From contig NZ_OY780939.1 of the NCBI RefSeq assembly GCF_963675975.1, positions 2,728,001-2,792,000 of the forward strand: a DNA stretch of 64,000 nt, in the 5' to 3' direction. This stretch comes from Halarcobacter sp. Its GTDB lineage: Bacteria; Campylobacterota; Campylobacteria; Campylobacterales; Arcobacteraceae. This document shows positions 1 through 64,000 of the stretch, one piece after another. The number at the start of each line of letters is the position of its first letter. Within the stretch, counting starts at the first letter, position 1. Position numbers and translations under genes: made by a program. The notes beneath the pieces were generated by a model, which worked only from the letters and a program-made list of their open reading frames with translations, was not told the DNA's origin and did no database searches.

Positions 1-2467
1 TAGAATTACCATTTTTATCTACAAGTTGAAGAGTATGAGTAAGATCATTTCCTTCAATTTGTTCATCATTATGTATTATCTTCACATAAACACTATCTTC
101 AATTGTTGATGTAACCATTTTATTAGCATCATCTACAATAGGTGTTTCATAAGAAGTTCCTTGTGGATTAGAAATTGTTACAGTAAAGTTTTCATTCACT
201 TCTCCACTAGTGTCAATATTTGTTTTTACACTAAATATTTCACCTATATTAGCATCAGTTTTTGTATTAACATAATCATATCCAACTGTAGCGTCACTAT
301 CAGAAGTATCACTTGTAATTCCATAGGTTAAATCAACTTTTCCATCTTGAATTGATAGTGGTTTACCTTCACTATCGATAGCAACTGGAATATAATATAA
401 ATTTCCACCTTCAGAAGTAATATTTGTATTTGTAATTATAAGTTTTCCATCTGCATCTGTAATATCTTCTATTGTTGTTGTTTCTGATGGTACTGCTACA
501 AGTACAATTTTTACAGAATCAGTATCAGATTCTGTATTAGGAGTAGTATTATCATAAATTGTCGTATCAACATCTTTATAATTACCATCTTTATCTCCTA
601 TCTTAATATTTTCAAACTCACTTGTATTTTCAACATCAGTAATTTCTAAATTATATACCTCTGCATTGTCTTTGTATATATCATCGATTGTATCAACTGT
701 AAATGTATTTGATGAACTATCTACAGGAATTGTTACAGTAACAGTATCACTTTCTTTATATTCAGTATCTCCATCTTCAGTTGTATCATTAGTAAAAGTT
801 ACTGTAACATCTGTTTCTTTTGTTACAACAACAGGATTACCATCTTTATCTACAAGTTTTACTGTATAATCTGTAGTAGTATCACCCTCTTTAACACTTG
901 ATGGTCCTTCAATAATAACATATATAGTATCATCTTGGTCATATGAACCATTTGTCGGTTCATCAGGTTCTGTACTTGTATCCAGTTCATCTATTTTTGA
1001 AGGATTATCAGTAATAGTTGTAGTTACACTAGAATTACTTATAGTTGTTCTACCATATTGACTATCTTCTGCTGCTACAAAATTTGTAATTTTTACAGTA
1101 AGAACTTCTCCGTTATCTGATAAATAATCATCAAGTGCATCTATTGATACTACAGTACCTAAAGTGATAGATGTAATTTTATCTTGTGGTTTATAATCAT
1201 TTGTACCTTCCAATGCATCCACTTCTGTGTTTCTTGTAGCTGTACCATCTGAAAAAGTAAAATCAACTGTTCCCTCTTGAATATCAAGCTTAGAATTATC
1301 ATTAAAAACAGTAGTATTTGGTTTAAAAGCAAGTGCTACATAGTAAGCATTGCCACCTTCTGGAGCACTATTTACTTCAATATAATTTCCATTTGTATCT
1401 TTAAGTGGATTACCATTTTCATCAGCTGCAACAATTTTTATTATTGTTCTTGGAATAACTGGCTGTTCTGGTTCTTCTGGCTCAGGCTCAGGCTCTGGTG
1501 TTGGTTCTTCTGGTTCTTCTGGTTCTTCTGGTTCTTCTGGTTCTTCTGGTTCTTCTGGTTCTTCTGGTTCTTCTGGTTCTTCTGGCTCAGGCTCTGGTGT
1601 TGGTTCTTCTGGCTCTTCTGGTTCTGGCTCTGGTGTTGGCTCTTCTGGTTCTTCCGGCTCTTCTGGCTCAGGTTCAGGTGTTGGCTCTTCTGGCTCTGGA
1701 ACATAAGTAGGTGGTGGTGTTGGAGTAGTAGGCTCTTCTGGAGTAACTTCATCTTCTCTTAATTCTGAAGATGGTCTATCTGGAGTAGATGGAGTTGTAG
1801 GAGTCGTAGATGTTGTTTGATCAAATGGATTTGACGGATCATCATTTGTTTCAAAACTTAATCTCTCTTCTGATTCATTTTTAAACATCTCTCTATCAAT
1901 AAAAATTTGTGTTCTTGCTCTAAATGTAGCATCTCTTAAATCACTAGCAACATTTGTTGCATCTCCATCTCTTGCTTGGAATTGTGCCTCTCCTGTTGTT
2001 TCATCTTCTGCATCTTCTTCACCTTCTGATGTTTTTTCTTCTGTAACATCCTCATCTGCATTTACATTATCTTGATTTTCTCCATCAGCATTTTCAATTT
2101 CTGTTTTTAATGTTTCATCTTTAAACTCAGCATCTCTTAAATCACTTACAACATTTTCTTGAGCATTGTATTCTTCTGGATTTAAATTTAATCCCTCTCT
2201 TGTAAAATATAATTCTTCTGTACCAAATGCAGTTTCAATTAAAGAAGCATCAATTAACTGTTTTTGACCTTCACTTAATACTATTACATCATTTCCTGAT
2301 AATTCAATTTCTATTTTTGAAGAAGTTGAGTTTGAAGAATCACCATAAACAGTGTCATTCTCAAAAACTGTATCTCCAACTTTTAATACTTTTATATTTC
2401 CATTTTCATCTTTTACATGAAAAACTCCATCGGATAAACTTTTTATAATACCAGCTTTCGTTGCCAC
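1..2467 (-). CDS. LapA-like giant surface adhesin, N-terminal part (runs off left edge)
   Basis: The reading frame is open from a GTG start at 2467 (AAGGA six bases upstream) to base 1, so about 822 codons of the N-terminus are present and the rest lies outside the window. Residues 1-100 begin ATKAGIIKSLSDGVFHVKDE and resemble the retention module that parks type I-secreted adhesins in the TolC pore. Residues 100-240 are an acidic Asp/Glu-rich linker carrying two SDLRDA motifs. Residues 240-340 are a Pro-Glu hinge (PEE and PEPEPEEP units). After that come beta-rich, Thr/Asp-rich Ig-like or Calx-beta-like domains with motifs such as VDKDGNP. The type I exporter genes at 3172-9261 lie just upstream on the same strand, which supports a secreted biofilm adhesin. 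A classical TAAG-type LapG cleavage site is not seen. The family call is by architecture, not alignment. Confidence 0.85.
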   Translation of the reverse strand, partial: MATKAGIIKSLSDGVFHVKDENGNIKVLKVGDTVFENDTVYGDSSNSTSSKIEIELSGNDVIVLSEGQKQLIDASLIETAFGTEELYFTREGLNLNPEEYNAQENVVSDLRDAEFKDETLKTEIENADGENQDNVNADEDVTEEKTSEGEEDAEDETTGEAQFQARDGDATNVASDLRDATFRARTQIFIDREMFKNESEERLSFETNDDPSNPFDQTTSTTPTTPSTPDRPSSELREDEVTPEEPTTPTPPPTYVPEPEEPTPEPEPEEPEEPEEPTPEPEPEEPEEPTPEPEPEEPEEPEEPEEPEEPEEPEEPEEPEEPTPEPEPEPEEPEQPVIPRTIIKIVAADENGNPLKDTNGNYIEVNSAPEGGNAYYVALAFKPNTTVFNDNSKLDIQEGTVDFTFSDGTATRNTEVDALEGTNDYKPQDKITSITLGTVVSIDALDDYLSDNGEVLTVKITNFVAAEDSQYGRTTISNSSVTTTITDNPSKIDELDTSTEPDEPTNGSYDQDDTIYVIIEGPSSVKEGDTTTDYTVKLVDKDGNPVVVTKETDVTVTFTNDTTEDGDTEYKESDTVTVTIPVDSSSNTFTVDTIDDIYKDNAEVYNLEITDVENTSEFENIKIGDKDGNYKDVDTTIYDNTTPNTESDTDSVKIVLVAVPSETTTIEDITDADGKLIITNTNITSEGGNLYYIPVAIDSEGKPLSIQDGKVDLTYGITSDTSDSDATVGYDYVNTKTDANIGEIFSVKTNIDTSGEVNENFTVTISNPQGTSYETPIVDDANKMVTSTIEDSVYVKIIHNDEQIEGNDLTHTLQLVDKNGNS
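1502..1582. repeat. Nine tandem 9-bp units in the adhesin hinge
   Basis: Nine head-to-tail copies of TGGTTCTTC (plus strand) encode (EEP)9 in the minus-strand adhesin. Flanking DNA (1470-1700) contains longer compound units encoding PEPEPEEP and PTPEP. Each unit is three codons, so gain or loss of units would change hinge length without a frameshift. Confidence 0.95.
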
Positions 2468-2530
2468 AACAATTCCTTTTTATGAGATTATTTATTATCT
2501 TAATATATTAGTTATTTTCATTTTTTTTGT

Positions 2531-2552
2531 ATATCACCCAAGGGGGTGATAT
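2531..2552. terminator. Perfect 9-bp hairpin between regulator and adhesin genes
   Basis: ATATCACCC at 2531-2539 and GGGTGATAT at 2544-2552 form a perfect stem with a 4-base loop. On the plus strand it is followed by T5-G-T6, the shape of an intrinsic terminator, yet no plus-strand gene ends here. On the minus strand, in which the flanking genes are transcribed, it is followed by an A-rich tract. It may block antisense transcription, act as a leader structure of the adhesin mRNA, or be an operator. Confidence 0.55.
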
Positions 2553-2564
2553 TTTTGTTTTTTA

Positions 2565-3170
2565 TCAATTTGTAAATAAAGAAGCAAAAGATAATCTATC
2601 CTTTACATCAAGTTTTTCATATATATGTTTTATATGTGTCTTTACTGTATTTATTGAAATATTAAGCTCTTGACTTATTTTATTATTTGTATATCCTTCT
2701 TTTAAAAGAACAGCAATTTGTGTTTCTTTTGTAGTTAAAATATCAAATAAAGATTTTGTTTTTTCACTATCATTATTTTTTTGGGAATTAATCATTTCAC
2801 TCATTAGTTTTGTAGAAATATCAGGTAATAACCAAATATAATTATTTTGAAGAGCTTCAACACATGAATTTAGATATGAACTAGTCATTAAAGTATTTCC
2901 ATAGGCTTTTACACCTTTATTTAAAAACTTTTTTGCAGATAAAAGATTTGGTGTATTATCTAAAACCATTATGTCATTTTGATTTTCAATAATATTTTGA
3001 AACTTATCTTCGGATAAACTTTTAATTATAGAAGTATTTATTATAATAATACTATCACTTACACGGTTTAGGTCTTTTAAATTATCAATCATAAGTGTGG
3101 TTTCATTTATCAATTTTGACCATCTGCCAATTAATAATAAATCATCGCTAAATAAAAATATTGACTTCAT
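2565..3170 (-). CDS. CsgD/LuxR-type transcriptional regulator with degenerate receiver
   Basis: This is a 201-residue protein. The C-terminal 65 residues form a LuxR/FixJ helix-turn-helix (LTTKETQIAVLLKEGYTNNK, then NTVKTHIKHIYEKL). The N-terminal ~125 residues have the alternating beta/alpha pattern of a receiver domain, but the strand that should carry the phosphorylated Asp reads IIINTSI, with Asn/Thr there. Phosphorylation is therefore unlikely. This layout resembles E. coli CsgD, a biofilm regulator with an atypical receiver. The gene starts one base after the adaptor stop, at the end of the exporter run, and is followed by the adhesin, so I infer that it controls the adhesin. The target is unproven. 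Confidence 0.8.
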   Translation of the reverse strand: MKSIFLFSDDLLLIGRWSKLINETTLMIDNLKDLNRVSDSIIIINTSIIKSLSEDKFQNIIENQNDIMVLDNTPNLLSAKKFLNKGVKAYGNTLMTSSYLNSCVEALQNNYIWLLPDISTKLMSEMINSQKNNDSEKTKSLFDILTTKETQIAVLLKEGYTNNKISQELNISINTVKTHIKHIYEKLDVKDRLSFASLFTN

Positions 3171-3171
3171 T

Positions 3172-4551
3172 TTATCTTTCCGTAAAGGTATATTGCTTTG
3201 TTTTAAGTATTGGTTTTAAGATATAATCTAAGATTGTCTTTTTTCCTGTAATAATATCTACATCAGCTACCATTCCAGGAATTATTTTCATTTTCTTAGC
3301 ATCTTTGCCTATATAATTTTTTTCTGTCTTTATTCTCACTAGATAGTATGTTTTATCATCTTTTTCAGTAATAGTATCAGGTGATATATTTATTACTTGA
3401 CCATCTAATCCACCATAAATAGAAAAATCATAAGCAGAAAACTTTACAACAGCTTTTTGACCTTGATATATAAAGGCAATATCTGAAGGCAAAATTTTAA
3501 CTTCAATAATTAGATTATAATCTGTTGGAACAATTTCAATTAAATCTTGTGCAGGTTTAATTGCTCCTCCAATAGTATTCACATGTAAAGCTTGTACAAT
3601 ACCATTTAAAGGTGATTTAATTATTGCCCTTGATACTTGATCAATTGAAGCAACTGTATTTGCTTCTAAATCTTTTAAAGAGGTAGTTATTTCATTTAAT
3701 TTTTCTTGGGTTTTTACTTTATGTATTTCACTAGCTTCTTCTATTTTTTTCTCAATTTCTACTATTTCTGACTTTATCTTATTTACAGAATATATTACAC
3801 TTTGTAGTTTTTGTTTTGAGTCACTAAATTCTCTTTGTAATTTTAAAAAATCTACTTCTGCCCTAATCCCTTTTTTTACCATAGGTTCAGTCATTTTCAC
3901 TTCTTTTTCAATAGCTTCTACTGAAAACTTTTGGTGTTTTATTCTTTGTCTTGCATCTTTTAATTCACTCTGTTTTTGTTTTAATTGTTCTTTTAGTATT
4001 TGTATTTTTGAGTTTAATTGTTTCATATTACTTAAATATAACTCTTTTTCATTTTCTAAAAATACATTTAAATTATCATTATCTGTAGTTTCATACTCAA
4101 ACATCTCATTTGACAATTCTGCTTCTAGTCTTTTTATTTGTGCTTTTAAGTATAAAATTTTTATTTTATTTGAGCTTAAACTAGATGAAGATTTTTCATT
4201 ACTGATTTTTAATAAAACTTGATCTTTTTTTACAAAATCCCCCTCTTTTATTAAAATCTCTGAAACAACTCCACCCTCAAGATTTTGAAGAATTTGATTT
4301 TGTCCACTAGGAACTACTTTCCCTTGTCCTCTTGCTATCTCATCAATTTGAGCAAAAGATGCCCAAATTATAAAAAATAGTATAGTAACAGTAAAAGCAA
4401 CTAAAACCCAATGAAGTTTTTGAGGTCTATTATGTATTAGTGCAGAGCTTAGACTTTGCATATATTCAAGGTCATGTTTATTTAAATCTTTTTTTATTTT
4501 GGGAATATTATCATTAAAAAAAGCTTCTTTAATCTCTTTAAAACTAGCCAT
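3172..4551 (-). CDS. LapC/HlyD-type periplasmic adaptor of a type I secretion system
   Basis: This 459-residue membrane-fusion protein links the inner-membrane ABC exporter to the TolC-type channel. A short cytoplasmic tail precedes one transmembrane segment (about residues 48-66). A biotinyl-lipoyl-like hairpin half follows (QNILQNLEGG is typical, here NQILQNLEGGVVSEI), then a long coiled coil (about 120-290), the second lipoyl half (IIKSPLNGIVQAL) and a beta-barrel domain. Length and order are usual for the HlyD/LapC family. It overlaps the exporter gene by 8 bases and is one base from the LuxR-like gene, which indicates co-transcription. Confidence 0.93.
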   Translation of the reverse strand: MASFKEIKEAFFNDNIPKIKKDLNKHDLEYMQSLSSALIHNRPQKLHWVLVAFTVTILFFIIWASFAQIDEIARGQGKVVPSGQNQILQNLEGGVVSEILIKEGDFVKKDQVLLKISNEKSSSSLSSNKIKILYLKAQIKRLEAELSNEMFEYETTDNDNLNVFLENEKELYLSNMKQLNSKIQILKEQLKQKQSELKDARQRIKHQKFSVEAIEKEVKMTEPMVKKGIRAEVDFLKLQREFSDSKQKLQSVIYSVNKIKSEIVEIEKKIEEASEIHKVKTQEKLNEITTSLKDLEANTVASIDQVSRAIIKSPLNGIVQALHVNTIGGAIKPAQDLIEIVPTDYNLIIEVKILPSDIAFIYQGQKAVVKFSAYDFSIYGGLDGQVINISPDTITEKDDKTYYLVRIKTEKNYIGKDAKKMKIIPGMVADVDIITGKKTILDYILKPILKTKQYTFTER

Positions 4552-6697
4552 TAATTACCCCTAGTTTTTTTATAACATCCTCTTTTTTACCATCTAAAAC
4601 TTTTTTACCATGATTCATAACAATTATTCTTGATGTCAAATCAAGCATATTCATTTTTTGTGTAACAAGGATTAAAGTTCTATGTTCAGTACTCTTTTTT
4701 AGATTATTTAAGACTTTATTTTCTGTTGATTGATCCATGGCATTTGTAGGCTCATCAAAAAGATAAATATCTGATTCTGATATTAGTGCTCTTGCAATTC
4801 CTACACTTTGTCTTTGACCTCCAGAAAGTCCTAATCCTCTTTCTCCAATTTGCATATCGTATCCCATAGGATGTAATTTAACAAAATCATCTGTAGTACT
4901 GATTTTTGAACACTCTAATAGCCATTCATCATCAATAAATCGGTAAGAGCCTAAAATATTATTTTTTATTGTTCCTCTAAATAAATTTATATCTTGAGGT
5001 ACATATGCCATACTTTTTCTTATATCCACTGGATCAATCTGTGAGATATCAATTCCATCAATTAAAATAGAACCACTTTCAGGTTCATATAGTTTTAAAA
5101 TAAGTTTTGCAATTGTACTTTTACCAGAACCAATTTTTCCTATAAAAGCAACTTTCTCTCCTTCTTTTATAGTAAAACTAACATCATCTAGTGCATAATT
5201 TTGAGAATCTGGATATCTAAAACTTACATTCTTGAATTCTATATTTCCTTTTAATGATGGTCTTTTCACAAACTCTTTTGCAAGGGGCCGTTCTAAAGGT
5301 TTATTTACTATATCATCTAACATTTTGTATGAAGTTTTTGCATCTTCATAGTTTGAGATTAAAGCTGCAATTTGTCCCATAGGTGCAATTGCCCTACCAG
5401 ATAAAATCATAGTTGCGATTAGTCCACCCATAGTTAATTCAAAATTTTGGATTTGATAAACACCAATTACAATAATTAATACTGTATTTAATCCTGTTAA
5501 AAGTCCAGTAATAGTTGGGATAGAAGAGGATAATATTCTAGATTTTAAACTTTTATTTGCTATTTCACCAGTTGATTCTTCCCAATCATATTGAATACTA
5601 CTACTTAAGCCTTGCACTTTTATTGTTTCAATATTATGTAAAGATTCTACTAAAATACCATTTTTCTTTGCACTTGCTTCATAGGTACTTTCAATACTTT
5701 TTTGAAGAGGTTTTTTTATAATTAAAGCATATAAAACTATTAAAACAATAATTACAATTGGGACTAATACCAATACACCTGCTAAATAAAATATAACTGC
5801 TAAAAAAAGTAAAGAAAAAGGAAAGTCTATTAATACACTTAAGGTAGCGTTTGTTAAAAAAGATCTAATACTATCAAAACTTTTTAGATTATTAGAAAAA
5901 GAACCTACAGAACTTGGATGCTCTTTTAATTTTAAGTCCAATACTTTTTCAAAAATTATTGAAGACATAATAATATCACTTTTTTTACCAGCTATTTCTA
6001 AAAAATATGAACGCAAAAACTTTAATGAGGAATCTATTAAAAAAACAAAAATAATTCCTATAGTAAAGACAAGCAAAGTTTCTTGGGCATTATTTGGGAT
6101 AACCCTGTCATAAACATTCATAGTAAAAAGTGGTGTTGCTAAAACAAAAAGATTTATTAAAATTGAAGCTAAAATACAATCAAAATATATTTTTTTTGAA
6201 AAACCTAAAGTGTTCCAAAACCAGTGTTTATGATTTTTTAGATCCAATGTTTTATTTTTATTATCATCATATTCAAAAACTTTTTTAAGCATAAAAGCAA
6301 AGCCTAAATACTCTTTCTCAAGATCTTCAACTTCTACAATCTCCTCTAAAGGTTCTTCACCAGGAAAAATAATCTTTGCTTTTTTTCTATCTTCTCCAAT
6401 AAACTTTTGTAAAATACAAGAGTTATTATTTGATAAAACAAGAATCATTGGTAATTGTAACTGTAATATTTCTGAAATAGGTTTTTCTATTAATATACTT
6501 TTTAATCCTGCACGAGATGCAGCTCTTGAAAATAATGATTTCGAACTATTTTTTGGAGACAATAAGGGTTCTGTCAGATTTGCATCTAAAGGCAAACCTG
6601 ACATTAAAGATTGTGCAGAATAAGGTTTATAGAACAATCTTGTATATAATACTAAGGACTCTAATAAAGAGTCTTTTTTATAAGAATGATGTAACAA
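4544..6697 (-). CDS. LapB-type ABC exporter (permease-ATPase) of the adhesin type I secretion system
   Basis: The 717-residue protein has an N-terminal C39-peptidase-like domain (about 1-135) without an evident catalytic Cys. Such domains recognise RTX/adhesin substrates rather than cut them. A six-helix transporter domain (about 155-430) follows, then an ATPase with Walker A GKIGSGKST (about residue 519), signature LSGGQ (about 624) and Walker B IYLFDEP (about 644). The D-loop reads TNAMD, as is common in LapB-type exporters. The H-loop reads LVTQKM, with Gln where a His is nearly invariant. It lies 8 bases after the tolC-like stop and overlaps the adaptor gene. Confidence 0.93.
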   Translation of the reverse strand: MLHHSYKKDSLLESLVLYTRLFYKPYSAQSLMSGLPLDANLTEPLLSPKNSSKSLFSRAASRAGLKSILIEKPISEILQLQLPMILVLSNNNSCILQKFIGEDRKKAKIIFPGEEPLEEIVEVEDLEKEYLGFAFMLKKVFEYDDNKNKTLDLKNHKHWFWNTLGFSKKIYFDCILASILINLFVLATPLFTMNVYDRVIPNNAQETLLVFTIGIIFVFLIDSSLKFLRSYFLEIAGKKSDIIMSSIIFEKVLDLKLKEHPSSVGSFSNNLKSFDSIRSFLTNATLSVLIDFPFSLLFLAVIFYLAGVLVLVPIVIIVLIVLYALIIKKPLQKSIESTYEASAKKNGILVESLHNIETIKVQGLSSSIQYDWEESTGEIANKSLKSRILSSSIPTITGLLTGLNTVLIIVIGVYQIQNFELTMGGLIATMILSGRAIAPMGQIAALISNYEDAKTSYKMLDDIVNKPLERPLAKEFVKRPSLKGNIEFKNVSFRYPDSQNYALDDVSFTIKEGEKVAFIGKIGSGKSTIAKLILKLYEPESGSILIDGIDISQIDPVDIRKSMAYVPQDINLFRGTIKNNILGSYRFIDDEWLLECSKISTTDDFVKLHPMGYDMQIGERGLGLSGGQRQSVGIARALISESDIYLFDEPTNAMDQSTENKVLNNLKKSTEHRTLILVTQKMNMLDLTSRIIVMNHGKKVLDGKKEDVIKKLGVING

Positions 6698-6705
6698 TTT
6701 TTTTA

Positions 6706-9261
6706 CTACTTATTATTTACATTTATTAGCTCAGCTTCAATTCTTCTATTTAAAGCTCTTCCTTCTTCTGTACTATTATCAGCAATTGGCTCATCAAAAC
6801 CTTTTCCTTGAGCTTCTATTCTAGATTCTTTTACACCTTTAGAGATTAAATAACTTTTAATAGCATTTGCTCTTTGTTCAGATAAACTTTTATTATAAAC
6901 AATAGAACTATTTTCATTCTCTTTACTTGCATGCCCAGTTATCATTGTATTAAACTCTTTATTATCAATTAAAAATTTAGCAAAAGCCTCTACTTTTTCT
7001 TTTGTTTTATCTTTTATTTTTGAAGAGTTATTTTCAAATAATACTTCCAAATTTATTTTATTTGTACAACCATCTTTATCTACAGTATATCCTGATGCTG
7101 TATTTGGACATTTGTCTAATTCATTTCTAACACCATCATTATCATCATCAAGAATAATTTCTTCTTTAACTTTTGGAATATATAGTGCAATTGCTACAAC
7201 ATTATTAATATCATGTTTATCTGTTTCTAAAAATAGATTATCATAATTAACTCTTGACTGAGGAACAATTATTTTTTCACTTACATTATTATCAACCAAT
7301 AGTTTTGTAATTGTTTTTGAATAATCTAAGGCTTGATTGTAACTTGTTTCATCATCTTTCATATTTTGAGTATGACCTATTACTGTAACAGTGATATCGT
7401 CTCTTTTATATGAATTTATCTTTTCAGCTATTTGTTTTATATTGTTATTATCTATATCAAAACTATTCATATCTATAAAATCAAATCTTTTAATTAATTC
7501 AAAATCATCATACATTAAATGTTTATCAAGTTGTGTTGATTCTACATTTTTATTTGCCGCTACATTGAATTCATAATCATATAAACCTAATTTCTCATCT
7601 TTTTTTGGACTCTGAGCACTATATTTAGGAACAGGATTTAGATAAGTATTTACTTCTGGCTCAAACTTATTTTTCCCATCTGGTAAAGCACACCCTTTGT
7701 CATCTACTAATACACCAAATGTACTATTAGGACAAGCATCTTTTGTATTAGGTACTCCATCAAAATCTGAATCAGCTTCTTGTTGTACACATCCTGTAGG
7801 TTTAATATTTCCATTAGATGTTGAGTTATCACAAATATCTAAAGAATCAACAATTCCATCATTATCAATATCTAATTTTACAGGCAATTTATCTTCAACA
7901 ATTTCAAAAGGTTTTTGTGTAGGATAAATAATGTTTTCATACTCTTTTTCATCTAATACTGAACTTACTAATAATCCCATTGCATCTAAAATTCTAAATT
8001 GAGCAAAAAGTTTATCTGTTTGAGCATTAATAATTTGTGATTTAGAGTTTATTAAATCATTTTGAGCTGATAATAAATCTAATAAAGTTCTTCTTCCCAT
8101 TTCATATTCACTTTGATAACTAGCCAAAGTTTCTTCACTATATTCATAATATTTATATAGTTTTTCAAGTTGATCTGTTAACATTTCATAAGCAGACCAA
8201 GATAGTTCTAAACTCTCTATTGTTTGTCTTTTTAGATCTCTTTGAATCTCTACTTCTTTATTTATAGAACTTCTGCTTTTTTGAATATCTGCTTCATGTG
8301 CTCCACCTTTATAAAGATTCCAATTTAATGTGATATATCCTCTAGTTCTGTCATCAGGACTATCAAAACTATTTCTTTTATCTACATCATTATAAACTTG
8401 CTCTATCTCTAAATCAATTTTAGGATAGTATTTACTTTTCTTTTCTTTATAAAGACTTTGTGCACCTTTAATATTATAATTACTTACAAGAATTGAAGGA
8501 TTATTTCTAATAGCTACCATAGTTGCTCTTTCTAAGCTCTCTGGCATAGATAGATTTAGTTTTGGTAAAGAAAGCTCTGAAATATTAACTTTTCTACCTA
8601 AAAGTCTTTTAAATCTAAACCCTTTATCAATCATATTGTTTTGTTGAACAACTAAATTAGACTCTGCAAGAGCTAAAGAAGATCTAATTTTTGTCATTTC
8701 AGATTTTGTAGTTAAACCACTATTAAATAAAGATTGTACATCTTCATAAATTTTTTCATTTACTCTTACATTATCTTTTGCATTTTGCAATAACCTATAA
8801 CTTCTAATAGAATCTAAATATGAACCTACCATTTGAAATGCAATATCATTAGCATTTTCTACATAATGGTGAGCTGCTGCTAAGATTCTAGATTTTTGAT
8901 AGTCTATTTTATTTGTTGTACTAAATCCATTAAAGATATTTTGAGTTAGTTTTAAAGACTGAGTATAATGATTGTAAGTTTTATCTTCTACAGTATTTCT
9001 ATACTTATCATCATCAGTATAATCTTTATATTCACCGGCATTGTTTCTTCCAAATGAAGCTGAATAATCCAAAGAAGGAAGCCATTCAGATTTTGCAATA
9101 TTTAAATCTTGTTGTACCTCTCTTAAGTTTTTTAATCTTTCTTTAACAACTGGATTTGTGTTTAAAGCTTCTTCTATACTTTTTTCTAAAGTAAGTGCAT
9201 TTAAATTTACACCTATTAACAAAAGACCACTAGCAGCGATACTTAACAAAGGTTTTTTCAT
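6706..9261 (-). CDS. TolC-type outer-membrane channel fused to TSP3 repeats and OmpA-like domains
   Basis: The protein has 851 residues, about twice the length of an ordinary TolC/LapE. A signal peptide (about 1-22) precedes a TolC-family region to about residue 445 (helical repeats, TQNIFNGF, NWNLYKGG). At about 462-525 it has calcium-binding thrombospondin type-3-like repeats (DIDNDGIVDS, DSDFDGVPNTKDACPN). Residues ~560-690 look like a diverged OmpA-like domain (FDIDNNN, VIGHTQN). A further TSP3 unit (DDDNDGVRNELDKCPN) leads into a canonical C-terminal OmpA peptidoglycan-binding domain (LSEQRANAIKSYL, GKGFDEP, NRRIEA). I infer that the fusion anchors the adhesin pore to the cell wall. It is first in the exporter run, 8 bases before the ABC gene, behind its own candidate promoter. 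Confidence 0.93.
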   Translation of the reverse strand: MKKPLLSIAASGLLLIGVNLNALTLEKSIEEALNTNPVVKERLKNLREVQQDLNIAKSEWLPSLDYSASFGRNNAGEYKDYTDDDKYRNTVEDKTYNHYTQSLKLTQNIFNGFSTTNKIDYQKSRILAAAHHYVENANDIAFQMVGSYLDSIRSYRLLQNAKDNVRVNEKIYEDVQSLFNSGLTTKSEMTKIRSSLALAESNLVVQQNNMIDKGFRFKRLLGRKVNISELSLPKLNLSMPESLERATMVAIRNNPSILVSNYNIKGAQSLYKEKKSKYYPKIDLEIEQVYNDVDKRNSFDSPDDRTRGYITLNWNLYKGGAHEADIQKSRSSINKEVEIQRDLKRQTIESLELSWSAYEMLTDQLEKLYKYYEYSEETLASYQSEYEMGRRTLLDLLSAQNDLINSKSQIINAQTDKLFAQFRILDAMGLLVSSVLDEKEYENIIYPTQKPFEIVEDKLPVKLDIDNDGIVDSLDICDNSTSNGNIKPTGCVQQEADSDFDGVPNTKDACPNSTFGVLVDDKGCALPDGKNKFEPEVNTYLNPVPKYSAQSPKKDEKLGLYDYEFNVAANKNVESTQLDKHLMYDDFELIKRFDFIDMNSFDIDNNNIKQIAEKINSYKRDDITVTVIGHTQNMKDDETSYNQALDYSKTITKLLVDNNVSEKIIVPQSRVNYDNLFLETDKHDINNVVAIALYIPKVKEEIILDDDNDGVRNELDKCPNTASGYTVDKDGCTNKINLEVLFENNSSKIKDKTKEKVEAFAKFLIDNKEFNTMITGHASKENENSSIVYNKSLSEQRANAIKSYLISKGVKESRIEAQGKGFDEPIADNSTEEGRALNRRIEAELINVNNK

Positions 9262-9304
9262 CTTAATTCCTTAAAATTAAATTATTTTAAAGAATTGTAT
9301 AAAT

Positions 9305-9328
9305 AAGAAGTATCAAAGAAGTATCAAA
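9305..9328. promoter_or_regulatory. 11-bp direct repeat over a candidate promoter of the tolC-like gene
   Basis: GAAGTATCAAA occurs twice with an exact 11-base period, one helical turn, the classical layout of OmpR/PhoB-family sites. Read on the minus strand each copy contains TTGATA. The upstream copy could serve as a -35, 18 bases before TTTATA. It sits 44-67 bases ahead of the tolC-like start, directly after an OmpR-type regulator gene. Confidence 0.5.
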
Positions 9329-9357
9329 AAGAGTTAATTTAATAATTTTTTTTTAAT

Positions 9358-10053
9358 TTATATTATATTTATTTTATAGCCTTCATTAAAAACATTCTGA
9401 ATTAAATCCTCTGGTATTTTTTTTCTTATTCTTCTTATGAGGTTTTTTAATGCGTTAAAACTAGCTTCTTCATTATAATCATTCCATACATGAAAAAATA
9501 TATCATCATAAGAAAAAACTTTGTTAGGATGAGAAGTTAATAGTTCTAAAAGAAGCTTTTCTTTATTTGTTAACTCAATATTTTCATTATTATATGTCAA
9601 CTCTTTTAACTCACTATTCCAAAATATATTTTCTGCTAATTGTAAAATCTTTATATTTTGAATACTATAAGTTACTATTTCATCAACAGCAGTTTTAAGT
9701 GCTTCTTTTAAATTTCTTCTATTTACTGGTTTTTCTAAATATTTTACTAATTTTAAAGATGTTGCTCTTAATAAAAACTCTTTATCCACATGAGCTGTTA
9801 AAATGATTGCTTTAGTTACAATATCATGTTCTCTTATCATTTCCAAAAGTTTTAGACCATCAATTTTTGGAATATTAATATCAATAATTAAAATTTCAGG
9901 TTTGAATTTATTATATAATTCTAAAGCTTCTTCCCCATCTTTTGCTTCAAGTACATCCTTAAAATTCATTTTTAGATATTCAACATAATTTTTTCTTAGT
10001 AACTCTTCATCTTCAATTACTAATATTTTATAAGGATATAAATTACTACTCAT
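9358..10053 (-). CDS. OmpR-family response regulator
   Basis: The protein has 231 residues. A receiver domain has the acidic pair (VIEDEE), phospho-acceptor Asp in LIIDINIPK and Lys in LEKPV. A winged-helix DNA-binding domain follows (ELTNKEKLLLELL, then LIRRIRKKIP). The frame stays open 12 codons further upstream, but the ATG at 10053 is preferred. It has a good AAGGAG, overlaps the kinase stop as ATGA, and the receiver begins right after it. The partner is almost certainly the adjacent sensor kinase. The direct repeat just downstream makes the secretion operon a plausible target. Confidence 0.93.
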   Translation of the reverse strand: MSSNLYPYKILVIEDEELLRKNYVEYLKMNFKDVLEAKDGEEALELYNKFKPEILIIDINIPKIDGLKLLEMIREHDIVTKAIILTAHVDKEFLLRATSLKLVKYLEKPVNRRNLKEALKTAVDEIVTYSIQNIKILQLAENIFWNSELKELTYNNENIELTNKEKLLLELLTSHPNKVFSYDDIFFHVWNDYNEEASFNALKNLIRRIRKKIPEDLIQNVFNEGYKINII

Positions 10054-12989
10054 CAAACTTCTCCTTTTGGTAACTTTATAATAAAACAAATTCCTAAATT
10101 ATTATTACTAGCTGTAATTGTACCATTTAAACCTTTTTCAATAATCATTTTTGAAATATATAAACCTAAACCTGTACCTTGACTCTTGTGTTTTGTTGTA
10201 AAATATGGCTCAAATATCTTCCCTAATAAATGTTCATCTACACCTTTTGCATTATCTTCAATTGAAATAATTATTTCATTTTTTATCTCTTTTACTTCTA
10301 TTGAAATTAATGGTATTTCTATTTTATTTTTTATAATTGCATCTATTGAATTATTTAATATCACCAAAAATACTTGATTTAATTCATTCATATATGAATT
10401 TATATTTAAATCTTTATCAATATTTATATCTACAGCTATTTTATGTAAAGATAATCTTCCTTTAATTATTTTAAGCGTGAGTGAAAAACTTTCATATAAG
10501 TTAAACTTCTCCTTTTTCTTATCAAGCTCAAAAAAGTTTTTAAAATCATTAATTGTGTTTGACATATATTCAGTTAATTGTTCTATTTCATAAAGTTTCT
10601 TTTCTATATTTGAATCAAAACAACCTTTTTTATCAAGTATTGCATCAAGCAATAAAACCGAAGAGTTTATTTCTGCTAGTGGTTGTCTCCACTGATGAGC
10701 AATGTTTTCAATCATTTCCCCCATTTGAGCTAATTTATTTTGCTCCATTAATGTGATTTGAAATTGTGTATTTTTTTCAATCTCTTTTTTTATCTTATCT
10801 TCTAATGAATTATTCAGTTTTTCTAATTCAATTTTTGCTTTATTTAATAAATACTCATCCTCACGCTGTTTTGTGATATCGAAACCAAAATTTATAACTT
10901 CTTCAGTTGGTAGCTCTATATTTGCCCACATTGTTGCAAGTTTATTTCCATATTTGTTTAAAGGATGCCACTCTTTATAAATTCCATCTTTTTGTTGAAA
11001 AGAATGAATTACCTTTTTTCTCATATCTGGGTTTGGATAAAAAACCTCTAAAGGGTTATCCATATTTTTTATTTCTTTAAAATCATAACCAAAAACTTTT
11101 TCACATTCTTTATTCCAGAAAACTATTTTTCCGTTTTCATCAAATTGATTTAATAATATTGGTGCAATATCAAAAAGAATTCTAAATTTTTCTTCACTTT
11201 GTCTTAGTTTTTCTTCGATTATTTTTCTATTTTTTATCTCTTTTGTTAATTTTAAATTCCAATATATAAATAATATTACAATACAAGTGAAAAATATTAA
11301 TAAATTTATAATCATTTGGTAATTTATAATTTCATTATAATTTAAATATGTCCATTTGTTTAAAATCTCATTTTTCTTTTTTGAATCAATAGAGGATAAA
11401 ACTTTTTCCATAATTTCATTTAATATTCCCTCATCATTACGAGAGGCAATACTTAGATAACATGATTCTCTTAATTGACCTGAAATTGTTAAACCCTCTG
11501 CATATTTTTTAAAAAGCTCATGATTAATCACTATAGAGGTATCTATTAAACCAAAAACTTTCCCTTTTTTAACTTTGTTCAATCCATCAATTATTGAATC
11601 AACTTCAACAAAATTTATATATGGATATTTGTTTTTTAAGATTTCAAATATTGAATAGTTTTTAACAATAGCAATTTTTTTATTTTTTACTACTTCTAAA
11701 TCATTTATAAAAGGTTTAGCTGTTTTTGTAACAATAACTAAAGGAGTAGTTATATATGGTGTTGTAAAATTTAAATATTCTTGTTTACTAGGTGTAACTT
11801 GTGCCAAAGGTAAGATATCACATTGATGTTTTTTTATTTTTTCAATACTTTCTGTCCATGTTTTAGTTGTTACTAATTCAAATGGTATCTTCAATTCATT
11901 TGAAATAATATTTATAAAATCTGCTGCTATTCCAGCATGTTTTTTATCTTTTATCATTTCTAATGGCATCCAATTTGGATCTACACACATTTTTATTTTT
12001 TGTTTATTTTTTAAATAATTTTTTTGCTCACTAGTAAGTTTCAAATTATAAGGTTCATTTACATAAACAAACTCTTTGATTGTCTCCTTACTTTGTTTAG
12101 CCATAAAATGTGATTGAGCAAAATTATCAGCAATAATTTGTAACTGTTGAATATCAATACTACCTATTGGATAAAGATTTGAAAGCATTAAATATTCTAT
12201 TTGATTTGCTTCAAACATTAATGATTCTTTTGTTTTATTCTGAGTATTATATTTATTTAAAATTAGATTTATAGTTTCTTCTTTATTCTTTAAAGCATAT
12301 TGCCACCCCTTAATAGAAGCTTTTTTAAACTTTTCTACCCTGGAATGATTATTTTTTACTTCATCTTTTGTTGTAAATAAATTTAAATCATAAAATTTTG
12401 TAGCAAATACTGCTGGATCAAATATATTATATTTTATCCCTAATTTATTTAATGTATATATTTCATTAGTTGAAAAAATACTAATAGCATCAACTTCTTT
12501 TTTTATAAACGAATCTAATACAAATTTTCTTGGCACATTTTTAAAATCATTTTTACTTATATTATATTTGTCAAGCATCGTTAAAATTGTTCTTTTATGA
12601 GTACTATCCAATAATCCCATAACTTTTTTGTTTTTTAACTCATTTAAAGTCTTTATATTTTCTTGAGTTACTAAAACCAATGGAGATTGTTTTAAAAAAT
12701 TTGCAACCATAACAATAGGTTTATTATTAAAATAATCTACAATAATTGAAGAGAAAGATAATCCATAGTCTGCATTACCAGATATAACTTCTTGAGTAAT
12801 ATCCATACCTTCTTTAAACTCAATAAAATCAACATCAAGTCCAAGTTCTTTATAATAACCTTTCTCTTTTGCGATATAAAATCCCGCAAATTCAAATTGA
12901 TGTTTCCATTGCAGTTGAAGTTTAATTTTTTCTAAATTCTCTGAAAAAAGTAATGATGAAACTATTAATAGATAAATAAGATATTTCAA
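10053..12989 (-). CDS. Sensor histidine kinase with two periplasmic binding-protein-like domains and a PAS domain
   Basis: The kinase has 978 residues. A signal peptide (about 1-17) is followed by an NMT1/THI5-like domain (about 20-230; KLQLQWKHQFEFAGFYIAKE) and then an SBP_bac_3-like domain (about 330-545; KIKMCVDPNWMPLEMI). A transmembrane helix lies at about 555-580, a PAS domain at about 605-720 and a coiled coil after it. The kinase core carries the phospho-acceptor His in IAHQWRQPL (about 762), N-box LNNSIDAI and G-box GTGLGLYISK. The binding domains suggest detection of a small periplasmic solute, identity unknown. It overlaps the response regulator as ATGA, so the two form one transcription unit. 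Confidence 0.93.
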   Translation of the reverse strand: MKYLIYLLIVSSLLFSENLEKIKLQLQWKHQFEFAGFYIAKEKGYYKELGLDVDFIEFKEGMDITQEVISGNADYGLSFSSIIVDYFNNKPIVMVANFLKQSPLVLVTQENIKTLNELKNKKVMGLLDSTHKRTILTMLDKYNISKNDFKNVPRKFVLDSFIKKEVDAISIFSTNEIYTLNKLGIKYNIFDPAVFATKFYDLNLFTTKDEVKNNHSRVEKFKKASIKGWQYALKNKEETINLILNKYNTQNKTKESLMFEANQIEYLMLSNLYPIGSIDIQQLQIIADNFAQSHFMAKQSKETIKEFVYVNEPYNLKLTSEQKNYLKNKQKIKMCVDPNWMPLEMIKDKKHAGIAADFINIISNELKIPFELVTTKTWTESIEKIKKHQCDILPLAQVTPSKQEYLNFTTPYITTPLVIVTKTAKPFINDLEVVKNKKIAIVKNYSIFEILKNKYPYINFVEVDSIIDGLNKVKKGKVFGLIDTSIVINHELFKKYAEGLTISGQLRESCYLSIASRNDEGILNEIMEKVLSSIDSKKKNEILNKWTYLNYNEIINYQMIINLLIFFTCIVILFIYWNLKLTKEIKNRKIIEEKLRQSEEKFRILFDIAPILLNQFDENGKIVFWNKECEKVFGYDFKEIKNMDNPLEVFYPNPDMRKKVIHSFQQKDGIYKEWHPLNKYGNKLATMWANIELPTEEVINFGFDITKQREDEYLLNKAKIELEKLNNSLEDKIKKEIEKNTQFQITLMEQNKLAQMGEMIENIAHQWRQPLAEINSSVLLLDAILDKKGCFDSNIEKKLYEIEQLTEYMSNTINDFKNFFELDKKKEKFNLYESFSLTLKIIKGRLSLHKIAVDINIDKDLNINSYMNELNQVFLVILNNSIDAIIKNKIEIPLISIEVKEIKNEIIISIEDNAKGVDEHLLGKIFEPYFTTKHKSQGTGLGLYISKMIIEKGLNGTITASNNNLGICFIIKLPKGEV

Positions 12990-13100
12990 AAATAAGCTCT
13001 CTGTTTTATAAATTTTAGAATTAGAATAGTTAAAAATAATTCAATTCTTAATTATATTACTATAAAATCATTAAAAGTTTTAAAATATACACCATGACAC

Positions 13101-13880
13101 TTAAATTATTTTCTCTTGTCCAATTCTATATAAAGCAAAATCATACTTAATAGGATCATATGCATCAAACTCTTTTAACTTTTCAGTTACTAATAAAGCT
13201 GATTTTAAATCGTAAGTTTTTCTGTCTAATAGTCCTAATTTTTGAGAGACTTTAAAAGTGTGGGTATCAAGGGGAAGAATTAAATCTTTTTTATCTATTC
13301 CTTTCCATAAACCCAAGTCCAAATTATCTTCTCTTACCATCCATCTTAAAAACATATGCCATCTTTTATATGGGGCATTTCCTATCTCTTTTATAATTTT
13401 ATTTTTATCTCTTTTTAATGGGCTTGATACTAAAAAAGTAAAACCTTGAGAGTTGTATGAGGCATACTTATTTATTATATTGATTAGAAAATCTAAACCC
13501 TCTAAAACTGAATTTTCTTTTTTATATCCTTTTAGAAAAATATCATTTAGTGAACTTTCTTGTTTCATTCTTCTAAAGGTTTTAAAGATGGTTTTTACAT
13601 CTTCGCTATTTTGAAATCTATAATAAAACTTATCTAACTCTTTTTCAATTTTCTCTTCACTACATTCTAAAAGGGAAAAATCTAAACTATCTAAAAATTT
13701 TACAATTAAACTTGCTTTTCCATATCCAAAAAGAGCACAAAGCAAGATGGCATATTCATCTTTGTATCTACTTGCAACTAAAAGTGGGTCTGGTTTTTCA
13801 TAACTTAATTCACAATCATTATTTCTACACTCTATCTCTTTGTCTAATAGTTCTTTTATTTTTAAGTCATTTTTATTCAT
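13101..13880 (-). CDS. TIGR02757 family protein (helix-hairpin-helix DNA-glycosylase-like)
   Basis: The 259-residue protein matches what I know of the TIGR02757 (DUF2400) family, typical of Campylobacterota and Bacteroidota. Visible motifs are YKRWHMFLRWMVR, LGLWKGI, LILPLDTHTFKVSQKLGLL and the C-terminal PIKYDFALYRIG. The middle resembles the HhH-GPD fold of base-excision glycosylases, but its substrate has not been established. The ATG overlaps the sirtuin stop by one base, so the two are co-transcribed. Confidence 0.85.
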   Translation of the reverse strand: MNKNDLKIKELLDKEIECRNNDCELSYEKPDPLLVASRYKDEYAILLCALFGYGKASLIVKFLDSLDFSLLECSEEKIEKELDKFYYRFQNSEDVKTIFKTFRRMKQESSLNDIFLKGYKKENSVLEGLDFLINIINKYASYNSQGFTFLVSSPLKRDKNKIIKEIGNAPYKRWHMFLRWMVREDNLDLGLWKGIDKKDLILPLDTHTFKVSQKLGLLDRKTYDLKSALLVTEKLKEFDAYDPIKYDFALYRIGQEKII

Positions 13881-14581
13881 TAGTTATTTATATATTCCTC
13901 AATATCTTCTTCTATTTTTTTATATGCTGTATTTGCATCTTCATAATATATTTTATCAAAGCACTCTTCGTATATCATGGAACTTGGCTCAAGATTGTTT
14001 AGTATAGCTTTGTTTGCATATTGTGACAGATAATTTACATCTATCACATTTCCACTTGTACCAATAACTACCAACAAATAACAGTTATTCAAAATTTTAT
14101 ACATACTTTGATATTTTGGTGCAGCTTCACCAAAAAAAACTATATTTGGTCTCATTTTTGAGCCACATTTAGTACATATAGAATTACTTCTATCTTGTGC
14201 TTCATATTTTATATTTATTATATCATCACAATTCATACATCTTAGTTCTTGAAGAAAACCATGAAGATGTAATACATCTTTACAATCTGCTTTTTCTAAC
14301 AAATCATCTACATTTTGAGTAATCACTTCTATTTTATTAGGATATTTAGCTTTTAATCTTGAAATCATTTTGTGTGCATTATTTGGAAATTTATCTTTTA
14401 TATCTTCTCTTCTTTTATTGTAAAAACTGATTGTATTCTCATAATTCCAGTCTAAGCACCCTGCACTACATATCTCATTTATATCATGCTCTTCCCATAA
14501 GCCATCTTTATCTCTAAATGTAGAGATGCCACTACTTGCACTAAGTCCTGCCCCACTGAAAATGACTATTTTTTTATCCAT
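13880..14581 (-). CDS. Sir2-family NAD-dependent protein deacylase
   Basis: The 233-residue sirtuin has the NAD-binding GAGLSASSGISTFRD, the TQNVDDLLE motif, the catalytic His in LHLHG, and a zinc ribbon with two Cys pairs (CMNC and CTKC). MRPNIVFFGE follows the ribbon, as in CobB-type enzymes. The likely role is removal of acyl groups from lysines in cytoplasmic proteins. It is transcribed leftward with the TIGR02757 gene and is divergent from the nitroreductase gene, with 61 bases between the starts. Confidence 0.95.
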   Translation of the reverse strand: MDKKIVIFSGAGLSASSGISTFRDKDGLWEEHDINEICSAGCLDWNYENTISFYNKRREDIKDKFPNNAHKMISRLKAKYPNKIEVITQNVDDLLEKADCKDVLHLHGFLQELRCMNCDDIINIKYEAQDRSNSICTKCGSKMRPNIVFFGEAAPKYQSMYKILNNCYLLVVIGTSGNVIDVNYLSQYANKAILNNLEPSSMIYEECFDKIYYEDANTAYKKIEEDIEEYINN

Positions 14582-14608
14582 TTGAAATCCAAATTTATTG
14601 TTAATTTT

Positions 14609-14616
14609 GGTATTAT
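14609..14616 (+). promoter_or_regulatory. Candidate -10 element of the nitroreductase-SDR pair
   Basis: GGTATTAT lies 26 bases before the nitroreductase start. Position and sequence match the recurring GATAAAAT-type element seen ahead of several other plus-strand genes here. Confidence 0.4.
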
Positions 14617-14642
14617 ACCAACTATTTAAAAAGGATTAGATA

Positions 14643-15221
14643 ATGAACTTTAAAGACTTTAAAAAATTAGTTTGCGATACAAGAACAACTAGAAGATTTA
14701 AAAAAGATATTACAATTGAAAATATAGAATTAGAAGAGGTTTTAGATGCGGCAAGGGTTGTTTCAAGTGCTAAAAACATGCAACCACTAAAATATATAAC
14801 AGTGACTGATAAAGACCTAGTAAAAAAGCTAGCCCAAACTTGCCAATGGGCAGCCCATCTTAAAGAATGGAATCAAAAAGAAGAAGAGCAACCAAGTGCT
14901 TTTATAATAGTATTAAATGACACGAAAATTGATGGGTTTGCTATGTTAGATTGTGGAATTGCTTTAAACAACATAATGCTAGGTTTAAAAATAAAAGGTT
15001 ACTCATCTTGCCCTTTAGCTTCAATTGACAAACAGTTATGCAAAGAGCTTTTTTCTCTTGATGAGAAAATAGAACCAATGCTTGGTATCGCTATTGGAGT
15101 AGAAGATGAAACAATAAAAGTGGTTGATGTAAAACTTGATACAAATTATTATAGAGATGAAATAGATATTCATTGTGTACCAAAAAGAGATTTAAATGAT
15201 GTATTAATAGGTAAATTTTAA
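14643..15221 (+). CDS. Nitroreductase-family flavoprotein
   Basis: The 192-residue protein has the family opening DTRTTRRFKKD, which binds the FMN phosphate, a hydrophobic dimerisation core, and the late GLKIKGYSSCPLASI segment with the usual Gly-rich tail (MLGIAIGVED). It probably uses FMN and NAD(P)H to reduce nitro compounds or quinones; the natural substrate cannot be read from sequence. The stop abuts the following SDR start within one base, so they form an operon. Confidence 0.88.
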   Translation: MNFKDFKKLVCDTRTTRRFKKDITIENIELEEVLDAARVVSSAKNMQPLKYITVTDKDLVKKLAQTCQWAAHLKEWNQKEEEQPSAFIIVLNDTKIDGFAMLDCGIALNNIMLGLKIKGYSSCPLASIDKQLCKELFSLDEKIEPMLGIAIGVEDETIKVVDVKLDTNYYRDEIDIHCVPKRDLNDVLIGKF

Positions 15222-16042
15222 TGAAAAATATTCTAATAACAGGTTGTTCAAGTGGTATAGGTTTGGAAACAGCTAAACTATTAGATGCTTCAGGAATAAA
15301 AGTATATGCAACAGCTAGAAAACAAGAAGATGTTGAAAAGTTAAAAGAGTTAGGGTTAAAGGCTTTTTTACTTGATGTTACAAATGAAAAACATATAAAA
15401 ACAATGCTTGAACAAATCTACTCAATAGATGGAAAAATAGACGCCGTTTTCAACAATGCTGGTTTTGGACAACCAGGAGCAGTGGAAGATATCACAGTAC
15501 CAGTTTTAAAAGAACAGTTTGAAACAAATGTTTTTGGTATGCATGAAGTTACAAGACAAACTCTTGTATATATGAGAAAACAAGGATATGGAAAGATTAT
15601 TCAGCACTCTTCTGTTTTAGGGATAATATCTTTAAAATTTAGAGGAGCATACAACTGTTCAAAATATGCCATTGAAGGACTTGCTGATACTTTAAGACTT
15701 GAATTAAGCAATACAAATATTAGTGTAAGTACAATAAATACAGGTCCTGTTACAAGTAAATTTAGAGAAAATGCACTAAAAAACTTTAGAAAAAATATTG
15801 ATATAGAAAATAGTGCTTTTAGTGAAGTTTATAAAAAAGAGTTAAAAGAAAGACTAGAAAACGATAAAGATGATACACCTTTTAATCTTCCAGCTAGCTC
15901 TGTTGCAAATGTTGTTTTAAAAATACTTGAAAGTAGTAAACCTAAACCTAGATATTATGTTACAAAAGCAACTTATCTATTAGGGTTTTTAAAACGTATT
16001 TTATCAACATCACTGTTAGATAAAATACTTAATAAAATATAA
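15221..16042 (+). CDS. Short-chain dehydrogenase/reductase
   Basis: The 273-residue protein is a classical SDR. It has the cofactor motif TGCSSGIG (residues ~7-14), structural NNAG, catalytic Ser in HSSVLG, and YNCSKYA giving the Y-x3-K pair. A C-terminal extension (KPRYYVTKATYLLGFLKRIL) is typical of membrane-associated SDRs acting on lipid-like or retinol-like substrates. It starts one base before the nitroreductase stop codon ends. The substrate is unknown. Confidence 0.9.
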   Translation: MKNILITGCSSGIGLETAKLLDASGIKVYATARKQEDVEKLKELGLKAFLLDVTNEKHIKTMLEQIYSIDGKIDAVFNNAGFGQPGAVEDITVPVLKEQFETNVFGMHEVTRQTLVYMRKQGYGKIIQHSSVLGIISLKFRGAYNCSKYAIEGLADTLRLELSNTNISVSTINTGPVTSKFRENALKNFRKNIDIENSAFSEVYKKELKERLENDKDDTPFNLPASSVANVVLKILESSKPKPRYYVTKATYLLGFLKRILSTSLLDKILNKI

Positions 16043-16063
16043 GAAAGTATTTCTCCTTTCTTA
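16040..16063. terminator. Bidirectional hairpin between the SDR and antiporter genes
   Basis: TAAGAAAG at 16040-16047 pairs with CTTTCTTA at 16056-16063 across an 8-base loop. It lies between two convergent stop codons and overlaps both, so it could end either transcript. Confidence 0.55.
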
Positions 16064-17770
16064 CTTTTCTAAATACGGTTTTCCATAAAATCTTATAACC
16101 AAGAATATAACTAACAATCCTAAAGGCAATAAAATAGTTACAGGAACTGAAAATGCTGCTGGTAGATATCCACAAAGAATAGATACTGCCCCAACAAATA
16201 TTGCATAATATAACTGGGTTGAAATATGGTCCATATGATTACAAGATGAAGCCATTGATGATAAAATTGATGTATCTGAGATAGGAGAACAGTGATCACC
16301 AAATATTGCCCCTGTTAATACTGCACCAACATTTAATACTATATAATTATGTAAAGCAACATCTTCTAAACCTGTTTGAATACCAACTGCATTTGCCAAA
16401 GGTATTGTAAGTGGCATTAAAATCCCCATCGTACCATATGAAGTACCTGTAGAAAAAGAGATTATAGAACCTAAAATAAATATTACAGTTGGAAGAATAA
16501 ACTGTGGAGTAGACTCAGATAATAAAGTTACTAAATAATTTGCTGTACCAACCTCTTTCATAACAGCACTTAAAGACCAAGCTAAAATCAATATAACAGC
16601 TGTGATAACTAAAGCTTTAACTCCATATACCCAAGTTTCTAAAGCTTCATGTAATGAAAATATTTTTTGTTTTAATCCCATGACAATAGCTACCAAAGAT
16701 GAGAATAATGCTGCTTCAAAAATAACAACCGAAGCATCAGCTGCTCCAAATGCTTCCCTTACTGCATAAAAACTAAATGGATTAGATTCCACGGCTTTTA
16801 AAATATCACCTTCTAATGCAGAAACACCATTTAAATAAAATCCAACTATAGCAACAACAATTAAAACAAAAATAGGGACAATTGCATTATAAATAGAATA
16901 TGTAACCCCTTCTTTTGGAAGCATAAAAGAGTTTTCTTGATTCATTAATGTACTGTCTGTTTTTGGATCAGTAACATGCCCTTTTGTGTGAGCTCTGTGT
17001 GCAGCTTTATACATTGGACCAAATTCTCTTAAAGTTAAAGCTGAGAAAAATACAAATGCTAGCATTAAAATATTATAAAATCTATATGGAAGAGTTTCTA
17101 CAAAAATTCCAAAAGCATTTATTTCAGGTTGCCCTATTGAATCATATGCATCTTTGATTAAAGATAATTCATATCCAACCCAAGTTGAGATTAAAGCAAG
17201 CCCTGCAATAGGAGCAGCAGTAGCATCGATAATGAAAGCTAACTTTTCTCTTGCAATTTTTAATTTATCTGTTACTGGTTTCATAATTGGACCAATAACT
17301 AAAGAGTTTGCATAATCATCAAAGAAGATAAAAAATCCCATAATCCAAGTATAAAGTTGTGCTGAAGCTGGTGTCTTAGCCTTTTTTGCAAGTTTTTCTG
17401 CAATTGCTCTTGGACCACCCATTTTTGTTATAACTGCAATCATACCACCAATTGTTAGAACCTGTAAAACAATACCAGCATTCCAAGAATCAGCCAATGA
17501 ACCTACCATCTTTGAAGACATATCAACAAAAGCATAATATATAGATATAAATACATTTTTCTCACTTACACTTATCATATAAGTTCCAGAGAAAATCCCT
17601 ATAAACAAAGAAAAAATTACATTTCTTGTAATAAATGCTAAAACAATAGCTACTAAAGGTGGAATTAGTGTAAATACACCAAACAGTGTTGAGTTATCTT
17701 TTGTCTCACTTGCAAATGCAATTATGGGCAAAAGCATAATTAAATAAAAAGTTTTTTTTATACCTTTCAC
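16061..17770 (-). CDS. Na+/H+ antiporter, NhaC family
   Basis: The 569-residue polytopic inner-membrane protein has about 12-14 hydrophobic segments. It has an apparent signal-peptide-like N-terminus (MKGIKKTFYLIMLLPIIAFA) and family motifs such as FFDDYANSLVIG, STGTSYGTMGILMPL and GAIFGDHCSPISDTSILSS. It probably exchanges sodium or protons, possibly with an organic anion or amino acid, as several NhaC relatives do. It is convergent with the SDR gene. A 91-base AT-rich gap separates it from the upstream permease gene. Confidence 0.9.
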   Translation of the reverse strand: MKGIKKTFYLIMLLPIIAFASETKDNSTLFGVFTLIPPLVAIVLAFITRNVIFSLFIGIFSGTYMISVSEKNVFISIYYAFVDMSSKMVGSLADSWNAGIVLQVLTIGGMIAVITKMGGPRAIAEKLAKKAKTPASAQLYTWIMGFFIFFDDYANSLVIGPIMKPVTDKLKIAREKLAFIIDATAAPIAGLALISTWVGYELSLIKDAYDSIGQPEINAFGIFVETLPYRFYNILMLAFVFFSALTLREFGPMYKAAHRAHTKGHVTDPKTDSTLMNQENSFMLPKEGVTYSIYNAIVPIFVLIVVAIVGFYLNGVSALEGDILKAVESNPFSFYAVREAFGAADASVVIFEAALFSSLVAIVMGLKQKIFSLHEALETWVYGVKALVITAVILILAWSLSAVMKEVGTANYLVTLLSESTPQFILPTVIFILGSIISFSTGTSYGTMGILMPLTIPLANAVGIQTGLEDVALHNYIVLNVGAVLTGAIFGDHCSPISDTSILSSMASSCNHMDHISTQLYYAIFVGAVSILCGYLPAAFSVPVTILLPLGLLVIFLVIRFYGKPYLEK

Positions 17771-17861
17771 AATATTCCTTTAAAAAAAATAGCGGGAATT
17801 GTATCATAAAAGCATTTAAAAATTTCGATTAAATTATATATTTATTTTAAAGAAACTTTAA

Positions 17862-18659
17862 TTATTGTTGTATCTCTTTTTGGTTTGTTTTACTTTGTAA
17901 GTAATCAGAAATTTGCATCAAACAAAAAGTTACAATAAATATCATAAGACCAGGAAAGAAACTAACCCACCAAGCTATATCTATAACTGCTTTACCATCA
18001 CTTAGTAAACTTCCCCAAGACATTTGAGGAGGATTTACCCCTAATCCTAAAAATGATAATCCAGATTCAGCTAATATAGCCCCTCCAACTCCAAAGGTAA
18101 AAGAGATTAGAAATATTGGGGCTAAAAGTGGTGCAAAGTATTTAAATATGATTTTTGTTTTTGATACATTTGCAAGTTTTAAAACTTTTATATAAGGTCT
18201 GTTTCCAATAGCAAAACTCTCACTTCTAATTAATCTTGCCATCCCCATCCAACCGGTTATTGAGATTACAATAATCAAAACAAAAGATGAAGCTTGGATA
18301 TATGAAACTAAAGCTAATAAAAGGAAAAATGTAGGAAATGTTAAAAATAAATCAATCAAAATTGTAATACTTTTATCAATCTTACCTTTAAAATAACCCG
18401 CATTTATCCCAACAAATAAGCCAATCAAAGAAGCAATTGCTGCACTTAAAAAACCTATTATAAGCGAAGTTTGTCCCCCATTTAAAACCCTAGCCAACAT
18501 ATCTCGCCCTAATCTATCAGTACCTAATAAATGGTTTAAAGATGGTGCTTGTAATATTTTTTCAGTATTTAACTCATATGGAGAAACCGTATAAATAAAA
18601 GGCAATAAAAACACTAATAAGATTAATATTATTAAAGTATAACTTGCCGTTTTTAACAT
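17862..18659 (-). CDS. DppC/OppC-type ABC transporter permease, orphan in this window
   Basis: The 265-residue permease has six hydrophobic segments, the N-terminal LLGTDRLGRDMLARV signature of DppC/OppC proteins and the EAA-loop region ending ESGLSFLGLGVNPPQMSWG. It would be one half of a peptide or nickel importer. No DppB, ATPase or binding-protein gene is nearby. It lies 4 bases downstream of rsmD, so it is probably translated from the same mRNA. Partner subunits must be encoded elsewhere if the protein is functional. Confidence 0.9.
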   Translation of the reverse strand: MLKTASYTLIILILLVFLLPFIYTVSPYELNTEKILQAPSLNHLLGTDRLGRDMLARVLNGGQTSLIIGFLSAAIASLIGLFVGINAGYFKGKIDKSITILIDLFLTFPTFFLLLALVSYIQASSFVLIIVISITGWMGMARLIRSESFAIGNRPYIKVLKLANVSKTKIIFKYFAPLLAPIFLISFTFGVGGAILAESGLSFLGLGVNPPQMSWGSLLSDGKAVIDIAWWVSFFPGLMIFIVTFCLMQISDYLQSKTNQKEIQQ

Positions 18660-18663
18660 CTTG

Positions 18664-19254
18664 CTACTTATTTATATAATAAGAAAGAGAACTCTTTCCA
18701 AATTTTTTTGTTTTGTTTAAAACAAATCTACCTAACTCTTCTGGCATATTCAATGTTGAAACATGTTCTAATATAACAATATAAATATTATCATTTTCAA
18801 TATTTTCTATCATCTTAAATGATTTATCATAAATATCTTCCATCCCATCTCTATAATCAAAAGGTGGATCAATATATAAAATCAATTCATCAGAAGAGTT
18901 TTTTAAACTATTTAAGATTGATGGTGTTTGGATAAAAGTATCACCCATCATAGTTTGGCATTTATCTGGCTCAATATTTTTACAATTTTTTGTTAAGATT
19001 TTATATGAATTTTTATCTAATTCAACAAAATAAGCTCTTTTTGCATCACGACTAATCGCTTCAAGGCCAATACTTCCACTTCCCGCAAAACTTTCTATAA
19101 AAATTTTATCAATAATATCAAATTGAAGAACATTAAATAAAGACTCTTTTAGTCTTGCTTTTGAACTTCTTGTAACATCTAAAGAGGGTAACTCTATTAC
19201 TTTCCCTTTATGTTTTCCTGCAATAATTTTTGTTGTTGGTTTATTATTCTTCAT
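18664..19254 (-). CDS. rsmD: 16S rRNA (guanine966-N2)-methyltransferase RsmD
   Basis: The 196-residue Rossmann methyltransferase opens with TTKIIAGKHKGKVIELP, typical of RsmD, followed by TRSSKARLKESLFNVL. The S-adenosylmethionine site is ESFAGSGSIGLEAISRDAKR and the catalytic motif is IDPPFDYRDG. It modifies small-subunit rRNA in the cytoplasm. It is divergent from the DUF4405 gene, with 148 bases between them for promoters, and leads into the orphan permease. Confidence 0.95.
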   Translation of the reverse strand: MKNNKPTTKIIAGKHKGKVIELPSLDVTRSSKARLKESLFNVLQFDIIDKIFIESFAGSGSIGLEAISRDAKRAYFVELDKNSYKILTKNCKNIEPDKCQTMMGDTFIQTPSILNSLKNSSDELILYIDPPFDYRDGMEDIYDKSFKMIENIENDNIYIVILEHVSTLNMPEELGRFVLNKTKKFGKSSLSYYINK

Positions 19255-19402
19255 AACTCATTTCACTATTTAATTTGGCGTATTATAATAAAAAAAAGTT
19301 AAGGATTTGATTTTGAATTGATTTTGTTAATATTATATTAAGATTGAGTTTAATTTTAGTTATCTAGCTTTTATATAATTTTATTATTAAATTGAAGGAG
19401 AA

Positions 19403-19891
19403 ATGATGAAATTTAAATTTAAAGATATGGCAACCTCTTTAGCAACACTGATTTTTTTAGTTGTTGGAATTAGTGGAGTTATGCTGTATTTTAAAATATT
19501 TAATAGTCAAGTTAAAGAATTACATGAGATTTTAGGTTTAGCTTTTGTAGCTGCTGCTATTTTACATGTTACAGCAAATTGGAAAGCTATGAAAAAATAC
19601 TTTACCAAAAAAATATTTATAAGTGCTTCAATTGTTGTTGCAATAATTAGTGGAATATTTGTTTCACAAAGTTTAAATAGAGGAGATGACCCAAAAGGTA
19701 TGGTTCTTAGAAGTATTATTAGTGCTCCAATTGATGCTTCTTTGAAAGTTTTAAATATAGAAAAAGATGAAGCGATGAAGAAATTACAAAATGCAAAGAT
19801 GACAGGGCTTGATGGTAAAACTATTGGAGCTATTGCTAAGGCAAACGGTGATAGTCCATTTAAAGTAATAGCAATAATTTCAAGTAATTAA
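19403..19891 (+). CDS. DUF4405 small membrane protein
   Basis: The 162-residue protein has two or three transmembrane helices. The segment LHEILGLAFVAAAILHVTANWKAM carries two His residues at the spacing of DUF4405 proteins, suggesting di-His b-haem ligation. A second helix precedes a soluble C-terminal tail (MTGLDGKTIGAIAKANGD). ATG codons occur at 19403 and 19406 after AAGGAG; the second gives better spacing. The function is unknown, possibly electron transfer in the inner membrane. Confidence 0.75.
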   Translation: MMKFKFKDMATSLATLIFLVVGISGVMLYFKIFNSQVKELHEILGLAFVAAAILHVTANWKAMKKYFTKKIFISASIVVAIISGIFVSQSLNRGDDPKGMVLRSIISAPIDASLKVLNIEKDEAMKKLQNAKMTGLDGKTIGAIAKANGDSPFKVIAIISSN

Positions 19892-19921
19892 ATTTTGTAA
19901 TTAAAAAAACACCCTTTATTT

Positions 19922-19929
19922 GATAAAAT
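19922..19929 (+). promoter_or_regulatory. Candidate -10 element of the DUF2062 gene
   Basis: GATAAAAT ends 25 bases before the TTG start at 19955 and matches the recurring element found ahead of other genes in this window. Confidence 0.4.
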
Positions 19930-19954
19930 TCCAACAAAAATTTAAAGGGTATTT

Positions 19955-20455
19955 TTGCCAAGAAAAAAACTTCAAAAAATATTACCAACACATGAAAAAA
20001 TAAAAGAACAAAAACTATTAAAAATATTTGGTAATTTTCTAAATAAAAAGCAGATATGGAGTTTAAGTAGAAAAAAAGTTATTGGTGGAGTATTTATAGG
20101 TATTTTTGTAGCTTGCCTACCTATGCCACTTCAAATGGTTTTAGCCTCACTTTTAGCAATTATTTTTAATATGAACTTACCAATCAGTTTTGCTTTGATA
20201 TTTATTAGTAATCCTATTACAATGCCTGCACTATTCTATTTTGAATACCAAATTGGAAAACTAATTATAAAACCTGAACATCCAGTTGAATTTAATTTTC
20301 ATTCAATGTATGACAACTTTGAAGAGATAGCACTTTCTCTTTGGAGTGGAGCAATAGTTGTGGGATTGTTTAGTGCTGTAGTTTGTTATGTTTTAGTAAA
20401 CTTTTTTTGGATATATTCAGTAAAAAAAGATAGACGAAAAATAAAAATAAGATAA
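19955..20455 (+). CDS. DUF2062 membrane protein
   Basis: The 166-residue protein starts at TTG (PRKKLQKILP follows). Hydrophobic helices carry the DUF2062 core: GGVFIGIFVACLPMPLQMVL, then LPISFALIFISNPITMPALF. Relatives are small inner-membrane proteins of unknown role, sometimes linked to lipopolysaccharide or glycosyltransferase genes. It is convergent with the molbindin gene. Function is unassigned. Confidence 0.8.
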   Translation: MPRKKLQKILPTHEKIKEQKLLKIFGNFLNKKQIWSLSRKKVIGGVFIGIFVACLPMPLQMVLASLLAIIFNMNLPISFALIFISNPITMPALFYFEYQIGKLIIKPEHPVEFNFHSMYDNFEEIALSLWSGAIVVGLFSAVVCYVLVNFFWIYSVKKDRRKIKIR

Positions 20456-20474
20456 GTGAGAAAATCTCACTTAT
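20452..20474. terminator. Bidirectional terminator hairpin
   Basis: ATAAGTGAG at 20452-20460 and CTCACTTAT at 20466-20474 form a perfect 9-bp stem with a 5-base loop. It spans the DUF2062 stop codon and lies just before the convergent molbindin stop. Confidence 0.65.
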
Positions 20475-20476
20475 AC

Positions 20477-20890
20477 TTATGCTACTAAAATTACACTTGA
20501 AGCTTTAAAAATTCCATAAGCAATTGAACCTACAGTAAGATTTAAATCTTCAACTGCTTCGTTTGTTATAACTGCACAAATTACATTTTCACCAACTTTT
20601 AATTTTACTTCAGAATTAACTTGTCCTGATTTAATATCAACAATTTCTGCTTTAATTATATTTCTAGCTGTCGCTTTTAATTGTTCTTTTGAAATAATTA
20701 CTGAAGATGATTTAACCAATGCAGACACTTCACTTCCAATATCTAAACCCAAAGAGTTAGTAGACTCTTTTGTAATTGTCGCTGAAATTATAACACTTGG
20801 AGCTACTTCAACTTTAACTTCTGACATCACTTCACCAGATTTTATGTCAATGATTTTTCCACTTAATTCATTTCTTGCGCTTGTTTTCAT
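20477..20890 (-). CDS. Di-Mop molbindin (TOBE domain protein)
   Basis: The 137-residue protein consists of two tandem Mop/TOBE domains, about residues 2-68 and 72-136. Each begins with a version of ARNxxxxxIxDIKSGxVxSEV and ends with LxVGSxxxxxxKASSVI. Such molbindins store molybdate or tungstate in the cytoplasm, or buffer it for molybdenum-cofactor enzymes. No mod transport genes are nearby. It is a monocistronic gene convergent with the DUF2062 gene. Confidence 0.92.
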   Translation of the reverse strand: MKTSARNELSGKIIDIKSGEVMSEVKVEVAPSVIISATITKESTNSLGLDIGSEVSALVKSSSVIISKEQLKATARNIIKAEIVDIKSGQVNSEVKLKVGENVICAVITNEAVEDLNLTVGSIAYGIFKASSVILVA

Positions 20891-21067
20891 ATTTTATCCT
20901 TTAATTAAAAAAGAATTATATTCCTAAAAAACTTAAAAATAACTATATTCATTATATATAAAAGTCGATATAGAACTACCTACATTACGACTATTATACA
21001 AGAATATACAAAATATAGATAAAGGCTAAATGTATAAAAAATAATGAATTAATTGTTTGAATTATTA

Positions 21068-21111
21068 TAAAAAAAGAAAAAGTATATATGATTTAATTAA
21101 ATCATACATAC
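21068..21111 (-). terminator. Intrinsic terminator of rny
   Basis: Read on the minus strand, GTATGTATGATTT and AAATCATATATAC (one mismatch) flank the loop AATT at 21082-21111 and are followed by TTTTTCTTTTTTT. It lies 9 bases after the rny stop codon. Confidence 0.75.
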
Positions 21112-21119
21112 TTATAGTA

Positions 21120-22670
21120 TTATCTAGCGTAAGAAGAGGCTCTAAGCTCTCTAATTACATTTACTTTTATTTCACCAGGATATTGAACTTTCTCTTCAAT
21201 CTCTTGTGCTATTTCTGTAGCAAGTAAAATAGCTTCATCATCATTTACTAAATCAGCTTTTACTATTACTCTTACTTCTCTACCTGCATTAATTGCATAA
21301 GCATTAAGAACACCTGTTTTAGATGTAGAGATATTTTCAACCTCTTCTACTCTTTTTAAGAAGCTTTCTAGAACTTCTCTTCTAGCCCCTGGTCTTGCTG
21401 CACTTAAAGCATCAGCAGCACATACAGCAGCACTCTCTACATTTATTGGCTCTTCATGCCCATGGTGAGCATAAATTGCATTTATAACTGTATCTGGTTC
21501 ATCATATCTTTTACAGATTTCGGCACCTAAATCAACATGTGAACCTGGCATGTCATGTGTTAAAGACTTACCAATATCGTGTAAAATACCTGCTCGTCTA
21601 GCTAAAATTGCATCTCCACCCATTTGAGCAGCTAATAATCCTGCTAAATTAGCAACCTCAAGTGTATGAGCTAAAGCATTTTGACCATATGAAGCTCTAT
21701 ATCTTAATCTACCAATAAGTTTTATCAACTCTGGATGCATAGATTTAATACCAAGTTCCATAATAACATCTTCACCCTCTTTTAAGATGTTTTTATCAAA
21801 ATCACTTTTTACTTTTAGGTATATCTCTTCAATTCTTGCTGGTTGAATTCTTCCATCTTCTAAAAGCTCTTGGATTGTTCTAGTTGCAATTGCTCTTCTA
21901 TAAAGATTAAAAGATGAAATAGTTATTGTGTTTGGAGTATCATCAATGATAATATCAACACCTAATAACATCTCAAGAGCTTTAATGTTTCTACCCTCTT
22001 TACCAATAATCTTACCCTTAGTTTCTTCATCACTTAATGGAAGATTATTAATAAGTCTTTCAGCAGCAAACTCACCAGCATATCTAGTAACTGCATGAGA
22101 AAGCATATTATTTACTTCTTCTTTACACTTTTGCTCTGCTAATTTATATTTTTTTCTAAATATTGAAGCGATTTTTGCTCTACTGTCCTCTTTTACTTTT
22201 TCAAGCATTAAATCTTTTGCTTCATCTTCTGTAAGTCCAGATGCATTTTCAAGCACTTTTATAGCTTGAGAAATCTTTTCTTCATAAGTTTTTTGTTGTC
22301 TTTTTAAACCCTCTTTAATTGTTGTGATTTTCTCATTTTTTTCAACAATTTGAGCTTTTTCTTCTTTTATAGCTTTTAATTCTGACTCAAGATGATGGTT
22401 TAACTCTTTCTCTTTTTTCTCAATTTGAGAAAGCAATTCATCATACTCTCTTTTTGCAGTTTTAAACTCTCTGTCATAATCTCTTTTTGCTTTTAGTTGA
22501 GCATCTTTTAAAGCCACTTCGGCTTCGTGCTCAATAACCTTTGCTTTCGCTTTTGCTTGTTCAATATATATATCAAATTTTGCTTTATTGATTTTCTTTA
22601 GAACAAAAACAGTAATTGCAACACTTAAGATTGCAACAATTACCCCAACTCCTACTAATTCCATATTCAA
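21120..22670 (-). CDS. rny: Ribonuclease Y
   Basis: The 516-residue endoribonuclease initiates mRNA decay at the membrane. It has an N-terminal transmembrane helix (about 5-25), a long coiled coil (about 30-190), a KH RNA-binding domain (GRNIKALEMLLGVDIIIDDT) and an HD phosphohydrolase domain with metal ligands in HTLEVANLAGLLA and ILHDIGKSLTHD. Length is standard. The gene is 4 bases downstream of the formyl-THF cycloligase gene. The pairing with that gene and the nearby TlpA-ftsY genes matches an arrangement I know from Campylobacter jejuni. Confidence 0.97.
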   Translation of the reverse strand: MNMELVGVGVIVAILSVAITVFVLKKINKAKFDIYIEQAKAKAKVIEHEAEVALKDAQLKAKRDYDREFKTAKREYDELLSQIEKKEKELNHHLESELKAIKEEKAQIVEKNEKITTIKEGLKRQQKTYEEKISQAIKVLENASGLTEDEAKDLMLEKVKEDSRAKIASIFRKKYKLAEQKCKEEVNNMLSHAVTRYAGEFAAERLINNLPLSDEETKGKIIGKEGRNIKALEMLLGVDIIIDDTPNTITISSFNLYRRAIATRTIQELLEDGRIQPARIEEIYLKVKSDFDKNILKEGEDVIMELGIKSMHPELIKLIGRLRYRASYGQNALAHTLEVANLAGLLAAQMGGDAILARRAGILHDIGKSLTHDMPGSHVDLGAEICKRYDEPDTVINAIYAHHGHEEPINVESAAVCAADALSAARPGARREVLESFLKRVEEVENISTSKTGVLNAYAINAGREVRVIVKADLVNDDEAILLATEIAQEIEEKVQYPGEIKVNVIRELRASSYAR

Positions 22671-22674
22671 AACC

Positions 22675-23211
22675 TTAACTTGTAATTATATAATCAGCCC
22701 GAATATCGTATTTATCTGTTAGAGTTTCATTTGTTTTACAAAGTGTCAATTGAGTGAAAACAGTAATTGGTTTGTATTTCAACCTATAAAAAAACCTATC
22801 ATACATTCCACGACCAAAACCAATTCTTTTGCACTCTTTATCTATGCCCACTACAGGCACTACAGCTAAGTCGATTTTTTTATTAATGCAAAAAGAGTTT
22901 TTTGGCTCTTTTATACCAAATTTTTTGGCTTCTAGTGGCAATCTATACTTTACTAATTTAAAACTATCCCCAACCATAAAAGGAACATAAACATTTTTTT
23001 GTTCCTTACGTAAATTATTTATCAAAGGAAGTACATCTACTTCCATATCCATAGGAATATATAACAAAATATTTTTTGCATCATATTTGTTTATAATTCT
23101 TTTTAATTTTTCTACTGTTTTTTTCTCTTTGCTAAACTTTAAAAAACGGCTTGTAAACTCTAATCTTTTTATACACGATTTTCTAAAATCACTTTTGTGA
23201 TTTCTTTCCAT
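22675..23211 (-). CDS. 5-formyltetrahydrofolate cyclo-ligase
   Basis: The 178-residue protein has the N-terminal basic helix (DFRKSCIKRLEF) that contacts ATP, and the C-terminal signature GIDKECKRIGFGRGMYDRFF, both characteristic of the family. It converts 5-formyl-THF to 5,10-methenyl-THF using ATP, returning a storage folate to one-carbon metabolism. It is divergent from the TlpA lipoprotein gene (60 bases between starts) and is co-transcribed with rny. Confidence 0.93.
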   Translation of the reverse strand: MERNHKSDFRKSCIKRLEFTSRFLKFSKEKKTVEKLKRIINKYDAKNILLYIPMDMEVDVLPLINNLRKEQKNVYVPFMVGDSFKLVKYRLPLEAKKFGIKEPKNSFCINKKIDLAVVPVVGIDKECKRIGFGRGMYDRFFYRLKYKPITVFTQLTLCKTNETLTDKYDIRADYIITS

Positions 23212-23271
23212 ATTTAAGCCTTACTTTGGTAAAATCCTTACCTTAAATTATTTTACCAGCAAGGAATTAAA

Positions 23272-23826
23272 ATGCAGTTTAAAAAAATCGCATTTTTTAT
23301 AATTTCAGTTATCTTAGTGGTTACTGGATGTGATTCAAAAAAAGACGAGAAAAAAGAAACAATAGAAAAAAAAGAGGTAAAGTTTGAAATAACTTCACAA
23401 TTAATGCCAAAAATCACTATTGAAAAAACAGCAGAAGGAATTGACTTTAAAGAGTTAAAAGGTAAAGTTGTATTATTAAACTTTTTTGCAACATGGTGTC
23501 CTCCATGTAAAGCTGAAATTCCCCATTTAGTCAACTTAAAGAACAAATATAAAGACAATTTTGAGATTATTGCTATTAATATGGGTGAAAAAAATGGTGT
23601 CTTATCAGAAGATGAAAAAATTCAAAACTTTATAAAAGAATATAATATAAATTATAATGTCTCAAATCATACTAATAATTTTAAAATAGCTGAAATGATG
23701 GACAAAGTTGAGATAATTCCTACAATGTTTCTTTTTGATACAACAGGTAAAACTGTACAAAAATATGTAGGGATAGTTCCTGAAGAGATGATGGAAACAG
23801 ACATAAAAAGAGCACTTAGGAAATAA
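23272..23826 (+). CDS. TlpA-family thioredoxin-like lipoprotein
   Basis: The 184-residue protein has a lipoprotein signal with lipobox VTGC (Cys20), a short charged linker, and a thioredoxin fold with active site WCPPC in FFATWCPPCKAEIPHL and cis-Pro segment IIPTMFLFD. It is probably an anchored thiol-disulfide reductase in the periplasm, perhaps serving cytochrome c maturation or protein repair. A GGTAAAAT element lies at 23228-23235. ftsY begins three bases after its stop. Confidence 0.93.
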   Translation: MQFKKIAFFIISVILVVTGCDSKKDEKKETIEKKEVKFEITSQLMPKITIEKTAEGIDFKELKGKVVLLNFFATWCPPCKAEIPHLVNLKNKYKDNFEIIAINMGEKNGVLSEDEKIQNFIKEYNINYNVSNHTNNFKIAEMMDKVEIIPTMFLFDTTGKTVQKYVGIVPEEMMETDIKRALRK

Positions 23827-23829
23827 TAT

Positions 23830-24807
23830 ATGTTTAGTTTTTTTAAGAAAAAAGAAGAAGAACAAAATTTAGAACAACAAGAGTTAGAAGAAAATAAAGT
23901 TTTAGAAGAAGAGACCAAAGAGGAAGAATCTAAAAGTTTTTTTGGCAAAGCTTTATCAAAAACTTTTGAAAATATAAAAACTGTTGTTCCCCACAAAAAA
24001 GAGAAAATATCTTTTGATGATATTGAAGAGTTATTAATTGAAGCAGATATGGAATATGAAATCATAGAAAAAGCTATGGATGGACTTCCAGATATGATTA
24101 CAAGAAAACAGTTAAGACATAGACTTGTAATGCTTTTTGAACATGCGCCTGATGTAGATTTATCAAACCTTCCAAGACCTTTTGTAAGACTTATAATTGG
24201 AGTTAATGGTGCAGGAAAAACAACTACAATTGCAAAACTTGCAAATAGAACTAAAAAAGCTGGAGAGTCGGTAATTTTAGGTGCAGGAGATACTTTTAGA
24301 GCTGCTGCAATTGAACAATTATCAACTTGGGCACAAAAACTTGATGTTCCAATTATAAAAACAAAACAAGGGCATGATGCAAGTGCAGTTGCGTACGATA
24401 CTATATCTTCAGCAATGGCTAAAAATATTGATAATGTTATCATTGATACAGCTGGGCGTTTACAAACACAAACAAACTTAAGTAATGAGTTAAAAAAGAT
24501 AGTAAAAGTTTGTTCTAAAGCTATGGAAAATGCACCTCATCAAAAACTAATGATTTTAGATGGAACACAAGGTAATACTGCAATTGCACAAGCCAAAGCC
24601 TTTAATGAGATGGTTGGTGTTGATGGTATTATTGTTACAAAACTTGATGGAACAGCAAAAGGTGGAGCACTTTTTTCTATTTCAAATCAATTAGAACTAC
24701 CAATTTTTTATGTTGGTATTGGAGAAAGCGCTGAAGACTTAATTGAATTTAGTCCTGATAATTTCGTTGACTCGTTATTAGATGAGATATATACGGAAGA
24801 AAAATAG
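23830..24807 (+). CDS. ftsY: Signal recognition particle receptor FtsY
   Basis: The 325-residue SRP GTPase delivers nascent membrane proteins to the translocon. A short acidic N-terminal region (about 10-40, Glu-rich) replaces the long A domain of E. coli. The NG domain follows, with G1 GVNGAGKTTTIAKLA, DTFRAAAIEQL, G3 DTAGRLQTQTNL and G4 TKLDGTAKGG. It follows the TlpA gene directly and is followed after 5 bases by the kinase-fold gene. Confidence 0.98.
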   Translation: MFSFFKKKEEEQNLEQQELEENKVLEEETKEEESKSFFGKALSKTFENIKTVVPHKKEKISFDDIEELLIEADMEYEIIEKAMDGLPDMITRKQLRHRLVMLFEHAPDVDLSNLPRPFVRLIIGVNGAGKTTTIAKLANRTKKAGESVILGAGDTFRAAAIEQLSTWAQKLDVPIIKTKQGHDASAVAYDTISSAMAKNIDNVIIDTAGRLQTQTNLSNELKKIVKVCSKAMENAPHQKLMILDGTQGNTAIAQAKAFNEMVGVDGIIVTKLDGTAKGGALFSISNQLELPIFYVGIGESAEDLIEFSPDNFVDSLLDEIYTEEK

Positions 24808-24812
24808 ATTTA

Positions 24813-25604
24813 ATGTTTAATAAAGATATATATTTCTTCAAAAGTAAAGAGCTTGAAGAAAAGATTTTAGATATTGTTAAAAACAACAAAGAGTTTATAT
24901 TACATATAGAGCATGATAATAAATTTTATTGGTTAAAACGTTCTAGCAAAAGTGATTCAAGTTTAATTCATAAACTAATATACAAAACCACAAAAGCAAA
25001 AGGTTTAATGCCTGTTGTTCCAAGTGAAAAAGAAAGCGTTTTATACCATGAAGTAACAAAACTTCAAAGACTAAAAGTGAAAAATATAAATGTTCCTGAG
25101 GTTGTAGCCTGTCAAAAAGATTTTTTAGTTTTAGAAGACAAAGGTGTTAACTTAAGAAAATATATAAGACATACCCAACTTGAAACCTCAACAGTAGAAG
25201 AACTTATTAAAAAAACTGTAAATGTATTAGCTCAAATTCATAATGCAAATGAGTACCACGCGGGTTCTCAAATTAAAAACTATACCTTACAAGATGATTT
25301 AATCTCAGCTATTGATTTTGAAGATAAGTTTTCAAATGATATTAGCCTACATGATATACAGTTTAGAGATTTTTTTCTTTTTCTAGTTTCATTAAGTGAT
25401 TTAAAAAAAGAGTTAGATTACAAAGAGATTATTAATATATATAAGAAACTAACAAAAAATGAAACAATCGATAAAGAGTTAAAAGTTGTAGCAAATAAAT
25501 TTAACTTTTTAGCAAATATAATTGAAACTAAGTTTATTTATAATAAAGTTAGTAGAGATGTTATAAATAATTATAAACTTATTAGAACACTTCAAGAGTT
25601 ATAA
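24813..25604 (+). CDS. Kinase-fold (WaaP/BUD32-like) protein lacking the usual catalytic Asp
   Basis: The 263-residue protein resembles small lipopolysaccharide-kinase or BUD32-like phosphotransferases. Its catalytic-loop region reads YHAGSQIKNYTL, aligning with HGDxxxxN but with Gly where the catalytic Asp is expected. The metal-binding segment IDFED is kept. LVLEDKGVNLRKYI fits the hinge. It may use a different base, or be a pseudokinase. It follows ftsY by 5 bases. The family call is by motif only. Confidence 0.6.
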   Translation: MFNKDIYFFKSKELEEKILDIVKNNKEFILHIEHDNKFYWLKRSSKSDSSLIHKLIYKTTKAKGLMPVVPSEKESVLYHEVTKLQRLKVKNINVPEVVACQKDFLVLEDKGVNLRKYIRHTQLETSTVEELIKKTVNVLAQIHNANEYHAGSQIKNYTLQDDLISAIDFEDKFSNDISLHDIQFRDFFLFLVSLSDLKKELDYKEIINIYKKLTKNETIDKELKVVANKFNFLANIIETKFIYNKVSRDVINNYKLIRTLQEL

Positions 25605-25605
25605 A

Positions 25606-25639
25606 TATAAAATTTATCCATTTTGTGATAAATTTTATA
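25606..25639. promoter_or_regulatory. 13-bp AT-rich dyad before the three-component sensory operon
   Basis: TATAAAATTTATC at 25606-25618 and GATAAATTTTATA at 25627-25639 form a perfect stem around an 8-base loop. It lies between the kinase-fold gene and the Cache gene. It could be a weak terminator without a clean U-tract, or an operator. Confidence 0.4.
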
Positions 25640-25660
25640 ATAAATTAAAATGGATTTATA

Positions 25661-26557
25661 TTGAAAATATTTGATTCTAAAATTAACCGTTATATCTTTT
25701 TAGTATTAGTTATTACAGCTATTATACTCTCTTTTATTTTCTATAAATTAACACAAATTGATAAAAATGATAATCTATTATCGCAACTTGAAAATGGACT
25801 AACTACAACAAGATACTTATTTGAAGAACAAAAAAGATATGCTTTATCTTTATCTTTATTATTATCTCAAGATCAAGAATTAAAAAATAGTTTTCTAAAA
25901 AAAGATAGAAGGCAAAGTTTTATAATAGTAAATAAAAAAATCAATCTTCTTAAAAAACTTCAAAACAGTAGTTTTGATGTACAAATACATAATAAAGATT
26001 TAACAACATATATTAGAAGCTGGGATTTTACTAAAAAAGATATTCCCCTTGAATCTTTTAGACAGGGTTTAGTGAAAGTTGCAAAAGAAAATAAACCTTT
26101 AGTCTCTATAGAATTGGGAAAACGTTTAAATATAAAAGCTATCTCCCCTATTTTTAATAATAATGAACAGATTGGTTCAATTGAGGTAATTATAGGTTTT
26201 GATTATTTAGAAAATGAATTAAAACAAAAAGGGTATGAAACCTTTATTCTTTTGGAAAATAGTTATCTAAACATAGCTGATACTTTAATAGAAAATAAAA
26301 AAATTCAAAACTATACTTTGGTAAATGATAATAAAAATAATATCAGCTCTTTAGAAAAATTTAATTTAGAAAAATTAAAAGATTATGGTTATTTCACAAG
26401 TGAAAAAAAAGCATTTAGCTATTTTTCCATCTATTCTTTAAATAGGGAAAAACTAGGATATATAATAATTGCTTTATCAAATGATGATAATATAATTATA
26501 GATAACTCTTATGAGAAAAAAAGAGTAATAAACAACAGCGGGATTATAATAGAATGA
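25661..26557 (+). CDS. Membrane-anchored periplasmic Cache-domain sensor without output domain
   Basis: The 298-residue protein has one N-terminal transmembrane helix (about 10-30) followed by a periplasmic region with the pattern of a (double) Cache domain (helical leader, IRSWDFTKKDIPLESFRQGL, AISPIFNNNEQIGSIEVIIG). There is no second transmembrane helix and no kinase, HAMP or methyl-accepting domain. It starts at TTG and overlaps the response regulator start as ATGA. I infer that it is an accessory ligand-binding partner of the downstream kinase. Confidence 0.8.
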   Translation: MKIFDSKINRYIFLVLVITAIILSFIFYKLTQIDKNDNLLSQLENGLTTTRYLFEEQKRYALSLSLLLSQDQELKNSFLKKDRRQSFIIVNKKINLLKKLQNSSFDVQIHNKDLTTYIRSWDFTKKDIPLESFRQGLVKVAKENKPLVSIELGKRLNIKAISPIFNNNEQIGSIEVIIGFDYLENELKQKGYETFILLENSYLNIADTLIENKKIQNYTLVNDNKNNISSLEKFNLEKLKDYGYFTSEKKAFSYFSIYSLNREKLGYIIIALSNDDNIIIDNSYEKKRVINNSGIIIE

Positions 26558-27219
26558 ATATACTTTTGTTAGAAGATGATTATGATTATAAAAACAGTAT
26601 TAAAGAATACTTAGAAACATTAAATTATCAAGTTGATGATTTTGATAATGGAACTGAAGCCTTTGATGCAATATATGAAAAAAACTATCACCTCTTGATT
26701 TTAGATATAAGAGTTCCTGGTCTTAATGGTTATGAAATAGTAAAAAGCCTAAGGGAAGATAAAAACAATATCCCAGTTATTTTTATAACCTCTTTAACAG
26801 ATATAAATAATCTTAGTATGGGATATGAATTAGGATGTAATGATTATATAAAAAAACCTTTTTCCCCAAAAGAATTAAAATACAGAGTTGAGCAACTTAT
26901 AAAATCTTTTTATTTTACGCTAAATGAAAATAGATTAAAAATAAATGAAGATTTTTCTTATGATATCTCTACTATGCAATTGTATAAAAATGAACAATTA
27001 GTAAACTTAACAAAAAAAGAATTAGAGATAGTTTTTTTACTTATTACAAATAAAAACAGCTATGTAAGTATAGAACAACTTAGATGTGAAGTTTGGAATG
27101 AAAAATATATGAATGAGGCAGATATTAGAGTTTTTATTAAAAATATTAGAGATAAAACTTCAAAAGATTTAATAGAAACCAAACGTGGTATAGGATATAA
27201 AATTGCAAGAGTTAGTTAG
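26554..27219 (+). CDS. OmpR-family response regulator
   Basis: The 221-residue protein has a receiver with LLEDDYDY, phospho-acceptor Asp in LILDIRVPGLNG (about residue 52), Thr in FITSLTD and Lys in IKKPFSPKE. A winged-helix domain follows (NLTKKELEIVFLL, then RVFIKNIRDKT). It is translationally coupled to both neighbours, overlapping the Cache gene by 4 bases and the kinase gene by 17. The likely target is its own operon or the tsdA-type cytochrome gene downstream; this is inference. Confidence 0.95.
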   Translation: MNILLLEDDYDYKNSIKEYLETLNYQVDDFDNGTEAFDAIYEKNYHLLILDIRVPGLNGYEIVKSLREDKNNIPVIFITSLTDINNLSMGYELGCNDYIKKPFSPKELKYRVEQLIKSFYFTLNENRLKINEDFSYDISTMQLYKNEQLVNLTKKELEIVFLLITNKNSYVSIEQLRCEVWNEKYMNEADIRVFIKNIRDKTSKDLIETKRGIGYKIARVS

Positions 27220-28327
27220 TAAAAACCATTTAACAAAACTCTCCCTTGCTTATACTTTTTTAATCATTATATTAATTTGTATACCTGCATACTTTTATAT
27301 GCAAAGTGAGATTCAAAGCTATAAATATAATCAAAAAGCCCAGTTAGAATATCAAGGTTTAAATATTCAAAGGGCAATTTACGATTTCAATAACTCAAAG
27401 AATGATATATTTTATTTTCCTAAATCTTTTAGTTATGATGCTTATTTGTATGACAAAAACAATAATCTAATCTACTCAACTATGAATAAAAACTTAGATA
27501 ATAAAGATACTATTTCAAAAAAATATATTTTAAATACAAATAGATTAAATGCCCACTCTTTAGTTTTAATAAAAGAATTAAACTTAAATGAGATATATTT
27601 AAAAATATCAATCCTTACAATATCTATTGGTCTTTTTATATTTATTAGTGCTTATATAATATTAAAACAAACAATCACTCCATACAAAAAAGCAAATAAA
27701 TATCTAGATAGATTTTTCAATGATGCAATGCACGAAATAAAAACCCCTTTGGGTGTTTTACAATTAAATCTTGAATTACTTGAGGAGAAAGATAAAAATT
27801 CAAATGAAGTCAAAAGATCTCTAAATGCAGTAAAATCACTTCTTTTAACATATGAAGATATAGAATACTTAATAAAACAAAAAAGGGTAGCCTATTCAAA
27901 AGAGATTGTAGATTTTAGTATATTTTTAAAACATAGAATTGAGATGTTTGAAAGTTTAGCTTTTTCAAAAAAAATCCAAATTGAACAAAATATAGAAGAT
28001 AATATAAATATTGAAATAAATAGAATTGAACTACAAAGAATAATTGATAATACAATCTCAAATGCAATTAAATATTCAAATGAGAGTTCCAAAGTTATTA
28101 TAAAACTATACAAAAATGAAAATATCTATTTTAGTGTGGAAGATTTTGGTATAGGTATAACAGATACAGAAAAAATATTTAATAGATACCATAGAGAAGA
28201 GAGTATCAAGGGTGGTTTTGGTATTGGTTTAAATATAGTAAAAAATATCTGCAAAAAAAACTTTATAGAGATAGATGTTGAATCTGAAAAAGACAAAGGT
28301 TCAAAGTTTACATATTCAATATCTTAA
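27203..28327 (+). CDS. Sensor histidine kinase
   Basis: The 374-residue kinase starts at TTG inside the response regulator gene. It has two transmembrane helices (about 12-32 and 132-155) around a short periplasmic domain of about 100 residues. The phospho-acceptor His lies in DAMHEIKTPLGVL, the N-box in IDNTISNAIKYSN and the G-boxes in EDFGIGI and GGFGIGLNI. No HAMP or PAS domain is obvious. With the Cache protein and regulator it forms a three-gene sensory unit directly ahead of the dihaem cytochrome gene. Confidence 0.93.
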   Translation: MQELVSKNHLTKLSLAYTFLIIILICIPAYFYMQSEIQSYKYNQKAQLEYQGLNIQRAIYDFNNSKNDIFYFPKSFSYDAYLYDKNNNLIYSTMNKNLDNKDTISKKYILNTNRLNAHSLVLIKELNLNEIYLKISILTISIGLFIFISAYIILKQTITPYKKANKYLDRFFNDAMHEIKTPLGVLQLNLELLEEKDKNSNEVKRSLNAVKSLLLTYEDIEYLIKQKRVAYSKEIVDFSIFLKHRIEMFESLAFSKKIQIEQNIEDNINIEINRIELQRIIDNTISNAIKYSNESSKVIIKLYKNENIYFSVEDFGIGITDTEKIFNRYHREESIKGGFGIGLNIVKNICKKNFIEIDVESEKDKGSKFTYSIS

Positions 28328-28409
28328 TTAAAACTTAATTTATATATCTAAAAAACAACTTTTAATTTATATTCAATTGTTACAATAATAAAAATTAAAA
28401 GGAGAAGTC

Positions 28410-29339
28410 ATGAAAAAGTTAATTCTTTTTTTAGGTCTAGCAACACTAGTTTTTGGTTTGGAGTATAAAGCACCTGCTAATTACCCAACAGGAGAAGTAG
28501 GAAAATTAGTTAAACTTGGAGAGGATATTGTAAATAATACAGATACTCATCCATTGACAAAAGATTTAGTTGGAAATAAACTACAATGTAAAAGCTGTCA
28601 CTTAAAAGGTGCAGATGGAAAAGTTGGAACAGGAGAAGGAATCTCTAGTTGGATTGGAACAGCTGCTGCTTTCCCTGCATGGTCAAAAAGAGAAAAAACA
28701 GTTCAATCTTTACAAGATAGATCAAATAACTGTTTTATGAGAAGTATGAATGGTAAAAGACCAATTATTGATACTGAAGCAAGTATGGCTATTGCTGCAT
28801 ATATCACTTGGTTATCAGAGGGAACTACTATTAAAATGAATGAAAAAGGTCCTTGGAGTGAACATAATACAAAACTATATCCTAAAGCTGTAAAACACTT
28901 CAAAGCTATTCAGAAAAAAGCTACACATGAAAACTATGTAGCAGGTAAAGATGTATATGCAAAAAGATGTGCTTCATGTCATGGAATAAATGGTGCAGGT
29001 ATCCCTGGTGCATTCCCTCCATTATGGGGAAAAGATGCAGATGGTAAATGGTTAGCTTATAACACAGGTGCTGGTATGAGTAAACTTGATAAAGCTGCAG
29101 CATGGGTTAAATCAAATATGCCTTTAGGTCAAGGTGGAAGCTTAAGTGATCAAGAAGTTGCAGATGTTGTTTTATATATGAATGCACAAGAAAGAGCAGA
29201 CTTTGATTTACAAAAAGGTTTATTACCAAAAGAAGAAATGGGTTATTATAACTCAAAAGTTTTAGAAGAAAAACATAGTGTAGAATCTAACTTTAAAGCA
29301 TTAGGATTAGATTTACAAACAATCAAAAATGGTAAATAG
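28410..29339 (+). CDS. tsdA: TsdA-type dihaem cytochrome c (thiosulfate dehydrogenase / tetrathionate reductase)
   Basis: The 309-residue periplasmic protein has a Sec signal peptide (about 1-16) and two haem c sites, CKSCH (60-64) and CASCH (187-191). The segment NNCFMRSMNGK matches the TsdA motif in which Cys supplies the unusual axial ligand of the catalytic haem. TsdA enzymes interconvert thiosulfate and tetrathionate; direction cannot be told from sequence. It has an AAAGGAG and an 82-base gap after the kinase gene, so it may have its own promoter. Confidence 0.88.
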   Translation: MKKLILFLGLATLVFGLEYKAPANYPTGEVGKLVKLGEDIVNNTDTHPLTKDLVGNKLQCKSCHLKGADGKVGTGEGISSWIGTAAAFPAWSKREKTVQSLQDRSNNCFMRSMNGKRPIIDTEASMAIAAYITWLSEGTTIKMNEKGPWSEHNTKLYPKAVKHFKAIQKKATHENYVAGKDVYAKRCASCHGINGAGIPGAFPPLWGKDADGKWLAYNTGAGMSKLDKAAAWVKSNMPLGQGGSLSDQEVADVVLYMNAQERADFDLQKGLLPKEEMGYYNSKVLEEKHSVESNFKALGLDLQTIKNGK

Positions 29340-29360
29340 TAAGCATTAGCTTACTATTTA
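29333..29360. terminator. Bidirectional terminator between tsdA and the YqiA-like gene
   Basis: TAAATAGTAAGC at 29333-29344 and GCTTACTATTTA at 29349-29360 form a perfect 12-bp stem with loop ATTA. It overlaps both convergent stop codons. Confidence 0.75.
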
Positions 29361-29912
29361 CACCCCTAAAAATGACCCTATTTTTCTAAAATAACTTTCG
29401 ATATTTTCAAAAGAATGATTTCCACCCTCTTCTATTATAAGTTCACTTTCATTTAATTTATCAGCAGCTTCACTATAATCTAAAACTTCATCTTCAGTTT
29501 GAAGAAGTGTTAAAAAATTTTCTTGATTTTCTATTTGTGTAACTTCTATAGCTTTTAAAGAATCAATATGCTCTTTAGTTACCTCAAAAGAGCTACCATC
29601 ATAATAATTCATAGCCATTCCAATCTTATCAAGAGTTTTATATGGATACACAGCAGGGTTTATTAAAACAGCTTTCAAATTATATTTATTAGCTAAATAG
29701 ATTGAATAAAATCCCCCTAAAGATGACCCAACTAAAGCTACCTTTTCATCTTTGTTTAAAAAAGCTTCAATTATTTGCTCCAAAGTATCAATTGCCAAAT
29801 TAGGAACATAAGATAAAGAAGGTGTAATAACCTCATCTTCAAAATATTCCCTAAAAAGTGAAGCTTTCCCACCAAAACCACTACTTCCAAATCCATGTAT
29901 ATATATAATCAT
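29358..29912 (-). CDS. YqiA/YcfP-family alpha/beta hydrolase
   Basis: The 184-residue protein is a small esterase-type hydrolase. It opens with IYIHGFGSSGFGGKA (oxyanion region), has nucleophile elbow GSSLGG, an acid in EDEVLDY and catalytic His in EGGNHSFEN. Its cytoplasmic substrate is unknown. Its ATG overlaps the stop of the RNase H-like gene as ATGA, so the hydrolase, RNase H and DTW genes form a leftward operon. Confidence 0.9.
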   Translation of the reverse strand: MIIYIHGFGSSGFGGKASLFREYFEDEVITPSLSYVPNLAIDTLEQIIEAFLNKDEKVALVGSSLGGFYSIYLANKYNLKAVLINPAVYPYKTLDKIGMAMNYYDGSSFEVTKEHIDSLKAIEVTQIENQENFLTLLQTEDEVLDYSEAADKLNESELIIEEGGNHSFENIESYFRKIGSFLGV

Positions 29913-30385
29913 ATTTCCTCTTTTTTATTAAATTCCCTTAAAGCCTTTCTAGAAGCTTTATCTACAAGATTAAATAAATTATCAATTTCATCTTTTAAAA
30001 CTGATTTTTTATGCCCTTTAACTTTTATAAATTCTAAATCCAAATTATCATATTTTAAATAAAATTTTTTATATAAAACTGTGTTATTAACCATCTTACC
30101 TGTACTGGTTAAATAATTATTCTTTTCTAACTTTTCTCTTCTATCTAAAAGTTTTAAAATATTTTGACAGTCAGTATATACATATACTTTTATATTCACT
30201 AACTCTTTTTCTTCTAAAGCCCAAAGTAAAACTTCCATTTCTAGTTTAGTAGAAGAAGTTTCAAGAAATTTTTTTATTTCTATATCTTGTTTATCTTTGT
30301 TTTCATCATAAATAAAATATGATCCAAAACCTATTTTTGTTTTTGGATTAACACTTCCATCACAAAATAATTTTATATTTTTCAT
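29909..30385 (-). CDS. RNase H-like protein
   Basis: The 158-residue protein has the RNase HI fold pattern: FCDGSVNPKTKIGFG (first catalytic Asp), STKLEMEVLLWALEE (Glu), YTDCQNILKLL (Asp) and a C-terminal NLVDKASRKAL (last Asp). The four acidic residues are in order, so activity on RNA-DNA hybrids is plausible, though it is not the main Campylobacterota rnhA by any evidence here. It lies 3 bases downstream of the DTW gene. Confidence 0.85.
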   Translation of the reverse strand: MKNIKLFCDGSVNPKTKIGFGSYFIYDENKDKQDIEIKKFLETSSTKLEMEVLLWALEEKELVNIKVYVYTDCQNILKLLDRREKLEKNNYLTSTGKMVNNTVLYKKFYLKYDNLDLEFIKVKGHKKSVLKDEIDNLFNLVDKASRKALREFNKKEEI

Positions 30386-30388
30386 ATT

Positions 30389-31024
30389 TTAGATTATAGT
30401 TTTATTTCTAATTTGAGATTTTTTTGCACAAGTTAACTGATATTCAACCATTTCATCAAATGGCTTTAAAAAATTTTCAAATTGAGATTCATTTATATTT
30501 TCTATTTTTTGGTTGTTAAGTAACTTTAATACGCAAAAAACAGATTCAATAGTTGATAAACAATATAGATTTGGTTGTGTTTTGATTTTAAAATTTGACT
30601 CTTGTGTATATTTAAAACTAACCTTTGGCAAAGAAGCTATATTTTTACTTAGCCTAATCATCTTTTTAGAACAAGGCCAAGTTGAATCAATAATAAAAAT
30701 CACATTCTCTTTACTATCTTTAGGTAACTCTTGTGAATTTAATTCTATACTATTTTCCCCTGGATAAAGAACATAGGAATTAATATTTGGATTATCAATT
30801 ATCTCATTAATTTTTTCATGATTTGAAAAATCAATACCAATATATATTTGTGAATTTTTTAAAGAAAGATTTGTAAAGTGTCCTGTTCCATTTTTTGTTT
30901 TTCTATACTCTTTTGGATGCATCAATATTATAAATCTAGTTTTTGTATCAATACTATTTATATGTTTACACATACAACTAGTTTTTGGTCTATAACATTT
31001 AAAGCAAACATCCCTTTGTATCAA
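30389..31024 (-). CDS. DTW-domain protein (probable tRNA-uridine aminocarboxypropyltransferase)
   Basis: The 211-residue protein has an N-terminal Cys cluster CFKCYRPKTSCMC, the segment FIILMHPKEYRKTKNGTGHF and the DTW-type motif IIDSTWPCSKKM, then QPNLYCLSTIESV. DTW proteins transfer the aminocarboxypropyl group from S-adenosylmethionine to uridine in tRNA. Size is normal. It is first of a three-gene leftward operon. Confidence 0.88.
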   Translation of the reverse strand: MIQRDVCFKCYRPKTSCMCKHINSIDTKTRFIILMHPKEYRKTKNGTGHFTNLSLKNSQIYIGIDFSNHEKINEIIDNPNINSYVLYPGENSIELNSQELPKDSKENVIFIIDSTWPCSKKMIRLSKNIASLPKVSFKYTQESNFKIKTQPNLYCLSTIESVFCVLKLLNNQKIENINESQFENFLKPFDEMVEYQLTCAKKSQIRNKTII

Positions 31025-31087
31025 TACACATCCTAAAATTTAATTTTTTAGAATTTTATTAGTTTAATGCTTAAATCATTAAGTTTT

Positions 31088-31384
31088 TTAAAAAGTATAA
31101 TCCTCTATTTCTTCATATGCTTCAGAAGATATAAACTCTGCAATTTTTCTCATCTTTTCCATCTCTTTAGGTGGCTTAATTGTCCAAAAGGCTTTCCATT
31201 GTTCAAGATTATCCCATCTAGCAACTGTAGAAATCAATGTCTCATCTTCAAAAGACTTAATCATAAAACTTCCTCTAGCTCCCTTTGTAGTTTCGTGAAT
31301 TTTATTTGTTGCAATACTCCAAGCCTCTTTAAAAGCATCAAAATCCTCTTTTTCAACTCTCCATTTATAGATAACTCTAATCAT
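31088..31384 (-). CDS. Antibiotic-biosynthesis-monooxygenase-like (ABM) small protein
   Basis: The 98-residue protein has the ferredoxin-like ABM fold pattern (MIRVIYKWRVEKEDFDAF, then TVARWDNLEQWKAFW). Members range from quinol or haem monooxygenases to proteins of unknown role. No haem-uptake or antibiotic genes are near, so no substrate is assigned. It is divergent from radA with 191 bases between. Confidence 0.75.
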   Translation of the reverse strand: MIRVIYKWRVEKEDFDAFKEAWSIATNKIHETTKGARGSFMIKSFEDETLISTVARWDNLEQWKAFWTIKPPKEMEKMRKIAEFISSEAYEEIEDYTF

Positions 31385-31575
31385 TTTTAATCCTTTTAGT
31401 ATCTTAACTTCATTAACACATTTTATATTTATATCATAAAGATTTTTAACTTATTTCATATTTTTAAATAAATAATTAACAAAATGCAATACTTTATTTA
31501 TATATATTTTTTTTATGATAAAGTTCAAATATTAATTAACAATTATATAGAATCTCTTTTTAAATAAGGAAAAGT
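31385..31575. other. Divergent intergenic region ahead of radA
   Basis: This is a 191-base AT-rich gap between two divergent starts. It must hold promoters for both, but I see no clear dyad, tandem repeat or RNA-like structure in it. AAGGAAAAG precedes the radA ATG. Confidence 0.5.
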
Positions 31576-32925
31576 ATGGCTAAGAAAAAAACATCATTAT
31601 TTGAGTGTCAACATTGTGGAGAACAAAGTGCAAAATGGTTAGGTAAATGTCCAAATTGTGGTTCTTGGGACTCATTTATTGAATTAAATCAAGAGCAACA
31701 AGAGGTTTTAAAACAAACTGCAAAAGTTGTAAATACTACTTCAAAAGCAACTCCAATAACACAAATTCAACAAGATGATGTAACAAGATTTTCTTCATAC
31801 AACGATGAATTTGATTTAGTTTTAGGTGGAGGAATTGTTCCTGGAAGTTTAACTTTAATTGGTGGAAGTCCAGGAGTTGGAAAATCTACACTTCTTTTAA
31901 AAGTAGCAGGAAGTATTGCAAAGTCTGGCAAAAAAGTTTTATATGTATCAGGGGAAGAAAGCTCAGGACAGATTAAACTTCGTGCAAATAGACTTGATGC
32001 AAACCATGATAAATTATATCTTTTAAGTGAAATAAAACTTGAAGAGATACTTGATGAACTATTAAGAGATGAGTATGAAGTTTGTATCATAGACTCAATT
32101 CAAACAATTTATTCTAGTGCTATTACATCAGCGCCAGGTTCAGTTTCACAAGTAAGAGAGATCACTTTTGAGCTTATGAGAAAAGCAAAAGAGAGTGATA
32201 TCGCAATGTTTATAATTGGTCATATCACAAAAGATGGAAGTATTGCAGGACCAAGAGTTTTAGAACATATGGTTGATACTGTTTTATATTTTGAAGGGGA
32301 AGCAAGTAGAGAATTAAGAATGTTAAGAGGTTTTAAAAACAGATTTGGTTCAACTTCTGAAATAGGTATTTTTGAGATGACCCAAGAGGGACTAATTTCT
32401 GCAAAAGATATAGCTTCAAAGTTTTTTGATAAAAGTAAAGCCCAAAGTGGTTCAGCTTTAACTGTAGTTATGGAAGGAAGTCGTGCTCTTATAATTGAAG
32501 TTCAAGCTTTAGTTACAGAATCAACTTATCCAAACCCAAAAAGAACAGCTACAGGTTTTGATGGAAACAGATTAAATATGCTTTTAGCTTTACTTGAAAA
32601 GAAAATCGATTTACCTTTAAATCATTATGATGTATTTGTAAATATAAGTGGTGGTATAAAGATTAAAGAGAGTTCCGCTGATTTAGCAGTAATCGCTGCA
32701 ATTATTAGTTCATTTAGAGATAGACCTATTTCTAAAGAATCTACATTTATAGGGGAAGTATCTCTTACAGGTGAGATAAAAGATGTTTATTCTATTGATT
32801 TAAGATTAAAAGAAGCGCAAGCACAAGGGATAAGAAAAGCTGTAATCGCTCAAAAAACAAATCTAAAACTTGATTTAAAAACCTTTGCAGTAGATGAAGT
32901 ATCTAAGATGATAGAGCTATTTTAA
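31576..32925 (+). CDS. radA: DNA repair protein RadA
   Basis: The 449-residue RecA-like protein processes branched DNA during recombination. Its zinc finger is CQHCGEQSAKWLGKCPNCG. The ATPase has Walker A GGSPGVGKSTLLL and Walker B VCIIDSIQT. The RadA-specific KNRFG motif is present in FKNRFGSTSEIG. The C-terminal Lon-protease-like domain has ISGGIKIKESSADLAV and GEVSLTGEI. In C. jejuni radA neighbours ftsY; here the two are separated by about 6.7 kb of other genes. Confidence 0.98.
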   Translation: MAKKKTSLFECQHCGEQSAKWLGKCPNCGSWDSFIELNQEQQEVLKQTAKVVNTTSKATPITQIQQDDVTRFSSYNDEFDLVLGGGIVPGSLTLIGGSPGVGKSTLLLKVAGSIAKSGKKVLYVSGEESSGQIKLRANRLDANHDKLYLLSEIKLEEILDELLRDEYEVCIIDSIQTIYSSAITSAPGSVSQVREITFELMRKAKESDIAMFIIGHITKDGSIAGPRVLEHMVDTVLYFEGEASRELRMLRGFKNRFGSTSEIGIFEMTQEGLISAKDIASKFFDKSKAQSGSALTVVMEGSRALIIEVQALVTESTYPNPKRTATGFDGNRLNMLLALLEKKIDLPLNHYDVFVNISGGIKIKESSADLAVIAAIISSFRDRPISKESTFIGEVSLTGEIKDVYSIDLRLKEAQAQGIRKAVIAQKTNLKLDLKTFAVDEVSKMIELF

Positions 32926-32935
32926 ATAGCTCTAT
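32911..32935. terminator. Bidirectional terminator at the radA / thioesterase junction
   Basis: ATAGAGCTAT and its complement ATAGCTCTAT (32911-32920, 32926-32935) flank a 5-base T/A loop. The stem overlaps the radA stop and the end of the convergent thioesterase gene, so 3' ends of both mRNAs share it. Confidence 0.65.
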
Positions 32936-33336
32936 TTCCCTACTCTTTTATTAGCTCCTGCCATAAGTCTGTCTTTTGTAACAATCGCTCTTGTGTGAGT
33001 ACCCTCACCTATTTTTCCACCTGAATCTTCAACCTCTATAGAAAACTTATAAAGTTTACCTTCCATTCCAACAAAAGTTGCTGTAGATTTAACAATATCT
33101 CCACAAAGAGTTGGAGCAAGATGTTTAACATTAACTTCAACACCAACAGATAATTCACCTTCATTTAAAAAAGGGATTAAAACTTTTGCTGCACTAGCTT
33201 CCATTAAGGCAATCATTCTTGCAGTTGCAAAAACTTCAGGAAAGTTATCTTCCTTTGAGATACCTAAATTTTTAGCTAAATCTTTTCTATCAACTTTAAA
33301 TTCAATAAAATCACTAGTTCCATTTTCTAATTGCAT
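32932..33336 (-). CDS. Hot-dog-fold thioesterase (FlK-like)
   Basis: The 134-residue protein has the single hot-dog fold of the thioesterase/FlK group: PEVFATARMIALMEASAAK (central helix), GVEVNVKHLAPTLCGD and EGTHTRAIV. It probably hydrolyses a small acyl-CoA; substrate unknown. It is divergent from ybeY, with 115 bases between. Confidence 0.82.
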   Translation of the reverse strand: MQLENGTSDFIEFKVDRKDLAKNLGISKEDNFPEVFATARMIALMEASAAKVLIPFLNEGELSVGVEVNVKHLAPTLCGDIVKSTATFVGMEGKLYKFSIEVEDSGGKIGEGTHTRAIVTKDRLMAGANKRVGK

Positions 33337-33418
33337 ACCTACTCCTATGTTTTTTATATTCTATATTCTCTATACTTAAATAAAAATCTATTTTTTAGCT
33401 ACTCATTTGTAAACTTTA

Positions 33419-33426
33419 GATATAAT
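33419..33426 (+). promoter_or_regulatory. Candidate -10 element of ybeY
   Basis: GATATAAT ends 25 bases before the ybeY ATG and fits the same pattern as elements at 36125, 39006 and 40783. Confidence 0.45.
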
Positions 33427-33451
33427 CCGCCAAAATAATAATGGATAAAAT

Positions 33452-33871
33452 ATGATTGATTTAGATAATCAGACCGATTTTAATATTGATATCTCTTCTT
33501 TAGAAAATATAGTTGAAGATTTAACACAAAAAGATATTGAATTAATAATAGTTAATAATGATGCGATAAAAGAGTTAAATAAAGAACACAGAAATATTGA
33601 TAAAGCAACTGATGTTTTAAGTTTTCCACTTGAATTTGAAATGCCAAATATGCCTTTAGGCTCAATTATCGTTTCAGTTGATTTTGTGGAAGAAAAAGCA
33701 AAAGAATATAATCATAGTTTAGAAGATGAGTTTAAACTTCTTTTTATTCATGGTTTACTTCATCTATTAGGGTTCGATCATGAAGTTGATAATGGCGAGC
33801 ATAGAAAAAAAGAGGAAGAATTGATAAATAAATATAACTTGCCAAAAAGTTTAATAGTAAGGAATTCATAA
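33452..33871 (+). CDS. ybeY: Endoribonuclease YbeY
   Basis: The 139-residue metalloprotein has the zinc motif H-x3-H-x5-H in HGLLHLLGFDH and the preceding ATDVLSFPLEFE. It takes part in 16S rRNA 3'-end maturation and ribosome quality control. Length is typical. The Ca/Na antiporter gene follows after one base, indicating co-transcription. Confidence 0.97.
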   Translation: MIDLDNQTDFNIDISSLENIVEDLTQKDIELIIVNNDAIKELNKEHRNIDKATDVLSFPLEFEMPNMPLGSIIVSVDFVEEKAKEYNHSLEDEFKLLFIHGLLHLLGFDHEVDNGEHRKKEEELINKYNLPKSLIVRNS

Positions 33872-33872
33872 T

Positions 33873-34790
33873 ATGGATATACTAATTTTTGTTGTTGCAA
33901 TGACTGCTTTGATTTATGGAGCAGATTTTATTATTGAACAAAGTGAAAGAATTGCTCTTCACTATAATATTTCACCTTTTGTAATTGGTGCAACTTTAAT
34001 TGCACTTGGTACTTCTTTACCTGAAATGGCAGTATCAATTTCTGCATCAAGTAAAGGTAGTGGAGATATTGCAGTTGCAAATGTAATTGGAAGTACAATA
34101 TTTAATATAGCTTTAGTATTAGGTGCAGTATTTCTAATCTCTAAAAAAATCAAACCAGATAGAGATCTTTTTGCAAAAGATTCAGCTTGGGCTTTATTTC
34201 CTATTTTAGTTTTTATACTTATGAGTATTGATGGAAAATTAAACTTTGTAGATGGTCTGTTATTTGTAATTTTGATGATTGGATACTTAATGTTTCTTAT
34301 CACTTCAAATCAAGTTGAAGAGCTTGATGATGAAATAAAAAAAGAAAAGTTTGCTTGGGGGAAAACCTCAGTTATGCTACTAATAGGTTTTGTTTTAACT
34401 ATTGCTGGTGCAGACTTTGCAATTGACAGTGCAGGAAATATTGCTAGAAGTTTTGGAATTAGTGAATGGGTAATTGGTCTATTTCTAGTTGCTTTTGGTA
34501 CATCTTTACCTGAATTAACAATTTCTATAAAATCAGCTTTAAATAATAATGCAGACTTAGCAATTGGTAATATTATTGGTTCAAATGTTGCAAACTTTAC
34601 TATGGTTTTAGGTATAAGTTCAATGGTAAATCCACTAAATGTAAATTTAAGTGGAAACTTTTTTGATATTGCAGCTGCCTTTATCTTATCACTTATGTTA
34701 GTATTTATAACAGCAAATAAACTTTATAATAAAAGTGCAGGTATTGTTTTAATGGTAGTATTAGGATTAGTTATTCAAAATAGCCTATAA
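33873..34790 (+). CDS. Calcium/sodium antiporter (YrbG/CaCA family)
   Basis: The 305-residue inner-membrane protein has about ten hydrophobic segments and the two inverted CaCA alpha repeats: IGATLIALGTSLPEMAVSI with NVIGSTIFNI, and LFLVAFGTSLPELTISI with NIIGSNVANFT. Both contain the ion-binding Glu. It exchanges Ca2+ or another cation for Na+ or H+. It is translated directly after ybeY. Confidence 0.95.
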   Translation: MDILIFVVAMTALIYGADFIIEQSERIALHYNISPFVIGATLIALGTSLPEMAVSISASSKGSGDIAVANVIGSTIFNIALVLGAVFLISKKIKPDRDLFAKDSAWALFPILVFILMSIDGKLNFVDGLLFVILMIGYLMFLITSNQVEELDDEIKKEKFAWGKTSVMLLIGFVLTIAGADFAIDSAGNIARSFGISEWVIGLFLVAFGTSLPELTISIKSALNNNADLAIGNIIGSNVANFTMVLGISSMVNPLNVNLSGNFFDIAAAFILSLMLVFITANKLYNKSAGIVLMVVLGLVIQNSL

Positions 34791-34804
34791 GGCTATCTTG
34801 AAGT

Positions 34805-35206
34805 TTATTGACATTTAGAGCAAATTCCTGAAAATACAACTTTTGTATCTTCTACTTTAAAGTTAGAAATTGTTGCTATAGATTCATTTAAAATAGATGT
34901 ATCAACATGAATATCTTCTATATATCCACAAGATGAACAAACAAGATGAGAGTGTTCCTCTTTTGCTAATTCATAAACTGATTTAGCTTCTGGAATTTTT
35001 ACTTCATTTAAAAAAATCTTTTCAACCATTGCATTTACATTTTTATATATAGTTGCAAGTGATATTGAAGGAAATTTTTTTAATAAATTTTGATATAACT
35101 CATCAATATTCATATGTCCATTTTTATATAATTCATCAACAATTGCAACCCTTTGTGGAGTAACTTTAAGATCGTACTCTTTTAACAAAACTGAGCTATT
35201 GAACAT
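34805..35206 (-). CDS. Fur-family regulator, PerR-like
   Basis: The 133-residue protein has a winged helix (LKVTPQRVAIVDEL, then ISLATIYKNVNAM), the HSHLVCSSCGYIEDIHVD metal segment and a second Cys pair in GICSKCQ for the structural zinc. It resembles the C. jejuni PerR peroxide sensor more than Fur. The divergent rrc gene, a peroxide-detoxifying protein, supports a peroxide-stress role. The 234-base gap between the two holds two overlapping dyads that may be its operators. Confidence 0.88.
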   Translation of the reverse strand: MFNSSVLLKEYDLKVTPQRVAIVDELYKNGHMNIDELYQNLLKKFPSISLATIYKNVNAMVEKIFLNEVKIPEAKSVYELAKEEHSHLVCSSCGYIEDIHVDTSILNESIATISNFKVEDTKVVFSGICSKCQ

Positions 35207-35306
35207 ATTTTTTCCTTTCCCGTATTATTTTACATAAAATTTATTTAATTTTTGCTATACGGACCAATTCATCATGTAATCTTAGTATATTAAACTTGTT
35301 TTTTTA

Positions 35307-35347
35307 TTTACTAATTAATATTAGTAAAAGAAAATTATTTTCTTTTA
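35307..35347. promoter_or_regulatory. Two overlapping long inverted repeats between perR-like gene and rrc
   Basis: Dyad 1 (35307-35328) is TTTACTAAT and ATTAGTAAA separated by four bases. Dyad 2 (35325-35347) is TAAAAGAAAAT and ATTTTCTTTTA separated by one base. Both are perfect and share four bases. They sit about 94-134 bases before rrc and 101-141 bases before the PerR-like start. The rest of the 35207-35440 gap shows only AT-rich promoter-like sequence. Confidence 0.6.
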
Positions 35348-35440
35348 AGATTATATTAAATGTAAGTATGTTTAAATTATGATTGTAATATAGTATGTTT
35401 ATTATAAACTAAGTCTATAAAAAAACTATAAGGAGAAATT

Positions 35441-36094
35441 ATGAGACAATACGAATCGTACAAATGTAACAAATGTGGAAATATAGTTGAAGTACAAAAT
35501 GTTGGTGGGGGAGAACTTCACTGCTGTGGTCAAGCAATGGAGATGATTACAGAAAATCTTACAGCTGTTAATCTTATGAAAGCATTTGCTGGTGAATCAA
35601 TGGCAAGAAACAAATATGAGTATTATGCAAAAGTTGCACAAAAAGAGGGATACAGAGATATAGCTGAACATTTCCAAAGAGCTGCAAACAATGAGAAAAA
35701 GCATGCGAACTTAGAACTTAGAGCATATAATGAGATGATTAAAGGTAAAGAGTTAGGTAATACAATTGAAAATCTTAATGATGCAATTGCTGGTGAAAGT
35801 TATGAAAATGTAACAATGTACCCTGATTTTGCTGCAGTTGCTAAAGATGAAGGTAAAAAACAAATTTCTAAAATGCTTGAGATGATTGGTAAAATTGAAA
35901 TTGAACATGAAAATATGTATAAAATGTTACTTGAAAGACTTGAATCAGGAAAAGAGTTTGAAAGTGATGATGAAGATGAAGAGTGGATCTGTGAAGTCTG
36001 TGGACATGTTCACAGAGGTAAAAAAGCACTAAAAATGTGTCCTGTTTGTAAACATCCACAAGAATATCAATCAAGATTAAATTCTAAAAAATAA
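35441..36094 (+). CDS. rrc: Desulforubrerythrin (Rrc)
   Basis: The 217-residue non-haem iron protein has three parts. Residues ~1-35 are a desulforedoxin-like site (CNKCGNIVEV, then LHCCGQAM). Residues ~40-165 are a ferritin-like four-helix di-iron domain (AFAGESMARNKYEYY, NNEKKHANLE, AIAGESYENVTMYP, IEIEHENMY). Residues ~178-212 are a rubredoxin (WICEVCGHVHRG, MCPVCKHPQEY). It matches C. jejuni Rrc in length and order, which reduces hydrogen peroxide in the cytoplasm. It has AAGGAG and probable PerR control. Confidence 0.96.
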   Translation: MRQYESYKCNKCGNIVEVQNVGGGELHCCGQAMEMITENLTAVNLMKAFAGESMARNKYEYYAKVAQKEGYRDIAEHFQRAANNEKKHANLELRAYNEMIKGKELGNTIENLNDAIAGESYENVTMYPDFAAVAKDEGKKQISKMLEMIGKIEIEHENMYKMLLERLESGKEFESDDEDEEWICEVCGHVHRGKKALKMCPVCKHPQEYQSRLNSKK

Positions 36095-36100
36095 ATATAT

Positions 36101-36124
36101 TAAGAGTAGATTTTTCTACTCTTA
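36101..36124. terminator. Hairpin after rrc
   Basis: TAAGAGTAG at 36101-36109 and CTACTCTTA at 36116-36124 form a perfect 9-bp stem with loop ATTTTT. It lies 6 bases after the rrc stop, without a clear U-tract. Confidence 0.5.
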
Positions 36125-36132
36125 GATAAAAT
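36125..36132 (+). promoter_or_regulatory. Candidate -10 element of the secreted nuclease gene
   Basis: GATAAAAT ends 32 bases before the TTG start at 36165, directly after the rrc hairpin. Confidence 0.4.
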
Positions 36133-36164
36133 ACCAATTCATTTATTAAGATTATGGAGATGTT

Positions 36165-37709
36165 TTGGTAAGACTTTTTTTATTGCTTTTTCTAAGCATC
36201 TGTTTATATGCAAAAGATTTCACTGTTAGTTCATACAATGTGGAAAACCTTTTTGATTTAGAACTTAATAAAACAGATTACAAAGAGTATAAACCAAATA
36301 CAAATTCAAACTGGAATAAAAAAACTTTCAATATAAAACTCTCAAACACTATAAAAGTATTAAAAGATTTAGACAGTGATATTATCGCTTTACAAGAGAT
36401 TGAAAATAAAGAACTAATAAAACTTTTATTAAAAATACTTCCAGAATATAAGTATTATTCTTTTTCTAAATATCCAAATGCTAGTGTAGGTGTTGGATTT
36501 TTAAGTAAAATTAAAATTATAAAAAATAAAACAATAAATGTAAAATTTTCAAATAAAATATTCAGACCAATATTAGAAACAACATTTAAATTAGATGATT
36601 TTCAATTTAAAATTTTTAATAATCATTGGCCATCAAAAAGATCACCTGAAAGCTATAGAATAAAATACGCAAAAAAACTTTTTGATAGAATTAATGAACT
36701 TCCAGAGGGTTATGATTATATATTACTTGGTGATTTTAACTCAAACTATAATGAGTTTGAAACAATCTACTACAATAAAGAGTTAAACAATACCCAAAGT
36801 TTAACAGGAATTAATCAAGTATTAAATACAACTATAGATAAAAACTATATTACAAAAGAAGATATTTTAAAATATAAGAAAAGAGTTCATTATAACTTGT
36901 GGTTAGAGTTAGCTTTTGAAGGTAGATTTTCAAGTAAATACAGAGGTGAGAATCAAACCCCTGATAATATACTTGTTTCTGCATCTTTATTTGATAACAA
37001 AAATATATCTTTCAAAATAAATAGTTTCAAGGTATTTAAACCCTCATATTTATATAAAAATAAAAAGATAAATAGATGGCAAACAGTTAATAAAAAACAT
37101 AAAGGATATGGCTTTTCAGATCATCTACCTATTAGCGCAAGTTTTACAACAGCTAAAGTAATAAAAAAAGAAAGCACAAATAAAAAAATAAAACATATCT
37201 CTCAATTATATGAAAAAATCAAATTAACTGAATCTATAGATTTAAAAGATATAATAGTAATTTATAAAAATGCAAATAATGCAATTATAAAACAAAAAAA
37301 TGATAGAGCAATTTACCTTTTTAACAATGCACAAGGCTTGATAGAAGGAAACTTTTATAATATAAAAGTGTTCCAAATAAAAAACTACTTTGGTCTAAAA
37401 GAGATAAAAGATTTTAAAATTGTAAAAAATAATGGTAAATTTCTAGATTATGAAAATTTATATTTAGATTTAAATAAACTAAATATAGACGACTTAAAAT
37501 ATCAAAATGAAATAGTAAAAGATATAGAAGGCTTATATAAAAATGGAAATTTTTATTACAAAGATAAAGTTATAAATATATATTTTAGAAATAAAGAGGA
37601 TAAACCAAATAATACAATGAACATAAAAATTAAACGTGCTCAAATAGGATATTATAAAGATAAAATACAATTGGTAATCCATAAAAAAAGTGATTTTGAT
37701 GTTAATTAA
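36165..37709 (+). CDS. Secreted endonuclease/exonuclease/phosphatase-family protein
   Basis: The 514-residue protein starts at TTG; ATGs just upstream are out of frame. A signal peptide (LFLLLFLSICLYA) is followed by the EEP fold: SYNVENLFD, ALQEIENKEL (metal Glu), FNNHWPSKRS (His), LLGDFNSNYNEFE (Asp/Asn) and GFSDHLPIS (Asp-His). The last ~150 residues resemble an OB-fold nucleic-acid-binding tail. It is probably an extracellular or periplasmic DNase used for nutrient scavenging or biofilm turnover. It overlaps murJ by 11 bases. Confidence 0.88.
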   Translation: MVRLFLLLFLSICLYAKDFTVSSYNVENLFDLELNKTDYKEYKPNTNSNWNKKTFNIKLSNTIKVLKDLDSDIIALQEIENKELIKLLLKILPEYKYYSFSKYPNASVGVGFLSKIKIIKNKTINVKFSNKIFRPILETTFKLDDFQFKIFNNHWPSKRSPESYRIKYAKKLFDRINELPEGYDYILLGDFNSNYNEFETIYYNKELNNTQSLTGINQVLNTTIDKNYITKEDILKYKKRVHYNLWLELAFEGRFSSKYRGENQTPDNILVSASLFDNKNISFKINSFKVFKPSYLYKNKKINRWQTVNKKHKGYGFSDHLPISASFTTAKVIKKESTNKKIKHISQLYEKIKLTESIDLKDIIVIYKNANNAIIKQKNDRAIYLFNNAQGLIEGNFYNIKVFQIKNYFGLKEIKDFKIVKNNGKFLDYENLYLDLNKLNIDDLKYQNEIVKDIEGLYKNGNFYYKDKVINIYFRNKEDKPNNTMNIKIKRAQIGYYKDKIQLVIHKKSDFDVN

Positions 37710-39000
37710 ATCTATTTTTACAAACAGTAGTGGTATTTTACTTTCAAGAATTTTAGGTTTTATTAGAGATCTATTAACAGCATCAATTTTAGGTGCAAAT
37801 ATATATTCAGATATATTTTTTGTAGCATTTAAAATACCAAATCTATTTAGAAGAATATTTGCAGAAGGTGCATTTACTCAGGCTTTTATACCCTCTTATG
37901 CAAAATCAAAATATAAAATTAGATTTTCATCAATTATATTTCTTCAACTAATTGCATTTTTAATAGTTTTATCACTTCTTGTAACCCTATTTTCAAGTTT
38001 AATTACAAAAGCTGTTGCCTTTGGTTTTGATGACAAAACTATTGATTTAGCATCACCTTTAGTTGCAATAAACTTTTATTATCTACCATTAATTTTTATT
38101 GTTACTTTTATGGCCGCGCTATTACAATATAAAAACCATTTTGCCACAACTGCATTTTCAACCTCATTATTAAATTTAAGTTTAATTGCAGCACTTATTA
38201 TCTCAAAAAATTATGATAAATATGAGATTACATTTTATCTATCTTATGGTGTGCTTATTGGTGGAATATTACAAATCATAGTCCATTTACTTGCAATAAA
38301 AAAATATAATTTATGTAAGATATTTACTTTTAAGAAACATGAAAAAAAAGAAGAAAACAAATTTTATAAAAACTTTTTTGCCGCAACAATGGGAAGTTCT
38401 ACTGCTCATTTATCTGCTTTTTTAGATACATGGTTAGCTTCATTTTTAGTTACAGGATCAATCTCTTATTTATATTATGCAAACAGAGTATTTCAATTAC
38501 CTTTGGCTCTTTTTGCAATTGCAACTTCAGTTGCCCTGTTTCCAATGATAGCCCGTGCAATAAAAAATAAAGATGAAGATAAAGCCTTACAACTTATGAA
38601 AAAATCCTCTTTAATCTTATTCTCACTTCTTTTAATAGCTACCTTAATAGGTATAGTATTAAATGATGAAATAATCTGGTTACTTTTTGAAAGAGGTGCT
38701 TTTACAAGCAATGACACTTCAAATACTGCTTTGATATTAACTATGTACTTAATTGGACTACTGCCATATGGATTAGCAAAAATATTCTCTTTATGGTTAT
38801 ATGCAAAAGAAGAGCAATTTTTAGCAGCTAAAATTTCTGTTAAATCACTTGGAGCTAATATTATATTTTCATTAATATTAATTGGACCATATGAAGCTGC
38901 AGGATTAGCCTTTGCAAGTACATTAAGTGGCTTTATACTTTTCTTTTTAACCCTAAAAGCTTTTGGTTTTAAAAGATTAAAAACACTCTATTTTATGTAA
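37699..39000 (+). CDS. murJ: Lipid II flippase MurJ
   Basis: The 433-residue polytopic protein (about 12-14 helices) opens MLIKSIFTNSSGILLSRILG, typical of Campylobacterota MurJ, then RRIFAEGAFTQAFIPSY. It flips the peptidoglycan precursor lipid II across the inner membrane. The frame also allows a GTG at 37690. The ATG at 37699 is chosen because family members start close to this Phe/Ile-Lys-Ser pattern. It overlaps the nuclease stop and precedes msbA by 41 bases. Confidence 0.95.
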   Translation: MLIKSIFTNSSGILLSRILGFIRDLLTASILGANIYSDIFFVAFKIPNLFRRIFAEGAFTQAFIPSYAKSKYKIRFSSIIFLQLIAFLIVLSLLVTLFSSLITKAVAFGFDDKTIDLASPLVAINFYYLPLIFIVTFMAALLQYKNHFATTAFSTSLLNLSLIAALIISKNYDKYEITFYLSYGVLIGGILQIIVHLLAIKKYNLCKIFTFKKHEKKEENKFYKNFFAATMGSSTAHLSAFLDTWLASFLVTGSISYLYYANRVFQLPLALFAIATSVALFPMIARAIKNKDEDKALQLMKKSSLILFSLLLIATLIGIVLNDEIIWLLFERGAFTSNDTSNTALILTMYLIGLLPYGLAKIFSLWLYAKEEQFLAAKISVKSLGANIIFSLILIGPYEAAGLAFASTLSGFILFFLTLKAFGFKRLKTLYFM

Positions 39001-39005
39001 CTTTT

Positions 39006-39013
39006 GATAAAAT
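39006..39013 (+). promoter_or_regulatory. Candidate -10 element of msbA
   Basis: GATAAAAT ends 28 bases before the msbA ATG, in the short gap after murJ. Confidence 0.4.
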
Positions 39014-39041
39014 ATTAACTTAACTAAGAAATAGGATAATA

Positions 39042-40751
39042 ATGAAAGACTTTTTTAAATACTATATACCTTTTTATAAAAATTATAAATTAAAAATTTT
39101 CTATGCTTTTATAGGAATTTTATTAGTTGCCGGAGGAAGTGCTGGGTTAGCTTATATTGTGAAACCACTTCTTGATGAAGTGTTTATTGCAAAAGATGAG
39201 CAGATGTTATATATGGTACCAGTATTACTAATTTTAGTTCAAACTGCACAAGGCTTTGGAAAATATATTCAAGTCTATTATGTTTCTTATATTGGTCAAG
39301 ATATTATTAGAATCACAAGAGATAGATTATTAAAACATATTTTAACCCTTGATATAGCATTTTTTCAAAAAAAGCATGGTGGAGAATTAATATCTAGAAT
39401 TACAAATGATATAAATAGAATTCAAAATGCAGTATCAAACCAAATTGCTGGTTTTATAAGGGAAACTTTAACTATTATTGCATTAATAGGTGTTGTAATT
39501 TATCAAAGTGCCGAATTGGCATTTTATGGACTTATCGTTATGCCTCTAGCAATATATCCAATGGCTGTTCTTGCAAAAAAAATGAAAAAGTTATCATTTA
39601 GATCTCAAGAAAGTGCATCAGATATCACTTCACATTTAAGTGAAACTTTTAATAATGTTGAAATTATTAAAGCAAATTGTACAGAAAAACTTGAGCTTGA
39701 TAAATTTGAAAACCATAACAAAAACTTTTTTGATATAAATATTAAAGCAGTAAAAACTTCTGAATTAACTTCACCAATTATGGAATTTTTAGGTGCAATT
39801 GCTGCGGCTATAGTTATTATCTACGGTGGTTCTGAAGTTATAAATGGAGAGCTTACAGCTGGTTCATTTATGTCTTTTATTGCTGCACTTTTTATGCTAT
39901 ATACACCATTAAAAAGAATTTCTGCAATTTATAATCAATTACAAGGTGCAATTGCTGCCCATGAAAGAGTGTTATCTGTTTATTCTATAGAATCAACTAT
40001 ACCAACAGGAGATAAAGAATTCCCAAAAAATATCGAAAAAATAGAATTTAAAAATGTGGAATTAAAATATGATGATTTTATTGCTTTAAAAGATATAAAT
40101 TTAACAGCAGTAAAAGGGGAAAAGTTTGCCTTAGTTGGAGATAGTGGAGGAGGAAAATCTTCTCTAATAAATCTATTAATTAGATTTTATGATACGCATG
40201 CTGGTGAAATTTTATTTAATGATTCAAACCTGCAAGATATTGATATAACATCGTTAAGAACAAATATATCTGTTGTTACCCAAAGAGTTTATATTTTTAA
40301 TGATTCTGTAGCATCCAATGTAGCATATGGTTATAAAATAGATGAGCAAAGAGTAATAAATGCTTTAAAACAAGCACATGCATATGATTTTGTTTCAAGT
40401 TTAGAAGATGGTATCTATACAAAACTTGATGAATTTGGTACAAATTTAAGTGGTGGGCAAAGACAAAGAATTGCCATAGCAAGAGCTTTATATAAAAATC
40501 CTCAAATACTAATTTTAGATGAAGCAACATCAGCACTTGATAATGAGAGTGAATCAATTATTTCAGAAGTGATTGATGAAGTTTCTAAAGATAGAATAAC
40601 TTTTGTTATTGCCCATAGATTAAGTACAATTAAAAATGCTGATAAAATTGCAGTATTTAAAAAAGGTAAAATTGTTTGCATCGACAATGAAAAAAATCTT
40701 CTTGAAAACTGTAGTGAATACAAGAGACTTTATAATCTAGCAAATATATAG
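39042..40751 (+). CDS. msbA: MsbA-type lipid exporter ABC transporter
   Basis: The 569-residue half-transporter has six transmembrane helices in the first ~310 residues and an ATPase with Walker A GDSGGGKSS, signature LSGGQRQRIAIARAL, Walker B ILILDEATSALD and H-loop IAHRLST. It probably flips lipid A core or another lipid-linked precursor. The position next to pyrD, an M16 peptidase and dapA matches the msbA locus of C. jejuni as I know it. Confidence 0.93.
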   Translation: MKDFFKYYIPFYKNYKLKIFYAFIGILLVAGGSAGLAYIVKPLLDEVFIAKDEQMLYMVPVLLILVQTAQGFGKYIQVYYVSYIGQDIIRITRDRLLKHILTLDIAFFQKKHGGELISRITNDINRIQNAVSNQIAGFIRETLTIIALIGVVIYQSAELAFYGLIVMPLAIYPMAVLAKKMKKLSFRSQESASDITSHLSETFNNVEIIKANCTEKLELDKFENHNKNFFDINIKAVKTSELTSPIMEFLGAIAAAIVIIYGGSEVINGELTAGSFMSFIAALFMLYTPLKRISAIYNQLQGAIAAHERVLSVYSIESTIPTGDKEFPKNIEKIEFKNVELKYDDFIALKDINLTAVKGEKFALVGDSGGGKSSLINLLIRFYDTHAGEILFNDSNLQDIDITSLRTNISVVTQRVYIFNDSVASNVAYGYKIDEQRVINALKQAHAYDFVSSLEDGIYTKLDEFGTNLSGGQRQRIAIARALYKNPQILILDEATSALDNESESIISEVIDEVSKDRITFVIAHRLSTIKNADKIAVFKKGKIVCIDNEKNLLENCSEYKRLYNLANI

Positions 40752-40782
40752 ATACCTATTAACTTTTTTTCAATAGTTTTTA

Positions 40783-40790
40783 GATAAAAT
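40783..40790 (+). promoter_or_regulatory. Candidate -10 element of pyrD
   Basis: GATAAAAT ends 26 bases before the TTG start of pyrD in the 65-base gap after msbA. Confidence 0.4.
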
Positions 40791-40816
40791 ATTAAAATTT
40801 TTTATAAAGGACCTCT

Positions 40817-41875
40817 TTGTTTAGTTACCAAACATTAAAAAAAGTACTTTTTTTGTTTCAACCTGAAACAGCCCATAATTTAGCCGAGTTTGGATTACGA
40901 TTACTTCCAAATCTAAAAGTAATCAACAACTACATGATAAATAAAAATTTTATTATGGATAAAAGACTAAATCAAGAGATATGTGGAATACAGTTTCAAA
41001 ATCCTGTGGGATTAGCTGCAGGCTTTGATAAAAATGCTACAATGATAAAATCAATGATGGCATTAGGATTTGGTTATACAGAGATTGGTACAATGACACC
41101 AAGACCTCAAGATGGTAATCCAAAGCCAAGAATGTTTAGATATCCTGAATTAAACTCTGTTCAAAATGCTATGGGATTTAATAACGAAGGTTCTGCAAAA
41201 GTTTTAATGAACTTAAAAAAAGTTTATCCATATTCGATACCAATTGGTGCAAATATTGGAAAAAACAAAGTAACTCCTGAAGAGTTTGCACTTCAAGATT
41301 ACAAAATATTAATTAGAAAATTTGAAGATAACAGTGATTATTTGGTTATAAATATTTCAAGTCCAAATACACCAAATTTAAGAGATTTACAAAATGAAAA
41401 GTTTATTACTGAGCTTTTTTCTATGGCAAAAGAGTTAACTAATAAACCAATATTTTTAAAAATTGCACCTGATATGGAAGTTGAAACTGCAATTGAACTT
41501 TGTAAAACTGCTGTTAATGCTGGAGCTTCTGGGATCATTGCAACGAATACTACAATAGATTATTCTTTAGTAGAAGGAGCGCAAGATTTTGGTGGGTTAA
41601 GTGGTGCTTGTTTAACAGATAAATCTTATAATCTATTTAAAGAGATTGCAAAAGAGTTATATGGTAAAACTGTACTAATATCAGTTGGTGGTATTTCTGA
41701 TGCAAAAGAGGCCTATAAAAGATTAAAAGCTGGTGCATCTTTAGTTCAATCTTATACTGGAATGATTTTTGAAGGACCATCAATGGTTAGAAAAATCAAT
41801 GAGGGTATTTTAGAACTTATGAAAGAAGATGGATTTAATAATATATCTGAAGTTATTGGTTCAGATTTAAAATAA
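40817..41875 (+). CDS. pyrD: Dihydroorotate dehydrogenase (quinone), class 2
   Basis: The 352-residue membrane-associated flavoprotein oxidises dihydroorotate to orotate in pyrimidine synthesis and passes electrons to quinone. The N-terminal helical region (FLFQPETAHNLAEFGLRLL) is the class 2 quinone-tunnel domain. FMN-barrel motifs are NPVGLAAGFDKN, MGFNNEG, NISSPNTPNLRDLQ (catalytic Ser) and VQSYTGMIFEGP. It starts at TTG. A 16-base gap leads to the M16 peptidase gene. Confidence 0.97.
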   Translation: MFSYQTLKKVLFLFQPETAHNLAEFGLRLLPNLKVINNYMINKNFIMDKRLNQEICGIQFQNPVGLAAGFDKNATMIKSMMALGFGYTEIGTMTPRPQDGNPKPRMFRYPELNSVQNAMGFNNEGSAKVLMNLKKVYPYSIPIGANIGKNKVTPEEFALQDYKILIRKFEDNSDYLVINISSPNTPNLRDLQNEKFITELFSMAKELTNKPIFLKIAPDMEVETAIELCKTAVNAGASGIIATNTTIDYSLVEGAQDFGGLSGACLTDKSYNLFKEIAKELYGKTVLISVGGISDAKEAYKRLKAGASLVQSYTGMIFEGPSMVRKINEGILELMKEDGFNNISEVIGSDLK

Positions 41876-41891
41876 GAAAGGTTATTGAAAA

Positions 41892-43229
41892 ATGATTTTT
41901 ATGAAAAAATCTAAATTATTTATTATTCATTTTTCATTATTAATTATATTTATGGGAGATTTAATGAGTCAAAGTTTACCAAGTTATTATACGAAAACTT
42001 TAGAAAATGGATTAAAAATTGTTGCTATTCCTATGGATAATGGCTCAAATGTTGTTTCTACAAATATTTTTTATAATGTAGGTAGTAGAAATGAGATTAT
42101 GGGTAAATCTGGGATTGCCCATATGTTAGAACACCTAAACTTTAAATCTACAAAAAATTTAGATGCTGGTGAATTTGATGAGATAGTAAAAGGTTTTGGA
42201 GGGGTTAACAACGCCTCAACATCTTTTGATTACACAAAATATTTTATTAAATCTAGTTCTAAAAATATGGACGAATCTTTAAAACTATTTGCAGAACTAA
42301 TGGAAAACTTAACATTAAAAGATGAAGAGTTCCAACCAGAAAGAGATGTTGTAGCAGAAGAAAGAAGATGGAGAACAGATAATAACCCTATGGGATATTT
42401 ACAATATAGACTTTTTAATAATACTTATATTTACCATCCTTATCACTGGACTCCAATTGGTTTTACAAATGATATTAAAAACTGGACAATTGAAGATATT
42501 AGAGATTTTCACTCTACATATTATCAACCAGCAAATGCAACAGTTGTAATTGCTGGCGATATAACAAAAGAGGAAGTATTCTCTTCAACAGAGAAATATT
42601 TTAAAAATATAAAAAATAAAAAAGAGATACCATCAGTAGTTCATATGGTTGAACCAAAACAAGATGGTGAAAAAAATATTATTGTACATAAAGACACTCA
42701 AGTTGAAATGTTAGCTGTTGCTTATCATATTCCAAACTATGAGCATGAAGACCAAGTTGCACTTTCAGCTTTAAGTGAACTATTAAGTTCAGGAAAAAGT
42801 TCTTATTTACAGAAAGTTTTAGTTGATAAAAAAAGATTAGTTAACTCAGTTTATGCCTATAATATGGAACTAACTGACCCTGGTGTTTTCCTTTTTATGG
42901 CTGTTTGTAATGAAGGTGTAAAAGCTGAAGATGTAAAAAAAGAGATTGATAAAATCATTAAAGATATAAAAAGTGGAAATATCAGTAAAAAAGAGATAGA
43001 AAAAATTAAAATAAATACAAAAGCTGATTTTATTTTTTCACTGGAAAACTCTAGTTCTGTAGCATCTTTATATGGTAGCTACTTTGTTAGAGGAAACACT
43101 AAGCCTTTATTTGAATATGAACAAAGAGTTGAAAAACTAAAAAAAGAAGATATTATTAAAGTTACAAAAAAATATCTTACAAAAGACAATTCAACAACTG
43201 TAATATTAAAAAAAGCTAAAGAGAATTAA
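41892..43229 (+). CDS. M16-family zinc peptidase (insulinase-like)
   Basis: The 445-residue protein has a hydrophobic N-terminus suggesting export (LFIIHFSLLIIFMG), the inverted zinc motif H-x2-E-H in HMLEHLNFKS and the downstream Glu in DVVAEERRWR, all needed for catalysis. The second half is the non-catalytic M16 repeat (LVNSVYAYNMELTDPGVF). It probably degrades peptides in the periplasm. It sits in the conserved msbA-pyrD-M16-dapA order. The next gene overlaps its stop by one base. Confidence 0.93.
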   Translation: MIFMKKSKLFIIHFSLLIIFMGDLMSQSLPSYYTKTLENGLKIVAIPMDNGSNVVSTNIFYNVGSRNEIMGKSGIAHMLEHLNFKSTKNLDAGEFDEIVKGFGGVNNASTSFDYTKYFIKSSSKNMDESLKLFAELMENLTLKDEEFQPERDVVAEERRWRTDNNPMGYLQYRLFNNTYIYHPYHWTPIGFTNDIKNWTIEDIRDFHSTYYQPANATVVIAGDITKEEVFSSTEKYFKNIKNKKEIPSVVHMVEPKQDGEKNIIVHKDTQVEMLAVAYHIPNYEHEDQVALSALSELLSSGKSSYLQKVLVDKKRLVNSVYAYNMELTDPGVFLFMAVCNEGVKAEDVKKEIDKIIKDIKSGNISKKEIEKIKINTKADFIFSLENSSSVASLYGSYFVRGNTKPLFEYEQRVEKLKKEDIIKVTKKYLTKDNSTTVILKKAKEN

Positions 43230-43693
43230 TGGATTATAAAATCACAAAGACAGTTTTTGGAGAGAAGCCAGAATATAATCTTCCAAAACCACTTTTTTTA
43301 GAAGAGATGAAAGAGGAAGGTCTAATAAAACTTTTTGATAAATTTTATGATTTAGTTGCAGATAGTGATATAGGAAACTTCTTTCCACAAGATGAAGAGG
43401 AACTTGAAAAAGTCAAAGCTCATAATGTTAAGTTTTTTATTGAAGCTTGTGGTGGAGAAAAACATTATTCAAACACAGTTGGACACTTTGATATGATAAA
43501 AGCCCATGAACCTTTTTCTATTACAGAAAAAGCTAGAACAGAGTGGCTAGGTTGTATGGAAGAGATATTAAGAGAGTTTGATATATCAGATGAAGCAAAA
43601 AAAAGTTTTTGGGAATATCTGGAAACATTTTCAAAACATACTGTTAATGTAAATACTGGTTTAAAACTACCAGAAGATATAGTAAAAGTTTAA
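43229..43693 (+). CDS. Truncated-haemoglobin-like globin
   Basis: The 154-residue protein has a globin segment: LIKLFDKFYDLVADSDIGNFF, then FDMIKAHEPFSITEKARTEW with the likely proximal His in KAHEPF and a following Trp-Leu-x-Cys-Met helix as in group II truncated haemoglobins. It is cytoplasmic and may bind oxygen or detoxify nitric oxide. In the C. jejuni version of this gene order I do not recall a globin between the M16 peptidase and dapA, so it may be an insertion. Confidence 0.8.
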   Translation: MDYKITKTVFGEKPEYNLPKPLFLEEMKEEGLIKLFDKFYDLVADSDIGNFFPQDEEELEKVKAHNVKFFIEACGGEKHYSNTVGHFDMIKAHEPFSITEKARTEWLGCMEEILREFDISDEAKKSFWEYLETFSKHTVNVNTGLKLPEDIVKV

Positions 43694-43716
43694 TTATAAG
43701 AAAAGGAAAAGATAAT

Positions 43717-44604
43717 ATGGAGATTATTACAGGTGCTATGACCGCACTTATCACCCCATTTAAAAATGGAAAATTAGATACACAAAAATATGAAGAATTA
43801 ATTAAAAGACAAATAGCTCAAGGTATTGATGTGGTTGTTCCTGTTGGTACAACAGGAGAAAGTGCAACACTTTCTGTTGAAGAAGATAAAGAATGTATAG
43901 AGATTGCAGTTGCTACTTGTAAAGGAACTAATGTAAAAGTTATTGCTGGGGCTGGTTCAAATGCTACACATGAAGCTTGCAATATTGCAAAACATGCACA
44001 ATCTGTTGGAGCAGATGGACTTTTATCTGTTGCACCATATTATAACAAACCTTCACAAGAGGGATTATACCAACACTATAAAGCGATTGCACAGTCTGTA
44101 GAGATTCCATTTATGTTATATAATGTACCAGGAAGAACAGGTTCTGATATTTCTGCTGATACAGCAATTAGACTATATGATGATGTAGAAAATATTTATG
44201 CTATAAAAGAGGCTACAGGTTCTCTTGAAAGAGCAATTGAAATAAACTCTCAAAGACCAGATTTTTGTGTTATTTCTGGAGATGATGCTATAGATTTCCC
44301 TATGCTAGCAAATGGAGGGAAAGGTATTATTTCTGTAACAGCTAATCTACTTCCAAATATAAAATCAAAAATTGTACATTCAGTTTTTGAGGGAGATTAC
44401 GATACAGCAAGAAGATTAAATAATGAACTATATCAGTTAAATAAAGTACTTTTTGTTGAACCAAATCCTATTCCAATTAAAGCTGCAATGTACTTAGCTG
44501 GATTATTAGATACATTGGAATATAGATTACCATTAACTGCACCAAGTGCAGATACAATGAAAAAATTAGAAGAAGTATTAAAAAACTATGAGGTGATAAA
44601 ATAA
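43717..44604 (+). CDS. dapA: 4-hydroxy-tetrahydrodipicolinate synthase
   Basis: The 295-residue aldolase-fold enzyme condenses pyruvate with aspartate semialdehyde in lysine and diaminopimelate synthesis. Visible are GTTGESATLSVEE, YNVPGRTGSDI (catalytic Tyr) and IKEATGS with the Schiff-base Lys, then ISGDDAIDFPMLANGGKG. Length is standard. It has AAAAGGAAAAG upstream and overlaps the SDR start by one base. Confidence 0.98.
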   Translation: MEIITGAMTALITPFKNGKLDTQKYEELIKRQIAQGIDVVVPVGTTGESATLSVEEDKECIEIAVATCKGTNVKVIAGAGSNATHEACNIAKHAQSVGADGLLSVAPYYNKPSQEGLYQHYKAIAQSVEIPFMLYNVPGRTGSDISADTAIRLYDDVENIYAIKEATGSLERAIEINSQRPDFCVISGDDAIDFPMLANGGKGIISVTANLLPNIKSKIVHSVFEGDYDTARRLNNELYQLNKVLFVEPNPIPIKAAMYLAGLLDTLEYRLPLTAPSADTMKKLEEVLKNYEVIK

Positions 44605-45383
44605 TGAATGAATTCATGAAGGGGAAGACTTTAGTTATTAGTGGGGGAACTAAAGGAATTGGTAAAGAGTGTGTTTATAAGTTTGCAAGTAATGGTGTAA
44701 ATGTTGCATTTACATATAATTCAAATGCACAAATTGCAGAAGATATTTGTAAAGATGTTGAAGATAAATTTGGTGTAAAATGTAAATGTTATCCATTTAA
44801 TATTCTAGAACCAGAAAAATATAAAGAACTATTTTTAGAAATAGATAAAGATTTTGATAGAGTTGACTTCTTTATTTCAAATGCTATGATTTATGGTAGA
44901 GCTGTTGTTGGTGGATATGGTAAATTTATGAAATTAAAACCAAGAGGATTAAATAATATCTATACTGCAACAGTAAATGCATTTGTTTGTGGAGCTCAAC
45001 AAGCAGCTAAAAGAATGGAAAAAGTTGGTGGTGGTTCAATTGTTTCTTTAAGTAGTACAGGAAACTTAGTTTATATTGAAAACTATTCAGGACATGGAAC
45101 AAATAAAGCTGCTGTTGAAGCAATGGTTAGATATGCTGCAACTGAACTTGGTGAAATGAATATTAGAGTTAATGCTGTTTCAGGAGGTCCTATTGATACA
45201 GATGCACTTAAAGCATTTACAAACTATGAAGAGGTAAAAGCAAAAACTGCTGAATATTCACCATTAAATAGAATTGGACAACCACAAGATTTAGCTCAAT
45301 CATGTTTCTTCTTATGTACTCAAGATGCATCTTGGATTACAGGTCATACACTGATTGTTGATGGTGGGACAACATTTAAATAA
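44604..45383 (+). CDS. FabL-like SDR (probable enoyl-[acyl-carrier-protein] reductase)
   Basis: The 259-residue SDR has cofactor motif GGTKGIG, Ser in SLSSTGN and a catalytic pair spaced Y-x6-K in NYSGHGTNK, as in enoyl-ACP reductases rather than the Y-x3-K of ordinary SDRs. The segments VNAVSGGPIDTDALKAF and ENYSGHGTNKAAVEAMVRY closely resemble B. subtilis FabL as I remember it. A fatty-acid role fits the phospholipid-synthesis gene pgsA that follows with a one-base overlap. Many databases would call it only an SDR, and no biochemical proof is available here. Confidence 0.8.
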   Translation: MNEFMKGKTLVISGGTKGIGKECVYKFASNGVNVAFTYNSNAQIAEDICKDVEDKFGVKCKCYPFNILEPEKYKELFLEIDKDFDRVDFFISNAMIYGRAVVGGYGKFMKLKPRGLNNIYTATVNAFVCGAQQAAKRMEKVGGGSIVSLSSTGNLVYIENYSGHGTNKAAVEAMVRYAATELGEMNIRVNAVSGGPIDTDALKAFTNYEEVKAKTAEYSPLNRIGQPQDLAQSCFFLCTQDASWITGHTLIVDGGTTFK

Positions 45384-45925
45384 TGAAGAAAAGTCTAAAT
45401 CTTCCAAATACACTAGCACTTTTCAGAATAGCATTAGCCCCGCTAATGCTACTTTTCTTAATCGAAAGAGATTTATTAATTTTTGAAAATTGGCATCCAA
45501 GTTGGCTTGACTATTTTGCAGGTTTAATTTTTGTAATAGCTTCTGTAACTGATTTTTTTGATGGATATATAGCAAGAAGCTGGAATCAAATGACTAAACT
45601 AGGAGCAATACTTGACCCCTTAGCAGATAAAATGTTAATGCTTGCAGGGTTTTTAGGTCTAATGGTAATAGATAGAGCTTCAGGATGGGCTGTTTTTTTA
45701 ATTCTTTCAAGGGAATTTTTTATAACAGGATTAAGAGTTGTTGCTGTTGCTGAGGGTAAAAGTGTAGCTTCTACAATGGCAGGAAAAGTTAAAACTGTAT
45801 TTCAAATGATTGCAATAGGTTTTTTAATTATGAATTGGCCATATGCAACTGCACTTTTATGGATAGCTGTTGTTTTAACTATATATTCTGGATATGAATA
45901 TACTAGAGATTATTTTAAAATATAA
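45383..45925 (+). CDS. pgsA: CDP-diacylglycerol-glycerol-3-phosphate 3-phosphatidyltransferase
   Basis: The 180-residue inner-membrane enzyme makes phosphatidylglycerol phosphate. It carries the CDP-alcohol phosphotransferase motif D-G-x2-A-R-x8-G-x3-D-x3-D in the span from TDFFDGYIARSW to ILDPLADK, and several hydrophobic helices. Both flanks are tightly linked: SDR stop overlap and a 9-base gap to rseP. Confidence 0.96.
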   Translation: MKKSLNLPNTLALFRIALAPLMLLFLIERDLLIFENWHPSWLDYFAGLIFVIASVTDFFDGYIARSWNQMTKLGAILDPLADKMLMLAGFLGLMVIDRASGWAVFLILSREFFITGLRVVAVAEGKSVASTMAGKVKTVFQMIAIGFLIMNWPYATALLWIAVVLTIYSGYEYTRDYFKI

Positions 45926-45934
45926 GGATTTTTT

Positions 45935-46996
45935 TTGGGTACAATTACTTTTTTATTAGTACTTTCATTTTTAGTATTTTTTCATGAATTAGGACATTTT
46001 TTAGCAGCAAGATATTTTGGAGTTAAAGTACAAGTTTTTTCAATAGGATTTGGTAAAAAAATCTATGCAAAAGAGTGGAAAGGTACAGTTTGGCAATTTG
46101 CATTGGTCCCACTTGGTGGATATGTAAAAATGAAAGGTCAAGATGATACTAAACCAGGACTTGTTGAAGAGGGAAAAGACTCATATAACAACAAAACACC
46201 TTGGCAAAGAATAGTAATATTATTTGCAGGTCCTTTTGCTAATTTTATCCTTGCAGCTATATTATATTTTGTAATTGCTCTTGCAGGGGCAAACTCTTTA
46301 AGTCCAACAGTTGGTCAAATTCAGCCAAATTCACCTGCTCAAAAAGCTGGAATTCAAGTTGATGATATAATTTTAAAAATAAATGACAAAGATATTAAAA
46401 CTTGGGAAGACTTAGGAGATTATATTAAAAATTCTCATGGTTCACTAAAATTTTTTATACAAAGAGATGGTAAAACCATTGCTAAAACAATAAACCCTTA
46501 TATATCTGATGCCCAAAATATTTTTAAAGAGAATATTAAAAAAAGAATGATTGGAATCTCCCCTGCACCAAAAATTGTAACAATATATCATAATCCTATT
46601 TCTGCCTTAGGCTATGCATGGGATAAAACAATTGAATCCTCAAAAATGATCTTTTTAGGTGTACAAAAACTTATTCAAGGAATTATTCCTAGTTCAGAAG
46701 TTGGTGGAGTTATATCTATTGGAAAAGTAATTTCAGATGCAAGTGAATCATCTATAATTGCCCTACTTGCTATTACAGCACTTATATCTGTAAACTTAGG
46801 AGTTTTAAACCTTCTTCCTATTCCTGCTTTAGATGGTGGTCATATAATGTTTAATCTATATGAAATCATTGCAAGAAGAAAACCTAGTGACAAAGTATTT
46901 ATGTATTTAACATTAGCTGGATGGGTTATTTTAGCCTCTTTAATGTTACTTGGTATATATAATGATATAAATAGAATATTTTTAAAAGGTGAATAA
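45935..46996 (+). CDS. rseP: Site-2 intramembrane metalloprotease RseP
   Basis: The 353-residue protease starts at TTG. The first helix holds the zinc motif HELGH, one PDZ domain lies at about residues 120-190 (VGQIQPNSPAQKAGIQVDDI), and the C-terminal helix contains NLLPIPALDGGH with the third zinc ligand. It cleaves membrane-embedded substrates such as anti-sigma factors or signal-peptide remnants. No anti-sigma gene is nearby. The YggS gene overlaps by one base. Confidence 0.96.
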   Translation: MGTITFLLVLSFLVFFHELGHFLAARYFGVKVQVFSIGFGKKIYAKEWKGTVWQFALVPLGGYVKMKGQDDTKPGLVEEGKDSYNNKTPWQRIVILFAGPFANFILAAILYFVIALAGANSLSPTVGQIQPNSPAQKAGIQVDDIILKINDKDIKTWEDLGDYIKNSHGSLKFFIQRDGKTIAKTINPYISDAQNIFKENIKKRMIGISPAPKIVTIYHNPISALGYAWDKTIESSKMIFLGVQKLIQGIIPSSEVGGVISIGKVISDASESSIIALLAITALISVNLGVLNLLPIPALDGGHIMFNLYEIIARRKPSDKVFMYLTLAGWVILASLMLLGIYNDINRIFLKGE

Positions 46997-47673
46997 TGGA
47001 AAAAGAACTTGCTGTTAAAAATTTAGATAAAGTTATTACAAAAGTTGAAGCATCTAGACTTAGAGTTTCGGAGCATCATATAGTAAAAATTATTGGAATT
47101 TCTAAATATTCTACTGCTGAAGATGTTAAAACTCTTTATGAAGTTGGACAAAGAGCTTTTGGTGAAAATAAAGTTCAAGATTTAAAAACAAAAAAAGAAG
47201 ATCTAGATGATCTACCTATTGAGTGGCATTTTGTAGGAAGACTTCAAAAAAATAAAATAAACAATCTAATTGATTTAAGCCCTACTTTAATGCACTCGCT
47301 AGATTCAATTGAACTAGCAGAAGAATTAAATAAAAAACTAGAAGCAAAAAATAAAAAGATGTCTTGTTTACTTCAAATAAATTCTGCTTATGAAGATAGT
47401 AAAGCTGGAGTTGAACCTAGTGAAGCTGTATCAATATATAAATATATAAATGAAAATTTTGAAAATATCAGATTAAAAGGTGTAATGAGTATCGGTGCTC
47501 ATACTAATGAAAGAGAAGTGGTAAAAAAATCGTTCATTACTACAAAAAATATTTTTGATGAACTTAAACCTTTTGGTGCAAAATATTGTTCTATGGGTAT
47601 GAGTTCAGATTTTGATTTAGCGATTGCTTGTGGATCAAATATGATTAGAGTTGGTTCTACTTTATTTAAGTAA
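46996..47673 (+). CDS. YggS-family pyridoxal-phosphate homeostasis protein
   Basis: The 225-residue protein is a single alanine-racemase-like barrel. The PLP-binding Lys is in GISKYSTAEDV, followed by FGENKVQDL, EWHFVGRLQKNK and CSMGMSSDFDLAIACGSNMIRVG, all typical. It controls free PLP rather than acting as a racemase. It is last gene of the dapA-SDR-pgsA-rseP run. Confidence 0.96.
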   Translation: MEKELAVKNLDKVITKVEASRLRVSEHHIVKIIGISKYSTAEDVKTLYEVGQRAFGENKVQDLKTKKEDLDDLPIEWHFVGRLQKNKINNLIDLSPTLMHSLDSIELAEELNKKLEAKNKKMSCLLQINSAYEDSKAGVEPSEAVSIYKYINENFENIRLKGVMSIGAHTNEREVVKKSFITTKNIFDELKPFGAKYCSMGMSSDFDLAIACGSNMIRVGSTLFK

Positions 47674-47700
47674 AACTATACTCAATTCTAAAATATTTTA

Positions 47701-47709
47701 TGCTATAAT
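47701..47709 (+). promoter_or_regulatory. Extended -10 promoter of the LRR gene
   Basis: TGCTATAAT, a perfect extended -10 (TGn plus TATAAT), ends 55 bases before the LRR start. No good -35 is seen, as expected for extended -10 promoters. Confidence 0.5.
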
Positions 47710-47764
47710 TCAAAAATAATTTTTTTATTCTTCAAAATTATATTTTCCTAACTAAAGGTGCCAA

Positions 47765-49264
47765 ATGAAAAGTTTAAGTGATATACGTAAATGGTTAAAA
47801 AATAAAAATGTAGAAAATTATACAGTTTCAGAAGATTTATATATCACAGTTCATGGTAATGTTGATTTAGATGGAAAAGTTAATGAAAGAGAACTTCCAG
47901 TAAAATTTGAAGTTGTTGATGGCTACTTTAATATTGCAAATAATAATTTAGAAACTCTAGAAGGGTGTCCTAAAAAAGTAGCTAGAGATTTCAACTGTTC
48001 AAATAATAAAATAACAAGCCTTTTTGGTGGTCCTCAAATTGTTGGAGACTTTGATTGTTCAAACAATGAATTAAAAAATAATTTATCTTATGGGCCTAAA
48101 GAGGTATATGGATACTATAATTGTTCAAATAATAGATTATCAACTATTGATGGAGCTCCAAGAAGTATTGTAGAGTATTTCAATTGTTCTAACAACCTAC
48201 TTACAAGTTTAAAAGGTGGACCTAAATATGTTGATGGTTTTTTTGATTGTTCACAAAATAGATTAGAAACATTAAAAGGTGGACCAATTACTGTTGGGCA
48301 AGATTACATTTGTTATTGGAATCAATTAAAAAATTTAAGTGATGTAGCAGATGAAATTTCTTGGAATCTTATTACTGATATCTCTTTAAACCATATTACA
48401 AAAAGTTTTGATGAAGAGAAAAAGGTTTGGACATACAAAGGTGAAGAGGTAATTGGTCATATTTATAAACCATTACTTGACCTAACAGATAAAGATGATA
48501 TTAGAAGATGGCTTAGCAAACATGGAGTTAAAGATTTCCATATCTTAAAAGATAACTCTGTTAAAGTACAAGGGGATGTAAGCTTTTCTAAAAAGTTGGA
48601 AAACCTTTCAAAACTACCACTTAGATTCCATGAAGTTACAGGTGATTTTGATATTAGTGATAATGTTTTAACAACCCTTGAAGGTTCTCCAAAAAGAGTA
48701 GGAGGAAGTTTTTTAGCATATAAAAATGAATTAACTTCTCTAAAAGGTGGACCAATTGAAGTTGGTAAAAACTTTATTATATTAAGAAATAATATCACAT
48801 CATTAGAATATTCACCAGTAAAAGTAAAAGAGGATTATATTTGTTCACATAACCCACTAAAAAGTTTAGTTGGTGTTGTAGATGTTGGAGGAAATATTTT
48901 TACTAATCTACTTATTGAAGGTTTAAAATACCAAGAGTTCACATATAACTCAGTTAAAACATATAAATATGATGGTGATGCCATATTAAAATATATTGAA
49001 AAAGAGTGTAAAGTTTTAACTGAAGAAGAACAAGTATTTGAAATGACTAGAAGAAATATTCAAAATGCTATTAATAAAATGATAAATAATGATACTCTAA
49101 AAAAAGAGATGATTAATGATACACTTCTTAAAAATTTAACTAAGTATAATCTACACGATTTAAAAGAGATGGTACTTATTATTAAGAATCCTCCAAAAGA
49201 GAGAGAAAAGAAAGAATTATCAGAAGAAGAGATTTTACAATCAGTATTTGACCAAGAGATTTAA
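47765..49264 (+). CDS. Internally duplicated leucine-rich-repeat-like protein of unknown function
   Basis: The 499-residue protein has no signal peptide. It consists of two similar halves. Each begins with a cap (SDIRKWLKNKNV at the start; DDIRRWLSKHGV at about 242) and a beta-rich lead-in, then ~22-residue repeats of the form FxCSNNxLTSLKGGPxxVGx. About seven repeats are in the first half and four or five weaker ones in the second. A charged helical tail (about 410-499) lacks repeats. This style, with Cys-Ser-Asn-Asn and Gly-Gly-Pro, resembles LRR proteins I know from large phages. A binding role is inferred; no partner is evident. Confidence 0.75.
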   Translation: MKSLSDIRKWLKNKNVENYTVSEDLYITVHGNVDLDGKVNERELPVKFEVVDGYFNIANNNLETLEGCPKKVARDFNCSNNKITSLFGGPQIVGDFDCSNNELKNNLSYGPKEVYGYYNCSNNRLSTIDGAPRSIVEYFNCSNNLLTSLKGGPKYVDGFFDCSQNRLETLKGGPITVGQDYICYWNQLKNLSDVADEISWNLITDISLNHITKSFDEEKKVWTYKGEEVIGHIYKPLLDLTDKDDIRRWLSKHGVKDFHILKDNSVKVQGDVSFSKKLENLSKLPLRFHEVTGDFDISDNVLTTLEGSPKRVGGSFLAYKNELTSLKGGPIEVGKNFIILRNNITSLEYSPVKVKEDYICSHNPLKSLVGVVDVGGNIFTNLLIEGLKYQEFTYNSVKTYKYDGDAILKYIEKECKVLTEEEQVFEMTRRNIQNAINKMINNDTLKKEMINDTLLKNLTKYNLHDLKEMVLIIKNPPKEREKKELSEEEILQSVFDQEI

Positions 49265-49274
49265 AAGGTAAAAA

Positions 49275-49511
49275 ATGGAAATTTCTAATAATCTTAATAG
49301 ATATGATTCAACAATACAACCTAATTCTAAACAGAATATTCAAGTAAATCCAAAAAATAGTATTAAACAATTTAACGAAGCTTTTAAAGTTGAGATTAGC
49401 CAAAGAGCAATGACAAGTTTAGAATTCAATGATGAAAGCATAAATTTTCCTGTACACAATGAAGATGTTCTTCAGTACAGTGAAAATCTTAGCTTAACAT
49501 TTAAACCTTAA
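49275..49511 (+). CDS. Small hypothetical protein
   Basis: The 78-residue protein starts 10 bases after the LRR stop, behind AAAAGG. It is polar, Asn/Ser/Gln-rich and lacks Cys, a signal peptide or a transmembrane helix. A short amphipathic stretch ([19 protein letters not shown]) is the only likely helix. It is probably co-transcribed with the LRR gene. It shares four bases with the 3' end of the convergent trpC. I do not recognise it. Confidence 0.55.
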
Positions 49512-50299
49512 TTACAAGAGTTTTTAAATTTTTTCAACTCTTCTTCTATAGATGGTACTCTCATAAAATGTTCCCCTATAAGAAAAGCATCTGCTCCAAT
49601 AGAACTTAATCTTTTTATTGTTTCTGTATTAGAAACTCCCGATTCAGCTACAATTATTTTTCCATTTGGAATCATTGGAATTAATTGATCACAAAGTGTC
49701 ATATCCATCTCAAATGTTTCAAGGTTTCTATGGTTTATACCAATAATAGTTGCACCACACTTCATGGCTTTCTTTAAATCCTCTTTATCATGGATTTCAA
49801 CTAATACTTCTAATCCTAAGTGTAAAGCATACTCATAAAGCTCTTTTAACTCTTTTGTACTTAAACTTTTTGCTATAAGTAATATAAAGTCCGCACCATA
49901 TACTAAAGCTTCAACAATTTGATATTTATCAAGTATAAAATCCTTTCTAAGTAAAGGAGTTGGGACATATCTTCTTATTTGTGTTAAATACTCTAAATTA
50001 CCTTGAAAATAGTGTGGTTCTGTTAATACTGATATTGCATTAGCTCCATTATTAGAATACTCTTGAGCTATAAATAAAGGATCAAAATCCTCTTTTATAA
50101 CACCTTTACTAGGACTTGCTTTTTTTACCTCAGCAATAATTCTAACAGGCTCTTCTTTTGTTGATGTTAAATATGGTTTAACATCTCTTGGAGGAAAAGG
50201 GTTTATACTTAAACTTCTTCCTAACCAATCAAGAGAATAATCTTTTTTTCTTTTTTCTACATCTTCTCTTGTTTTTCTATTAATTTCATCTAAAATCAC
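49508..50299 (-). CDS. trpC: Indole-3-glycerol-phosphate synthase
   Basis: The 263-residue TIM-barrel enzyme closes the indole ring in tryptophan synthesis. Motifs are [13 protein letters not shown] (catalytic Lys), [21 protein letters not shown] and VAESGVSN. It is a stand-alone TrpC, not fused to TrpF, which is encoded separately at 60607. It starts at GTG, overlapping the TPR lipoprotein stop as GTGA, so it is coupled to genes unrelated to tryptophan. Confidence 0.97.
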
Positions 50300-51597
50300 T
50301 TATTGCACTCCTTAATTTTTTCCCAATGTAATTTAATTTCATTATCATTTGTTCCTGTAGATTCAACAACTCTTTTCATATTTATATATGCATTTTTACA
50401 ATCTTTTTGTTTATATAAACCCCAAGCTAAAGAATCGATATATGCCAAATTGTCAGGAGCTTTTTCTAAAGCTTTATTCACATAATAAAGCCCCTTTTCT
50501 ACATCAATATCAAAATCTATTAAAATATACCCTAAGTAGTTTTGATAAACATGATTATCAAGAATAGTTAATACATCTTCAAACTTTTTAATTACACTTT
50601 TTAAAACTTTTTTCTTATCTTTTGCCATTTCAAATTCAATAATTGCAATTTGTGCTAAATAATCAATATTTCCAGTATCTTTATAAAGTTTATTAACTAA
50701 TTTATTTGCTTTTTTATAATTATTAGTTACCCGATATAAAGACAACAATTTATTATCATCTGCCCCACTCTCTTCTAAAAAAAAGATAGCCTCATTTATA
50801 TCTTTTTTTTCTAGATAAAACATCAGCAGTTTATATATTTTATCTAGCATCTGTGAATTTTCCTCATCCTTAAAGGTTAAATATGTACGTTTTAAGATAG
50901 AAATAACCCCATCAATATTATTATCATTTTGATAAAATTCTAAAAGTTTAGAACAAACTATATTTCCACAACCTTTTACGTTTACATACGATTCAAGAAG
51001 ATTAATAGCCTCTTTTTTCTCATCAGTAAATTGGTACATTACATTTGAAAGATTTAATAAAGAGCTCATAGAAGAACTGTTTTTATAAAGTTTTTTATAA
51101 ATCTCTTTTGCTTTTTTATATTCAGCTTTTTTAATATAAACATTCCCTAAAAGTTCATTTGTTGATTCTTCATTTTCAACTTTTAATAAATTTTTTATCT
51201 CTTTTTCTGCTAAATCTAATTCACTTTTTTGAATAAGTGCTAATATATAAACCTTTAAAATTTGATTTTTATTTTCATCAAGGGTATTTTTATTTTTTTG
51301 AACATATGAGATTAATTCATCATATCTTTTTAAACCAAATGCTAATTTTGTATATTCTAATAAATATTGTTCTTTTAATGTATTTTCAAAAAGTTTTAAA
51401 AATAAATCACTTGCTTCTTCATTATTCCCTTGTCTTAAATACTCAAGAGCAAACATAATATATCTATCTTCAAGGGCAAAGGTTTTATATTTGAAATCTT
51501 TTTTTATTAAATTAGTATTAATATTCTCATTATTTAAACTACAGCCTGAAAGGAAAATAAGAAAAATCAAAATTAAATATCTATAATAGCTGGACAC
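50296..51597 (-). CDS. TPR-repeat outer-membrane-type lipoprotein
   Basis: The 433-residue protein has a lipoprotein signal with lipobox LSGC (Cys19), then helical tetratricopeptide-like repeats through the rest (examples: [20 protein letters not shown]-like helices, [13 protein letters not shown]). It starts at GTG inside the YkgJ gene (25-base overlap). Such proteins scaffold envelope complexes; no partner can be named. It is coupled to trpC downstream. Confidence 0.82.
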
Positions 51598-51953
51598 TCT
51601 TCTTTCACCTCATTTTTTCTAGTTCTAAAATATTCCCAAAAAGGAAATGTTTTACACTGTATTGGTCTTGCTTCATATATTGAGCACTGTTTTTTATCTA
51701 AATCAAAAAATTTACATGCATAATTGTTTTCTGATAATTTAACCTCTTGTATACTGTATTTGTACCCTCTTTTTTCTAAAAAATTGGTTTTTAACTCTTC
51801 TAAAGAGATTTTTAAAAGTTTACTTAACTTTTTCATCTCCTCTTTTTTAATCCAAATATTTCCACTTTCACCAATACAACAATTTCCTGCACAAGATTCA
51901 CATCCTATTGGATTAAATGCAAAATTAAAACCCTCTTTTTTTATAATACTCAT
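51573..51953 (-). CDS. YkgJ-family cysteine-cluster protein
   Basis: The 126-residue protein has the Cys pattern of the family: CESCAGNCC, ACKFFD, QCSIYEARPIQCKTFPFW. These Cys residues probably bind zinc or an iron-sulfur cluster; function is not established. It overlaps the methyltransferase upstream by 4 bases (ATGA) and the lipoprotein gene downstream by 25 bases. Confidence 0.9.
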   Translation of the reverse strand: MSIIKKEGFNFAFNPIGCESCAGNCCIGESGNIWIKKEEMKKLSKLLKISLEELKTNFLEKRGYKYSIQEVKLSENNYACKFFDLDKKQCSIYEARPIQCKTFPFWEYFRTRKNEVKEECPAIIDI

Positions 51954-52660
51954 ATCTCTACTTTTATACTATGTGTTGAACACATCTCATATATTTTTTT
52001 TACTTTTGATGTAAATTCATTACCTTCAAATACATATATTGAATCTAAAACTCTTAATAAAGATTTTGAATTTTTTCTAGCATAAATCAAAACTAAAGTT
52101 GCATCTTTACCCTCTTTCGGGTAAACAAACTGCATAGCTTCAATATTAAGTTTGCACTCTTCTAAAAGTTTTACAATCTCTTTTAATTGTTTCACATCAT
52201 AACAAAAAAAGAATTTTCCATCATTTTTCAAAACTTTTGAAACTTTTTTTATAAAAAGATTCAAAGGCATACTATCATTATATCTTGCAATCTTAAGATT
52301 TTCATTTTCACTTTTTATTACATTACTATGATAAAAAGGTGGATTTGATACACATATATCAAATTTTTTGTCAAACTCCAACTCTAAAAAAGAGCCTTTA
52401 TACATCTGAGTATCTATTTTATTGCATTTTGCATTTATTGTAGATAACTCTTGAAAAGTTTTTTGAATCTCACATTGATTTAAATTTAGTTTTTTATTAT
52501 CTCTAGCAATAAGAAGTCCTAAAATACCACTTCCACTTCCTATATCTAAAATATCACCATTTACATTTTTAAATTTTTTTAAACACTCAATTGTAAAATT
52601 ATATAAAAAATGGGTATCACTATTATAACAATATCCATTACTCGGTTGATATAAAACCAA
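51950..52660 (-). CDS. TrmN6-like tRNA (adenine-N6) methyltransferase
   Basis: The 236-residue Rossmann methyltransferase has LDIGSGSGILGLLIA as SAM site and the N6-adenine motif NPPFYHSN. It opens YQPSNGYCYNSDTHFLYNF, the YfiC/TrmN6 type. It probably methylates A37 of valine tRNA. It is the first gene of a leftward operon, with a 288-base gap to oorD. Confidence 0.88.
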   Translation of the reverse strand: MVLYQPSNGYCYNSDTHFLYNFTIECLKKFKNVNGDILDIGSGSGILGLLIARDNKKLNLNQCEIQKTFQELSTINAKCNKIDTQMYKGSFLELEFDKKFDICVSNPPFYHSNVIKSENENLKIARYNDSMPLNLFIKKVSKVLKNDGKFFFCYDVKQLKEIVKLLEECKLNIEAMQFVYPKEGKDATLVLIYARKNSKSLLRVLDSIYVFEGNEFTSKVKKIYEMCSTHSIKVEI

Positions 52661-52948
52661 AAAATACCTTTTCTTAATTTCTTGTGATTATATCTAATAA
52701 TTTATTTAATTAAAGTGAGATATTATCTATTAATTAATATCTAAAATTATTTTAAATTATTCATACTATAAAGCTATATAATATAACTTTTATTTATATT
52801 TTTTTATGTAGCATAAAGTAACAAAAACGAAATTGAAATGCCATAACGTCACATTTAAATTAACTTTAATTACATAATTAGTTATCATTCTTCAAGTATA
52901 CTTGAGAATTTCTGCTCAACTATCAATCAAATTTTTTAAGGGGAAAAT
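52661..52948. other. Divergent intergenic region ahead of oorDABC
   Basis: This 288-base AT-rich gap lies between the TrmN6-like gene and oorD. The one clear signal is the palindrome at 52892-52905. The rest shows runs of A/T and possible promoter elements but no RNA-like structure. AAGGGG precedes the oorD ATG. Confidence 0.5.
52892..52905. promoter_or_regulatory. 14-bp perfect palindrome ahead of oorD
   Basis: TCAAGTATACTTGA is its own reverse complement. It lies 44-57 bases before the oorD start, where a repressor or activator dimer could act on the operon. No known regulator is matched. Confidence 0.45.
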
Positions 52949-53266
52949 ATGGCAATAATGGAAGCTCCTACAAACACACCTGTTTGGGTAGATGAAAATA
53001 GATGTAAAGCATGTGATGTTTGTGTATCAGTTTGTCCAGCTGGTGTTTTGGCGATGAGACCAGAACCTACTTCTACACTTGGTGCTATGGTACAAATAAT
53101 AGCTTCAGAGTCATGTATTGGCTGTAATGACTGTGAACTATCATGTCCTGATTTTGCAATATATGTTGCAGATAAAAAAGAGTTTAAATTTGCTAAGCTA
53201 ACAGACGAAGCTAAACAAAGAGGCGAAGCAATCAAAAAGAACAATTATAGAGTTCTAAGTGTATAA
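52949..53266 (+). CDS. oorD: 2-oxoglutarate:acceptor oxidoreductase, delta (ferredoxin) subunit
   Basis: The 105-residue protein has two 4Fe-4S sites, CKACDVCVSVCP and CIGCNDCELSCP, in the order typical of OorD. It carries electrons from the alpha/beta catalytic subunits to the acceptor (flavodoxin or ferredoxin). It is first of a four-gene operon; oorA starts 12 bases after its stop behind AAGGAGAAG. Confidence 0.96.
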   Translation: MAIMEAPTNTPVWVDENRCKACDVCVSVCPAGVLAMRPEPTSTLGAMVQIIASESCIGCNDCELSCPDFAIYVADKKEFKFAKLTDEAKQRGEAIKKNNYRVLSV

Positions 53267-53278
53267 GGAGAAGTAATA

Positions 53279-54409
53279 ATGGCTAGAGAGATAATATCAA
53301 CAGGTAATGATTTAGCTGCAATGGCAGCAGTAGATGCTGGATGTGAGTTTTTTGGCGGGTATCCAATTACTCCATCATCAGAAGTTATGCACACAATCTC
53401 TGATTTACTTCCAAAATCAGGTGGTGCAGCAATTCAAATGGAAGATGAAATTGCAGGGATTTGTGCTGCTTTAGGTGCTGCAATGTCAGGGAAAAGATCA
53501 CTTACTGCAACTTCAGGACCGGGGATTTCATTAAAAGCAGAAAATATTGGTTTAGGATATATTGCAGAGGTTCCATTAGTAATTATAAATGTAATGAGAG
53601 GTGGACCATCTACTGGACTTCCAACTAGAGTTCAACAAGGTGATGTAAATCAAGCTAAAGCTCCTACTCATGGTGATTATAAATCAATCACAGTATGTGC
53701 ATCTACTTTAGAAGAGTGTTATACTGAAACTGTAAGAGCATTTAATCTTGCTGATAGATTTATGCAACCAGTATTTGTACTTCTTGATGAAACTATAGGT
53801 CATATGTCTGGGAAGGCTGTAATACCTACTTTAGAAGAAATTAAAGCTAATATAAAACCAAGAAGAGTATTTGAAGGTGATCCAAAAGATTATAAACCTT
53901 ATGATGTTCCAAAAGATGAAGCAGCAATATTAAATCCAATGTTTAAAGGTTATAGATACCACTATACTGGACTTCATCATGACTTTAATGGACACCCAAC
54001 AGAAGATGCAACTATGTGTCAAAATTTAATTGATAGATTATTTAATAAAGTAGAAGCTCATGTTGATGAGATTGACTCTTATGAAGAGTATAAATTAGAT
54101 GATGCAGAAATTATGATTATTGCTTATGGTTCAGTTGCATTATCAGCAAGAGAAGCTATTAATAGATTAAGAGATGAAGGTGTTAAAGTTGGTATGTTTA
54201 GACCAATTACTTTATGGCCAAGTCCAGAAAATAAAATTAAAGAGCTTTGTGATAAATTTGAAAAAACATTAGTAATAGAGCTTAATATGGGACAATATAT
54301 TGATGAGATAGAAAGAGCTAGTGGAAGAAGAGATTTTGCAAAACTATTTAAAGCAAATGGTAGACCAATTGCCCCATTAGAGATCATTGAAAGAGTGAAA
54401 GGAATGTAA
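53279..54409 (+). CDS. oorA: 2-oxoglutarate:acceptor oxidoreductase, alpha subunit
   Basis: The 376-residue subunit opens STGNDLAAMAAVDAGCEFFG then GYPITPSSEVMH, the pyrimidine-binding domain of the thiamine-dependent 2-oxoacid oxidoreductases. QMEDEIAGICAALGAAM carries the Glu that activates thiamine diphosphate. It acts in the oxidative TCA cycle, making succinyl-CoA in place of the NAD-linked dehydrogenase. oorB follows after one base. Confidence 0.97.
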   Translation: MAREIISTGNDLAAMAAVDAGCEFFGGYPITPSSEVMHTISDLLPKSGGAAIQMEDEIAGICAALGAAMSGKRSLTATSGPGISLKAENIGLGYIAEVPLVIINVMRGGPSTGLPTRVQQGDVNQAKAPTHGDYKSITVCASTLEECYTETVRAFNLADRFMQPVFVLLDETIGHMSGKAVIPTLEEIKANIKPRRVFEGDPKDYKPYDVPKDEAAILNPMFKGYRYHYTGLHHDFNGHPTEDATMCQNLIDRLFNKVEAHVDEIDSYEEYKLDDAEIMIIAYGSVALSAREAINRLRDEGVKVGMFRPITLWPSPENKIKELCDKFEKTLVIELNMGQYIDEIERASGRRDFAKLFKANGRPIAPLEIIERVKGM

Positions 54410-54410
54410 G

Positions 54411-55244
54411 ATGGCATTTAATTATGATGAATATTTAAGAACAAATAAAATGCCAACACTATGGTGTTGGGGATGTGGTGATGGAGTTATCTTAAAAGCA
54501 CTAATTAGAGCAATTGATAAATTAGGATGGAACATGGACGATGTTTGTGTTGTATCTGGAATTGGTTGCTCTGGAAGATTTTCTTCTTATATTAACTGTA
54601 ACACTATTCATACAACTCATGGTAGAGCTGTTGCTTATGCTACAGGTGTAAAACTAGCAAATCCAGATAAACATGTTATTTGTGTAACGGGAGATGGTGA
54701 TGGATTAGCAATTGGAGGTAATCATACAATTCATGGTTGCAGAAGAAATATTGATATTAACCATATTGTTATTGATAACTTTATTTATGGATTAACTAAC
54801 TCTCAAACAAGTCCTACTACACCACAAGGTATGTGGACTGTTACTATGAAAAGAGGTAATATTGACCCAACTTTTGATGCATGTAATTTAGCAATAGGAG
54901 CAGGAGCTTCATTTGTAGCAAGAGAAACTATGCTAGACCCTAAAAAACTTGAAAGAGTTTTTGTAAAAGGTTTAGAGCATAATGGTTACTCTTTTTTTGA
55001 TATTTTCTCAAACTGTCACGTAAACCTTGGTAGAAAAAATAAAATGAATTCTGCAATGGCAAACTTAGAATGGATTGATTCAATTAGTATGGCAAAAACT
55101 AAATTTGATAAATTAGAAGATTCTGAGAAAGAAGGAATATTTCCAACTGGTATTCTTAAACAAGACACAGAAGCAAAAGAGTATACAGATATGTATGCAA
55201 AAGTTAAAGAAGCACACCAAAATAAAACTGCGGTAGAACTATAA
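54411..55244 (+). CDS. oorB: 2-oxoglutarate:acceptor oxidoreductase, beta subunit
   Basis: The 277-residue subunit has TLWCWGCGDGVI and the thiamine diphosphate/Mg site in CVTGDGDGLAIGGNHTIHGC with downstream IDNFIYGLTNSQTSPTT. It forms the active site with OorA. Length fits the family. A 10-base gap with AAGGAG leads to oorC. Confidence 0.97.
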   Translation: MAFNYDEYLRTNKMPTLWCWGCGDGVILKALIRAIDKLGWNMDDVCVVSGIGCSGRFSSYINCNTIHTTHGRAVAYATGVKLANPDKHVICVTGDGDGLAIGGNHTIHGCRRNIDINHIVIDNFIYGLTNSQTSPTTPQGMWTVTMKRGNIDPTFDACNLAIGAGASFVARETMLDPKKLERVFVKGLEHNGYSFFDIFSNCHVNLGRKNKMNSAMANLEWIDSISMAKTKFDKLEDSEKEGIFPTGILKQDTEAKEYTDMYAKVKEAHQNKTAVEL

Positions 55245-55254
55245 GGAGAACACA

Positions 55255-55812
55255 ATGGCTAGAACATTAATGAGATTTACAGGTGTTGGTGGACAAGGTG
55301 TACTTCTTGCAGGTGCTATCTTTGCTGCAGCAAAAATTAAAGCTGGTGGATATGGATTAAAAACTGCAACATATACTTCTCAAGTAAGAGGTGGTGCAAC
55401 GGTTGTTGATATTACACTTGAAGATGATCCTATTTTATATCCTTATGCAAATGAAGGTGAAATTGATTTTATGCTTTCAGTTGCACAAGTATCTTATGAT
55501 CAATTTAAAACAGGTGTTAAACCAGGTGGAACAATTGTAATTGAACCAAATCTTGTGACTCCTACAGAAGAAGATAGAAAAACTTGGAATATATATGAAA
55601 TTCCAATTATCACTATAGCAAAAGAAGAAGTAGGAAATGTAATTACTCAATCAGTACTTGCATTATCTATTGCAAATTATATGACTGGACATACAGTTGA
55701 TGATGACACACTAAGAGATGCAATGCTTTCAAAAGTACCAGAAAAAGTACATGATATAAACAATAAAGCTTTCGATTTAGGTATAAAATACGCTAAACAA
55801 GCAACTGCATAA
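55255..55812 (+). CDS. oorC: 2-oxoglutarate:acceptor oxidoreductase, gamma subunit
   Basis: The 185-residue gamma-type domain has FTGVGGQGVLLAGAIFA near the start and YTSQVRGGATVVDI, the usual signatures. It completes the OorDABC enzyme, which is oxygen-sensitive and essential in Campylobacterota relatives. A hairpin 5 bases after the stop probably ends the operon. Confidence 0.97.
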   Translation: MARTLMRFTGVGGQGVLLAGAIFAAAKIKAGGYGLKTATYTSQVRGGATVVDITLEDDPILYPYANEGEIDFMLSVAQVSYDQFKTGVKPGGTIVIEPNLVTPTEEDRKTWNIYEIPIITIAKEEVGNVITQSVLALSIANYMTGHTVDDDTLRDAMLSKVPEKVHDINNKAFDLGIKYAKQATA

Positions 55813-55816
55813 TAAT

Positions 55817-55844
55817 TTTACCTCTCTTAAAAAAGAGGGGTAAA
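55817..55844 (+). terminator. Hairpin after oorC
   Basis: TTTACCTCTCTT and AAGAGGGGTAAA form a 12-bp stem with one G-U pair and loop AAAA. The downstream U-tract is weak. Confidence 0.6.
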
Positions 55845-55923
55845 GTTCTATTAAATCATATTCAATTAAAAACTTTAAGTTTAATAGCTATAAAATAAAT
55901 TAATATAAGTATTAGGATTAAAT

Positions 55924-57375
55924 ATGAAAAAACTTAATATCATATTTTTTATTTTATTATCACTATTACTTCTATCTTGCAAAGACAAAAACAATTATAT
56001 TTATGATGAAATCACAATTTTAACTCCAAATTTTGAAAAACAAATCACTGGACCTATAAAAGAAGAAGCCTTATTTTATGAGGAAAATCACAATCTTTAT
56101 ATAAATATAGTAGCTCCTAGTTGGGAAGATATGCCAAATAAAATATCAGAATCATTAAAAGATGAAAATATCAATTATGATGTTTTTGTACTTTTCTCAT
56201 CTTGGGCAGGCTCCTTATTATCCCAAAATAATGCAGCTGAGATTTCCAAGGAGATAAAAGAAAAATTAGAATGGGAAGATATACTTCCAATATATAAAAA
56301 AAATATAATGAAATGGGATAATAAATACTATTTTTTACCTTACGATGGAGATTGTATAATTTTATATTATAGAAAAGATTTATTTGAAAATCCTAAATAC
56401 AAAAAACTCTTTAAAGAAAAATATAACTATGAACTAAACCCACCAAAAACTTGGAAAGAGTATAGAGATATTGCAGAGTTTTTTAATGGTTGGGACTGGG
56501 ACAATGATGGTAAAATTGAATATGGTTTTGCAGAGAGTAGAATAAAAGGATATGGTACTACATTCCAATTTTTAACAAAAGCTGCAGCTAAAACAAAATA
56601 TCCAAAAAACAATTATTACTATTTTGATGAAGATATGAATCCATTGATAAATAGTGAAGGATTTGTTAAATCCTTAGAAGAATTTATTGATATAATGCAA
56701 TTTGCTCCACCTAATATAAAAAACTATTCCCCTGCTGAAGTTAGAATGAGTTTTATAACTGGACAAGTAGCTATGGCTTTAGATTGGGCAGATATTGGAA
56801 CAATGGCTAATAATGCTGAAGAATCAATAGTAAAAAACAAAGTTGGATATAGAGAACTACCTGGAAGTAATCAAATATTTAATAATCACACAAAAAAATG
56901 GGAATATTTTTATAATGCACCATCATCTATAAATGGAAATTGGGTTATAGTTGTAAATAAAAATTCTAAAAATTTAGATAAAGCTTTTGACTTTGCATCA
57001 CATATGACATCAAAATCAATTACTACAAAATACGTTACAATAGGTGAATCAGGAATTAATCCATCTAGATTTTCACACCTTGATACTAACAATTTACAAA
57101 ACTGGACAAAAGATGGTTTTTCCCAAAATGATGCAAAAAGATATTTAGAAACCATTTCAAATGCCCTTTCAAATGAAAATGTTTTAAGTGATTTAAAAAT
57201 ACCAGAAAGTTCTAAATATTATAAAGTAATGGAAAAATATTTAAATCTTGTAATAGAAAAAAATATCTCCCCTAAAAAAGGTCTAGATATGATAGCACAA
57301 GAATGGGAAGAGATAACAAATATATATGGTGTTGAAAAACAAAAATCATTTTATAAAGAGGCAATAAATGAGTAA
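55924..57375 (+). CDS. Family 1 extracellular solute-binding lipoprotein, linked to a kinase rather than a transporter
   Basis: The 483-residue protein has a lipobox LLSC (Cys19). It has the two-lobed fold of sugar-type binding proteins: KYYFLPYDGDCIILYYRKDLF, NGWDWDNDGKIEYGF (a DxDxDG calcium-type loop common in this family), and the C-terminal AFDFASHMTSK. No ABC permease or ATPase gene is near. Its last 8 bases overlap the histidine kinase, so it probably presents ligand to that kinase. Confidence 0.88.
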   Translation: MKKLNIIFFILLSLLLLSCKDKNNYIYDEITILTPNFEKQITGPIKEEALFYEENHNLYINIVAPSWEDMPNKISESLKDENINYDVFVLFSSWAGSLLSQNNAAEISKEIKEKLEWEDILPIYKKNIMKWDNKYYFLPYDGDCIILYYRKDLFENPKYKKLFKEKYNYELNPPKTWKEYRDIAEFFNGWDWDNDGKIEYGFAESRIKGYGTTFQFLTKAAAKTKYPKNNYYYFDEDMNPLINSEGFVKSLEEFIDIMQFAPPNIKNYSPAEVRMSFITGQVAMALDWADIGTMANNAEESIVKNKVGYRELPGSNQIFNNHTKKWEYFYNAPSSINGNWVIVVNKNSKNLDKAFDFASHMTSKSITTKYVTIGESGINPSRFSHLDTNNLQNWTKDGFSQNDAKRYLETISNALSNENVLSDLKIPESSKYYKVMEKYLNLVIEKNISPKKGLDMIAQEWEEITNIYGVEKQKSFYKEAINE

Positions 57376-59239
57376 TTTTAAAATTAAAGATATTACATTT
57401 TATAGCTTTTTATATCTTATAATAGGACTTTTAATTACAAGTGCAATATTGTATTTTTCTTTAACAAAAATTAAAAATCTTAACAATCAAATTGCAGAAC
57501 TAACATTAATACAAAATAGTTTTTTACAAATGAAAGTTAACAGTGAAAACCTATTAATTACTTCTGAAATACAACATAAGAAAGAGGAATGGATAAAATC
57601 AGTTAAAAAATTTGATAAGGATTTAAATAATATTAATTTCTTAAATAAAAACAAAGTAGAAACATTATGGTATCCAACAAAAAAAGAGATTAATGAAATC
57701 TACAATTTATTAAACAATAATTTTTTATCCTCATTTCATCTGGAACAAAAACCTTTACTTGCCTTAAAAGGTGAACTATTTATATTAAAAGATAAAAATG
57801 AACAATTTAATATAATTAATCTACTAATCAAAAAAATTGATTTTCTAACTCAATATGAAAAATTGATTTTTGAAGAATTTAAAAGAGTTCAAAAAAATGA
57901 AAAAGCATATATTAATGAACAAATCAATACAACAATATATTACACATTATTTTTTGTATTTTTTACGATTATAAGTATTTTAGTAATAATAAATATATTA
58001 AATAAAAAAATATTTAAGATTGAATCAGAGCTTTTAGATACACAAAAAAGTTTAGAAAAAAAAGTAATAGAGATAAAAGAATCAAAAATATTAATACAAA
58101 ATATTATAGATTCTGTACCTGCCGCAATTTTTTGGAAAGATATAAATAATCGATATTTGGGAGTAAATAAATATATCTTAAATAATGCAGGTTTAAATTC
58201 ACCCTTTGAAATGATAGGAAAAACTGATTACGATATGCCTTGGGCTAAAACTCAAGCAAAAGACTATATAGAAGATGATAAAAAAGTGATTCAAAGTGGA
58301 AAATCTAGACTTCAGATAGAAGAAGAACTTACCCAAGAAGATGGTTCGACTATCCATGTAATTACATCTAAAGTACCATTAAAGAATACAAAAAATGAAG
58401 TTATTGGTGTACTTGGAGTATTTATGGATATAACAGAAAAAAGAGATTTAGAAGAGTCCTTAAATAGAAAAGATAAACTTTTAACCCAACAATCTAAAAT
58501 GGCTTCATTAGGTGAGATGTTAGAAAATATTGCCCATCAATGGAGACAGCCTTTATCATTGATTCTAAGTACTTCTAGTGGAATAAAATTAAAAAAAGAA
58601 TTTGGACAACTTGATGATAAATTTTTATTAGAATCTATTGAAAATGTTAATGTAGCAGTTGAGCATTTAAATCAAACAATTCAGGATTTTAGAGATTACT
58701 TAAAACCAGAAAAAATGCAGAGATATTTTAATTTAGAAAAAGTAATAGATAAATCATTAATACTATTACAATCAAAAATTAAAAACAATTTGATTGAAGT
58801 TGAAATGAATATAAATGCAAAAGATGCATATGGTTTTAAAAATGAATTTATTCAAGTATTACTTAATATACTAAATAATGCTGTAGAAGAATTAGAAAAA
58901 AAACAAAAAATAAATAAACTTTTAGTAATCGAAACAAATGAATTAAAAAATTGTAAAGGTTTAATTAATGATAATATTTGTGAATTTAATTGTGTTCAAA
59001 TAAAGATTTATGATAATGCAGGGGGAATTCCTGAGGATATTATTGAAAATATATTTAACCTTTATTTTACAACTAAAGGGGAAAAAGGTACAGGAATTGG
59101 ATTATATATGTCTAAAGAGATGATTAAAGATCACATGAAAGGCTCAATTAGTGTTTCTAATAAAGAGTTTACCTATAAAAATGATACATATAAAGGTGCT
59201 GAATTTATTATAACCATACCTTCACAAAAATATGACTAA
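57368..59239 (+). CDS. Sensor histidine kinase with PAS domain, coupled to the binding protein
   Basis: The 623-residue kinase has transmembrane helices at about 11-31 and 190-212 around a ~155-residue helical periplasmic domain. A PAS domain follows at about 245-365 (IIDSVPAAIFWKDINNRYLG). The kinase core has the His in NIAHQWRQPLSLIL (about 388), N-box LNILNNAVEEL, and G-boxes DNAGGIP and GTGIGLYMSKEM. No response regulator adjoins it. It overlaps the binding-protein gene by 8 bases. Its 3' end meets the convergent HD gene with a 2-base gap. Confidence 0.93.
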   Translation: MSNFKIKDITFYSFLYLIIGLLITSAILYFSLTKIKNLNNQIAELTLIQNSFLQMKVNSENLLITSEIQHKKEEWIKSVKKFDKDLNNINFLNKNKVETLWYPTKKEINEIYNLLNNNFLSSFHLEQKPLLALKGELFILKDKNEQFNIINLLIKKIDFLTQYEKLIFEEFKRVQKNEKAYINEQINTTIYYTLFFVFFTIISILVIINILNKKIFKIESELLDTQKSLEKKVIEIKESKILIQNIIDSVPAAIFWKDINNRYLGVNKYILNNAGLNSPFEMIGKTDYDMPWAKTQAKDYIEDDKKVIQSGKSRLQIEEELTQEDGSTIHVITSKVPLKNTKNEVIGVLGVFMDITEKRDLEESLNRKDKLLTQQSKMASLGEMLENIAHQWRQPLSLILSTSSGIKLKKEFGQLDDKFLLESIENVNVAVEHLNQTIQDFRDYLKPEKMQRYFNLEKVIDKSLILLQSKIKNNLIEVEMNINAKDAYGFKNEFIQVLLNILNNAVEELEKKQKINKLLVIETNELKNCKGLINDNICEFNCVQIKIYDNAGGIPEDIIENIFNLYFTTKGEKGTGIGLYMSKEMIKDHMKGSISVSNKEFTYKNDTYKGAEFIITIPSQKYD

Positions 59240-59241
59240 CT

Positions 59242-59781
59242 CTATTTTATATAAACAATATAGTTATTGATTTTCTCTTCTAATCTTTTAGATAAGTATA
59301 AATTACAATTTTTTAAACATGATAATATAAATTTTGATTCTTTATGATAATTAAATATTTCTAAACCTTCCCATGACTCTGGAGGCTTTTGTAAATTCAC
59401 TATTCTATCAGCAAGTTTTACCATTTGAATCTCATATGGTTGTGTTAACAACCTATTAATACTTTCAGCCATTTGTTCTTTTTTTGAAAGTGTGAAATCT
59501 TTAGTTAAAGCTTCTACTCCCTCTGCAACTTCAGGTGAAAATTCAGTATATAAATCATCATAAGTTACATCTGTATCTTCAATTGTATCATGAAGTAAAG
59601 CTACAGTTATAGCAATATCTGCTTTTTTATCTTCAAGTTGTGATTCTATGCAAGCATGCATAACTTCCATAGCAACAGAAGTCAAATGTGTCAAATAAGG
59701 TAAGTCATGTGGAGTTTTTTGTTCACCATGTGCTTTTGCTGCAAAATTTAAAGCTTTTAAATATTTATCTTGACTAAACAT
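59242..59781 (-). CDS. HD-domain hydrolase, MESH1/SpoT-hydrolase-like
   Basis: The 179-residue protein carries AAKAHGEQKTPHDLPYLTHL, the metal pair in ALLHDTIEDTDV and GVEALTKDFTLSKKEQ, then VKLADRIVNLQ, all as in the (p)ppGpp hydrolase part of SpoT/MESH1 proteins. There is no synthetase, TGS or ACT domain. It may hydrolyse alarmones or related nucleotides. Its start overlaps the DnaQ-like stop by one base. Confidence 0.85.
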   Translation of the reverse strand: MFSQDKYLKALNFAAKAHGEQKTPHDLPYLTHLTSVAMEVMHACIESQLEDKKADIAITVALLHDTIEDTDVTYDDLYTEFSPEVAEGVEALTKDFTLSKKEQMAESINRLLTQPYEIQMVKLADRIVNLQKPPESWEGLEIFNYHKESKFILSCLKNCNLYLSKRLEEKINNYIVYIK

Positions 59782-60617
59782 TATTTTTCTTCCTTCTTTT
59801 CTTCTTTTTTCTGTCCTGCATTTGTATTTATCTTAGGCATTACAGGTTTTGCATTTTTTGAAAATTCTATTAAATCTTCTGCAGTTTTAACACTACTATT
59901 TAAATACTTAAGAGACTCTTCTAATATATATGTAGTACTTAAAGCATCACTATACGCTCTATGATGATTATCTATATCTATTTTTAGAAGTTCTTTTAAA
60001 AAGCTAAGACCATATCTCTCTGCTTTTATTGTTCTTCTAGCTAAATCTATTGTACAAAGTTTTCTATTTTCAAGTATTCCTAAATCATATTTATTTAAAG
60101 AATTTGATATAAAATTGTAATCAAATTTAATATCATGTGCAACAAAAACATCATCTTCTAAAAAAAGCTTAAACTCTTTTAAAACTCTTTGTAAATCAGG
60201 TGCATCTTCTAACATCTCTGGCTTAATATTTGTAACTTCTTGAATATACTCTGGAATAGTCTTAGCATAAACTAAAGATTCAAACTTATCAATAATTTGA
60301 CCACCTTTATATTTAACAGCACCTAATTCAATTATTTGGTGTCCCCTACTTACATGTGAACCATTTGTTTCAATATCTACAATACAAAATGTTTGTTCAG
60401 ATATTAAGGTTTTTGTAGTTTTTAAAATAACTTTATCATTTTCTATTTCAAGGGGTAAACCATTTGTTAGAAGTAATTCAAACTCTAATTCTGCAGAATC
60501 AAAAAACCTCTCTTTATTTTTTGTCAATTCTAAAAGAAAATCATCAAAAGAGATAGGATGTTTTTTTAACTTTTCTACAAGTTTTACTGAAAAAGGGTTT
60601 GTTTTTTTATATTTCAT
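59781..60617 (-). CDS. DnaQ-like DEDD 3'-5' exonuclease
   Basis: The 278-residue protein has a ~70-residue N-terminal helical region, then the exonuclease with FCIVDIETNGS (Asp, Glu), VAHDIKFDYNFI (Asp) and HHRAYSDALST (His, Asp), i.e. the DEDDh set. The C-terminal ~20 residues are Lys/Glu-rich. It probably serves as proofreading or repair nuclease. In C. jejuni a dnaQ gene adjoins rpe; here trpF lies between. It overlaps trpF by 11 bases. Confidence 0.92.
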   Translation of the reverse strand: MKYKKTNPFSVKLVEKLKKHPISFDDFLLELTKNKERFFDSAELEFELLLTNGLPLEIENDKVILKTTKTLISEQTFCIVDIETNGSHVSRGHQIIELGAVKYKGGQIIDKFESLVYAKTIPEYIQEVTNIKPEMLEDAPDLQRVLKEFKLFLEDDVFVAHDIKFDYNFISNSLNKYDLGILENRKLCTIDLARRTIKAERYGLSFLKELLKIDIDNHHRAYSDALSTTYILEESLKYLNSSVKTAEDLIEFSKNAKPVMPKINTNAGQKKEEKKEEK

Positions 60618-61197
60618 TGGCTGCTTTTACAAAATTAAACATTTTTTGTTTATCTTTTTTACCTTTTGTTTTTTCTACAGCAGAACTGACATCTACTCCA
60701 TAAAAATTGTAAGGTTTTAACTCTTTTAAGTTTTCTTCACTTAAGCCACCAGCTAAAACAAATGTTGAACAATCAACATTTTCAAACCATTCTAGTGCAA
60801 CACGTTTACCAGAACCTCCAAAGCTTTCAACAAAAGCATCAATTAAAACATATGAGTTTTGATTATTTATAATATCTTCTTTAGCCTTTGCTCTTACAAC
60901 TTTTATATATTTATATGAAAGTTTTGAAAAATCTGTGTAATTATCGTCATCAATTATTTGAGCTAGTTGCATTTTTGCTTCAGAACAAATACTATTTATA
61001 GTCTCAAAATCTTCATTAACAAAAAGTCCAACTGCTTGGACAAAAGGTGGCAAAGACTCAACTATTTTTCTAGCTTCCAAAGGTTTAATATATCGAGGAC
61101 TTTTTTCATAAAAAACAAACCCTAATGCATCTACTCCAGCTTCAATTGCATCTAAAGCATCATTTAGGTTAGTTATTCCACAAATTTTTGTTCTCAT
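60607..61197 (-). CDS. trpF: Phosphoribosylanthranilate isomerase
   Basis: The 196-residue TIM-barrel enzyme performs the Amadori step of tryptophan synthesis. Motifs are KICGITNLNDALDAIEAGVD (catalytic Cys), LGFVFYEKSPRYI, the catalytic Asp region VLIDAFV and LAGGLSEENL. It is a free-standing TrpF; trpC lies 10 kb away. It is one base downstream of rpe. Confidence 0.96.
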   Translation of the reverse strand: MRTKICGITNLNDALDAIEAGVDALGFVFYEKSPRYIKPLEARKIVESLPPFVQAVGLFVNEDFETINSICSEAKMQLAQIIDDDNYTDFSKLSYKYIKVVRAKAKEDIINNQNSYVLIDAFVESFGGSGKRVALEWFENVDCSTFVLAGGLSEENLKELKPYNFYGVDVSSAVEKTKGKKDKQKMFNFVKAANEI

Positions 61198-61198
61198 A

Positions 61199-61840
61199 TT
61201 ATACCTGTAATGATTTTATAGCTTTACTGTAATCTTCATTTCCAAAAACATATGAACCAGCAACAACAACATCAACTCCAGCATCTTTAAGCTCGTGAAT
61301 ATTTTTATCATTTACTCCACCGTCTACTTCAATTAAACAGGCTGGGTTTCTTTTATTAATCAATTCTTTTAATTTTTTTGCTTTTTCAACAACACTTGGA
61401 ATAAATTTTTGTCCACCAAATCCTGGATTTACTGACATCAATAAAACCATATCTAAATCTTCAAGTAAATATTCAATACTTTCAGGCGTTGAGTGTGGGT
61501 TTAAAACTATTGCAGGTTTAATTCCAAAGCTTCTAATTTTTTGAATTAATCTGTGAGGGTGTTTTTCACTCTCAATGTGAAATGAGATATATTCAGGTTT
61601 TAAAGGAGCAAAAAGCTCTACAAAAAACGTATTATTTTCAACCATTAAATGTACATCAAGAGGTTTTGTTGCAACTTTTGCAACTGGATTAACAACAACA
61701 GGACCTAAAGTCATATTAGGAACAAAATGTCCATCCATAACATCAACATGAATAAAATCACAACCACCATCACAAATAGCTGTTATCTCTTCATTTAGTT
61801 TTCCAAAATCTGCTGATAATATTGAGGGTGCTACTAGCAT
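61199..61840 (-). CDS. rpe: Ribulose-phosphate 3-epimerase
   Basis: The 213-residue TIM-barrel metalloenzyme of the pentose phosphate pathway has APSILSADFGKLNEE, FIHVDVMDGHFVPNMT (metal ligands), MSVNPGFGGQKF and EVDGGVND. Length is standard. It is first in an rpe-trpF-dnaQ-HD leftward operon and is divergent from the chemoreceptor gene. Confidence 0.98.
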   Translation of the reverse strand: MLVAPSILSADFGKLNEEITAICDGGCDFIHVDVMDGHFVPNMTLGPVVVNPVAKVATKPLDVHLMVENNTFFVELFAPLKPEYISFHIESEKHPHRLIQKIRSFGIKPAIVLNPHSTPESIEYLLEDLDMVLLMSVNPGFGGQKFIPSVVEKAKKLKELINKRNPACLIEVDGGVNDKNIHELKDAGVDVVVAGSYVFGNEDYSKAIKSLQV

Positions 61841-62077
61841 TAATAACCTTTTTTTATTAAATTATCGCGATTATACTATTTTATTGTTTTATTTTTCTTT
61901 TTATAAATTAACTATAGCAGAAGAATAAACATATCTATTCCTTATTAAATGATTATTTTTTTTAAAAGGTATCATTTTTTTCTATTAAATTTAGCGAAAA
62001 TATTACTATTAGAATACCCTTATTTGTTATTCTTACGAAATTATTTAAAAAAGAAAAATATAATAAGGAGCACAATT
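61841..62077. other. Divergent intergenic region between rpe and the chemoreceptor gene
   Basis: This is a 237-base AT-rich gap. The chemoreceptor frame stays open to 61949, but that extension is hydrophobic, AT-rich and lacks a ribosome-binding site, so I take it as non-coding. No clear flagellar sigma-28 motif or strong dyad is visible. Confidence 0.5.
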
Positions 62078-63538
62078 ATGTTTGGTTTTGGTAAAAATGA
62101 AGAACAATCAGGAAGATTATCTGCAATGGAAGAAAACTTTGCAATTATTTCTTTTAAACCTGATGGAACTATATTACATGCAAATAAAAATTTTTTAAAT
62201 GCATTGGGTTATAACTTAGAAGAGATTGTTGGTCAACATCACAAAATGTTTTGTGATAAGACTTATATATTATCAAATGAATATTCAAATTTTTGGAAAA
62301 GTTTAGCAGAAGGTAAATCACAAATTGATGAATTTGAAAGATTTAGAAAAGATGGAAGTTCAATTTGGATTCAAGCATCTTATACACCAGTAAAAGATAA
62401 AAATGGGAAAGTTACAAGAGTTGTTAAGTTTGCACAAGATATTACTGATTCAAAAAAAGTTATAAATGCAGTAAAAGAATCTATTGATATAGCTAAATCA
62501 GGAATTATGAAACAAAAGATAACACATACAACAACAAATGAAGCAATTGAAGAACTAAAAAATGGAATAAATGAGTTATATAAAATTGTATCAGAAAAAG
62601 TATCAGGAGATTTAAATAAAATATCTAACGCTTTAAACTCTTTTCAAGAATTAGATTTTACCCATAGAATAGATGATGAAGGGGAAACAGCTATAGGTCT
62701 AAATAATCTTGCAAATGTAGTAAATGAAATGTTAGTAGAGAACAAAGCAAATGGATTAACCCTTGATGATAGTTCGAATATTTTACTTACTAATGTAAAT
62801 ACATTAAATCAAAATTCAAATGAATCTGCTGCATCTTTAGAAGAAACTGCTGCTGCATTAGAAGAGATTACAAGTAACATATCATTAAATACTCAAAATG
62901 TAATAAAAATGGCAGAATTTGCAAATCAAGTTACTAATTCTGCAAATGAAGGTAAAGACTTAGCACAACAAACAACAACAGCAATGAATGAGATAGATGA
63001 AGAAGTAAATGCAATAAATGAAGCAATAACAATAATAGATCAAATTGCTTTCCAAACAAATATCTTATCTCTAAATGCAGCTGTTGAAGCAGCAACTGCA
63101 GGTGAAGCTGGTAGAGGGTTTGCAGTTGTAGCCCAAGAGGTTAGAAATCTAGCAGCTAGAAGTGCTGAAGCAGCAAAAGTTATAAAAAATCTAGTTGAAA
63201 ATGCAACAACAAAAGCAAATAGTGGAAAAGAAATATCTAATAAAATGATTGAAGGATATAACGGCTTAACAGAAAATATATCAAAAACAATTGAGTTAAT
63301 AGAAAATGTTGAATCTGCTTCAAAAGAGCAAAAGTTTGGGATAGAACAAATTAATGATGCTATCAATAATCTTGATCAGCAAACTCAACAAAATGCTGCA
63401 ATTGCAACCCAAACGTATGATATAGCAATGCAAACAGATGAAATTGCAAAACTTATTTTAAGTGATGCAAATGAAAAAAATTTTATAGGAAAAGATAGAG
63501 TTCAAGCAAAAAACATAGAAGAGCGTCAAGTATCATAA
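62078..63538 (+). CDS. Soluble PAS-containing methyl-accepting chemotaxis protein
   Basis: The 487-residue protein starts at the ATG preceded by AAGGAG. A PAS domain (about 18-125; [35 protein letters not shown]) is followed by coiled coil and the signalling domain with hairpin tip [20 protein letters not shown]. There is no transmembrane helix, so it is cytoplasmic, likely sensing redox or energy state through a PAS cofactor as Aer-like proteins do. The tip has Thr where enteric receptors have Arg (EAATAGE). Confidence 0.94.
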
Positions 63539-63541
63539 ACT

Positions 63542-63573
63542 AAAAAACAGAGTAATAATATACTCTGTTTTTT
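63542..63573 (+). terminator. Intrinsic terminator of the chemoreceptor gene
   Basis: AAAAAACAGAGTA at 63542-63554 and TACTCTGTTTTTT at 63561-63573 form a perfect 13-bp stem with a 6-base loop. The right arm ends in six T. Confidence 0.85.
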
Positions 63574-63644
63574 ATAATTTATTATTTTATAGTATTATTT
63601 TCCTTTTTTAGGTACTATTTCATAAGACTAAAATAGGAGATAAA

Positions 63645-64000
63645 ATGAAACAAATAGATAAAATAATATTTTCTTTACTCTTTTTTATTCCATTATTTGC
63701 AAATGAACAATTAGATATGCTTTATAAAAAAGCTGATGTTTTTGAAAAAAATGGGGATTATAAAAATGCCTTAGAGATATATAAAGAGATAGCGTTAAAA
63801 GAAAAAAACTCAAGTAGAACATACTTTGATGAAGAAAAAAAGATTGCAAAAGAGATTGCAACTAAGACTTTAGATAAAATTGAAGATAAAGAAACAGAAC
63901 AAACTATTCAACAAATACTTGCAAGTGCTTTTAACCTATATCCATATGAGGAAAACTATTTTATACCTTTTTCATATGATACAAAAAAAAGAGCTGATAG
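63645..64000 (+). CDS. Probable outer-membrane phospholipase A, N-terminal part (runs off right edge)
   Basis: The frame is open from ATG 63645 (AGGAG upstream) to the window end, about 118 codons. A signal peptide (IIFSLLFFIPLFA) precedes a TPR-like helix pair (ADVFEKNGDYKNALEIYKEI), then a linker to NLYPYEENYFIPFSYDTKKR. The PYxENYxxPFSY pattern is what I recall from Campylobacterota PldA proteins just before the beta-barrel. Only the N-terminus is visible, so the catalytic residues cannot be checked. Confidence 0.65.
   Translation, partial: MKQIDKIIFSLLFFIPLFANEQLDMLYKKADVFEKNGDYKNALEIYKEIALKEKNSSRTYFDEEKKIAKEIATKTLDKIEDKETEQTIQQILASAFNLYPYEENYFIPFSYDTKKRAD

Follow-up and report, generated by a model that had tools for sequence, protein, structure and literature searches.

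A TolC-type channel fused to TSP3 repeats and two OmpA-like domains in a Lap-type adhesin locus of Halarcobacter, a candidate wall-tethered pore

In a Lap-type adhesin locus of Halarcobacter sp., the gene for the secretion channel encodes a single 851-residue chain, in which a complete TolC-type region is followed by two blocks of TSP3 repeats and two OmpA-like domains. This composition had been proposed in the initial annotation of the locus and was recovered by a Pfam search for OEP, TSP_3 and OmpA. We consider it probable that the channel, an equivalent of LapE, is here permanently joined to a periplasmic wall-anchoring partner. According to this model, three copies would assemble into a TolC-like pore, which would export the 2819-aa adhesin and then keep the N-terminal retention part of the adhesin in its lumen. 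Each protomer would send a flexible TSP3-containing arm from its equatorial region into the periplasm, and the two OmpA-like domains at the end of the arm, six in the whole channel, would associate with peptidoglycan, so that a pull on the adhesin would be shared by the wall and the outer membrane. LapG, which LapD would hold at high c-di-GMP, would release the adhesin by cleavage.

The window, that is, the whole stretch of DNA analyzed, comprises 64,000 nucleotides (assembly GCF_963675975.1, contig NZ_OY780939.1, positions 2,728,001 to 2,792,000), and its features are given in Table 1. Across the fusion gene the plus strand shows many stops, and the 851-aa frame lies on the minus strand. The Pfam profiles OEP (183 bits) and OmpA (PF00691, 92.6 bits) each matched the 851-aa ORF in two stretches and TSP_3 matched at 36.7 bits, while the NCBIfam profile type_I_sec_TolC (TIGR01844) scored 243.9 bits, above its cut-off of 225. 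The own-genome PF00691 match of the diverged domain, OmpA-like 1, is 29 bits. The two motifs that had been claimed for OmpA-like 2, LSEQRA and NRR, are both present.

Table 1. Features of the fusion gene and of the surrounding locus (positions in the window unless another coordinate system is given)
Feature	Position	Strand	Evidence
Fusion gene, 851 aa: LapE/TolC-type channel, TSP3, OmpA-like 1, TSP3, OmpA-like 2	6706-9261	-	ORF, Pfam, NCBIfam, AlphaFold2
Putative signal peptide, residues 1-22 (MKKPLLSIAASGLLLIGVNLNA / LTLEKS)	9196-9261	-	Read off the sequence by eye
TolC-type channel region, residues 22-440	7942-9198	-	PF02321 twice, TIGR01844, structural match
Spacer with first TSP3 block, residues 455-559 (repeats 464-524)	7585-7899	-	DIDNDGIVD and DSDFDGVPN motifs
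OmpA-like 1 (diverged), residues 575-697	7171-7539	-	Second PF00691 stretch; helix/strand order
Second TSP3 block, residues 703-734	7060-7155	-	PF02412
OmpA-like 2, residues 735-845	6727-7059	-	PF00691, structural match, residues
LssB/LapB-type ABC exporter, type I secretion	4544-6697	-	TIGR03375, 849.5 bits (cut-off 693)
HlyD/LapC-type adaptor	3172-4551	-	TIGR01843, 385 bits (cut-off 209)
LuxR-type regulator between adaptor and adhesin genes	2565-3170	-	PF00196
Giant adhesin, N-terminal part (2819 aa in all)	2-2467	-	Runs past the window to about G000:C1:2722008 (L009:11008-19467, -)
LapG, Peptidase_C93	L009:10342-10944	-	Outside the window, after the adhesin; above Pfam cut-off
LapD, LapD_MoxY_N + GGDEF + EAL	L009:8450-10345	-	Outside the window, after the adhesin; above Pfam cut-offs

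A full-chain AlphaFold2 model, built with ten orthologues, shows a TolC protomer with four strands and helices of about 69 residues, together with a C-terminal OmpA-like domain. In this model, residues 17-438 superpose on TolC structures (best Z 29.0, with E. coli TolC; 402 aligned, rmsd 4.3) and residues 723-847 on peptidoglycan-binding OmpA-like domains (Z about 15); the placement of the domains relative to one another, and with it their reach toward the wall, is of low confidence (pTM 0.46; spacer pLDDT <50 at residues 469-495 and 529-584). When residues 560-851 were modelled alone, the pLDDT was 84 and Z reached 15-18 against solved peptidoglycan-binding domains, with a Z of 18.5 at 1.5 Å for OmpA-like 2. 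The fold matches of this C-terminal half, which include the type VI secretion protein TagL and an OmpA-family protein of the Dot/Icm machinery, concern OmpA-like 2, by which the match lists were filled. OmpA-like 1 has the helix/strand order of an OmpA-like domain, modelled at high pLDDT, and deviates ahead of the last strand. The termini of TolC are periplasmic and sit at the equatorial region, and from this topology the C-terminal arms of the fusion must likewise be periplasmic.

Downstream of the fusion gene lie, all on the same strand, the genes for the ABC exporter, the HlyD-type adaptor, the LuxR-type regulator and the adhesin. The adhesin gene continues beyond the edge of the window and is followed there by those for LapG and LapD, in agreement with the earlier proposal that the fusion is an adhesin-associated pore. 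Judged by the sequences of its components, the locus thus holds the full set of Lap-type parts, and the fusion is the TolC-type channel of this system; “Lap-type” refers here to the parts, the LapA-LapG pair being putative. For this adhesin no retention module was matched directly in NCBIfam; a relative homologous to it at the N terminus scored 27.2 bits with NF033682 (retention_LapA), below the cut-off of 50, and a PDB sequence search with the adhesin N terminus returned no match. The dialanine LapG site (ETAAG), found in the adhesins of many relatives, reads TSEG here (adhesin residues about 135-155) and TAEG or TTEG in close relatives of the genus, in which LapG is nonetheless conserved; LapG may have changed its specificity or cut at a different site. 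The LuxR-type regulator occupies the same position between adaptor and adhesin in most relatives among the Campylobacterota Lap loci. In Marinomonas, the gene after that for the adaptor encodes a response regulator. Directly upstream of the fusion, a sensor kinase (NMT1/THI5-like plus SBP_bac_3; 10053-12989) and a response regulator (9358-10089) are encoded on the minus strand, a pair whose position next to the fusion is conserved within the genus and on an Arcobacter cloacae plasmid.

We then considered how often wall-binding domains accompany such channels, using 88 dereplicated Lap-type loci that had been collected in part through their similarity to the fusion protein, such that the fractions are not population frequencies. 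Within this biased set, 45 of the 88 loci have a TolC-OmpA fusion (15 of them with an additional, separate OmpA gene), 17 have a separate OmpA gene no more than 6 kb away, 6 have SPOR joined to TolC (3 of these with an OmpA gene as well), and 20 have neither. The co-occurrence of OEP and OmpA beside LapA-like adhesins, for which a survey had been proposed, is seen both as fusion and as adjacency. A chance co-location of OmpA and TolC genes was rejected for the group as sampled, the expectation in this genome being that about 3% of TolC genes have an OmpA gene this near. SPOR is a wall-binding domain unrelated to OmpA; it was detected above the Pfam cut-off at the C terminus in L102, L103 and L114 and at the N terminus in L068, and the remaining SPOR assignments were made with a profile built from these four. 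That two unrelated types of wall-binding domain, OmpA and SPOR, recur fused or adjacent to the same channel favors a tether to peptidoglycan, while the 20 loci lacking both show that such a domain is not obligatory.

The design is also found outside the Campylobacterota. In the gammaproteobacterium Oleiphilus, a TolC-Ig-OmpA protein with an Ig/cadherin-like spacer is encoded beside LapG and LapD (L193:3935-6058, plus strand), and in Marinomonas, another member of the Gammaproteobacteria, genes for TolC, an LptE-like protein, OmpA, LapG, an EAL protein, the ABC exporter and HlyD share one locus. Since the Oleiphilus fusion has an Ig-type spacer, the type of spacer varies and calcium-type TSP3 repeats are not essential to the design; stiffening of the Halarcobacter spacer by calcium is plausible from its motifs. 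A broader proposal would be that a link from channel to wall is a common requirement of Lap-type systems, supplied repeatedly by unrelated parts (OmpA fused or adjacent, SPOR at either end of TolC, TSP3 or Ig spacers), and that the anchor of the Arcobacteraceae now engages its ligand in a non-canonical way, Ser having replaced the diaminopimelate-binding Asp. We put this combined proposal forward tentatively, as less likely than not.

The residues of the OmpA-like domains complicate the tether. In Acinetobacter baumannii OmpA, D271 and R286 contact diaminopimelate, and the D271A and R286A mutants each showed the residue to be critical for binding (PMC6572160). OmpA-like 2 keeps the equivalent of R286 (Arg797) and N838-R839-R840, all of them invariant in this domain, and has Ser779 at the Asp site, so that its loop reads GHAS instead of GHTD. 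The description of this domain as canonical consequently holds for its fold, the Arg and the NRR motif, and fails for the diaminopimelate-contacting Asp. In OmpA-like 1, Gln occupies the Asp site, and neither the Arg nor the NRR motif is present. A search of the orthologue alignment A1 for a substitute acidic residue in the loop found none that is conserved. Asp is retained in the three nearest OmpA paralogues of the same genome, and the best solved relatives in the structural alignments also have Asp at the site. Among 57 canonical-type domains in fusions, 41 have Ser there and 15 have Asp; among 45 separate OmpA proteins, 4 have Ser and 41 have Asp. Because OmpA-like 2 is without this Asp, wall binding by the present protein is not to be assumed, and the case for a peptidoglycan tether, favored by the recurrent fusions, is weakened at this point; the affinity for peptidoglycan might be low, changed in kind or gone altogether. 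The ratio dN/dS is 0.10-0.35 across the TolC and OmpA regions and 0.11-0.35 in both OmpA domains, values low enough to indicate that both domains are kept by selection. In Sulfurimonas-type loci (L059, L109, L110, L122, L146-L154), a TolC-OmpA fusion, mostly with Ser, stands beside a separate two-domain OmpA gene with Asp, which suggests, from the residues, that roles are divided between the fused and the separate proteins.

These substitutions raise the possibility that peptidoglycan binding has been lost from the OmpA-like domains, which would instead serve in the periplasm as hydrophilic bulk against extraction or as the site at which LapG, the adaptor or the retention part of the adhesin docks. 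The conserved Ser at the Asp site of OmpA-like 2, the purifying selection on an OmpA-like 1 devoid of Asp and Arg, and the apparent division of roles in Sulfurimonas would all fit this explanation, as would simulations of AtaA/TpgA in which reinforcement also occurred without coupling to the wall (PMC13082670). We nevertheless regard it as rather unlikely, given that the fold is intact with Arg797 and NRR invariant, and that fused domains with the complete GHTD/R set exist in the same system (the 15 of 57 above). Moreover, the SPOR versions have no reason to share a common docking surface, and TolC already has a long periplasmic barrel, to which added bulk would bring little.

Wall binding might also serve only to position or assemble the channel, by taking the trimer through the wall mesh or by placing it at its site, with no load borne and an incidental link to the adhesin. 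Other envelope machines do place themselves with OmpA-like wall binders, TagL and the Dot/Icm protein being among the fold matches mentioned above, and a non-Lap type I system of this genome also has a TolC-SPOR fusion. On the other side, none of the other OEP proteins of this genome has an OmpA match within the same ORF, and the sampled Lap-type loci are strongly enriched in such domains, although neither observation separates placement from load. We judge placement as the sole function to be improbable. For the tethered channel that we favor, load bearing by the fusion is proposed by analogy, its simulated precedent, AtaA/TpgA, being a different adhesin.

A search of 60 relatives, then of 399 genomes of the order, found the fusion at full length in at least 20 other Arcobacteraceae genomes, several of them closed, across several genera and at 56-81% identity; it is also carried by the complete A. 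cloacae plasmid pACLO, annotated there as a TolC family protein. In the nearest unfused relatives, TolC and the same two-domain OmpA protein are encoded by adjacent genes. In the second copy of G023 and in G026, a TolC of 514-518 aa is followed by a protein of 324-325 aa, which has a separate signal peptide and is arranged as OmpA1-TSP3-OmpA2, and in the G023 pair the two genes overlap at stop and start (TAATG). The mature N terminus of the split OmpA protein (YD..YLV...DK[QH]LMY) aligns with fusion residues about 560-585, and the split TolC relatives retain the first TSP3 repeat as a tail. A tree of the ABC exporters groups the 16 fused loci of the family in one clade (SH-aLRT 100), with the split pair as sister (98), and over all 57 rows implies at least six changes between fused and not fused, a count that is undirected and comes from a quick tree with long branches. 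Since split genes exist in relatives, one might suspect that two genes were erroneously joined during assembly or annotation, the objection foreseen in the initial annotation. This is made practically untenable by the 20 or more further genomes with the same fusion, several of them closed, by the complete plasmid, by the low dN/dS over both regions, and by a TSP3 spacer at the position of the signal peptide, which rules out simple read-through. Judged from the sequence, production of a free OmpA half from an internal start is unlikely as well, as no signal peptide precedes it.

Both the parts and the system are known already. As in the Lap system of Pseudomonas fluorescens (LapA/LapE/LapB/LapC/LapG/LapD), the locus combines a giant adhesin, an LssB-type ABC exporter, HlyD, a TolC-type channel, a C93 protease and a LapD receptor; it differs in that TSP3 repeats and two OmpA-like domains extend the channel protein, that a LuxR-type regulator gene separates adaptor and adhesin, and that the adhesin of this genus lacks the TAAG LapG site. 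The bpf cluster of Shewanella oneidensis likewise contains a channel (the TolC-like AggA), an adaptor, an ABC exporter, LapG and LapD homologues, and an OmpA-family protein, SO4321, whose deletion affects the biofilm and whose role was stated as not known (PMC4523816). SO4321 is the product of a separate gene, whereas here the OmpA-like part forms one chain with the channel, and this comparison suggests that SO4321 acts at the channel. In Acinetobacter sp. Tol 5, the wall-binding partner TpgA roughly doubled the force needed to extract the giant adhesin AtaA in simulation (PMC13082670), an instance of a periplasmic wall binder reinforcing an outer-membrane anchor; AtaA is a trimeric autotransporter of type V whose partner is encoded separately, in contrast to the type I channel described here.

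The C-terminal TSP3-OmpA module resembles that of OprF/OmpA-type proteins. The N-terminal part of OprF-type proteins is a small barrel, in place of which the fusion has a TolC channel. An OmpA-family paralogue of the same genome (C1:1415265), which keeps the Asp, matches fusion residues 704-845 at 41%. What appears to be new is the TolC-TSP3-OmpA-TSP3-OmpA channel together with the parallel SPOR fusions; we found no description of either in a search of mostly open-access literature, a scope that makes the absence a weak one. These proteins bear on the question of how a giant adhesin that plugs its pore avoids being extracted together with that pore, and the occurrence in two phyla of natural fusions into one chain, with SPOR fusions as a parallel, points to an anchor that acts between the wall and the pore.

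Further type I and LapG-type genes were noted in the same genome. The non-Lap type I locus mentioned above encodes a 1228-aa TolC with a C-terminal SPOR domain (L011:7320-11006, plus strand; C1 about 2057320-2061006), along with a C39-type ABC exporter, HlyD and, after TolC-SPOR, a GGDEF-EAL protein. A third type I locus (L013:1192-8612, minus strand) comprises a 591-aa TolC, a C39-type ABC exporter and HlyD, and continues with a protein in which ankyrin repeats are combined with an OmpA domain (GHTS) at the C terminus, then a WG-repeat protein. Four C93 (LapG-type) protease genes are present (G000:C1 194302, 1512265, 1512909 and 2721465), two of them side by side.

Follow-up and report, generated by a model that had tools for sequence, protein, structure and literature searches.

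Do the two overlapping inverted repeats between a perR-like gene and a divergent desulforubrerythrin gene (rbr) constitute two protein-binding sites or one? The window, the whole 64,000-nucleotide stretch of DNA analyzed here, belongs to a 3.27 Mb Halarcobacter sp. genome assembled as one contig (99.97% complete). The initial annotation had described two perfect dyads sharing four bases within a 234-base divergent gap, and their positions proved to be exact.

Two dyads in the gap between perR and rbr

The 9-4-9 dyad has the sequence TTTACTAAT-TAAT-ATTAGTAAA (35307-35328) and the 11-1-11 dyad the sequence TAAAAGAAAAT-T-ATTTTCTTTTA (35325-35347). Both are perfect and they overlap at 35325-35328. 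The 234 nt between the perR and rbr start codons (35207-35440) are 82.9% A+T, and the chance of such symmetry was estimated by 3000 dinucleotide shuffles of this gap. Of the 3000 shuffled gaps, 239 contained one or more dyads with arms of nine or more and a spacer of four or fewer, 34 a dyad with arms of at least 11, and 22 an 11-arm dyad together with another of nine. Because arms of nine or more arise in 239 of 3000 shuffles, the 9-4-9 dyad is weak when taken alone. Dyad symmetry in one genome is mildly unusual and proves little, and the case for the 11-1-11 dyad stands on conservation rather than on symmetry in a single genome. Other perfect dyads in the window are 12-1-12 at 32911-32935, 13-4-13 at 29332-29361 and 10-4-10 at 36101-36124; the first and last of these may be terminators because they lie at gene ends.

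Table 1. Features of the perR/rbr region, in window coordinates
Feature	Position	Strand	Remarks
perR-like Fur-family gene, 133 aa	34805..35206	-	PF01475 E 9.8e-27; best NCBIfam match is a PerR model; 6dk4
Covarying hairpin, predicted perR mRNA leader	35219..35263	-	ends just before GAAAGG ribosome-binding site
Predicted perR -10, TATACT	35284..35289	-	prediction
9-4-9 dyad	35307..35328		4 nt in common with 11-1-11; no conserved function found
11-1-11 dyad	35325..35347		core 35326-35346 is putative operator op1
TTTAAG	35344..35349	+	right edge of op1; nearly invariant (48/50 loci)
TGTAAG, 11 nt before predicted rbr -10	35361..35366	+	by eye; prediction
Predicted rbr -10, TATGAT	35378..35383	+	prediction
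Expected op2 place relative to predicted -10	35386..35406		operator match gone
Desulforubrerythrin (rbr) gene, 217 aa	35441..36094	+	PF06397, PF02915 and PF21349

The basal stem of the hairpin in the predicted perR leader changes on both sides among genus members (CCGUAU/AUACGG, CUGCG/CGCAG and UUGCGCA/UGUGCAA), and the mean fold z of this hairpin is -1.94 in 16 genus loci versus -0.64 in 79 others. An Rfam search of 34700-36200 gave no match to either the dyads or the hairpin. An RNA element over the dyads was rejected on this result; the hairpin lies outside them.

The assignment of the two genes to a PerR-like regulator and a desulforubrerythrin was borne out by Pfam, NCBIfam and PDB profile matches. 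The regulator scored 93.9 bits against PF01475 (cut-off 23.1), and the best of all NCBIfam models was a PerR model at 107 bits, which is under its cut-off of 180. The closest PDB match (E 7.6e-25) was 6dk4, which is named 'Ferric uptake regulation protein' in the table and which we take to be Campylobacter jejuni PerR. The PerR ligands are conventionally numbered H37, H91, H93, D104 and D85. Residues H31, H85 and H87 of the window protein correspond to the PerR His ligands and are each kept in 97 of 97 aligned rows, and D98 corresponds to D104, with the PerR-type Asp in 96 of 97 rows and Glu in the remaining one. The D85 position is occupied by Glu79 (Glu in 97/97 rows), a conservative change that might tune metal or peroxide sensitivity. 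Both CxxC motifs of the structural zinc site (CSSC and CSKC) can be read in the translation. The four Fur-family paralogues encoded in the genome have Glu or Cys at the D104 position, and a Fur model is the best match for all of them, one weakly. The named records that contain a relative of the PerR protein come mostly from Arcobacter, Aliarcobacter, Malaciobacter or uncultured Campylobacterales (21 of 25; 63-83% identity).

The rbr product is a single chain that joins a desulforedoxin-like, a rubrerythrin and a rubredoxin-like domain. It has the desulforedoxin-like N-terminus, rubrerythrin core and rubredoxin-like C-terminus in common with C. jejuni Rrc, and no notable difference between the two was seen. 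Since no match to catalase (PF00199) was found in the window's own genome, rubrerythrin and the peroxiredoxins may bear the peroxide load there, and catalase was rejected as a target within that genome.

Conservation of the 11-1-11 dyad in front of peroxide-defence genes

Relatives were collected by searches with rubrerythrin (60 searched, 43 matched, 30 loci examined) and with PerR (104 family genomes searched, 94 matched at 1e-25 or better), and 96 perR upstream regions were read. A palindrome found across the family, AAAGGAwAATnATTwTCCTTT (op1), lines up with the 11-1-11 dyad, and the window copy departs from it by two symmetric mismatches (A in place of G and T in place of C, the outer G/C being missing). 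The PerR box of Bacillus subtilis is TTATAATnATTATAA. Op1 has the same one-base centre and inner AAT-n-ATT as that box, whereas its outer arms are GGA/TCC, with flanking AAA/TTT, instead of TTA/TAA.

Across 93 loci, op1 was counted as present where it scored 17/21 or better; three of the 96 had been dropped (L042 is truncated and L112 and L113 are second paralogues), and the ORFs were read to identify any perR neighbour that is not rubrerythrin. The operator was found in 55 of 58 perR loci that face rbr (1.24 expected from shuffles). It was also present in 10 of 10 loci facing dps, in the single locus facing katA (1/1), in 2 of 3 facing ahpC and in 2 of 3 facing a ferritin-like gene, versus 2 of 18 loci lacking a peroxide-defence neighbour. 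The scores of these perR gaps are partly circular, because the gaps supplied the first consensus; sites in front of other genes provide independent evidence. In most of those 18 loci the next gene is an endonuclease-like gene, which in the window follows rubrerythrin, and therefore rubrerythrin and the operator seem to have been lost together. This joint loss suggests that the operator serves the neighbouring gene more than perR itself.

Two further observations concern the genes at these loci. The gene facing perR is swapped between lineages, with dps, katA, ahpC or a ferritin-like gene replacing or preceding rubrerythrin (L013, L014, L016, L021, L023, L027, L044, L049, L068, L091, L097, L103 and L107-L111). 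In some relatives (L008, L019, L022, L024, L046, L048 and others) a second rubrerythrin gene, about 57% identical, lies between perR and the first one; it is absent from the window.

The motif also recurs elsewhere in these genomes. In the window's own genome six places match op1 with up to three mismatches, versus five for the reversed control; four of the six are at perR/rbr, a peroxiredoxin gene, trxB and ahpC, and the other two look like chance. Searching the 16 genus genomes with the 19-base pattern AAGGAWAAWNATTWTCCTT, one mismatch allowed, gave 55 strand-counted matches versus 7 for the control, and 21 of the 24 loci read lie in front of peroxide-defence genes (two of the other three fall within genes, and the third lies before a gene whose protein has no Pfam match). 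Exact matches numbered 72 in the 104 family genomes versus 1 in the control, with peroxide-defence genes at all 21 of the 21 loci read further. In 298 genomes of the order, family members included, there were 42 matches versus 4, and 19 of 21 loci read further were of this kind, the targets being rubrerythrin, peroxiredoxin, haem peroxidase (PF00141), di-haem cytochrome c peroxidase (PF03150) and ferritin-like genes. Taking genus, family and order together, 61 of the 66 motif places read precede peroxide-defence genes. Targets of the motif include ahpC, a second peroxiredoxin gene, trxB, katA, dps, cytochrome c peroxidase and ferritin-like genes; perR itself is a common neighbour, and no iron-uptake gene was seen among the 66 places. 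Note that one genome carries two places (L114 and L126) with two operator copies and the second-peroxiredoxin gene, apparently a duplicated unit; both of these genes are 88% identical to that of the window species. Because it is conserved at peroxide-defence genes across the family, the 11-1-11 dyad is most likely a PerR operator. The conservation, the spacing given below and the association with peroxide-defence genes were all observed directly.

Second operator copies, the 9-4-9 dyad and possible competing regulators

Two operator copies 40-50 nt apart were found in 50 of the 96 perR loci (one of these pairs, that of L017, is a wrong partner from automatic picking and the spacing in L015 is odd; the 48-row base counts exclude these two loci). 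The spacing is 45 nt in 24 loci and 46 nt in 13, and most relatives fall within 44-47 nt. Between the copies is a TATAAT-like hexamer, which 47 of 58 loci have 14 nt to the right of op1. The TTTAAG at the op1 edge may be a promoter element or resemble a CosR/HP1043 half-site. Most relatives thus have the arrangement TTTAAG-n11-TATAAT with a putative PerR site on either side, op1 and the second copy (op2) flanking the predicted rbr -10. In the window gap no second site scores 15/21 or better, and the layout has apparently shifted to a predicted TGTAAG-n11-TATGAT (35361-35383), which would put about 54-59 nt between op1 and each of the predicted start sites. PerR control may be weaker in the window species because op1 is mismatched twice, op2 is missing and the predicted promoters are further away than in relatives. 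A mirrored perR promoter, with TATAAT 14 nt to the left of op1, occurs at 5/6 or better in 20 of 58 loci; it is not proposed for the window, as none of the 20 belongs to the window's genus.

The 9-4-9 dyad is perfect in only 1 of 15 genus loci, that of the window's species; three close relatives keep 8 of the 9 pairs, and the remaining 11 loci keep 5-7. No pair has changed on both sides among the genus loci, whereas in op1 one pair has done so (A-T and G-C). With up to two mismatches the dyad is found in its own genome only at its own place, versus three places for the reversed control, and a relaxed form gave 22 places versus 22 for the control in the 16 congeneric genomes. Of the 130 slid positions compared within the genus, the centre of this dyad ranks first in symmetry (a mean of 6.8 of 9 pairs against a background of 3.3), so a genus-specific role may exist; in 57 family loci the centre ranks second of 130 (4.9, background 3.3). 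Most likely the 9-4-9 dyad is A+T-rich sequence on the perR promoter side in which perfect symmetry is incidental, and we read it as shared by descent near that promoter rather than as a regulon motif. Poor conservation in relatives, which the initial annotation had named as evidence against its proposal, is therefore seen for the 9-4-9 dyad and not for the 11-1-11 dyad.

The same data do not support the proposal that the dyads bind two different dimers or one protein in two registers. Fur-family boxes can form overlapping arrays and the dyads do overlap by four bases, but the 9-4-9 arms (TTTACTAAT) lack the GGA/TCC core of the PerR sites found, and neither operator likeness, compensatory change nor recurrence in the 16 congeneric genomes marks this dyad as a second PerR dimer site or register. 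Binding of both dyads by PerR alone in two registers is consequently very improbable. It is scarcely credible that the symmetry of both dyads arose by chance from a very high A+T content: the frequency of shuffled dyads with arms of nine or more makes chance plausible for the 9-4-9 dyad only, and the 11-1-11 dyad is conserved far beyond expectation, chance being ruled out for it by the count at rbr-facing perR loci and by the exact family matches.

The regulator reading op1 could instead be Fur responding to iron, or Fur and PerR together. The genome encodes the four other Fur-family proteins described above, a passage of PMC4491227 reports that metal-free C. jejuni Fur binds the rrc promoter, and parts of PMC4491227 and PMC4518328 describe the C. 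jejuni PerR box as close to the holo-Fur box. The distribution of the motif, at peroxide-defence genes and commonly beside perR but, among the 66 places read, at no iron-uptake gene, makes a role for Fur unlikely. Alternatively, another regulator in competition with PerR, for example CosR/HP1043, could have its site at either the 9-4-9 dyad or the TTTAAG next to op1. TTTAAG adjoins op1 almost invariably, the 9-4-9 centre tops the symmetry ranking in the genus, and the HP1043 site is given in a portion of PMC8345958 as TTTAAG-5bp-TTTAAG. As far as the relevant sections of PMC8231278 and PMC4518328 go, the CosR footprint covers part of the PerR box at C. jejuni perR, CosR is a negative regulator of Rrc and CosR homologues occur in Arcobacter. 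However, although the window hexamer abuts op1, a second hemisite at 5-bp spacing is absent from the window, with one TTTAAG only (35344-35349); exact TTTAAG-N5-TTTAAG is found at three places in the genome and at none in the window, and a CosR/HP1043 double site there was rejected. TTTAAG may also be a mere promoter element, and the 9-4-9 dyad neither resembles the HP1043 site nor shows enrichment in the genomes searched. A second, competing regulator is therefore unlikely.

A putative PerR switch and its counterpart in C. jejuni

Metal-loaded PerR represses its targets and is released when peroxide oxidizes its metal site. We infer PerR binding, repression and release by peroxide at this locus, as well as the promoter positions. 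A PerR dimer, probably iron-loaded, would bind op1 between the two start codons and repress the desulforubrerythrin gene, and probably perR as well. Oxidation of the PerR metal site by peroxide would then cause PerR to leave op1, and both genes would be turned on. We put the probability of this reading at about 85%. Shared peroxide control of both genes, as the initial annotation had proposed, is thus the best reading, and it draws its support from the family-wide conservation of the 11-1-11 dyad before peroxide-defence genes. In most relatives op1 and op2, the latter 44-47 nt downstream, would flank the rbr -10 box. In the lineage of the window op2 appears to have decayed and the predicted promoters to have moved outward, leaving op1 alone.

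The PerR switch itself is well supported and ordinary. Passages of PMC2772861 and PMC4491227 report that C. jejuni PerR represses rrc, katA, trxB and ahpC, and PMC4518328, in the part concerned, describes an autoregulated PerR with its box over the -35 of the upstream perR promoter. The target genes (perR, rrc, katA, ahpC and trxB), the Fur-family PerR and PerR control of its own gene by means of a PerR box at that gene's promoter (PMC2772861, PMC4491227 and PMC4518328, each as seen in part) are therefore already known there. Unlike in C. jejuni, perR and rbr here diverge on either side of a common putative operator, and most relatives have a second one. According to a section of PMC4491227, MEME gave a motif for Fur only in C. 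jejuni and none for PerR, and no published PerR operator in Arcobacter, or family-level consensus, was found in open-licence PubMed Central.

The loss of op2 and the shifted predicted promoters in the window's lineage are the sole mildly unusual part. It is conceivable, though doubtful, that the switch has been rebuilt there, with op2 lost, promoters moved outward, a lone PerR site about 54-59 nt upstream of the start sites of both genes and the 9-4-9 dyad serving as a second, genus-specific protein site. If so, PerR would act from a distance, serving either as an activator itself or as a roadblock to one, in contrast to the rest of the family, where PerR would cover the promoter. The PerR operator reading preferred here leaves the view of how PerR works unchanged. 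It provides a usable PerR operator consensus for the Arcobacteraceae and some other Campylobacterales, and joins perR, rubrerythrin, dps, catalase and the peroxiredoxins in one predicted regulon.
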